NCBI GenBank assembly: GCA_903813345.2
Contig: CAIIXF020000006.1
Span: 12,590,348 to 12,654,347, forward strand
Direction: 5' to 3'
Length of the DNA stretch: 64,000 bases
Source: Owenia fusiformis
Lineage: Eukaryota > Annelida > Polychaeta > Sabellida > Oweniidae
This document shows positions 1-64,000 of the stretch, in pieces. Position numbers and translations under genes: made by a program. The first letter of the stretch is position 1, and every line of letters begins with the position of its first letter. The notes below the pieces were generated by a model. It was not told where the DNA came from. It saw nothing but the letters and a program-made list of their open reading frames with translations, and did not search any database.

Positions 1-347
1 CCTTTATCTTCACTTGGGTTTGGAGCTGGAACTTTTCTTTTCTGAAATCAGGATTTCATAAGTTTCAGCTTGTATTAAAAAAGTTTTTATCTAATGTTAT
101 ACATTTAGCGATAAAAGTTCTTTCTATTATTATAAAAATATTCCCCACAGAGATCAATCATTATTTTATTGATATGTCACAAGACATTTTGAGAAATTTT
201 AGTTTACTAATCATTTAACTATTATTTTTAAAATCAACCCTCAGTCTGCTTTAAGAGACTCAGTCTTCATATTAGCTATGAAATATTACAGATTTTCCTT
301 CCAAACAAACTGAAAACGAGTCTACAAATTAACTTAATGAACTTTAC

Positions 348-11404
<11,057 letters not shown>

Positions 11405-11706
11405 CTATCAAATGCTGGGACTGAGATAACATGATTATTTTACAATGCACTATCTTGATTGTCAAACTCACATTAGTAAAATTATCAATAATGATTGTCC
11501 ATTTGTCACGGTGGATTCATGTCATGATTCACCTCAATTCTCAACCAGATCCATGATCAAACTAAGAAAACTGAAGGGTTGTCAACATGGCCTACCTGGT
11601 TAACCAATTTGAAAATTGAGCCGAATGCAATAAAACTCGTTCAAAGTGGCATATTAGAAGCATCTTCACATAAAACTGTTCAGTTGTTAGATAGGCTAAA
11701 TAGTAA

Positions 11707-11887
11707 ATAGTGTAACAACCCTTGATAGCAAGTTGCTACTACAGTCCGGCTGTAGTGACTTAAGCCTCTTTAGCTCAGTCAGTAGAGCATCAGACTTCAG
11801 ATCCAAGGGTCCTAGGTTTGATTCCCACACGGGGCATTGAATTTAGCACAATTTCTTTCTATTTCTTTAACTGGCTTGTTACACTAT
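11707..11887. mobile_element. MITE-like element with 12-bp TIRs enclosing a tRNA relic
   Basis: ATAGTGTAACAA at 11707-11718 is exactly inverted as TTGTTACACTAT at 11876-11887, giving a 181-bp unit. A tRNA-like sequence is at 11764-11836. No target-site duplication is evident, so a chance inverted repeat around a SINE is the alternative. Confidence 0.5.
11764..11836 (+). pseudogene. tRNA-like sequence (anticodon position TCA), probable pseudogene or SINE head
   Basis: It has 73 bases with tRNA layout: a D-arm GCTC/GAGC with A-box-like TAGCTCAGTCAG, a T-loop with B-box-like GGTTTGATTCC, and an acceptor-stem GCCTCTT pairing imperfectly with ACGGGGC. The anticodon position reads TCA. The anticodon stem has two mismatches, the T-stem two and the acceptor stem one, and the usual GG of the D-loop is AG. 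A functional tRNA is therefore unlikely. It is best read as a decayed tRNA copy that may keep RNA polymerase III promoter boxes. Confidence 0.6.
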
Positions 11888-12544
11888 GCTTGGTCGGTAG
11901 TTAGTTATTCCACTGGGGCGCCAATAGTAATACATCTCAACCTGACGCGTCACATTTCTAAATAGGGCCATGCAATTTTCTATAAGTTAGACTAAATTAT
12001 TTAACCACTATTATTTAACCACTATTCAATTTCTAAATCTGGATAGTCAATTTCAATTGGGTTATGCATCAATAAAACCGAAAAAGTAAGCAATCAAAAT
12101 ACCACAGTACAATATAATATGGAAAAATACATTCATATTTTATATGCATAACATCCGTTTATTACATGTCAGAGAAGCATCAAAATACACATGGGGGCAC
12201 TAATCTGCCGTCAACAAAATGTTTCAGTTGACAGGAAATATCCAAGATGCCTGTCAAGTCAGTTTAACATCAGTATGCATGCCACATGTCATCTCAATTC
12301 CATATCTGTCATGTCAATATCCATACATGTCATTCCAGTTTTTTTACATTGACCAATTACAACTGTCTGTATTTTCCAGAAATTATGAGTTGACGAGCTG
12401 AATTGAGATGACAGCCCAATAGACAATTTGTCAAATACACAGAAGCGCTGACATAAAATAAATACAAACAGTAGAGTTGTCCTGAAAAGAAAATCAACAC
12501 CATCCCACTCTGTTGCATTTTGCACATCGGGAAAACTCTAATAT

Positions 12545-13290
12545 TTATCCCGTTCCAGGACTATAGTCCTGTACGGAGCCAATACATTTGCCTGTACGAT
12601 TACAACTTGGGAGAATTATCTACGCCCCTTCCACTTAAGAAACCTACCTCAATGCATTCTACAACTCAAAATGTAACTTCTAATATATTGGAACCGCCGA
12701 TTGTCTGGGTTAGTTGGCAGAACGAGATCTTTTTGTTTCTTATGGCTCTTTTGGTCGAAGTTCGATTAAGATGGCGGTTATAACGGAATTTCCCGAACTC
12801 TTCCGTAATAGCACGAACTTGGTTTTTCGTTACGTCACTTCCGTGTAAAATGGATTTGTTTCGGGTAAGAGGGAATTTCGAAAATTTCGGACAATATTTT
12901 CAATATTTACTGCCATGTCGACATCCTATGCTCTTAACTGTATACCGAATGGTTAAACAATGTTTCTTACCGGAAACAAATCCATTTTACATGGAAGTGA
13001 AGTAACGAAAAACCAAGTTCGTGCTATTACGGAAGAGTTCGGGAAATTCCGTTATAACCGCCATCTTAATCGAACTTCGACCAAAAGAGCCATAAGAAAC
13101 AAAAAGACCTCGTTCTGCCAACTAACCCAGACAATCGGCGGTTCCAATATATTAGAAGTTACATTTTGAGTTCTAGAATGCATTGAGGTAGGTTTCTTAA
13201 GTGGAAGGGGCGTAGATAATTCTCCCAAGTTGTAATCGTACAGGCAAATGTATGGGCTCCGTACAGGACTATAGTCCGGGAACAGGATAA
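12545..13290. mobile_element. 746-bp foldback element, 8-bp TSD TCTAATAT (family A)
   Basis: The long arms are near-perfect inverted repeats over about 330 bp each. The ends are TTATCCCGTTCCAGGACTAT on the left and, inverted, TTATCCTGTTCCCGGACTAT on the right. The direct repeat TCTAATAT flanks it at 12537-12544 and 13291-13298. A second member of the family is at 44735-45268. It has no transposase; the open frames in it are arm translations. The 8-bp duplication fits hAT- or P-type mobilisation (inference). Confidence 0.92.
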
Positions 13291-14077
13291 TCTAATATCT
13301 GTTCCGATACCAATGATAGGACAGGAGTATCTAATCTACCAGGATGTCTATTAACAGTCTAATAACTAAACAATGAAGACTGATAGTGCTCACTATGGAC
13401 AGGAGGACTGTAAAAAAGTGAAATCATTTTGCGTTTTCCAGTCAATAGCAGTTTGATTTGGGAGAGCGCTAATCAGATCATATTATAACTTTGCTGAATA
13501 GCTTGATTGTTTTTTCGTAAAAATATACCACCTTCGGGCCGACATATACTGGCATTTATTGCATGAAATACAATATGAAAATTTTTACTCACATTTTAGG
13601 AACTTCCGGTTTTTGTTTCACATTCCAATTTTGAATAACAAATATTAAAAGTTGCCTCAAAAATGTTACTAATAATGCTAAAAAAAATCTTTCCATAATT
13701 GAACTAAAGCTTTTGAAACAATATTTCTGCCTATACTTGCGAAGACAATGAGAAATTTAAGAATCTATAATATTAGAATGTGTTCATTTCCGGGTTTCCG
13801 TTTCCGGTTAGTAAAAATAATACTAAAATTCACGTATTTTTGCCTTTACAGCAGTCACATGCACAAGTATGTATCTTAAATGTGTTTATACCTATATGAT
13901 TTCACAGTATCTAACTTATTCTTTCTGTAATTTTGTTTTCTAGACCTTGGCCTAGTTTTTTACACTCTTACTTCTATTTTTCTATGGTATCATCATCATC
14001 ATCAGGTTCTGAGCTGATAGGTCTTCAAAAGTCCTGTAGTTGCTCAGATCTTAGATCTTAGTATAATGATATTGGTA

Positions 14078-16308
14078 CCTGTTACACTGCTGGGTTGAGT
14101 CTAACGAAGCATTTTTGTAACGAAGGTTAGCGAAAAAATTGTCCACACTGGCTTTATCCAACCCTAACGAAGCAATTATTTGGTGTTACACTGCACTTAA
14201 AATGCTTCGTTGCGCGTGCGCATTACTCATCTCCCATCCACTTATTATGATTAATATTTTTATTCTTTTGATATAAACCATTGATCAAACTCAAAAATCT
14301 AATTTTTAATCTTTATTTTAATAAGTCAGCACAGAAAAAGACTAGTTCAAAATTCTCGGGAAAATAAAACAAGATTAATGTGATCATTCCGTACACATGT
14401 CCATACATTTTTCCTATCATTTCGATTTTTATATATTTCAGCTGTCAATACGATTACAAGTATTGTTTTCATTTTCTATCATTTCCTTTGGAAAACATAT
14501 GGAATAAAAATAGGCCTATGTTAATTACTAGGAGGAATTGGATTTGGGGTTTATACAGGCGACTAGTATGTAATATCGTATGAAAACGTTCAATTTCCAA
14601 ATGGACTTCTCAGTTATATTTCAAATAGTGTAACCATTACTAAAATATCTCGGTGATCGGCTGGTGGTTTAACTCACGCGGTCCTAACTTCGATCGTTAA
14701 TTTGAATTTTCGACCTACCAGATGCTTGAAAATCAAGGATTGCGAGTCTCATTCTGCACCGTTTTTCTTCAAACCTATACCATTAAAAGCAAAACAAAAT
14801 TGCCTTTCTGTCGGTGCATTACTTTATTGTAAAGAGTCCCTCGTTCTAGCAGCGTTTTGGTCCCCAGCTGTTAGAAGGCCTTCTTACAGCTGGGGACCAA
14901 AATGCCGCTGGAAGTAGGGACTCTGTTTCAGAGAATAATGTACCATCAGAAATGTTTTTTTGTTATGCTTTGAATGGAACAAGTTTGAAGAAAAACGGTG
15001 CAGTATGAGACTCGTAATCCTTGATTTTCAAACATCCGGTAGGTCAAAAATTTAAATTAACGATCGAAGTTAGGACCGCGTGTAACTACTATTTCACGAC
15101 CTCGCCAATACTCCATGCATATTTGAGTGAGTTTGACATAAATTAGTATATTAATCCATCAGCCGTCCGTTGAATTCGAAAATGGCGCAAATAGGAAGAA
15201 ACTTGAATATCAGTTGTAAGCATCGTCTTACGACACATCAATAGTGTTTGGGGCTGGCCTAAAACATGCAGCCTCTCTGTGGCAAATATCTGTCGACAAG
15301 AAACAATTTTGGCCACCGTTCCTTGTCCGCAGGTTTTACCGTATTTGTATACGGAAGTTTTGAAACGTAATTAATTCAATATATTTCAACATGAAGTTTA
15401 AATTCAATTACAATTTAAAATCGTCGAAGAATAAAACAATGGAACGACTAGTACAAGTACATGTATTGCAATGGGGCGATAGCCAGTTGAATACGATTTC
15501 TGAAGAGAGACATTTTCGAATCAATCAAATCGGCTATATTCCCTGATGTGATTCACCGGCCGGGTTCACCGGGAAGCAATTGTATCAGTATCATGGTATT
15601 AACACCTTTAGAATTACATTCAAGGTATAATTATTCGAGGCGCAAGAAAAAATTATATTAAACATGTATGCCACAACTTTCTATTTAGTTTAAGCATATC
15701 TTATGTAATTTCAAAAGTTTACCCTTCCACACTTGAGACGGAGTTTTCCGAAAGAGGGACATTTAAATATCCTAGGTTTATTCTCTATAGATCAGATAAA
15801 CGTTTCAAAACTATATACGGTAAAACCTGCGTTTTTTGTTTAATACTTTTTGTGAAATCAATGCAAGGAAAGGCAGGGAATCGAATAAAATGCTACGAAA
15901 GACGGTAAATCACATTTGTACGTGGCGTTTAGGGCTTGAGTTAGCGTCAATCAGTGACGCAAATAGGTAATTATTTTAATCAAAACGTAGCATTATAATA
16001 ATACGTACTTAAAAACATGTTCTTTCCTCGCGATTCCTCTCATTTAATACAAAATGATGAATGTGCTCTTTATTACGCGCATGCGCAAACCGCCAACTAA
16101 GCATTTTCTAACGAAGCTACCTGTTACACAGGCCAAAAAAGCTTCGTTGGGAGCTAACCTTCGTTGAATTTTCTACTCAATTGCTTCGTTATCAACTAAG
16201 CTTTTCCAACGAAGGCGGAGGTGTTACACTGGCCCAAAATTGCTTCGTTACGAAGCTTTTTGTCAAATTGCTTCGTAACGAAGCATTTCAACTGGCCTGT
16301 GTAACAGG
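14078..16308. mobile_element. ~2.2-kb inverted-repeat element (CCTGTTACAC ends)
   Basis: The left end CCTGTTACACTG and right end CAGGCCTGTGTAACAGG-like sequence (16292-16308) are inverted. Both sub-terminal regions are dense in CTTCGTTACGAAG-type palindromes, and a GCGCGTGCGCAT / ATGCGCATGCGC-like pair lies inside. Another inner pair is GGTTTTACCGTATTTG / ATACGGTAAAACC near 15332 and 15825. No coding potential and no clear target duplication. It contains the separate element 14675-15082. Confidence 0.7.
14675..15082. mobile_element. 408-bp nested foldback element, 5-bp TSD TAACT
   Basis: The ends CACGCGGTCCTAACTTCGAT and its inverse at 15063-15082 are followed by long complementary arms that meet at a central palindrome around 14860-14895 (GGTCCCCAGCTGT...ACAGCTGGGGACC). 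TAACT repeats at 14670-14674 and 15083-15087. It is inserted inside the 14078-16308 element. No protein is encoded. Confidence 0.88.
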
Positions 16309-16493
16309 GGTCATTGATAGGCTTACTGTAGAACAGTGCAATATAGCTTGCATTAGATAGGTGATAAAACATTGTAAATAGCTCCATGAGTTCTAGACAA
16401 GACTCTTGAAGACCTCCAAGGAAGTTGTGTCAATTAGTTCTTTCCCCTGGCCCTCCAATGGGGAATAAGAGTGCATGGGAGAGTCTGTCCATT

Positions 16494-17006
16494 CATGGGC
16501 TTTCAACTAGAAGGGTATGCAACTCTATGTAATAACATGAGACCTTCAAAATGAGCAATGACATGCTTCCCTTTTATGGCAATATTTCAAAAAGTAGATA
16601 AATGTATATGTTTTAGTATTATTTTGAATAAAAATCAATTTTTAATATGATTTAAGCATAAAATATATTCAATATCATATAAAAGTAAACAAAAGAGACC
16701 AATAAGAATAAGAGTTATCAAGATGTTCTCTTTGAGTATTGCATTGTGGGTAATTATTCAAGAACACATTCCAATAAAAACATAATTTGTGGGAGAATGT
16801 TCACTTTCTGTATTGTCATAATCATGATAAATTCCAATTTTTATTAAATTATCAAGATGTATGTAGAAGATCATGTTTTTATTTTTGAGTTATTTCTTTT
16901 AATCATCAATAAAAAGTACAAAATAAGATTTTCTTGGAATGTGTACATTCTCCAGTTTATGTATGAAATATGGGAAGTTGCCTACCCTTCTAGTTGAAAG
17001 CCCATG
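16494..17006. mobile_element. 513-bp inverted-repeat element, TSD GTCCATT
   Basis: CATGGGCTTTCAACTAGAAG at 16494 is inverted at 16987-17006. The direct repeat GTCCATT flanks at 16487-16493 and 17007-17013. The interior is AT-rich with imperfect palindromes (GGAATGTG/ACATTCTCC). Non-autonomous. Confidence 0.82.
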
Positions 17007-17013
17007 GTCCATT

Positions 17014-17351
17014 TCACTCATCCTGTGACTATATGTAAGCATGGGCGAAGCTAGAGGGGTACGATACAGGGCCCAAAAGGTCTTGAAGCAACTTCTATGG
17101 TATAATTTTTTTTATTCCAGCTCTCTCTGTGGAAGTTAGGCAGAGAGTTCAGCTGTATGCAGTCCCAGGTATGCTGTCTAGCAGAGAATAGAAGAGGACT
17201 TGTTATGAATCTGACTAATGTAAACCTCTCAAATGTAAAAAAGACTTCTATATACATGTATCAACAATAATAGACCCATTCATATAGAAAACACATCACT
17301 CCATGCACTTCTCAGAGGCTTAGATATTGAAGGTCTGAAAAGTTATCCAAA
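17014..17351. other. Presumed 5' region of GTPBP6
   Basis: A gene-free stretch between a MITE and the GTPBP6 start codon. No TATA box, CpG cluster or other promoter element can be supported by eye. A 5' UTR is expected here. Confidence 0.4.
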
Positions 17352-20300
17352 ATGATCACTGGAACTTTGATATGTGCAAGATGCAGAGTATTGAAGCAAG
17401 TCTTAGAACATAATAGATTACAATTGCGGACTCTCTCAGCTGTATATCAGACACAATATGATAATCAACATTATAACGAGCCAAAGGTAATGTCATTGCG
17501 TAACTTGAACACTATATGTATAAAGAGTGGATTCAATATCACTGCTGTTATGCACTCGAGTTGTATATTTCGCTGTACACCCGCCAGGATGTTCCACATG
17601 GGTCGTATTTTACATAGAGTTCATAGGGACCATGGAAAAGAAACAACAGAGCTTGATCAAAGCAATGAAAATTTAGAAGGTAACAGTTGTGAACTTTTAT
17701 GTAAATGTTATCCCCCACATGAAATTGCTTTGTGGACTAGAAAAAATGAAGTTTTCTTCATATTATTTTTTGATAGGGCTAAAGGAAAAAAGATAAGCAG
17801 GTTTTGATCACACCTGTGGACCAAAACCTGACATTTCAAAATTTTGTTAAATCTAATCATATACATGTAAGGGCTTCATTATTATAATTTGTGATAACAG
17901 GCAAATTACAAGCACAATTATGAGAAAGATTATATTCTTAACATGGAAACAGTTGCAAAATTCCACAAAACAACTACTAGCAATCTTGGTAAAACAACTG
18001 GTGAAAATTCCCTAGTGCTCATGAAACCCCTGACATGTATTCTTTAAAGTTAATAAAAATTAGATAAGATTATAATTTTATTCAGTTGATTAGAATATCT
18101 TGAATGGCTTTTATATTTCAGAGCTCAAGACATACATTTTTTTATTTATTGTACCAATAAATCCATCCATACATGTGTGGCCATTTCCAAAATATCAATT
18201 AGCCATTGCATTTATCCATCATATTTTTGCAGATGAATTAAGTTCAAGTCACCTGTCAGAGCTTGATGATCACTATCTGCTACCTGAGAATGGACATAAT
18301 GTTTTTATAGTGCAACCAGGTAAATTCTTTATATGCAATCAAGTACCATAGGCGTAGCCAGGGGGATGCAATGCAATAAAAATAAAACCATGAGAAAGAA
18401 GAAAAAAGAGGCTCAATTTCAAAATGTGTCTGGCTCATATTACTTACCATGTCTATCTTTTAAATAAAATCCTCAAAAATACTAACCTTATAAATCCAGG
18501 AAAAAAGAAATATTTTACATTTATGTGGTGTGCATTAAATTTCTGATTAACAAAAAAACTCATGCTATCCATTGTTTTCGGCATATACTTTTGATCATTG
18601 AAAATTGATACATTCAAAACTAGAAGATATCAATTTAGTCCAATTTTTAGATTCTCTAAATTGTCAACTGGATGCAATAATTGGATTTGTTATTTGAATT
18701 TTGTAGATTTAAAAGGCAAGTTACGACAGAGGGATGGCAGTAACATTGAGTTAAAATTACAAGAGGCTATTGCTTTAGTGGATTCACTTCCTAAATGGTC
18801 AGTCCAGGCAACAGTAAGGCTTATTTCATTTTTTATATTTTTGCTTGAATTATTTATAAATGATTTGCCTAGAAACAGTTATCTTTTCTGTCTTAATATG
18901 GATAAAATCACTTTATTATTTTGTTTGACCCAGTATGTGATGCAAAAACATTGTTTTGGTCAAAAATCAATATGGAGAATTGGAACACATAGTAATATCT
19001 ATTTGATATGACCATCTTGTATCAGATGTACATGGTGACCCCAAAAATTGTGACCTTCTAAATTTGGAGGGTTGTAAGGTACAGGGTTGTCACATGCACC
19101 CTGTACTTTGTTTTGACTTTTCCTTTTCTGCTACATCCTTGACATAAGACTCATTTATATTTTTATGTTACCATCAGAAGTGATGACATATTGTGGATAG
19201 TGTTCAGCATTCGGTGGTTGGTGTTTGGCATTCAGTGGTTGGTGTTTGGCATTCAGTGGTTGGTGTTCAAAATGTTACAAGTAAATGTATTTTTGTAATT
19301 CGTATGATATGGTTCATAACTTCTTAAGAAATATATTTTATCAGGGTTTGTACTGTTTTGTTTTTCAAGTATACCCCCAAGTTTCTTTTTAATCTTTACA
19401 GGAGACAGTGTCAATAAAGGAGTCTGGTAAAAAAGAGTTCTTCACTAAAGGGAACTTTGCTGCTATATCACGACAAATAAGGCGAACAGCAAACATCACA
19501 GCAGTATTTGTAAACACCAATAAACTGGAAGGATTACAATTGTCTTTATTACAAAAGGCATGGGGCCTTCCAGTTTATGATAGGTATGTTATAAGGTATA
19601 TTGGTCAATATTAAATGAATATGAACATGCATTAATTACACAAATTCCTAAATTGTTTGTCCTTAAACAATGATTTTATGATTCCCATGGTCTTATTATT
19701 AATGTTTAGTACATTTTTTTCATTGCTGAAGGCCTATTAGACCTGCTGCCATTCTATTTAGAAATTGTCACAGCTAAAAATGCTCTATTTATATGGTTAC
19801 AAAATAAAAACACAATTGTTCAACAATAAAGAAGTTGTTTAATACTTAAATTAACATTTCCGAATAATGAACACAAAATTATAATTAAAAATGTTCTGTT
19901 ATTGTACTTGACTTTTCTTATATACAAATATTTATGCATCATTATGTAATGACTTCATTTATATGTTCTTAAACCTTTCTATAGCAATTTTATGACAAAA
20001 CAGTCTTACAAAACACTGCAAAAACATACTTTCAGACAAAAATAATTAGGATTAAAACCTCTTAATTAAACTGATATTAGACAGACAAGAATGGTTTGAA
20101 AGGTCTATTTTTCTATAAATATGTTTTAATTGAGAAATATAGAGATAGAATTGACCTATTTCTATGAAAAATCTGTTTCTAAATTGTCTTACTGAGTGAC
20201 CAGATCAGCTTGACCTTGGAGTTTTAACACAGGCCATCAATTTCATGTTCCAAATATCACGGGATGTCATCGCCTGATTTGGTCAATGTTAGGGAGCAGG

Positions 20301-23300
20301 TCGTTTTTACAATAAATTTCAATATTTTCACACAAAATATTTTTTTACTGAAAAACTGCTCATTCGCAGAGAAAATGTACTAGCACATGCAATGACAATG
20401 TCAATCACGCTTCTGTACGAAATTCGGCGGAAGTCTTTTATAATCTAATACGAAGTTACTAAAAAAGGCGCGAACGCCCTACACTCAAAATGATCGTTTT
20501 TCCATTATAACTTTTTAACGTAATTTAACGAAGGCTTCTAATTATTATCCAAGATAGTCTAAATACCGATTAAAATATTTCTTACTTCAAACAGATACGC
20601 CGTCTTTTATTCAATTTTTTAAAAAATAATAAAAAATAACTCTTGTCAATGTTAGGGAGCAGTCAATGTTAGGGAGCAAAATGATTTTATCAGAATATTA
20701 AAAATGTAGCAAATGGCCATTTAAAATATGTATGGCATTTATAAACTAAACAATATTGTTTGAATGATTATTTTAAACCCCTTGCCTTAACAAAATTTAA
20801 CAAAATCGATAAAAAAAATTGTTTTGCATTTTTGTTATCTTCAGAAAATGGACTCTCAAAGATTTTTGACGAAGGAAAGTTAATTATTATCATGGATAAT
20901 CTCAGTACATATTGAAATATTTCTTACTTCAAACAGGTACACCTTTCTTTAATTTTTTTAAATAATAAAAAATAAGTATGATCAATGTGGCGGAGCAAAC
21001 AATGCAGTGGGGCGAAATGGTTTTATCAGAATATCAGAGTAATTGGCCTTTACAAACATGTATGTCATTTATAAACTAGACAAGATTGTATGATTGTTTT
21101 ATACCCCTTGGTATAACCTTACAAGCATACAGTATTGCTCAGCACAATATGCACAATTTAACCAGATACAATAATTACATGACATCTCCCTTTATTCATG
21201 ATATTGTATTTAAATGATGAAGCAGTCCAGCCACGTACTGTATGTGTAATCCCAGGTTAATATATAGGGTGTCCCCAAGTCTGCAAGTGAGCCGCTTTTT
21301 GACAATTAAATTCATTCAAAACTTAAATAAAGTAGCCTTAAGCCCAGTATACACCAATGGGGCAAAATCCCACTTGCCCATCGAGTCCGATCTTGCCCTA
21401 TCGAATCCGAACTTGCCCCAATGAGTCCAACGGAGTCCCATGGTTGATGACTTTGCCCCATCAAGTCCCAACGTGCCCCATCGAGCCCCATGGAGTCCCA
21501 TCAAATCCCACCTTGCCCCATTGGTGTATGTTGGGCTTCACATAACATGTGACCTGATCGGAAATCCCACGATGCCCCATGGAAAGAATGAACATGTTCA
21601 TTCTCGATGGGGCAAGATGGGACTCCGTGGGATTTTGCCCCATCCTGCCCCATCGAATCCCATCGAGTCCAACGTGGGACCTCATGGGACTCGATGGGGC
21701 AAGATTATATGCAAGTTGGGGCAAAATCCGACGGAGTCCCATTGATTCCCACGGACTTCATGGGGCAAAATCCCAAAAGGTCCCACTAGGTCCCACGCCA
21801 TGTTAAGTCTATGGAGGTCCCAACTTGTCCCATTGGTGTATACCGGGCTTTAGAGTATCATTAGCAAGTGGTACACATATAACAGAGATCGGTTATATAC
21901 TGCATTGTCTGAGTATTGACAAATTGAAGTATACGTGTAAAAATCTACTATCATACATGTAACTGCGCAATGAGCCCTTCATAGCGTTTGTGCCAGCTAT
22001 CAGGTGATACCCGGTCGTAAAGATAAGTGCGAGACTAACTCTCTTACTTTAATACTAGGAAAATATCAAATCATAGAACTGAAGGATGTCGGAGATTTCT
22101 CAAGCCTATATATCAGTTCAGATAATTTATCATCCACAATTTAGGATTGTGAACTGATGACATCATCAAAAAGTGTATATAACGATACATCCATTCATTT
22201 ACAGTTAGAGGTCAACGAATAAAGAATGAATGGTTCGCATCTAAATATTTCTAAAACGAACGTAAACAGGATTTAGCTGAAAATAAAAAATGCAAAATAA
22301 CCTTTTCAATGATTTTCTTACAATTTTAACGCTTTCCTCCCCAAAGGGTATCAAATAATCATACAAACAAAATTGTTCAGTTTATAAATGCCATACATAT
22401 TTTAAATGGCCATTTGCTACATTTTTAATATTCTGATAAAATCATTTTGCTCCCTAACATTGACTGCTCCCTAACATTGACAAGAGTTATTTTTTATTAT
22501 TTTTTAAAAAATTGAATAAAAGACGGCGTATCTGTTTGAAGTAAGAAATATTTTAATCGGTATTTAGACTATCTTGGATAATAATTAGAAGCCTTCGTTA
22601 AATTACGTTAAAAAGTTATAATGGAAAAACGATCATTTTGAGTGTAGGGCGTTCGCGCCTTTTTTAGTAACTTCGTATTAGATTATAAAAGACTTCCGCC
22701 GAATTTCGTACAGAAGCGTGATTGACATTGTCATTGCATGTGCTAGTACATTTTCTCTGCGAATGAGCAGTTTTTCAGTAAAAAAATATTTTGTGTGAAA
22801 ATATTGAAATTTATTGTAAAAACGACCTGCTCCCTAACATTGACCAAATCAGGCGATGACATCCCGTGAATATAGAACTGTCAATCAAAATCTTGAACTA
22901 TACAGAAGAGCAAGTTATTTTTAGTTTGACTGATGTGAATGAGTTTCATTAAGAATTTTTCTCTGAAGTACAATTGAAATTTTGTAACGAATGTTCAAAA
23001 TTTAATTTATAAGCATTTACAGAATTATTTTTTGATAAATATATACAGGTCAAAGTGACCTACTTGTAACAGACTATTGAAACTATTCTATTTTTAGTAC
23101 AATGAAATAAATCAATAATCATCCATGAATTGTAGATTTTGCAAGAAACAAAAACATCAGAATAAGTAAAAATAAATAAATAAATACATACTAAGTACAT
23201 TAAAAAGGTTCTAATTAGCCACCCCATTCTGAATGCCCAAAGCTTTTGTTCTGTATACCATTAATATTTTAGATACATGTATGGTAGAATATTTGCATTT

Positions 23301-26300
23301 CCAGGTTTACAGTAGTTCTGCAGATATTCAAGGATCATGCAAGAACCAAAGAGGCTAAACTTCAGGTGGCATTAGCAGAAATACCATACTTCAGGTTTGT
23401 ACCTTGGCTTTCTAAGAGAACCCTTGGATTTGTCCTTGTCTTTGTATGCTTGTCAGGTGCCTATTGACTTGTTCCATGTATGAACATTTCAAATCTCAAC
23501 CAGTGTTTTTCTTTCATTTGAAAAAATGTGCCTCACACTGGGGTAGGCTGTCGGTAGTTTGTAAGTAGGGTGGAAAGTTTCAAAATCTTCTGGTCATATT
23601 CAAAATCTACCTGTTCCAAACCATTGGGTAGGTTGATAAAGTAAATGCTGATCTCAACATGTAATATTAAAATAGTTTGGCATGCATAATTGATTATACT
23701 TACATCCTCCATGATCTTTACCTAACTGATTTCAGGTCCAGGTTAAAGGGTATGCATGCTGGTACATTAGATCAGCAGAAAGGAGGCTTGGCCCATTTAG
23801 GAGGCTCTGGAGAAACTTGGATTGAACTACGCAAACGTCTACTTGAGGTATGCTTTTTCTTAAGAAATGCTTTTTTGTTGACTTGAAATATGCTTGTTTA
23901 CTTGAATTACCATTATGCAGAATGTGATAAACTATATAGAAATGCAAGAAAATTATATTTAATTCACATTTAGACAGTGAGGCAGTGAATGCTCAGAGGG
24001 TACATTGTATCATGATCAGTTAGACTTTATCATATCAGAAATCACCCAATTTTACCTTTACATTCATTTTTTCAATTTATTTCATAATTTCTTATGTTAT
24101 ATATGCGGTAAAATCATGCCGCTAGACACCCATGGGCATACATTACGTTATAATATAATTAAATTTTAACATACAGTGAAACCTGTAAAGCGGAACACCT
24201 CTATAAGTGGAACACTTCAATTTAGACCAACTCACTTAATGTTAAATGAACCTCTATAAGTTTCTTTTTATTAGAGTTACCAAAGATGTTCCACTTAGAC
24301 AGGTGTTACTGTACAATGTACAGCTAGACTACATATTCAATATTCGATAGATTCAGAATATTTCGTAAGTTATCTACAATAGGAATGAAAACAAAACAGT
24401 TACCGGAATAAGCCATTGCATACATTATATTTTCTACAGTTAGTAGCAATAGTGAAAGAAATACTTTTTGACAACATTTCCAGGAAAGAGGGATTAAAAT
24501 AAAACGAGATCTTGCTGTTTTGAAGTCAAAGCGCCATCTTTTGAAGAAATCGAGAACAAAGAAGGAAATTCCAATTGTTGCAGTGGTTGGTTACACAAAT
24601 GCAGGTACAGTAATACTGTAATTTAAATATATAATTATCCATACACATATGAATTACATGTATTATTGACATGATCTCATTCTACTTAGAGTCCATGAAT
24701 GTACATGTACAGACTGGTTTTTGAAATTCATTGTGCATGTAATTACATGTACCTTAATTTACCCATCCTTTGAATTTAAGGCTCTAGACACCATCCGCCT
24801 GTAGATGACGTTCTGGACACCTGTGTTCGGAGGATGTAATTTATCAAAATGACCCATTCTCCAACTTTTGACCCGTTCCCTCATTTTAGGTAAAACTAGT
24901 CTTATCAAAGTGCTCACAAATGAAGCTGCTCTCCAGCCCAGGGATCAATTATTTGCCACATTAGATGTCACAGCCCATGCAGGGTTCCTGCCAAGCCACC
25001 TATCTGTATTATATATTGACACGGTTGGGTTCATATCTGATATACCCACCAGCCTGATTGCTTCATTTAGTGCTACCCTAGAGGACATCAGAGAAGCAGT
25101 AAGATTTGTTTATTATATTTTCTAATTTATAATGGAATCATGGGCTTTTGCCTATGATGGAATGAATAAAAGTGATCTGTTGTGATCATGTAAGTTTCTC
25201 AACAGTATCTTGGTGACATGGTTAAAAAGCAATTAATGATATTTTATTTAATTGTGAGTGTTACATATATATGAATGAGAGCAGTGATTTATTGTAATTC
25301 AAACAGAGAAATTATCGTTTATTAAAAGCTCTGTGTAAATATTGTTTTAAATCTTTGAGATGATCATATCACTGTCAATATTCTTCACTCTCTCATTGGT
25401 CTACACATTACATGTGACATAGAAATAAGAAGACGTATTCAACGGTCGCGCCTATCATGTCAGAAAAAAGGGGTATTTAACGGGCGTATTCACCAGTTGT
25501 GTTGTTTTGTAATAGTAATAATCTTGAAAGACATTTCCAACAATAAGAGTGGTGAATATAACAGTGAATAATAAAATAATTAAACAAATATTACATACTA
25601 TTTTTGGTGAATACCTGTTGCACTTTCAATGATTCCACAAGGTGTATTCCCCAAAGCTCAAAGAGCTAGAATCATTAAAAATGAATAAGATATTCAACTC
25701 AATAGAATGAAATATTTGTATAATATTTTTACTTCTTGCTCTGAAAATCAGTTTTGAATTTTTCCTTTCATTTTAAAAGCAAAAGTCAATTATTTTCTAA
25801 AAAAAGAATGAAAAGATCCGAGTGATATATTTTTAAAATTTGTAGACAAATGAAATCTCGATTTTTCCCCATTTTGTGAATCAACAAGGTAACATTGTGA
25901 TTACACAATTTCAGAAAACTTTTTTCCACTCATTCAGTTTTTGTCGACATGACAACTTATATTCAAAAGGTACATGCTTCATCAAATTGTAGAGTAATAC
26001 GTAGAGTAATATTGTTGTTTAGGTTAAACCATCTTGTATGGGTATCTCAAAGTGATGATTCCCCAGTTCCAATTTGAGATCCCTCCAGAACTTTGCTTGT
26101 TTCTTCTCATTGTTACTCCATCTGAGACAGTTATTGTGCTTAATAATCATCTTCACTTTGTCAGGCATCTCATCCTTAGGGATATGTTCCATTAATAGAA
26201 CTATTATCATGTCCCTGTAGTCATCTAGGAGTTTGGCTAAAGCCATGTCCACCTCAAATTGATTCATGCCATCTTTCACCCAACCACGACTCACCACAAA

Positions 26301-29300
26301 TAAAATCTTTCTGCTGGTGTGTATTGCATTTCCCAAAGAGGTGAATAATGAACCACCAGGCGTTATTCGATCATCGTACATTAATTTGAACTTGATATCT
26401 AATCCCCTCTCGAGTTCATTACATAAATCCTTATTTACCCACAATCTTTTTTCACTGTGGTAACTTACAAAAGCGTCATGTTCAATGAGAAGTCCATCTA
26501 AATTTACATCTTGTTCATGCTTGCGTGCAAGTATGATCATTTTCCTATATTGGATATCTTTCCAGAAATGCTTCAATAGCACAAGTGTCACTATTGTGAT
26601 TATTAAAATTAAGCCTCCACTTATCGATGAAACTTCAATGACAAGCTGTGTGTTGCACTCTATCCACATCATTGTAAAATTGTGGATGTATTCGGTTTGT
26701 TTGTATGTTGGTGTTGAACAATTTACTGCAGTATATTTAAACTTATATCTATTTTGTAGAATATTCATTGTGAGCCAGTTACGAAGACCTTTCAGTTGAC
26801 AGTTACAGTCAAAGTTATTTTGATGAAGATTAAGGATCAGACCTCCTCCAATAGGTTTCATGATTTCCAAATTACTTGGGTCAATGAAAGTTATTGCGTT
26901 CCTTGACAAATCCAACACACTTAAACTGTGTAAATCCTTAAAGATACCCCTTTCGATAAATGTAAGTAAGTTGCTTTGGAGGTTCAAATCTCTAAGATTG
27001 TATAGTCCTTTAAATATGCATTGAGGGAGGTGGGATAAGTCATTGCTTTTTAGTGAAAGAAAATTAAGACTGTAACGATCCTGAAAGATTTGACAAAGTT
27101 CTACATCTGAATATTTACATAATGAATTTTCTGATAAGTCTATTTGTTGCAATGATTTTGCAATGTTTAAAAGCCCAATCACTTGCTTAATGTGTGGCCA
27201 AAATGCAAAACTACCACTTGTCATATGCAACTCATGCAAGTTTTTTAAGCCCGACATGTCCAGTGCCATTACCGAACTACTCTTCATGTTAATGCTTAAA
27301 CTTCGTAATCCTGATATATTAAGGTATAACTCTAGTGGATAATAACTCGCAGTTACAATGAATCCACCTATGTCTAGAGTTCTCAATTTATAGAATATCT
27401 CAAATGTATCTTTGGCCACATACATAAAGTTCCACAATACTAAGGTATCAAGGAATTCGGCCAATGGTTCAAACGCATCAGCCTCCAAAATTCCGAAAGA
27501 ATTTCCTAACATGTTTAATCTTCTGAGTCTGGCATAACGTAGTGGTTCAAAAAAGGATTTATCTATCTTTCTTAGAAAAACTCCACATGTTTTAATTTCC
27601 AAATTCTCCACTGCTTTGTTTTGTAGATCATTAAAAACTGTAAGAATATTTTCTGTTCCCAAATTCTGGTTTTGATGAAGAGACAGTTGTTTCCATGATT
27701 TAGGTACCTTGAAGGTTCCAGGTTCAATATGTTCAATAGGATTCATTTCAATGGTTAATCTAACATTACTTCGATTCACAAAATTTTTAAAAGTGTTTCT
27801 TTCAATCTTTATGATACTGCAGTTTATCAGATAAATCGATGATAGATGTTCAAATCCCATAAATGAGCCATTTTTCAAAATTTCAAACTCAAAGTTCTCA
27901 AACCTCAAAGAAGCACAGGACTTGTATTTCTTATCCATGTGTTTCAGGAGATCTCCTAATGGGATTTGGTCAGTTTTCGCTTTTGCTTGACACACACAGA
28001 CCATTCCTTTCTTTTTCTTCAAACTGTATGTGCAAAGGTTAAGGACATTATGCTTCTTTCTGTATGCACTCAATGTATTATCAGCTGAATTATCGGGAAA
28101 CTCGATCTGCCTTCCTAGTGGCTTATTCATATATATCTGCTTCCTTGTTTCGGTAGGGCACACTACCAGCACAATGAATAGAAACAGGAGTATAGGCCCA
28201 ATGTATGACATCATACTTGCAATATTCACTCCTGCAAAATAGATCTTATATTTCAAACATTTACTTTCAGTAAGAAGTTAAGTCATTCAAAAACATTTGT
28301 ATTTTTGATTGAATTAGTGAGGCCTTAGGCTCAGAGTGAGACCAATTAAGCCTGAAACAGAAAATACCAATAGTATTAAAAAGAATAAAAAGTTCAAAAT
28401 AGGAACACAAAAAGTACAACTGGTTATAGAAAACAAATCCCAGCATCTCGAAAATATAATGTATAATATAATGTATAAAGAAAATTATGTTTCTTATTCT
28501 TACCTTGATAATGTGAGTTGATGAAGACTGATTAATGTGTGCAGCTTGGAAATTCTTTAATGCTTTTTCAAAGAGAGTAAAGCTTGTAACAAGTCCAATG
28601 TTCAAGTACTGTTTATTTACTGTTCTGTGTAATCTTTTAATTTGTGTCGGGAAGTCGCTATAACCTTTTGAAGCTGAATATCATACACGCTCTTCAATCT
28701 TTATTTTCAGAGAATGTTTGGTGTCACGGTGTCCTGTTATTAACATCATGGAAGTATGAAGGTTCCACTCATTATATATATATATTATATCTAATAAGGT
28801 TTATTTTATTTTTAAAAATCAACACCATTTGCAAGTGAAATCATCAATTACCCCATCCCCCTTTAATGAAACTAAAACTGTTGATAATTGGACACCATCC
28901 CTTACAATACATGTTCGGGACATAAGTCATCCAGACTCAGAGGCCCAGAACCTGAATGTATATATACATAATACATGTTCATGACATAGGTCATCCTAAC
29001 TCAGAGGCCCAGAACCTGAATGTATATATAGACTCTTCAATCTTTATATTTCTAGGATGTCATAATAATACATGTTCATGACATAAGTCATCCAGACTCA
29101 GAGGCCCAGAACCTGAATGTTTATATAGACTCTTCAATCCTTATATTTCTAGGATGTCATAATGCATGTTCGGGACATAAGTCATCCAGACTTAGAGGCC
29201 CAGAACCTGAATGTATATATAGACTCTTCAATCTTTATATTTCTAGGATGTCATAATACATGTTCATGACATAGGTCATCATAATACATGTTCATGACAT

Positions 29301-32300
29301 AGGTCATCCAGACTCAGAGGCCCAGAACCTTAATGTTTATATAGACTCTTCAATCCTTATATTTCTAGGATGTCATAATGCATGTTCGTGACATAAGTCA
29401 TCCAGACTCAGAGGCCCAGAACCTGAATGTTTATATAGACTCTTCAATCTTTATATTTCTAGGATGTCATAATACATGTTCGGGACATAAGTCACCCTGA
29501 CACGGATGGGCAGAAGCTGAATGTTATACAGACCCTTGAGTCCCTAGAATTACCTAAACATCTCTTGGACAACATGATTGAAGTGTGCAATAAATCTGAT
29601 CTAAATCACAGGTAGGTCAAATAACACTACCCTATTCTGCCTCACTCAGATAACTTATTATCCCATCGAACGAAGTTCGGAGGGATATAGGGAACGCCTC
29701 CCTCCGTCTGTCCGTCCGTCCGTACGTACGTACGTCCGTCTGTCCGTCCGGGCAATAACTCAAATACCGTTGGCCCGATTTTGTTCATATTTTGTACATG
29801 GGGATAGAAGCTCTGCTCAAAAACTGATTTTCAAAATGGCCGCTCATTTAAAAATGGCGGCCATTTTAGTGCCGATTTTACAGTAATTTAGGTACTGCAT
29901 ATTAAACTGTAATAACAATATGTTTTAAATGTAAAAAAGTTATATAGGACATTGATTGAGCTAGAAATGTAAATACAGAAGAAATACATGGCAGCCATCT
30001 TGAAAAATGGCTGCCTTTGCACGTCATTTTACGATTTTTGCTGTAACTTGAAAAGTAGTGGAGCGATTTTGTTCATATTTGGTATGTGAATACTTTAAGC
30101 ATGGCATAATGTCTAATTACTTTTTTGGTAGTAGGCGGCCATTTTGAAAAATGGCCGCCATTTTTACGTGTGTTATTTTACATTTTTTATTATAACTCAA
30201 AAAGTAGTAGAGCGATTTTGTTCATATTTTATATGTGAATACTATAAGCATCGCACACTGTCTAATGACACTTTGGGTAGTAGGCGGCCATTTTTTACTA
30301 TAACTTGAAAAGTAGTGGAACGATTTTGTTCATATTTGGTATGTGAATACTTATGAACCTTGCACACTGTCTCATGACACTTTGCATTTTTACATTTTTT
30401 ACTATAACTCAAAAAGTATTGGAGCGATTTTGTTCATATTTGATATGTGAATACTTTAAGCAAGGCACATTGTAGTTGGCCATTTTGAAAAATGGCCACC
30501 ATTTTTATGTGTATTATTTTACATTTTTTATTATACTTTAAAAAGTTAAAGAGCGATTTTGTTCATATTTGATATGTGAATACTATTGCATTCTGTTGTA
30601 TGACATTTTGGGTAGCATTTACATGTATGTGTGTGCGATTTTTTAAATTTTTATATGTGGCTTATTTTACAAGTACATGTATGCGATTTTATAGGTGGCT
30701 ACTTAAAAGCATATTACTTCTTCTGATGACAACTTGGCTAGTGAGCAACCATTTTGAAAATGATGGCCTTTCTTATGGATGTTATTTTACGATATTTGCT
30801 AAATATTTTGTTTGTAAAAATGCCAGCAATTTCTGTTCGATGGGATTCGCTACGCTTTGGCGTTGGCGTTGTTCTGGTTATAAAAGAAGCTCTGCTTTAC
30901 TCTATAGTAAATTATTGTCTTAGCCAAGGGTAAAATAGCATAAATAAAAAGGTTAATATAGGTTTTCTAAATTATTGTTGGAGTGATGATGGACTTATCG
31001 TCTGATATACCTGTCAAGTAAAAATTAAAATTGGAATTTCTTCTAAAAATCTGTGGAAAAAATCAGGGTTAAAACAGGGTTCTTTTTCTGGTAAATCAGC
31101 TTTTCTAAAAATCATCTCAAATCTAAAAATTAGTATTGTTTGAAAAAAATCTGGGTTAATAAATCTGAAAAAGTGGTAGAATTTGGGGATTTTTAAAAAA
31201 ATCAGGAAAAACTTGGTGTCTCTAAAAAACTTGGGGTTACAAAAATTAAATCAACCCTTCGAAAAATTCAGTAAAAAATCTGGATTGCTAAAGATAAATC
31301 AGGAGAAAAATCTGGGTTTAAAAAAAAAATTAGATAAATCTGGAGTTTTCAAAGAAAATTGGGGTGTTTTGTTGAAAAATCAAGGGAAATGCGAGGTCTA
31401 CAATTTATATGAAAAAAATCTGGATTTTTGAAAGTGGGGTTTTTGACTAAAAATGGCCATTCTCGGTTTGGGGAACGAAGTTCATCACTCTCATTGAGCG
31501 TAATATCCCTGCTTCGGACTTTGATTTTTTTTACATAATATAGATTTGAATGTCTTCTTTTCAATAGTCATAATTTAATATGGGTGATATTTCTAGATTT
31601 TTCATAACACAGTTATTAGCCCAGTTCACTGATGAACTTCTTTCTCCAAATCGAGACTTGCATTTCTTTGAATCTACTGCGCCCTTATCCCTGCGTCGGA
31701 CAATTGCAATATATATCTTGTAGATTTAAATGTCCTATTTCGAATATTTGAATTTAATTTGGATGATATTTCTATATTTTTCATAAAAGAATTATTAGCC
31801 CAGGAGACTGTTCTCCAAACGAGACTTCTCCTTTGAAAGCACTAAAAATGGGATTTCTCCTGATATAAATCAGGACTTGATAGGTGAGTGATACGCATGT
31901 TACTGTGTGTGTTCTTCATCAAATAATCTGTTCAAGTTGAGATGATGTTCCTCAAATGAATTTTGTAGCTCACATGAAGGTGGTGGCATATGTACATCTG
32001 CAGTGACTGGGCAAGGCATTGATGATTTGAAGCTGACACTAGAGGACACTGTTATAACTGCCACTGGCTCTATGAAGAAGTCCTTTAAGGTACCAATGTC
32101 AGGTGATCATCTTAGGTATGTATTGATTAAGAAATGTTATCCTTGAATACTATTATACTAGTCTGAACCCTTACAAAACTTGTTTAGAAATAGGTGCAGT
32201 TGACTTATTTTGATTTAACTTTTAAAGTAAGAATGCATTCAATTAACCTCTTGAATCCCAGGCTCTAAAATCGGTTGAAACCAGAGAATTTTTCATTTTT

Positions 32301-32942
32301 GCCACGTTTTGACATTTTACTACATGCCTATATGTATAACTTTAGATGCTCAACTTAGTAAAATTAGATGGCAGAGATCATTTCTACACATTTTGAAACA
32401 GTTTTTTTGTAAATTGGTCGAAAATTGTTTGTATGTAGATTTATAATATGATATCACATCAACTAAATTTGGAATACTGTACTCCCAGTATTTTTCGCGT
32501 GCGATTTTATTACCTGGAACTCCATTGCATTTCGTGAGTTGTAAAATGTTTGTCAAGTGTTTTAAGGTGATAATGGGATACTGAGTAACAATGTCTGTTA
32601 CAGTGGCTTATTTGATCAAATAAACTAAAAAATTACAATGTAAAAGAGGTTATGGTGCAGCGTGTCATTGACCAAGATGACATAGTAGTAGGTGTACTTA
32701 CTAAAATTCGGGAAATTAAAACTCGCGAAATTAACCAGGAGTACAGTATTTAATTATTACATTACAGTGATTGATAGATTGTTCATTTCCATATTTGCAG
32801 ATGGTTGTACAAAGAGGCAACAGTCGTATCAACGGATCAGTGTGACAGTGCAGAACATTTACTTGTGCATTGTATTATTAGCCAATCAGCATACGGCAGA
32901 TTTAGGGCAGTTTTCGGGAAGAAAAAACAAGAACCTTCTTGA
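17352..32942 (+). CDS. GTPBP6: GTPBP6, mitochondrial HflX-type GTPase (complete, 11 exons)
   Basis: It encodes an HflX-family GTPase of mitochondria, which in vertebrates acts on the mitoribosome in assembly and recycling. Exons: 17352-17679, 18233-18319, 18707-18813, 19402-19583, 23305-23394, 23736-23847, 24484-24604, 24890-25098, 29463-29611, 31969-32115 and 32801-32942. The frame is continuous, 557 aa. The N-terminus is Arg-rich without acidic residues at first, fitting import. An HflX N-domain follows (FTVVLQIFKDHARTKEAKLQ, AHLGGSGETWIELRKRLLE), then a basic coiled helix and the G domain: G1 VVGYTNAGKTS split by an intron between AG and KTS, G3 DTVGF, G4 NKSD in exon 9, G5-like SAVTGQG. 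The C-terminus has SWLYKEA-like RWLYKEATV and SAYGRFR. Intron 4 carries a foldback element, intron 8 a TLR gene on the other strand plus an exon-derived array. Confidence 0.95.
19197..19268. repeat. 23-bp tandem repeat (GTGGTTGGTGTTTGGCATTCA)
   Basis: About three units in GTPBP6 intron 3. It is part of a decayed GTCACCAC-family repeat (GTTACCATCAGAAGTGATGAC at 19168). Confidence 0.8.
20258..22868. mobile_element. 2.6-kb foldback element with ~500-bp TIRs, TSD AATAT
   Basis: Two near-identical arms, 20258 to about 20760 and about 22370 to 22868, are inverted. The ends are CACGGGATGTCATCGCCTGA, and the 5-bp direct repeat AATAT is at 20253-20257 and 22869-22873. Each arm carries TCAATGTTAGGGAGCA three times, and a degenerate third region (near 20985-21020, CAATGTGGCGGAGCA) lies inside the left half. 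The middle holds another element (21341-21849). No transposase frame is visible. It fills most of GTPBP6 intron 4. Near-identity of the arms implies youth or correction between arms. Confidence 0.92.
21341..21849. mobile_element. 509-bp MITE built of GGGGCAA/GGGACTC repeats, TSD TTA
   Basis: The ends AGCCCAGTATACACCAATGG and its inverse (GGTGTATACCGGGCT) are flanked by TTA at 21338-21340 and 21850-21852, a PIF/Harbinger-like target. The inside is an irregular array of about 17-bp phrases such as ATGGGACTCGATGGGGCAAG in both orientations. This array gives several overlapping open frames on both strands that are not genes. It is nested in the 20258-22868 element. Confidence 0.8.
24174..24311. 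mobile_element. 138-bp pogo/Tigger-like MITE, TSD TA
   Basis: CAGTGAAACCTGT at the left end and ACAGGTGTTACTG at the right, flanked by TA at 24172-24173 and 24312-24313. Inside are CGGAACACCTCTATAAG-like motifs typical of pogo-derived MITEs. It lies in GTPBP6 intron 6. Confidence 0.75.
25099..26018. other. GTPBP6 intron 8, left part, downstream of the TLR gene
   Basis: AT-rich intron with no exon-like signal. The minus-strand TLR 3' UTR must lie in its right part, but I cannot fix a poly(A) site. Confidence 0.5.
26019..28214 (-). CDS. Toll-like receptor (LRR-TM-TIR), single coding exon
   Basis: It has 731 aa in one exon. The start is set at the ATG 28212-28214 because an acceptor (TATTTTGCAG|GAGTG) lies 17 bases upstream, and a 5' UTR exon with donor ATCAAG|GTAAGA ends at 28504. 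Order: signal peptide (IGPILLFLFIVLVV), a divergent Cys-containing N-terminal region, LRRs (clearest at LNFLSLKSNDLSHLP, LRDLNLQSNLLTFIERGIF, LSVLDLSRNAITFI), a single LRR C-cap (NNFDCNC...VNCSTP), a transmembrane segment near residues 535-560 and a TIR domain. TIR box 1 is HDAFVSYHS, the BB-loop region DDRITPGGS keeps the Pro-Gly, and box 3 is FW. One C-cap next to the membrane makes it the single-cysteine-cluster type. It is a likely innate-immune receptor; the ligand is unknown. It sits antisense in GTPBP6 intron 8. Confidence 0.95.
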   Translation of the reverse strand: MMSYIGPILLFLFIVLVVCPTETRKQIYMNKPLGRQIEFPDNSADNTLSAYRKKHNVLNLCTYSLKKKKGMVCVCQAKAKTDQIPLGDLLKHMDKKYKSCASLRFENFEFEILKNGSFMGFEHLSSIYLINCSIIKIERNTFKNFVNRSNVRLTIEMNPIEHIEPGTFKVPKSWKQLSLHQNQNLGTENILTVFNDLQNKAVENLEIKTCGVFLRKIDKSFFEPLRYARLRRLNMLGNSFGILEADAFEPLAEFLDTLVLWNFMYVAKDTFEIFYKLRTLDIGGFIVTASYYPLELYLNISGLRSLSINMKSSSVMALDMSGLKNLHELHMTSGSFAFWPHIKQVIGLLNIAKSLQQIDLSENSLCKYSDVELCQIFQDRYSLNFLSLKSNDLSHLPQCIFKGLYNLRDLNLQSNLLTFIERGIFKDLHSLSVLDLSRNAITFIDPSNLEIMKPIGGGLILNLHQNNFDCNCQLKGLRNWLTMNILQNRYKFKYTAVNCSTPTYKQTEYIHNFTMMWIECNTQLVIEVSSISGGLILIITIVTLVLLKHFWKDIQYRKMIILARKHEQDVNLDGLLIEHDAFVSYHSEKRLWVNKDLCNELERGLDIKFKLMYDDRITPGGSLFTSLGNAIHTSRKILFVVSRGWVKDGMNQFEVDMALAKLLDDYRDMIIVLLMEHIPKDEMPDKVKMIIKHNNCLRWSNNEKKQAKFWRDLKLELGNHHFEIPIQDGLT
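28504..28605 (-). other. Probable 5' UTR exon of the TLR gene
   Basis: A consensus donor on the minus strand (ATCAAG|GTAAGA) at 28504 pairs with the acceptor at 28231. The upstream limit is unknown. No in-frame coding content was seen in it. Confidence 0.5.
28908..29462 (+). repeat. Tandem array of GTPBP6 exon-9 acceptor plus exon-start fragments
   Basis: About six units of ~94 bp precede exon 9. Each of the later units has an acceptor TATATTTCTAG|GATGTC followed by ~80 bp homologous to the exon start, then returns to intron sequence. AG borders like the true one at 29462 lie at 29055, 29152, 29246 and 29368. The copies read HV(R/H)DISHPDSEAQNLNV. The true exon reads HVRDISHPDTDGQKLNV. One unit has an internal 37-bp duplication (29275-29310), and the two leftmost are shortened. 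Use of the 29368 acceptor would add 94 nt and break the frame. Confidence 0.93.
29661..30845. mobile_element. Repeat element with (GTCC)n head and tandem core, TCCCATCGAAC ends
   Basis: TCCCATCGAAC at 29661-29671 is inverted as GTTCGATGGGA at 30835-30845. After the left end comes a CCGTCTGTCCGTCCGTCCGT tract, then at least six imperfect units of 100-180 bp with GGAGCGATTTTGTTCATATT and AATGGCCGCCATTTT. The architecture matches the unrelated element at 57305-59203. Non-coding; it lies in GTPBP6 intron 9. Confidence 0.75.
31020..31440. repeat. Degenerate purine-rich repeat (AAAATCTGGGTT-like)
   Basis: Irregular repetition of AAAAATCTGG(G)GTTTT-like phrases. Open frames here are lysine/leucine-rich translations of the repeat and are not genes. 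Confidence 0.65.
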
Positions 32943-33294
32943 TCATTACTTGACCTTTTGGCTCACATTTGTGCCTGTGGAACCTCCTTTCCATCCATCT
33001 CTAGATGCGCTACATCAACAATTTTTGGAGATAGGAAGATTCCAGTAATCTAGAACTTGTGCTCATATTTTAATTGGGGTCCAGGCTAGTAATTTACATC
33101 AGTGACCCTTACTTTTGCCTTGTTTTAGAGAAATCTGCTTTTTTCATCAAAATATTACCTGTTTGACATATTCCAAATCAGATAATATACAAATAATCAG
33201 TATCAGTTCTATCGAGATGAATTTTCTCCAATAAGCCGGATGCCAAGGGAAGTATTGAACTTGTGAAAGATGTACAGGTATTCACCAAAAATAG

Positions 33295-33300
33295 AATAAA
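33295..33300 (+). terminator. Candidate poly(A) signal of GTPBP6
   Basis: AATAAA 353 bases after the GTPBP6 stop codon, the first clear one seen downstream. Confidence 0.5.
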
Positions 33301-33484
33301 ATATTTGTTTTATTATATTATTCACTGTTAATTTTCCTCATTAATGAATAGATGTTCCTCATTAAAAAATAAGTCTCACACCAAGAAATATTTAAAATTA
33401 CAGTGTGAGTTTCAGCTTCCTGGGTTTTAGCTTTCTTTCAGGTGCTCTAAATATTTATAGTAAATTTTTCATTTACAACTTATG

Positions 33485-33574
33485 CCTTGGTCACATTTGC
33501 TCCGATTTTCACTATGGCACCCAGCCGATTGAGTATTTTGTCAAAACACTCAATCGGAGCAAATGTGACCCAGG
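33485..33574. mobile_element. 90-bp hairpin element
   Basis: CCTTGGTCACATTTGCTCCGATT on the left is inverted as AATCGGAGCAAATGTGACCCAGG on the right, with a ~44-bp loop. It is a tiny MITE or hairpin with no duplication seen. Confidence 0.65.
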
Positions 33575-33837
33575 TATTACACAGAATTCAGAATATTTTG
33601 CCAAGAAATATATGTCTGGTTGGTTAACTACAGCTCCCTGGGTTGCAATGTTCCTCAACAAATGATTATTAAAAAATATAAAAAAAACATTAATTTTGAT
33701 AATTTTATATTTATTTATCTGTACAATAAAATACAGAATAGTAATATGTACAAATTGCGTTTTGTTGATACATGTTATGTATATGTATTTCACATATTCA
33801 ATGCATTTTACATCCTATATCCATCTTAGGTGCTGTA

Positions 33838-33925
33838 TGCATTTTACACACACTATGTGCATTTTACATACACTATGTGCATTTTACATTCACTACATAC
33901 AATTGTATATGCATTTTACATACTA
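33838..33925. repeat. GCATTTTACAT interspersed tandem repeat, block 1
   Basis: About five units of TATGTGCATTTTACATACAC. The same motif forms block 2 at 34228-34470. The ~300 bp between is not repeated. Confidence 0.85.
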
Positions 33926-34146
33926 CTGTAGATTTATTATTTTGACAGCAAATATTGGTGGCTATTTAATTTTGTGGATTCAGGACTGAAATTTAATTTT
34001 TGTAGATGTTTATATCATTAGGACAGGTATTTACTGAGATATTTACAGTATTTCTTTTGGAATAATGTAGAATTGATGACATGTTGACAAGAAAAGGGGC
34101 CCCAGAAGTTTAATTTCTGAAGTGCTTTGGACAAAAATTCCAAACT

Positions 34147-34193
34147 TAATTTGATGGATTGGCGGATTTTCTGAATCCGACAATCCATCAAAT
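34147..34193. repeat. Perfect-stem hairpin between the GCATTTTACAT blocks
   Basis: AATTTGATGGATTG and CAATCCATCAAATT are inverted around a GCGGATTTTCTGAATCCGA loop that is itself partly self-complementary. Confidence 0.7.
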
Positions 34194-34227
34194 TGAAACG
34201 GGAGCCAAATTTAGTGTATCTACAGTA

Positions 34228-34470
34228 AATGCATTTTACATACCATATGCATTTTACATACCATATGCATTTTACATACCATATGCATATTACATTATGT
34301 GTACATCTTATGCAGCATACATTTTACATTATGAAAGTATGTGACATAATACTTTATGCATTTTACATAAGATTTACATATGCATTTTACATATTGTATG
34401 CATTTACATAGTGTTTGCATTTTACAGTGTTTGCATTTTACGTAGTGTTTGCATTTTACATACTGTATGC
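34228..34470. repeat. GCATTTTACAT tandem repeat, block 2
   Basis: About ten GCATTTTACAT motifs at irregular 16-27 bp spacing (ATGCATTTTACATACCAT units). It gives a MHFTYH-repeat open frame that is not a gene. Confidence 0.88.
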
Positions 34471-37214
34471 ATAATGAGTTGAATATTTCCCTTGATTAAG
34501 CTGCATCACTCTGATAGTGTGAAATAGAATATGGTTTGAACTACCTAGTTTGGTTCAATTCAGATTCAATTTAATTCTTGATAACTCTTACAGTCTAGTA
34601 CATATCCCTGGAAAAATAGTCTATATGGTTAAATATATAAATTGAAGGGATTGCTCCAGTTGAAGTATTCCTAGGGCAGTGTAATAGACTGTATAGGCAC
34701 TTGATTTACATGAAATAACAAAAACAATCCTTGAAATAGGACAATTAGTGAGGTTCTGACTTAACCAGGTAACTGTCCTGATTTTAAAAGTATGCATATA
34801 TTATCCACATAATAAATACATTACACTGAAGCCTTTAAATATGTTAATACTCAATACCTGCTGTTCTTGAAAAGGAATACATGCATGTAGGTGTATACTA
34901 TAGAATTAATAACACTGGGTTCAATGGAAACCGTTCCAAGTAATTTTGTGCTCTTCATACTTCACTTGGTCTTTGAACACCATGTAAATGTCTTTGAACA
35001 CCATGTGAATGTCTTTGAACACCATGTAAATGATGAACATTTACAGCACGTACATAATTAATGGGGTAAAAATTTCAGTTGTGGAAGAACAATGTTAATT
35101 CCATTATGGTCTAACCCCACTCTCATACAATGAATTTTTAGGTTGATTTACACTCAAATGTCCAAAAATAAAAAACTCGCCACTAGTGAAATTGTCATTA
35201 TCCACCTTCCCTAATTAAAGAATTGTCATAAGCCAAAATAAAATAACCGTGTTATTCCACAATTGTTAAAATTTGGATCCAAGAACCAATCAAGGATTTG
35301 TTACACCAGTATGTAAAAAACATAGACAATATTCATTGTTATATACGTTTATATATGTGAGAATGGGAAGAAATGAGCTGTTAAAGAAGAGCATATACAA
35401 GTATTTGTTCAATACTCATTTTATGAAAGTTACAGTTTACATATTCTCAAATAGTCATTATTGCTTGTAATTTAGCGTATGAGCATTTCATTTTTTGGCC
35501 AAATTTTTACAACAATGCTGCATAGTACTACAGAGATTGGACACAAAAATATAATTTAATACATGCCTTCATACTGATTATCATTAATACTTGATTTAAA
35601 TAATAATAATAAATCCATTTAATGCTATTTTATTTTATTGTACATGTATAAAAGAAATTGCTCATTTAAAAAATTGGAATTCATTATATATTTTAAAGTC
35701 TTACACACGTTGGGATGAAAATATTTATAAATGAAAAAACAGCACCAGGGGGAGAATAGCATGCAAGATTCAGCTCTCGCTAGCCATATGTGCTGATTCC
35801 AATATTACAAATATATTTCACAATATAAATTAAGTAGTGGTGAGCCCAATGCTGTAACACTTAAACTTTTGGATACCACCACTGGAGTAAGTTGCAAAAT
35901 ACACTTTAATTTAGTATTAACACTGTTTCAAAGTATCTCGAGATTGAATCAATATTGTTGACTGTATGACAATTTTTCAGATCATTCACTTTAATTCATT
36001 TCTAAATTGACACTGTTATATTTATACTATACCATTTGCTGGCATGATATTCGAACACAGGGTGACAGATAATGCAAGTTGAATTTCTGCTTCAATCACT
36101 CTCAAGAAATAAAATGCTCTTGAAAACCTACTATTTTCTGAGATGGCTGAACAAAAAATGAAAGATGAATGCATATGAGGCATTCCTCATCAAATACACT
36201 AAATGTTATTAGCTGAATATAGCATATAGAGTGATGCAATAAATACATTAAAATGTAGATCTCAAGAAGAAATCAAAACTGAAACCATACATTAGATTGT
36301 TATCCAACAGTGAAGATATATAAAACATTGAGTTGTTTCATATTGACACTAAAACATGAACAATCATATTGTTTCCAATATCCAAGTAAAAAGTCACTGC
36401 AGTTTTTCACCAATAGGATCAGTAAGACCAGATGGGCTTAAAAAATCGAAGAGTCTCACATACTACCATGGTCTTATAGGTGTGTAAAAGTAGACTTTAC
36501 AAAGTTGGAAGTCTTATATCTTCTACCTATGTCAGGTACAACATAAGTGCTGCCCAGAATTAGTAAGTTGGTTTCAGCAGCAGTAAAATGGCATGCTGGT
36601 TGATTTGTAATTCAATTTTAAGCTCCTAAACCCTTATGATGCACCCTAAACCTATAACACCATGGCTTGTGTGTTGAAACTCTCAGAAGGTGGGATGTCT
36701 CGTATCTGGTGGGTCTTATAATGTATAGAATTACACTTTAAGTAGGAAAGGAATTGTTAATGGCTTTGATATTTGGACCAATTTGAAAATATCCTTCAAT
36801 TACTCCAGAACATAACAGCCAGAAGAACACAGTTGATTAAGCCCATCTTGATACATCAAGTAAGTCAATTTCTAGATCTTTGATTGTATAAAAGCACCAA
36901 TCATACAACAAAATACAGAACAGGCATACTCTTTTGTCCAGTTCAGTGCAAATCTTTAATTATTTCCATCTAAACTTAGCGATCACAGTGTTAGATTCCA
37001 AGGTTTCTAAATTTCCATTTCAGTCAATCTAGCACAAGTTTTCCCTCAATAACCAAGGACTCGGGACATCATAGGGCAGCAGTGGGTTAACACATCAAAT
37101 CATAATACTAAGAATATCTGAGATTAAGTGTTATTTCACAACCTTGAAATCTCAAGATAATGGAAACAACTAACTTGCTCATTCTAATTAATATAAAATC
37201 TTTTGTATCTATTG
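34471..37214. other. Intergenic / CRK 3' UTR region, no gene seen
   Basis: 2.7 kb of AT-rich sequence downstream of both GTPBP6 and CRK (convergent genes). A 21-bp phrase CTTTGAACACCATGTAAATG repeats three times at 34972-35032. Long UTRs are possible, but no boundary is supportable. Confidence 0.55.
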
Positions 37215-46268
<9,054 letters not shown>

Positions 46269-46745
46269 GATTTGTAAGGTTTTTGGGTTGGACTCTGTCT
46301 ACACTTCAAAATCAAATGGGTCAATTTCGGTTTCTATTTCAAAGTTACATTTCTAGTTCATTTTGTTTGCAATCCTTGGTATCGTGAACGCAATGCTTAT
46401 ATCCGATAGTCAAGTCACTCTTGAAATACTCTATTACATCAACATTGTTTTCAAGTCGATAAAAACGACAAAATAGTGACAAATTCGAAATCCAGGAAGT
46501 GCAGAAATTCCAAAAATGGAGTCCATATCCGGGGCTTACATATTCTAGATGACGGAAACATATATCTTTGAGTTTTATCCTACTGACACTTGTAATGATA
46601 TAATTTATATTTGAATTTCAAACAGTAAAGAAGAAAGTATAAGATCCTGACAATCGCGTTCATTAGAATATCAGTATTGAGTAAATTATGTTCAAAACTA
46701 AAATAATATGAAAATGTTTTGAGACTATGCATCAATCAAAAAAGT
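46269..46745. promoter_or_regulatory. Shared CRK / NUP210 divergent promoter region
   Basis: The 477 bp between the CRK start codon (minus) and NUP210 start codon (plus) has no other gene or visible transposon, so both promoters and 5' UTRs must fit here unless 5' non-coding exons exist. No TATA box is evident. Confidence 0.6.
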
Positions 46746-49700
46746 ATGGCGGCAATTTACAAAGTTTTTACAGCAATTTCTTTATCTTTGTTTATTTCTG
46801 GTACTAATTCCGCAACATTGAATGTGCCAAAGGTACTGCTTCCATACTTTAGTGCAGTGCCTGTGAATTACACTTTAGAAGCGAGCGATGGCTGTTACAC
46901 TTGGTGAGTAATATGCTCTCAGACATACCGGCTCTCACGTGAAATTCTATTATCGCCCAATTTATTGTCAATATATTTTGTATTGAGTGATATCACAGGC
47001 CACGGACCTCCTATTTTCCCCAAAACACTACTTGTCATTTCCTCCAACTAGCTAACTTCACTAGTACCTCACATAAAGTCGGAGACATTAATAAACCTCA
47101 ACCATCAAAAGTTGTCACAATGAGCTAAATTCTAAGTCTCGTGTCTCAAACTCTCCCAAGCGGTAGAAAAATAATTCCTGTTTACTTTAAGTAGCACAAT
47201 AAATGAATCCAAAGCTTCATACCTGAAAATGATGGATAAATTCCTACCAAATTAGTCATATAAATCCGACCGTTGTATGCTGTTCTTCGATATTCCTTGT
47301 TCTTATTTGGATATTTATTTTTTATCATTTTCTTTGCATACTCTGTCGTAGATATAATATGGAACAAATTGCGGTAAACGCTTTTCTGGCCTGTCTTGGT
47401 AACCATAGTTACCAAACTAACCAAAGTCACACAAATTATCACGTAATTATTTAGCTCCAACATCAAAGTGTTAAATCTTACCTTAGACATGTACTATTTT
47501 TTTCATGGCCTGAGTTTGTCGCTAACATGCTAAATATAAGAGTTAGCTGACGTTTGGGAGTCTGACTTACCTTCTAAAGGTTAGAACCCGAATCTTAATG
47601 AAACCATATCACCTTTGTTCCGTCAACCATGGAGCATTTGCCACAACATTCAAGAGGTTAATCATTGACCGTGAAAATGAATGATTTCCTTGTAAGTTCC
47701 GGAAGTTTCAATACGAAAAATTACTGAACATATGTGAAAACCGAATATTTGTTCGTTGTTTTCACGATTTACAGGTTCGTTTGTTCTCCAATGTTTTGGT
47801 CTAAATTATAAAGCATCACCAACGGGTCTTACTCTATTAATCGACTAATACAGCAGACGGCTCATATTTGTACGTAGCATTTCGTTCAGACCAACAGTGG
47901 GAGTGCAGATCACGCAGTTTCGTTCGTTGCGTACTTCACTTGAAATTGGTAATTTTAAATATTGGCTACTTCACTTAGCTTGGCGGATGTAGAACATTGC
48001 TTAATATTATTTTAATTTTCACACCAGACATGCTTGGTTGACACATCAACAAAGTAAAGTTCAAGGGTCAATGCGTTATTTCGTGATAACTACAACGCCT
48101 TCCCGGAAGTCAACATTGATGAAAAATGAAAAAGTCGGAAAAGCATTTACACTAATTTCTATCAAATGCTGTGTTTATGCATCATCATCGACACAACAAA
48201 GGTTATATGGTTTCATTAAGATTCGGGTTCTAACCTTTAGAAGGTAAGTCAGACTCCCAAACGTCAGCTAACTCTTATATTTAGCATGTTAGTGACGAAC
48301 TCAGGCCATGAAAAAAATAGTAAAACGCTTGATAATTGACAAAATATAATCAATCTAATTATATTTTCATTATCGCCCGCCATGTTGCTGAATGTTGTTT
48401 CCGGTAGTCTAAATGTAAAACATGTATCGAAAGGGAATCATAATTATTTATTACACAGAGATCGATTCCAAAGCCGTTCTCTGCTACTTATTACTTTTCT
48501 CATTTTGAAACAATAACTTTTCCAAATAACGTCCCTTCTTAACGACACTGCTTCCCTTTCAACTGAATCTTCGTGTAACAAATACTTATGATTTCGTTTG
48601 ATATAGTTTTACATCTAGACTCAGATTAACCCGGAAGTGACCTTGTTATGGCAAAATGAAAAATTTTTAAATTCAAGCGGCATGCTTATATTTCTTCAAA
48701 TACCAAGCGTTTTACGTGCCTAAGGTAAGATTAAATACTTTATAGTAGAAGCAAAGAAATTTATTTATCATTTGTGTGAATTTGGTTAGGTAGACAGGCC
48801 AGGATGACCCTCGTATGCAAGAAAATAAGAAAAAATAAATATCCAAATCAGAAAAAATAACAACAAATAACATCATACGAGGGTCAGATTTATATGACTA
48901 TACCAAATCGAAAGATTGTTTTCATGAATCCCCATGTTTGTGATCCAAGGAGGATTAACTCCCAGAGTGCAACATCCGTAAACCTTATTTACTTGTGACA
49001 GGTTTCAAAATGGCGGAATGGCATTTTGAAAGCTGGCACGTGCCATGTTGCATTCTGGGAGCCAATCCTCCTTGCGCCGTAATCAGGCTCCTAAATCACT
49101 TCAACATTTGAAGAGTCGGCATTAACATGTGAATATCCACTTCAAATCTTTAAGTTCCTATTTGTCATTATGGACACAAATTCCAAAATATTTGGACTTA
49201 CTAGAACGTAGAAAATAGAGCACTGAATACACTGAGGTAAGAATTTATTACATGTGCGACAGCATGTATTTTTCATAGCTATAGTAATTCTTTATTTTCC
49301 CCACTGTAAGAACTCTCCGTGTCAAAAATATATGGATTTTTGATCAATTTGTCGATCAGCAGATCTTTGTTGTTTCTTGTTTGAACCTGATCACAACATT
49401 TACAGTTGCGAGAGAGCAGACCACAGGCCTCGCGCTTAACTTTTTTTATCAGGTAGTTGTTTCACTACTTAGTGAATTTTCCAGGTAGCTATTTCAGAGA
49501 AAAAGGTAGTGATAATTTTGATGAGAGTTCTCTTTATTCTTATGACTTAGCAGCGTAATAATAACATATTACATTGTAAATAAATGTATACTTACCCAGA
49601 TATTACTATGTTTTAAGGCAATTTGCATACACATTTCACTGACCGTGAAAGAATGAAGTTGACTATGATTGGTCTACTTTTGCGCAATTGTAAAAGTTGT

Positions 49701-52700
49701 GATTCAGCTGATCGGCAAATCAATCGAAAATCTGTATATTTTTACATGGAGAGTTGTTAGTTGAGGTACTAGTGAAGTTAGCTAGTTGGAGGAATTGACA
49801 AGTAGTGTTTTTGGAAAAACAGGTAGCAAATCACTACCTTAGCAATGCTAATTTCGAGGCCTGAACCAATCATAATTGACTTCAGTCTTACTATCAATGA
49901 AATGTGTATGCAAATCACAGTAACTTGTAGTAATATCTGGGTAAGAATACATATCTATATATATCTTATTATTGCGCTGGTAAGTTATAAAAATAAAGAT
50001 CAAAATCATCACTACCTGCTTGTCTCAAATAGCTACCTGAAAAATTCACTCAGTAGTGAAATGACTAGCTGATGCATTGTGGGATCAAGGTAAGTCTGCA
50101 TGTTCGGAATTTTGCTGCATTCCTCATATTGAGTCAATATGTTATTTTTCAAATAGGAATCACTTCTGATCCAGGGCTGTCAACTCAAAATTTCTAAAAA
50201 TGACAAACGATCATGATTGGCCAATGCAAAAAATGAATGACCTAACATGTAGCACTGCTCCTCTGGGGATAACATCTCAAGATAAATATACATGTAATTC
50301 TCAAACTGAGATAGCTGGTACCAGAGAATAAGATGTCAGGGACATTATTTTTCAAACTTTTTAATGTCTGACTTAGACTATCATTCACCTTGAATTATTT
50401 TTTATACGCGATAACATCTTTAGTATTTGAGCTAAAAGCACTTTAATAAAACTGAGATGATGGCTATGGATACTGAGATAACAAATATGTGACTGAGGTG
50501 ATGCTGGGTGACACATATGCATACTGATGTTTAAATGATTTAACAAACAGCTTCAAAATTTCCAATGATGATTGGTCAATTGAAAACTCAATATCTATAT
50601 GATCAATTTGGCTTGTGAGGTGACAGCCTTTGGAACCTAGAAGGACTTTCAAGTATTTGATTGGATAGTTGACATTATATTCTCTTATTATTATTTGTAG
50701 GAGATCAACCCGTCCAGAGATTGTCACAGTGACACCTATATTTAACAAAGAGGACCCAACATGTTCCAGATTTGCGCAGGTTACAGCAATATCTAAGACA
50801 CCTTCTCGTATGACATCTGTAGCAATTGCTGAGAATGAGTGTGAGTAGATAGTTTGTAGTGCCAAGTACCATTTTCAAAATAGTTTTGCATCAAGTCTCC
50901 AGTGCCCCCCCCCCCCTATACCTACAGTATTTCCAAAGGTAATGTATGAAGCAAGACAACCTTCATAAGAATAGCTAACTATGACTCACTTTTACAAAAT
51001 TTTGTTTAACTACAGTAATTCTGGGTTTCTTTATTTCTGTGGACCTCTCAAACAGAACCTAACATAGACTTGAATTCAACCATTGCTTCAGTAGCTTTGA
51101 ACAATGAGATCATGGGTTTTCAGAAATTTTGAACTATTTCTGTTTAAACCAAGAACTCACCAAACATTTAGAATTCTGTAAACAATGTATACAACCTGTA
51201 TATGCCAGTTTATCTTGTATTTTCCAGTGACAGGGCAACAGCTACGAGCTGATGTAATTGTTGATGTGATCTATGCCATTGACATGGTAACAACCACACG
51301 TGAGCTTCACCTTGAGGACCCGCCTGAAGAATTCCAGATCAGAGCCCTCTGTGATCAAGGCAAGGAATTTAAAGAAAAAATAAAATTTGTTAAAATATAA
51401 CCTTTGCCATTATATGTATAATATATGAGGCTATTCCAAAAGTGAGCCATTTCCAGCTCAAATAATCTATGTACATGTATGCTTTTAAGGTCAACTTATC
51501 TATTTCATTTAGCTTAGTTTCTGCTCATATAGTTACTCATAAAAGTAGTTCTATTAGCTTAATACTTTTATAAACTGTGTATTTTTATGTCACCACCAGC
51601 ATTTGGTGTTTGTCTGTAAGAAATGGCAGGTGGTTACATTTTGCATGTTACGTTGATGCTGTGTATAATATTGCATGACCCATTATTCAGCTGTATAAAC
51701 AACACACACAAAAATATGCCAGGTGGGGTATGTAAATGAGTTACAGATAACTTACTAACTGTCCTCATTTCAGGTAATACATTTAGTACACTAGATGGGG
51801 TTCCCTTTGAGTGGAGTCTTATCTCCAATACAGAGACAGATCAGAACATAGTTGATGCTCACAATGTACTGAGGTAGGTTGTGTGCCAAAGGTTCAGCAA
51901 ATCTTAAGAGTATCAAAGGCTGTCAGAAAGGAGTGTATCTTTACCTTAAAAGCATAGAGTTTCCTTATTTACTTAACGCCCCATATAAAGTTTAAACCAC
52001 TTTGGCTTATTTTGTAGTCTTACCCAATGTTCTCAAAGTGTGTCATGTGAAACTTTTTTTTTTAATTTCAAAAAGTGGTTTTTGATAGACTTTTTGTTCC
52101 AAAATTTGTGAATATATTTAAAACCAACTTTTAGAGGTCACTCATATCTTCTAATTAGCCAGAATTCATACCAATGCATAGCATTCATCCTCCCATGTTT
52201 TTTGCCGAAAAAATTAAGAAAATCGGTTCATAAATAAGCGAGAAATGAACTTATCAGTGCATGAAAATGGTTCTGAGAAAAATGCATTTCAAAATTTTAG
52301 TTCTCATAGAAACCAATGGTACAATGATATCTAAAACATAATTTATTCTTCCTTTTAACCTGGTTAGACAATCAACATTGTTTTTTTATGAAAGTCTAAC
52401 ATATTTAGAAAAGATTGACATCGAAAAAAAATTTCAATTTTTTCAAAAAGTTTTTGGTACCTTAGTGACACCACTAATGTTTCAAAATATTTTTGATATG
52501 TTAAAACATTGAAGTGGCCCATTAAATATGACATTTTATTATTGAAATAGTGTGTCCTTTGTTCAACCTTTGCATTGGTGTTAAAAAGACAATCTTTTTT
52601 GAAATGCATTAAGAAATATTTGATGATTAAGAAATTTCAACTTTTTTTTGAAAAATGGCAGGAAATATGAATATTTGAGAAATGAAATGCTCACAACTTT

Positions 52701-55700
52701 TTTTTCAAAATTTTTTTTTTGTTCAAAAATCTCTAAAATCACTTTTTAAGTCCTGACAAATAGTAAATGAATGATAAAAAATTATTTTCAAACTTTAGAC
52801 GGGGACTTTTAACAATAAATTGTTGGGAAGAAGATTATTCCTTTTTTGGGCTAACACTCATTAAGAAATATATATATTCTATAATGATAACAAAATTGAT
52901 TGTTCCACATGAATTCGTTTTATTTACATGGCTCCCCCACATTGTAATCTCTGAGATGCAGCAGGATAACACGAAAATGCTTCTCCAATATTTCTATGTG
53001 CTCTGTTAAATTTTCCTTGAAAAACCATAAATATCCTTAAGATGTTGCATGAAAAATTTCAGAATCATAAAATACTGCACTATTAATTCCGAAAACCTAA
53101 AATATTGCATAAAGAATAAAAAAAGAAATCCTCCACACAAAAATATCCGAGCACTGATTTCAAGTGATTTATATACAATCCATACGTCCAGTAACATGCC
53201 AATAAGATATAATATATTGTAAATACATGTAAGACATAAGAAATGCTAGTCTTCTGTATGAAAAAACATCATTACATTAAATAGACCAGTATTTTACAAA
53301 TATGTGTATATTACAACCAGATGATGCACAAGTCTTTACTTATCTTTGCAGGATTCTCAGTTATACAGAGTCTAATTACGATGTTTTACCTCATATAGCT
53401 AAGCTAGAGGCACGAGGTCTTCAAGGAGACAATGTGCTAGTTGAAGGCATTAAAACTGGATCTGCCTTAGTAAGCACCAGACTACATGACCCTGTGTATA
53501 AGGTAACTAATTTACCCTAGTCAGCGCTACGCATGCTAAGAGATTTTACATCATTTGTCTTTTGAAGAGTGGGAATCTTCGTGGAATTAACAATTCAATT
53601 TATAGAAAATCAATCAATCATTGATATATAGAAGTGTTTCATTCTTTCAGTTGATTCTACTCTTAATTACCTTTTATAAGGAATTTTGGAACTTCATCCA
53701 TGTTTCACTTGTAAACTTTGTTTTTTGCATTAAAATACCAACCTGGAAAACACGTTTAAGAATATTGCATGTTGTTTTCATTGATTTTACCACCCATTAG
53801 AAATTCTTAGAAAACTTCTGAATCTTCTATTTATTTCAGAATGTACATGCTACAGTTGTAAGACTGATAGTGATTGCTAATATAGCGCTGAACCCCTCAG
53901 TAGTCTACCTCATGAGGTCTGCCCAGGTGAAGTACAGAGTAGAGTTACTGAGGCAGGGCAAGCCACAAGGTGACATTTTCAATAGACAGAATATCAATAT
54001 TCTCTATATAGAATATTCAGATCATTTTGAGTAATATCATACCATAGAATAATATGAGAAATGGTCTGATTTTGAATTTATCCAATGATTCGCCAAACTG
54101 ATTAAGACATTATCTTTTTGCAGTCAGTTACTATAAAGTACTTGACAAACACTTCTTGTTGTTTACAAGCATTGTGATCTGCACACATGACCAGAAACTT
54201 ATTTTTAACAGATTAGATTATCCAATATGACTTGTACTTTTTAAAAATCTTTTATGCAAACTTCCCCTTTGAAACTCTTATGAATTCGGGCAGTTCACCA
54301 TCTTAAATTTTAAATTATTTCTATATTTGATGATTTGAAAGATTTTTTTATGATTCCTACATTTTACACTTTATTTCCCTTTAATGTCTTGTTTTGTTTG
54401 CAGCCATCCCTATGCCATCAGCCCAGTATTATTTAGAAGTTGAGACAGCAAGTATTGCCAGCCTAGATACTAAAACATCAATCGCTACAGCTTTACAGCT
54501 TGGACACACAGAAGTTGTCTTAAGAGATAGAAGTATCCTTTTTCCACACTAGGAGACTCCATGTATATGTTAATGTCAAATGCTCAGAAGATTAATTACC
54601 CCTTGATCCAGAGCCACTGCTTTGTTTACTAGCCTTATCAGGCATTCTGAGATAAGCATAGCATAGATTTCTCTAATGCTATGAAGGCTAGCTTGATTAA
54701 CCCGCATAAAGAATGTGGGTTTTAAGTGATTTAAAAACTAGTTTAACTTTGTGTCTGAAAATAATTAACCTTACTATTGGTTTCTCTTGTCCAATTAGTA
54801 CCAAGTGATAAAATCTTAAAAGAATTGGTCCATTAAAACTCCTAGATATTACACATTAAAAAGTGTGTGTCTTTTTTCCAATATAACATTGTAATTTTTA
54901 AAGCAAAACAATTTCTTGGAATTTTCACTTATCCACTGATAAAATGTAAGGATTTAAACACTTTTGCCACTATTTACTTTGACAAAATTTTACATGCAAT
55001 TTGACTATTCAAATATCTTCCACAATCCATAATTCTTTTCTTTTAGTAACAATTTTGAATTTAGGAAACTGTACCTTAACAAGATCAGTGTTAGTAGAAC
55101 TTTCTGTTTTGCCATAGTATTTTACCATTAACACAGGGAATTTTAGAGTGTATGCATAAAGTATATATTTTAAGTCTTAATATGTGTTACTACAGGGTTA
55201 TGTGTTGATTTCTATGTACAATAGACTTACCTAAATAGCATGGATCCAACTTTGTAAAAATATAAAGTGGCAAAGTATTGTTTATGAAGTATTGAATATC
55301 CATATCTGTCAGATTTATGTGTGTTTTATTTTTTTAATTATTATTTTCTTGTCTTTATACTTGCTACTATAGCTTTATATTTTGATTTTCAAGTGCAATA
55401 AACTGTCCTTCATAATATGGATCCAACTTTGTAAAAAAAATATTGTTGCAAAGTATTGTAAATCATGTGTTTCACTAAGAGAAGATTTTGGAAACTTCTC
55501 TAGAATCACCCGTGCAAAAAGTAGAACCTAACTTCATTCTTATTTGGCATAATTTAAGAATGGAAATGTAAAAACAAATCAAGAATGAACCCATTAATTA
55601 ACCCAATCATCTCTTGTTTACAGTCCTGTCACAAATTTTTGCATATTCTTGCTAAAATTGACCAAAACTGTTATTTTTAAATTCAAAAGTATTAATATTG

Positions 55701-58700
55701 TTGACAGGGCTACGCAGCAGCAAGCTTAGTAAACATATGCTACTGGCCTACCAGGGTGTAATTAATCACCGAACTTGCTTGACATAAGAAAGTTCAATTT
55801 TAGCAGCTTTTACCCTAGTGTGTTTCCCAATATATTTTCAGTATTTATTAGTTCATGCAAACTTTGTTTAACACAAAGAGACCCAACCCCTGTAAGTGCC
55901 CCCTCCTCTTCTTGCTAATATCAAGTATACAATATTATCAATGTCAAGTGCCACTGTGAGAGATATTGTTACATTTATAAACATACATGTATATAAAACT
56001 GAAAAATGTAATTCTTAACTGTGATATTGGCTAAAAGCTCTTAAATGACCATGAAAAATCGTGTTAACATATAGTACAGTAGTTAAGATTTTTTAATCGA
56101 GTTCGGAATGGTTTTATTTTAGTATTTTGCCTCAAATATGATATATAAAAGATTTTAAGTGTAACTAAATGATCTTGAAAGACTTATCACAGTGTTTATG
56201 TATGTTTTATTTTTGTATTCCTTAACTGGTGTAAGATATTGTTGTGAAAGAGTCTTTCAGGCAGCCCTCAGCAGGAATATATGTGGTGCAGCCTGGCTAT
56301 TTAGGTAGGCCAATATTTACTTACCTGATCATAAAATCTCTTATTGGGTCAATTTAAAAAACAGGTTTCATAACATTTCATTACAAAACTGTGTTTGTTG
56401 TATCATTGGTAATTGGAAATTCCAGGGATTTGACTTGTCCAGTACATTGACTGGCTGGCTTCTCTGTCATTTGTCTTTCAGTGCACTGACTTGTCTTTCA
56501 ATGCATTGACTTGCTTTTCAGTGCATTGACTTGTCTTTCAGTGCATGTACTTGTCTATAGTGCATTGACTTGCTTTCCAAATTGAGTTGTCTTCAGTACA
56601 TGGACTTGTCTTTCAGTGCTTTGACTTGCTTTCCAAATTGACTTGCTTTCCAAATTGACTTGTCTTCAGTGCATTGCCTTGTCTTAAGTGCTTTGATTTG
56701 TCTTGCAGGTTTTGTTGTTCTACCAGGGAGGAAGTGGGTGTTGGAGACTGATAGAGAATATGAGGTGCTCATTGAAATATATGACAAAGACAGCCATAAG
56801 CTTTTCCCTGCTGATGTAAGTTCACTTCTGTAAAATAAACTGATGTACTTTAATAAATTGTCTATATAATCTAGTCCATAGTTCTCAGGCATATTCATAG
56901 CATGTATAGATAAATGAATCCCATATGAATACATAAAATAATACAAATGTAGGTTACCGTTTACAATGGTACTTGTTAAATCTCAAATACCTGCTATTGG
57001 GCTAATCATAATGTTAAAAATTAATTCCACTACTATATATGCTAAAACAAGAGAATTCTGAAGTCATAATAGTACGTGACGAAGATCAGTATATCAATGT
57101 GCATTGAAACACATTAATAATTCTATTTAGGGGAGGGGCATGTTAAGTCCATGTTAATTAATGACAAATGTACATGTTTTTTGCAAAGCAGGGTCTTATT
57201 ACTTGAACTAAATCATTAAATGTTTGGTTTCGTTCATGGGGGAGAGGAGGTGATTAAGACACATTCAAAATATTGACCAGAGCACGGTTTTGATGCGTTT
57301 TGTTATGTCCCCACCACATAGTGTGGGGCCATATTGTCGGCCTAGGCGCGTCCGTCTGTCCGTCTGTCTGTCCGTCTGTCTGTCCGTCTGTCTGTCCGTC
57401 TGTCCGTACGTCCGGCAGTTTTCTCCAAAACCGCTACAGATATCACCTTCAAATTTTCAGGGATAACTTATGAGTGCATACAGATGTGGATGAAAAAAAA
57501 TTAACTCGATACCTACTTCCTGTCGGCCATTTTGAAGTCAAATGCTAAAATCCTTGTCTGCAAACTTTAAGAAAAACTGCTTCACAGTTGCTTTTAAAAC
57601 TTTAACATCTTGTTCAGCTCACTTCATTCTAGATCTGATTAGGTTTTGGACCTGCTAGCTCAGTCATGTCAGCCATTTTGAATGTCTTAAGAAAAGTTAG
57701 CGCGTGATAATACTTTGTATCATATTGAATGGTGTTTTTGAACCACATAGTGTGGGGCCATATTGTCGGCCTAGGCGCGTCTGTCTGTCCGTCTGTCTGT
57801 CCGTCTGTCCGTACGTCCGGCAGTTTTCTCCAAAACCGCTACAGATATCACCTTCAAATTTTCAGGGATAACTTATGAGTGCATACAGATGTGGATGAAA
57901 AAAAATTAACTCGATACCTACTTCCTGTCGGCCATTTTGAAGTCAAATGCTAAAATCCTTGTCTGCAAACTTTAAGAAAAACTGCTTCACAGTTGCTTTT
58001 AAAACTTTAACATCTTGTTCAGCTCACTTCATTCTAGATCTGATTAGGTTTTGGACCTGCTAGCTCAGTCATGTCAGCCATTTTGAATGTCTTAAGAAAA
58101 GTTAGCGCGTGATAATACTTTGTATCATATTGAATGGTGTTTTTGAGTTTTCATACTTTAACTATTTAGTAGCTTTATAAATAATTTCAGATGTACTTTG
58201 CTGTAAAAGCCTACTTTATTGTTAACAGTAGTTATATGTGATAATTTTGTAAAAAGAAATCAGCAAAAACTCATAAGGACTTTTTTATTGTCGGCCATTT
58301 TGGATTTTTCAGTCCTAAAATCTTGTCTGTGAAGTCTTGTCTGCGCGTTTTCAGGTGAACCGTTTGGTGGATCGATTTCAAATTTTCAGGGATGATTCTT
58401 AGTATAAAAATCTAGATCTCATTAGTTTTTTGGCATTCTGGGTAAATGTCAAGGCAGCCATTTTGGATTTTCCGTCCTAAAATCTTGTCTGTAAAGTCTT
58501 GTTTACTCGTTTTCAGGTGAACCGTTTCGTAGATCAATTTCAAATTTTCAGGAATGATTCTTAGTATGAAAATCTAGAACTGATTAGTTTTTTTGCATTC
58601 TGGGTAAATGTCAAGGCAGCCATTTTGGATTTTCCGTCTTAAAATCTTGCCTGTAAAGTCTTGTCTACGCGTTTTTAGGAGAACGGTTTGATAGATCAAT

Positions 58701-61700
58701 TTCAAATTTTCAGGGATGATTCTTTGTATGAAAATCTACATCTGATTACTTTTTTTGCATTCTGCGTAAATGTTAAGGCAGCCATTTTGGATTTTCTGTC
58801 CTAAAATCTTGTCTGTAAAGTCTTGTCTACCCGTTTTCAGGTGAACCGTTTGGTAGATCAATTTCATATTTTCAGGGATGATTCTTAGTATGAAAATCTA
58901 CAAACAGATTAGTTTTTTGACATTCTGGGTAAATGTCAAGGCAGCCATTTTGGATTTTCCATCCTGAAATCTTGTCTGTAAAGTCTTGTTTACATGTTTT
59001 CTGGTTAACTGTGTGACGGATCAATTTCAAATTTTCAGGGGTGGTTCTTAGTATGATAATCTAGAACTGACTAAATTTTTGGCATTCTGGGTAAATTTTA
59101 AGGTGGCCACTTTGGATTTTCCGTCTTCAAATTGTGTTGGTAAAGTCTTGTCTACTCATTTTCAGGATAACCATTTCACGGGATCACCACTTGGTGGGGA
59201 CATTTTGTACACATTTGTGTTCTTGTATATCCATGTGTATTGAATCTAATTCACCTATTGTTTCCAGAATGTGAGGATCTCTGCCATTTTTCCTAAAGAG
59301 TACTTTAAAGTGTTGTACTCATCACTAAATGGTACCTACCATAGAGTACACACTTTACAGCGAGGCTTCCTGGATATAGAAGGCACACTCAAGTCTGTCA
59401 TACAGCAGGTAACAATAGTGTTGTTTTCAGAGCTGAATCATGTCAAAATATATATAAAATATAATAATAATATATATATATAACTCAGTTATTCTACAAT
59501 AATAAAATTAATGATTATTCATTTGAGTGTAGTGGAACCAAATGCTGATTTCTCAAATATTTAATGTTCTAGGATGGAACAGAGCTGCCAATCTTGCCAC
59601 TCATCCAAAATAGTCAAGATGTTGAGATATATGATAGGATCAGTGTTAAACCCCCAATATTAGTGGTTCCCTGGGACCCTATTACCAAGGCAACATACTC
59701 ATACCAGCTACAGGTAAGATCAGTGTGAATGTAAACCCATAATGAGTATAATGCTATGTGTTATGACTGCTTAGTGAATTTAAGGTACAGAAACTTTTGT
59801 ATAATGCTCATAATATATAAAGTTTTGATAAAAGTTTGCATTGTACATATTTAGTGTGTACATGTAAAAACTTATTGTATATTTTTCGTTGAAGGCTGAA
59901 GGTGGTAGTGGCAATTACACCTGGAGCTCTTCAAATGAGAAGATAGGAAGTGTGAATGTACGAGGCTTGGTGTCATCGGGTGTGATTGGACAGACAACTG
60001 TGACAGCTGCTGATATGAGGAATACTGCACACACTGGATCAATGGTGGTGAGTACCCTGGGAACACAGACTAGTGTATTGCCCTCTGAGTAGAACTAATG
60101 GATCATTTGTGATAAAATACCCTTTGGGCACAGTTTTGACATTCTTCACATATAGCGCTACCAACTGTCACATTTATATAAGATAATGTTTTTTTTATAC
60201 TGTGTTCAGTTTTTTCCATTGACATTGTTTAGTTTGTGGTTTTTACATCTCCCTTGACCCTGCATCTAAAGAAACAACCCATGTTTAACAGGGCTTATTA
60301 ATGTAATACATATAAATTCACAGTATCACCGTTGATATTTTTCATTGAATTATGGCTTCATATGTGTGAATATCTCATTCTGTTCATGAATTCATATGAA
60401 CCATATTCTCTCTGTTGTGTTATAGATGTATGTCACTCCCCCTACGGATGCATACTTTGTGCCCTCACCAGTGGAAGCTGAGATTGATTCAACATTAGAG
60501 TTACCGCTAGCTGCCTTCACAAACCTGCCTAATGGTAAACTATCTGTTTGATTACTCATGAAAATAATAGTCAGGGCCCCGTTTTTGTACCGTTCGTAGT
60601 AACGAACGTTCGTAAGTCCATTGTTTAATTTGCGAATTTCGCAAAGTTGCATTTTCGTAAGATTCGTAAAGTTACGAACGATTCGTAAATTCACGAAAAT
60701 AGTGACGTCATGCCTGTTTTCGTTCGTAGATTTAATACCACCTCTGACCCTTTCGTAACTTTGCGAACGGCCTCTTATTTATTCATTTATATTGTGATTT
60801 GTGACGTTTTGTCATTCTAAATCAGAGAACACAAAGGGCAACACAGTTATCAACGTATTATCAACCTATTTCTATATCTATTTTAGTACTTTTCATGGAA
60901 TCTTTTTTTTATAAAATTCATATTGTATGACTTTGGTTTTATTGTTTTGATCAACCCTGTTTGTTGTTCTATCTGTCCTGACAACTGTGGAATATGACGT
61001 CAACCAATTCGTAAATCTTACTCTAAACAATTGGAAAGTTACGAATGACTTGCGAAAGCGTACAAAAATGATCCATTCGCAACTTTACGAATTCATAACT
61101 CATTCGTAACTTTTTAAATATTTACGAATTTACGAATTGCGAACGTTCGTTACTACGAACGGTACAAAAACGGACTCCTGGATATGACATATAAGCATTG
61201 GTCTGTAATGTGAGGCTGTGAAAATGTAAGTTTGCCTAATGAAGAATAAGCAATAAAAGTGCATTTTTATCTGTAATGGAACCATTTTTCATTCAGGCCC
61301 TACTGAATGGTGCATTTTTTTTTATTTATTTATTGCAGGTCTTGGACGTCATATGTTTGCTGACTGTAGGTTCCTACCTTGGAAAGTGACCATAACAGAT
61401 GGCAATGTGTTCACTCACATTGAAGGTTAGTACATCAGAATATCAGTGAATGATTTTGTTTCAGTTCAATGCTCTCCATATTTTTTATTTCCCAATTTAT
61501 ATATGAAAGAACTGAGCAAGTAAAATCCTAAATCTATAACCAAATTTTGAAGTTGGTTCTTTATTCATTCAATTATCATGTATCAATTATCATATCATGT
61601 TGATTGTTAAGAGGAATCATGATATTACAGTTATAATTGCTGATGTTTTAGGTATATGCAATGTAGTAAATCGTAACAACTATCTTGGTTATTGGAACTG

Positions 61701-61971
61701 ACCAATTTTAGCACAGTTTTGAAAAAAGCATATTGTGACACCCTCATGTTACATTTTGTAATTGTGTAACTTCTGTTTCTTTGTTCAAATCATTTATCTG
61801 AATGATTATTTTCACAAATTTATAGAGACACTACCTATACTTGAGGAGAGTTGCACTACAATTAAGGTTAAAGCACTTAGGTTAGGACACACTCAAGTCA
61901 TAGCAACATACGATTATGGTGGAGTGCATCTTAGGGCGAGTGTCACTATAGCAGCTTATAAACCTCTTAAG
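46746..61971 (+). CDS. NUP210: NUP210 (gp210) nuclear pore membrane glycoprotein, first 15 coding exons
   Basis: It encodes a single-pass nuclear pore membrane protein whose large lumenal part carries repeated Ig-like domains. Exons: 46746-46903, 50701-50840, 51228-51359, 51774-51873, 53352-53502, 53840-53969, 54404-54532, 56236-56304, 56709-56815, 59268-59408, 59573-59713, 59895-60047, 60426-60534, 61339-61425 and 61826-61971, 631 aa in one frame. A signal peptide (VFTAISLSLFISGTNSA) precedes the family start LNVPKVLLPYFSAVPVNYTL and EASDGCYTW. Later matches are VTTTRELHLEDPP, FEWSLIS, VYVVQPGYL-like IYVVQPGYLGF, LNGTYHRVHTLQRG, GGSGNYTWSS (Big-2/Ig type) and HLRASVTIAAYKPLK. The human protein is about 1890 aa, so two thirds lie beyond the right edge. 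Intron 3 uses a GC donor. Confidence 0.95.
47021..47075. repeat. Inverted copy of part of 49745-49815
   Basis: AAAACACTACTTGTCATTTC and TAGCTAACTTCACTAGTACC appear inverted near 49757-49812. It is a fragment of the foldback family at 49446-50080. Confidence 0.7.
47180..48915. mobile_element. Outer inverted-repeat element, host of the TA-flanked insertion
   Basis: Left pieces (GTCATATAAATCCGACC near 47257, AATCTTACCTTAG near 47474) match inverted pieces on the right (GGTCAGATTTATATGAC near 48882, CTAAGGTAAGATT near 48719). Arms are diverged. The left arm is split by the element 47494-48320. Limits are approximate. It lies in NUP210 intron 1. Confidence 0.65.
47494..48320. mobile_element. 827-bp foldback element inserted at TA
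   Basis: CTATTTTTTTCATGGCCTGA and its inverse bound arms of about 120 bp (including GTCTGACTTACCTTCTAAAG). TA occurs at 47492-47493 and 48321-48322. The uninterrupted right arm of the surrounding element (near 48705-48735) supplies the empty-site order: CTTAG-acatgTA-AAACGCTTG, confirming insertion. TA targets fit Tc1/mariner-type mobilisation. Confidence 0.87.
48945..49074. mobile_element. 130-bp hairpin element (CAAGGAGGATT...AATCCTCCTTG)
   Basis: CCAAGGAGGATTAACTCCCA and its near-inverse, with GTGCAACAT / ATGTTGCAT inside. The loop contains CAAAATGGCGG. A small MITE in NUP210 intron 1. Confidence 0.75.
49446..50080. mobile_element. ~630-bp foldback element (AGGTAGTTGTTTCACTACT ends)
   Basis: Left TCAGGTAGTTGTTTCACTAC and right GTAGTGAAATGACTAGCTGA are inverted, and inner arms pair (ACCCAGATATTACTA / TAGTAATATCTGGGT; GCATACACATTTCA / TGAAATGTGTATGC). 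The borders are not fixed by a target duplication. Confidence 0.75.
51360..51361 (+). promoter_or_regulatory. GC splice donor of NUP210 intron 3
   Basis: Exon 3 ends GATCAAG and the intron begins GCAAGG. The frame into exon 4 (GG|GTAATAC gives GNTFST) demands this border, and no GT lies at a usable position. The AAG|GCAAG context is the strong consensus of natural GC-AG introns. Confidence 0.85.
51874..53351. other. NUP210 intron 4, no gene seen
   Basis: Very AT-rich with many homopolymer T and A runs (52050-52800). Open frames are short and compositionally biased. No TIR or tandem structure stood out. Confidence 0.5.
54533..56235. other. NUP210 intron 7, no gene seen
   Basis: A 1.7-kb AT-rich intron. 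A phrase ATGGATCCAACTTTGTAAAA with trailing GCAAAGTATTG occurs twice, at about 55240 and 55415, suggesting an old duplication of about 175 bp. Nothing else is supportable. Confidence 0.5.
56440..56708 (+). repeat. ~20-bp tandem repeat ending in the NUP210 exon-9 acceptor
   Basis: Twelve or so imperfect units of TGCATTGACTTGTCTTTCAG lead directly into exon 9. The true acceptor GATTTGTCTTGCAG|GTTTTG is the last unit. Many units end in TTTCAG or CTTCAG and so look like acceptors with pyrimidine tracts. Confidence 0.9.
57305..59203. mobile_element. 1.9-kb repeat element, 12-bp TIRs ATGTCCCCACCA, (GTCTGTCC)n head, tandem core
   Basis: ATGTCCCCACCA at 57305-57316 is exactly inverted at 59192-59203. 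The left half is a 429-bp direct duplication (from 57313 and 57742), each copy with a GTCTGTCCGTC tract and GCAGTTTTCTCCAAAACCGC. The right half is about six ~150-bp units with GCCATTTTGGATTTTCCGTC and CAAATTTTCAGGGATGATTC. No protein. It lies in NUP210 intron 9, leaving about 490 bp before and 60 bp after it to the exons. Confidence 0.85.
60572..61180. mobile_element. 609-bp foldback element rich in TTCGTAA/TTACGAA
   Basis: CCGTTTTTGTACCGTTCGTA (from 60579) and its inverse at 61153-61172, with outer CAGG...CCTG. The arms repeat GTTCGTAAG/CTTACGAAC motifs, and the middle is AT-rich. No clear target duplication. It lies in NUP210 intron 13. Confidence 0.82.
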
Positions 61972-62345
61972 GTGGGTTCTAATAATAAAAACATGATTAT
62001 GTTGGGGTTTCTCTGAAGGATTGCATTATTATAGCAAGTTATAGAGATGATATTATAGATATTATAGCAAGATGAGTTGTCATAACAACATATATTTATG
62101 GTAGTTTCATCTTAATCCTTATTTTATTTTATTTTTTATTTTTTATTTAAAATGAACGACAAAATATGTACATAATATTTACAGTGTACAATACATAATC
62201 AATTAGATGAGCACTTAACTATTTTCCGACATGTTCAAAAATCAATCAGAATTAACAATACTGTCGGCTAAAAAAATATATGCTGTTCTTATTCTGTTTA
62301 CCACTGGCTATACAACTTTTAAATTGAATAATCTTCATAGATGTA

Positions 62346-63981
62346 CACTGTTGCTCATAAATATGGAATATTAGATTTGGCAGCTCAGAATTCTAAGTTT
62401 GGAGTAAGAGAACATTTATTTGGAGTTGGCTCAGACATTTATTCTCTAGGCAAATCATAACCACATATTTCACCTACAAATCAACATTTTTTAGAGAAAA
62501 AATATTAACATTAAAGTTTAGAAAATTACTGTTACTTAAACAGGGGTACGCTAAGAATTTTTGCATTTTCAAAACGCCCCGATCCAAATCGTCATGTAAA
62601 ACAGATCAAACAAAATAAACATCTGGTCATGAAGATTGAAGTGTCATCTATCCAATGATAGCACTAATATGTGTTATGTCCTCTTTGTGCTGCAATCAGA
62701 GCATCGGCCCTACGAGACCAGCATTGAATGAAACATCTGACCTTTCTAAGTGAAATAAGGCCCAATTCCTCAATCTGGGCAGTGCGTAACGTGTCTAAAT
62801 TTTGAGGTGGGGGTCCAAGTCACGAATCTCATTACCAGGGTCGTCTCACATTTGCTCTGCATTAATCGGATTGGCTGACTGTTGTGCTCATGGTAGCTGC
62901 TCCACATTGCCTGCCCTGATATAATCCAACACGATGCCACTAGCATATGCAACAGCATGATCATTCTGCAGTTGAATGTTGCCCCAAAACACTCTGTTTA
63001 CATGTGGTACTTGATGGAGGTCCAAAAGGTCAATTTGCTCTGAAATTATGTTTGGGAATAACCAAGGGGGTGCAATTTCTGTAGTACTGCTCCAAACAAC
63101 CTCTGTAATACTGCTCCAAACATAAATAGGGTCGCCTTCATGGACTACCACGTCAGTAAGTGTCCTTATTGTCTCTTTCCCCTCGTCTATGACAGAAACG
63201 AACACAATTATCAACTTTGTGGAGGACACATCTTATTTCTTCACATGCTGTCATATGACACCAACGTTTTCGTGCTTTCCTGCCCATTGAAGGCACCTTT
63301 CTTTGTTATGATCAGTCAGCTGTGGTCTCTTTAAAGGTGTCATGGCCTTGCATCCGTTATAAAGAAATCACTTGTTGTCTATAGCTCTGGAACACTGGTT
63401 TTGAGGTGAGACAGCCATTCATCTCGTAAAAACTACTGGTTGACTTAAAGCGATTTTGATGACATAAATGCAGCAGGTGGTGGTCTTTTCTTACATTTTT
63501 CTCTCTAGGGCTACTATTGCTGTGACCTGGAGTCATATTCCAGTGCCTTTGGTACCCCTGAAAAATTTTAGAGACTGTTCCTGACACACCCCTAGGGTCC
63601 TGGCAATGGCAGTTTGTTTCATGCCAGAGAGCACCATCCCTATGACCTGCCATGCTCTTTTTTCACTTATTCTATGGGGCATGCCTTCTAAAAACTCTTC
63701 CAACTCTAAATTAAATTTTTATAAAATGTGCACAATGATTACAACTAAGATTTGGACACCTCTTTCAAGTTACCAATATCATGAGGTCATGGGTTCACCT
63801 GAGTGAATACAAGTTTAATCAACCATAAATGTTTTAACTTTTCATACCATTCAGTTTTATATGCAAAACTGATGAGGGAATGAGAACACATTACAAATTT
63901 TCATCAAAATGTTATCATTTTGTAGAAATTCCATCGAACAGTTCGTATCTATAAAATATTCCATATTTATGAGCAACAGTG
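62346..63981 (-). mobile_element. Full-length, inactivated Tc1/mariner element, TSD TA
   Basis: CACTGTTGCTCATAAATATG and its inverse at 63962-63981 (TIR about 28 bp) are flanked by TA at 62344-62345 and 63982-63983, 1636 bp. On the minus strand, broken transposase frames are seen. An N-terminal HTH part lies around 63600-63400 (ALWHETNCHCQDPRGVSGTV). A catalytic part lies around 63150-62780 (NDHAVAYASGIVLDYIRAGN, followed in another frame by the region after the catalytic motif). Stops and frameshifts separate them, so it is not autonomous. It lies in the NUP210 intron after exon 15. Confidence 0.9.
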
Positions 63982-64000
63982 TAGTCTTTGATAATCCAGG

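Follow-up and report, generated by a model that had tools for sequence, protein, structure and literature searches.

Why should the intron ahead of the ninth exon of GTPBP6, the gene of a mitochondrial-ribosome GTPase, carry several further copies of its own acceptor and of the exon start that follows? The question arises in a single window of the Owenia fusiformis genome, the whole 64,000-nucleotide stretch of DNA analysed here, in whose coordinates all positions are given. The gene model itself is clean: nine plus-strand exons join into one open reading frame across AG/GT introns, with exons 1–4 at 17352–17679, 18233–18319, 18707–18813, and 19402–19583, exons 5–8 at 23305–23394, 23736–23847, 24484–24604, and 24890–25098, and exon 9, the working boundary copy, at 29463–29611 (149 nt, donor CAG|GTAGGT). 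Exon 8 ends and exon 9 starts in phase 0, and the frame runs on from one into the other. Homology to the GTPBP6/HflX G domain is evident both from the best PDB match of the exon 8–9 residues, human GTPBP6 (7of2, E=3.5e-46), and from the HflX profile TIGR03156, which scores 158.5 bits on a 159-residue part of the protein (the whole-protein cut-off, 216.75, lies above that part's score).

The array is a real DNA repeat. Six copies of about 94 bp occupy 28906–29462 on the plus strand, ahead of exon 9 as the last, working copy. The original prediction of a tandem array of acceptor plus exon start at this exon was recovered both by TRF, whose rows cover 28906–29537 with periods of 64, 94, 122, and 216, and by a repeat search, which returned seven register-matched places, the seventh being the true exon 9; because the feature is itself a repeat, a chance origin is excluded. 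By repeat search and registration, U1 (28906–28966) is a partial copy without an acceptor of its own and without the 3′ third; U2 (28967–29055), from which the first 5 bases are absent, U3 (29056–29152, 97 bp), U4 (29153–29246, 94 bp), and U5 (29247–29368, 122 bp, with an internal 28-bp duplication and also found by TRF) end in decoy acceptors 1, 2, 3, and 4, respectively; and U6 (29369–29462) closes with the working exon's acceptor. The string TATATTTCTAG|GATGTC occurs five times, at the four decoys (AG ends at 29055, 29152, 29246, and 29368) and at the true acceptor (29462), and all five sites are identical over the final 12 bases of the intron and the opening 6 of the exon. To expect it in every unit was a little too strong: neither U1 nor U2 is preceded by an acceptor. 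The G4 motif NKSD does lie in exon 9, as had been claimed, but the array covers codons 1–28 only. Within that span, the copies' tail is collinear with exon nucleotides 63–84 at 16 of 22 positions when one extra copy base is dropped, a match reached by 0 of 20,000 shuffles. The copies carry a +1 base, which shifts the frame, and a TAG stop; the array is probably non-functional.

We consider it quite likely that this is a boundary-duplicating minisatellite, or "mirage," duplicated from exon 9 with its acceptor and amplified into the intron. Such arrays are described in the available excerpts of two reports on amphioxus (BflGb6, BflGb9, Adh3, TnC, and PGBD5; PMC3087553, PMC3902484) as minisatellite-like tandem copies, with units of 10–160 bp, that cross an intron–exon boundary at the 5′ or 3′ ends of exons. 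Splice signals are present in many but not all copies, the interior is homogenised while the cluster boundary is excluded, and copy number is expected to differ between haplotypes or somatically; normal splicing is reported from globin RT-PCR data and for Adh and TnC, and the hosts named in those excerpts are cephalochordates only (PMC3087553, PMC3902484). These two papers were the only ones on mirages among the matches listed, where no paper on arrays of this type in molluscs appeared either. As far as the excerpts describe them, amphioxus mirages share with the GTPBP6 array the boundary-spanning copies, the partial retention of splice signals, and the homogenised interior. Here, too, tandem copies cross the intron–exon boundary; four decoy acceptors accompany six copies; and the working boundary appears to be the terminal copy, judging from the frame that exon 9 continues and from its acceptor at the end of U6. 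The genes are different ones, however, and in GTPBP6 the divergence between copies and exon extends to amino-acid sites, with a probable older relic nearby. The GC content of the window, 33–36%, is also unlike that of amphioxus, which is about 41%, in keeping with a host of a different animal lineage. On this reading the GTPBP6 array belongs to a class known from lancelets and is a good example of it. Under the mirage reading, a tandem duplication of about 84 nt of exon 9 and about 10 nt of the preceding acceptor would have founded the array, and slippage or unequal exchange would have amplified it into the intron, leaving exon 9 as the terminal member.

How the copies differ from the exon suggests what may have happened since. 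The copies are 88–97% alike in pairwise comparison, whereas their identity to the exon 9 start is 72–76% for U2–U6 and 85% for the partial U1. Over exon nucleotides 1–32, four columns vary among the copies and none is fixed against exon 9; over nucleotides 33–60, four columns vary and seven are fixed. If the seven had fallen at random, the chance of none in the first 32 of 60 positions is P=0.003, and the contrast between fixed and variable columns (0/4 vs 7/4) gives p=0.05 one-sided and 0.08 two-sided. A hand-typed consensus, in which codon 7 is CGG as in exon 9 and in a minority of copies, is identical to exon 9 over the first 32 nt (P=0.0006), and the majority consensus, with CAT at that codon, has two differences there (P=0.016). 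The interior is homogenised and the boundary copy set apart, but the exclusion of that copy holds only beyond base 32 (p=0.05). The array looks old and partly homogenised. Array–exon exchange could be ongoing in, or could lately have reached, the acceptor and the first ~32 exon bases without doing damage; deeper exchange would import the copies' frameshift and stop and would be purged, so that exon 9 would have diverged separately beyond that point under coding constraint. Constraint on the residues VIIHVRDIS may also account for part of the identity over the first bases. Differences between copies and exon lean toward third codon positions, at 9/14 with the typed consensus (p=0.017) and 10/16 with the majority consensus (p=0.016); a further count gives 13/21 (p=0.007), or 14/23 with the majority consensus (p=0.006). 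Such a lean is expected if many of the differences arose in the coding copy, although the plausible values for that share span a very broad interval.

It had been proposed that the copies may keep a former version of the exon from which the working copy has since departed. Exon 9 does encode HPDTDGQ, as stated, and HPDSEAQ, attributed to the copies at large, is read in four of six (U1, U3, U5b, and U6), with HPNSEAQ in U2 and HPDLEAQ in U4. For comparison we used human GTPBP6 and 13 bacterial HflX rows: eight alphaproteobacterial, four others that are plasmid-borne, and one bacterial MAG locus. The plasmid search matched 89 records, of which 60 were listed and 12 fetched (the eight alphaproteobacterial and four other sequences), with only bacterial or archaeal HflX among the matches listed; genome contigs searched for an orthologue yielded the one MAG locus, and viral contigs yielded none. 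The E of SEAQ is found in 5/8 alphaproteobacterial HflX and in human, and the A in 7/8 (human has L), whereas the exon's D and G at these sites occur in 0/8. Among the five other bacteria, Haloplasma has the exon's D and Nonomuraea its G, with the copies' E in 2/5 and A in 0/5. The copies' S is present in 1/8 alphaproteobacterial sequences, where T is found in 5/8, and their N in 0/8, where K is found in 4/8 and in human; both residues look derived in this comparison. TIGR03156 separates the two versions by just 1.1 bits in favor of the copies (159.6 vs 158.5). The proposal therefore survives for E and A, which fit alphaproteobacterial HflX better than the exon does, and falters for S and N; it follows that both the copies and exon 9 have changed. 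A straight equation of the copies with the ancestral exon is rejected as it was put, since S and N, like the additional base and the TAG stop, look derived. In the KRR1 array discussed below, too, the three sites with an amino-acid change agree with human in the exon and depart from it in the consensus of the copies. Under the mirage reading, E and A in the copies would retain an earlier state of the exon, and S, N, the +1 base, and TAG would be products of decay.

A candidate relic extends the pattern upstream. About 190 bp further upstream of the array, at 28670–28717 on the plus strand, an in-frame KLNIIHALQSL, to be compared with KLNVIQTLESL in exon 9, is followed by an acceptor-like TTTTCAG. 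It matches exon codons 18–28 at 24 of 33 bases. Of the 63,307 positions of the plus strand that lie outside about 28901–29560, no other does so, and the minus strand of the window has no place with that match. Against U4 plus 30 nt the relic scores 51, a value reached by 1/1000 shuffles and 0/308 other stretches of the window; against exon 9 alone the likeness is weaker (15/1000 shuffles, 5/308 stretches, blastn E=0.30). It is probably a degenerate older copy.

These differences also bear on the strongest of the alternatives, that the founding sequence of the array came not from this exon but from a divergent source such as a different haplotype lineage or a GTPBP6 paralog, so that the 3′ differences pre-existed and the shared 5′ end reflects later conversion. 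The abrupt shift in identity past base 32 would suit such an origin, as would the coding-like character of the differences, seen in the nine of 33 bases at which relic and exon disagree (five at third, four at first, and none at second codon positions). However, it requires a second gene, none of which is seen in the window, and local tandem origin with old divergence accounts for the same pattern; we regard it as unlikely.

The array also poses a problem for splicing. In constructed reading frames, each of the four decoy acceptors joined to the normal exon 9 donor leads to a premature stop. Scored with a donor matrix, the exon 9 donor (11.2) is the highest of the nine in the model, the other eight scoring 4.6–8.5, whereas the copies' AAT|GT donors score −0.5 (U1, U2, and U4) or −4.5 (U3, U5, and U6) and the best GT in the copies from 29056 onward scores at most 1.94. 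Because the last acceptor is the nearest to this strong donor and the copies' donor-like sequences are weak, splicing most likely ignores the decoys, as predicted from these sites. A copy could in principle be spliced in as a 60–63-nt micro-exon, with the acceptor ahead of it and a donor AAT|GTATAT or AAT|GTTTAT inside it, giving GTPBP6 isoforms with an in-frame duplication of 20–21 residues; exon 9 begins in phase 0, and inclusion of U3 (63 nt), U4, or U6 (60 nt) leaves the constructed transcript open. But the range of copy donors falls well below the 4.6–11.2 of the model, U5 (88 nt) would destroy the frame, and the next acceptor lies only 34 nt from each of U3–U6, so that U6 could hardly be spliced to exon 9. 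Such isoforms seem very improbable.

On the evidence of this window, a transposable or satellite element carrying an acceptor by accident is a highly improbable source of the unit: other satellite-like arrays do occur here (57373–58146 and 58294–59177; TRF), but what is repeated is the sequence of exon 9, in register with it and running up to the working copy. An exon 9 query found nothing better than E=0.3 in the rest of the window, the array unit scored no higher than 43 against 308 other stretches, and dispersed copies were absent from the 64 kb except for the local relic.

The boundary-duplicating minisatellite reading can be set beside a second case in the same window. The geometry said to recur in KRR1 was confirmed: on the minus strand, eight decoy copies (2590–3435; seven of 103 bp and the first of 125 bp) precede a true exon start at 2589, making nine acceptor sites from 3435 to 2589 before an exon that matches human KRR1 (7mq8, E=1.8e-22). 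The M-to-L change, at one of the three KRR1 sites noted above, is present in 4/7 of the 103-bp copies, and the third-position lean is weak (4/7, p=0.17). KRR1 also carries, at 10327–10505 on the minus strand, a 92-bp duplication of exon end and donor (TRF, 1.9 copies; the exon matches human KRR1, E=3.4e-15). A 20-bp acceptor-like array lies ahead of a NUP210 exon in the window. Among the longer TRF arrays, the few that sit at exon boundaries may number no more than chance would place there. More tentatively, the GTPBP6 array could be an old, locally maintained store of former exon alleles in continuing exchange with exon 9, writing the acceptor and the first ~32 coding bases while selection bars the rest; this genome would then repeatedly grow such acceptor arrays (GTPBP6, KRR1, perhaps NUP210), with introns lengthening by copying their own 3′ ends.

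Comparable processes are described, in the available excerpts, in other lineages. Variable internal tandem repeats occur at exon–intron boundaries of human duplicated genes (PMC2812944), but those units average 30 bp and belong to genes in primate segmental duplications, found through paralogs and transcripts (PMC2812944). In potato RdRp, an intron was gained by recent tandem genomic duplication (PMC4974935). There, as in GTPBP6, tandem duplication within a gene supplies raw material for introns; yet potato gained a new intron (PMC4974935), whereas in GTPBP6 it is an intron already present that lengthens, and no new exon is apparent. With this array, mirage-type arrays would probably no longer be confined to lancelets, the group from which they were reported, and its copies may serve as a partial fossil of exon 9. 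It also provides a natural setting in which to examine how the spliceosome settles on one of five acceptors whose core sequence is identical, how minisatellites at exon boundaries trade sequence with coding exons, and how they lengthen introns or give rise to new ones.

Joined with AG/GT introns, the nine modelled GTPBP6 exons give an open frame of 461 codons, and the residues of exons 8 and 9 match human GTPBP6 (7of2) at E=3.5e-46; the query opened with 12 residues from the intron, all of which lie outside the matched region. Exon 9 (29463-29611) starts in phase 0, contains the NKSD motif, and ends in CAG|GTAGGT. A repeat search of the window places at 28906-29537 a tandem array whose basic period is 94 and whose copies align with the start of the following exon; it stops short of the NKSD motif, and six copies (U1-U6, 28906-29462) register upstream of the working exon. 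U1 is partial, U3 carries a 3-bp insertion, and U5 an internal 28-bp duplication. The original prediction of six units of about 94 bp was therefore accurate in number and period, but not in placing the acceptor junction on each: TATATTTCTAG|GATGTC occurs five times, at the true acceptor (AG ending at 29462) and at four decoys (29055, 29152, 29246, and 29368). Likewise, the predicted HPDSEAQ is read from the bases in four of the six copies, but the other two give HPNSEAQ and HPDLEAQ. The copies correspond to the first 84 bases of exon 9 and then run on into about 10 bases of acceptor. Past codon 20, one extra base in the copies breaks the homology to exon 9; the next 22 bases are nevertheless identical to the exon at 16 positions, a value reached in none of 20,000 shuffles, and this region of the copies includes a stop (TAG where exon 9 has CAG). 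Intron 8, in which the array lies, also has a 752-codon open frame nested on the minus strand (26019-28277), presumably a leucine-rich receptor or TLR-like, judged by eye. Intron 4 holds inverted copies around TCAATGTTAGGGAGCA / TGCTCCCTAACATTGA (20260-20680 and 22430-22850), perhaps a transposon with inverted ends.

The true acceptor and the decoys agree in the final 12 bases of the intron and in GATGTC, and over the last 20 intron bases the decoys differ from the true acceptor by at most one base. Joined to the normal donor, any of the four decoys leads to a premature stop. Donor-like AAT|GTATAT or GTTTAT sites inside the copies would make in-frame micro-exons of U3, U4, and U6. Under a donor scoring matrix, these sites score -0.5 or -4.5, no other GT in the copies beyond position 29056 exceeds 1.94, and the nine donors of the model score 4.6-11.2, that of exon 9 being the highest. 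Judged from sequence, splicing use of the copies is unlikely, and exon definition would favor the last acceptor.

Exon 9 differs from the typed copy consensus at 14 of 84 aligned bases, all beyond base 32 (P=0.0006). This consensus uses the exon-like CGG at codon 7, a minority form among the copies; the majority codon brings the count to 16 differences, two of them within the first 32 bases (P=0.016). A count of columns is free of this choice. Bases 1-32 and bases 33-60 each hold four columns that vary among the copies, but fixed differences from exon 9 number zero in the first segment and seven in the second (p=0.05 one-sided, 0.08 two-sided; P=0.003 for all seven lying past base 32). The pattern suggests that the first 32 bases of exon 9 act as an extra member of the copy pool, and that the remainder does not. 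Exchange between array and exon may thus be limited by selection, because deeper exchange would bring in the frameshift and the stop.

It had also been proposed that the copies preserve an older version of the exon. Third codon positions account for 9 of the 14 differences in GTPBP6 (p=0.017), and the majority consensus gives 10 of 16 (p=0.016); the corresponding count in KRR1 is 4 of 7 (p=0.17), and pooling the two genes gives 13 of 21 (p=0.007). If 75% of exon changes are assumed to fall at third positions, the exon-side share of changes is roughly 0.70-0.74, with a range (0.04 to above 1) so wide that this is a lean rather than a measurement. The direction of change was checked against 13 bacterial HflX sequences (eight alphaproteobacterial, five other) and human GTPBP6. 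Among the alphaproteobacterial sequences, the copies' E occurs in five of eight and their A in seven of eight, and the exon's D and G at those sites in none; T is found in five and S in one, K in four and N in none. Of the five other bacteria, two have E, one has D (Haloplasma), and one has G (Nonomuraea); A is absent from all five. Human GTPBP6 has E, L, A (at the T/S site), and K. These residues suggest that the copies probably hold the older state at E and A, and exon 9 at T and K; an HflX profile scores the copy version 1.1 bits higher. At all three sites where the KRR1 copy consensus alters the amino acid, the KRR1 exon agrees with human. For GTPBP6 the proposal is thus half right; for KRR1 it is unsupported.

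The stretch 28671-28703, which precedes the array by about 190 bp, reads KLNIIHALQSL against KLNVIQTLESL in exon 9, and is probably, on sequence resemblance, the relic of a further copy. It is identical to exon 9 at 24 of 33 bases; when the array and exon 9 are set aside, no other of 63,307 plus-strand positions is this close, nor is any place on the minus strand of the window. Aligned with U4 plus 30 bases it scores 51; one in 1000 dinucleotide shuffles did as well, whereas 308 other stretches all scored lower. The signal is weaker with exon 9 alone as query: its score is then matched in 15 out of 1000 shuffles and in 5 stretches out of 308, and blastn with exon 9 gives the relic E=0.30, equal to an unrelated match at 62616.

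The likeness to KRR1 noted at the outset is borne out by a minus-strand acceptor array with eight decoys and the true site. KRR1 also has a donor-side tandem duplication on the minus strand (10327-10505; 92 bp, 98% matches) of exon end and donor, with GTAGGT in both copies. On the plus strand, a 20-bp array (56471-56708; 12.6 copies, 75% matches) lies directly before an exon starting at 56709 that matches NUP210 (E=6e-7). Seven of its units end in a pyrimidine-rich, TTGTCTTTCAG-like stretch with CAG or TAG, resembling the true acceptor; this array is acceptor-like, without exon sequence. On the minus strand, a 68-bp array of 3.4 copies (38298-38528) ends about 50 bp before an acceptor of a presumed SH2/SH3-domain gene. 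The NUP210 region also contains a perfect tandem pair of 405 bp, and next to it a 162-bp array (57373-58146 and 58294-59177).

Minisatellites that duplicate exon boundaries are known as mirages from amphioxus genes. In those reports, splicing is described as normal for globins, Adh, and TnC, and copy number varies by haplotype or somatically in BflGb6 and Adh3 (PMC3087553, PMC3902484). Every structural feature checked is also found in the GTPBP6 array. The GC content of the window is 33-36%, a value that does not fit amphioxus. Among the matches listed in a literature search, no such boundary arrays appeared in invertebrates besides amphioxus. The GTPBP6 array is a real boundary-duplicating minisatellite, of a kind already known, and there are fair signs of its age, of exchange, and of partial fossil content.
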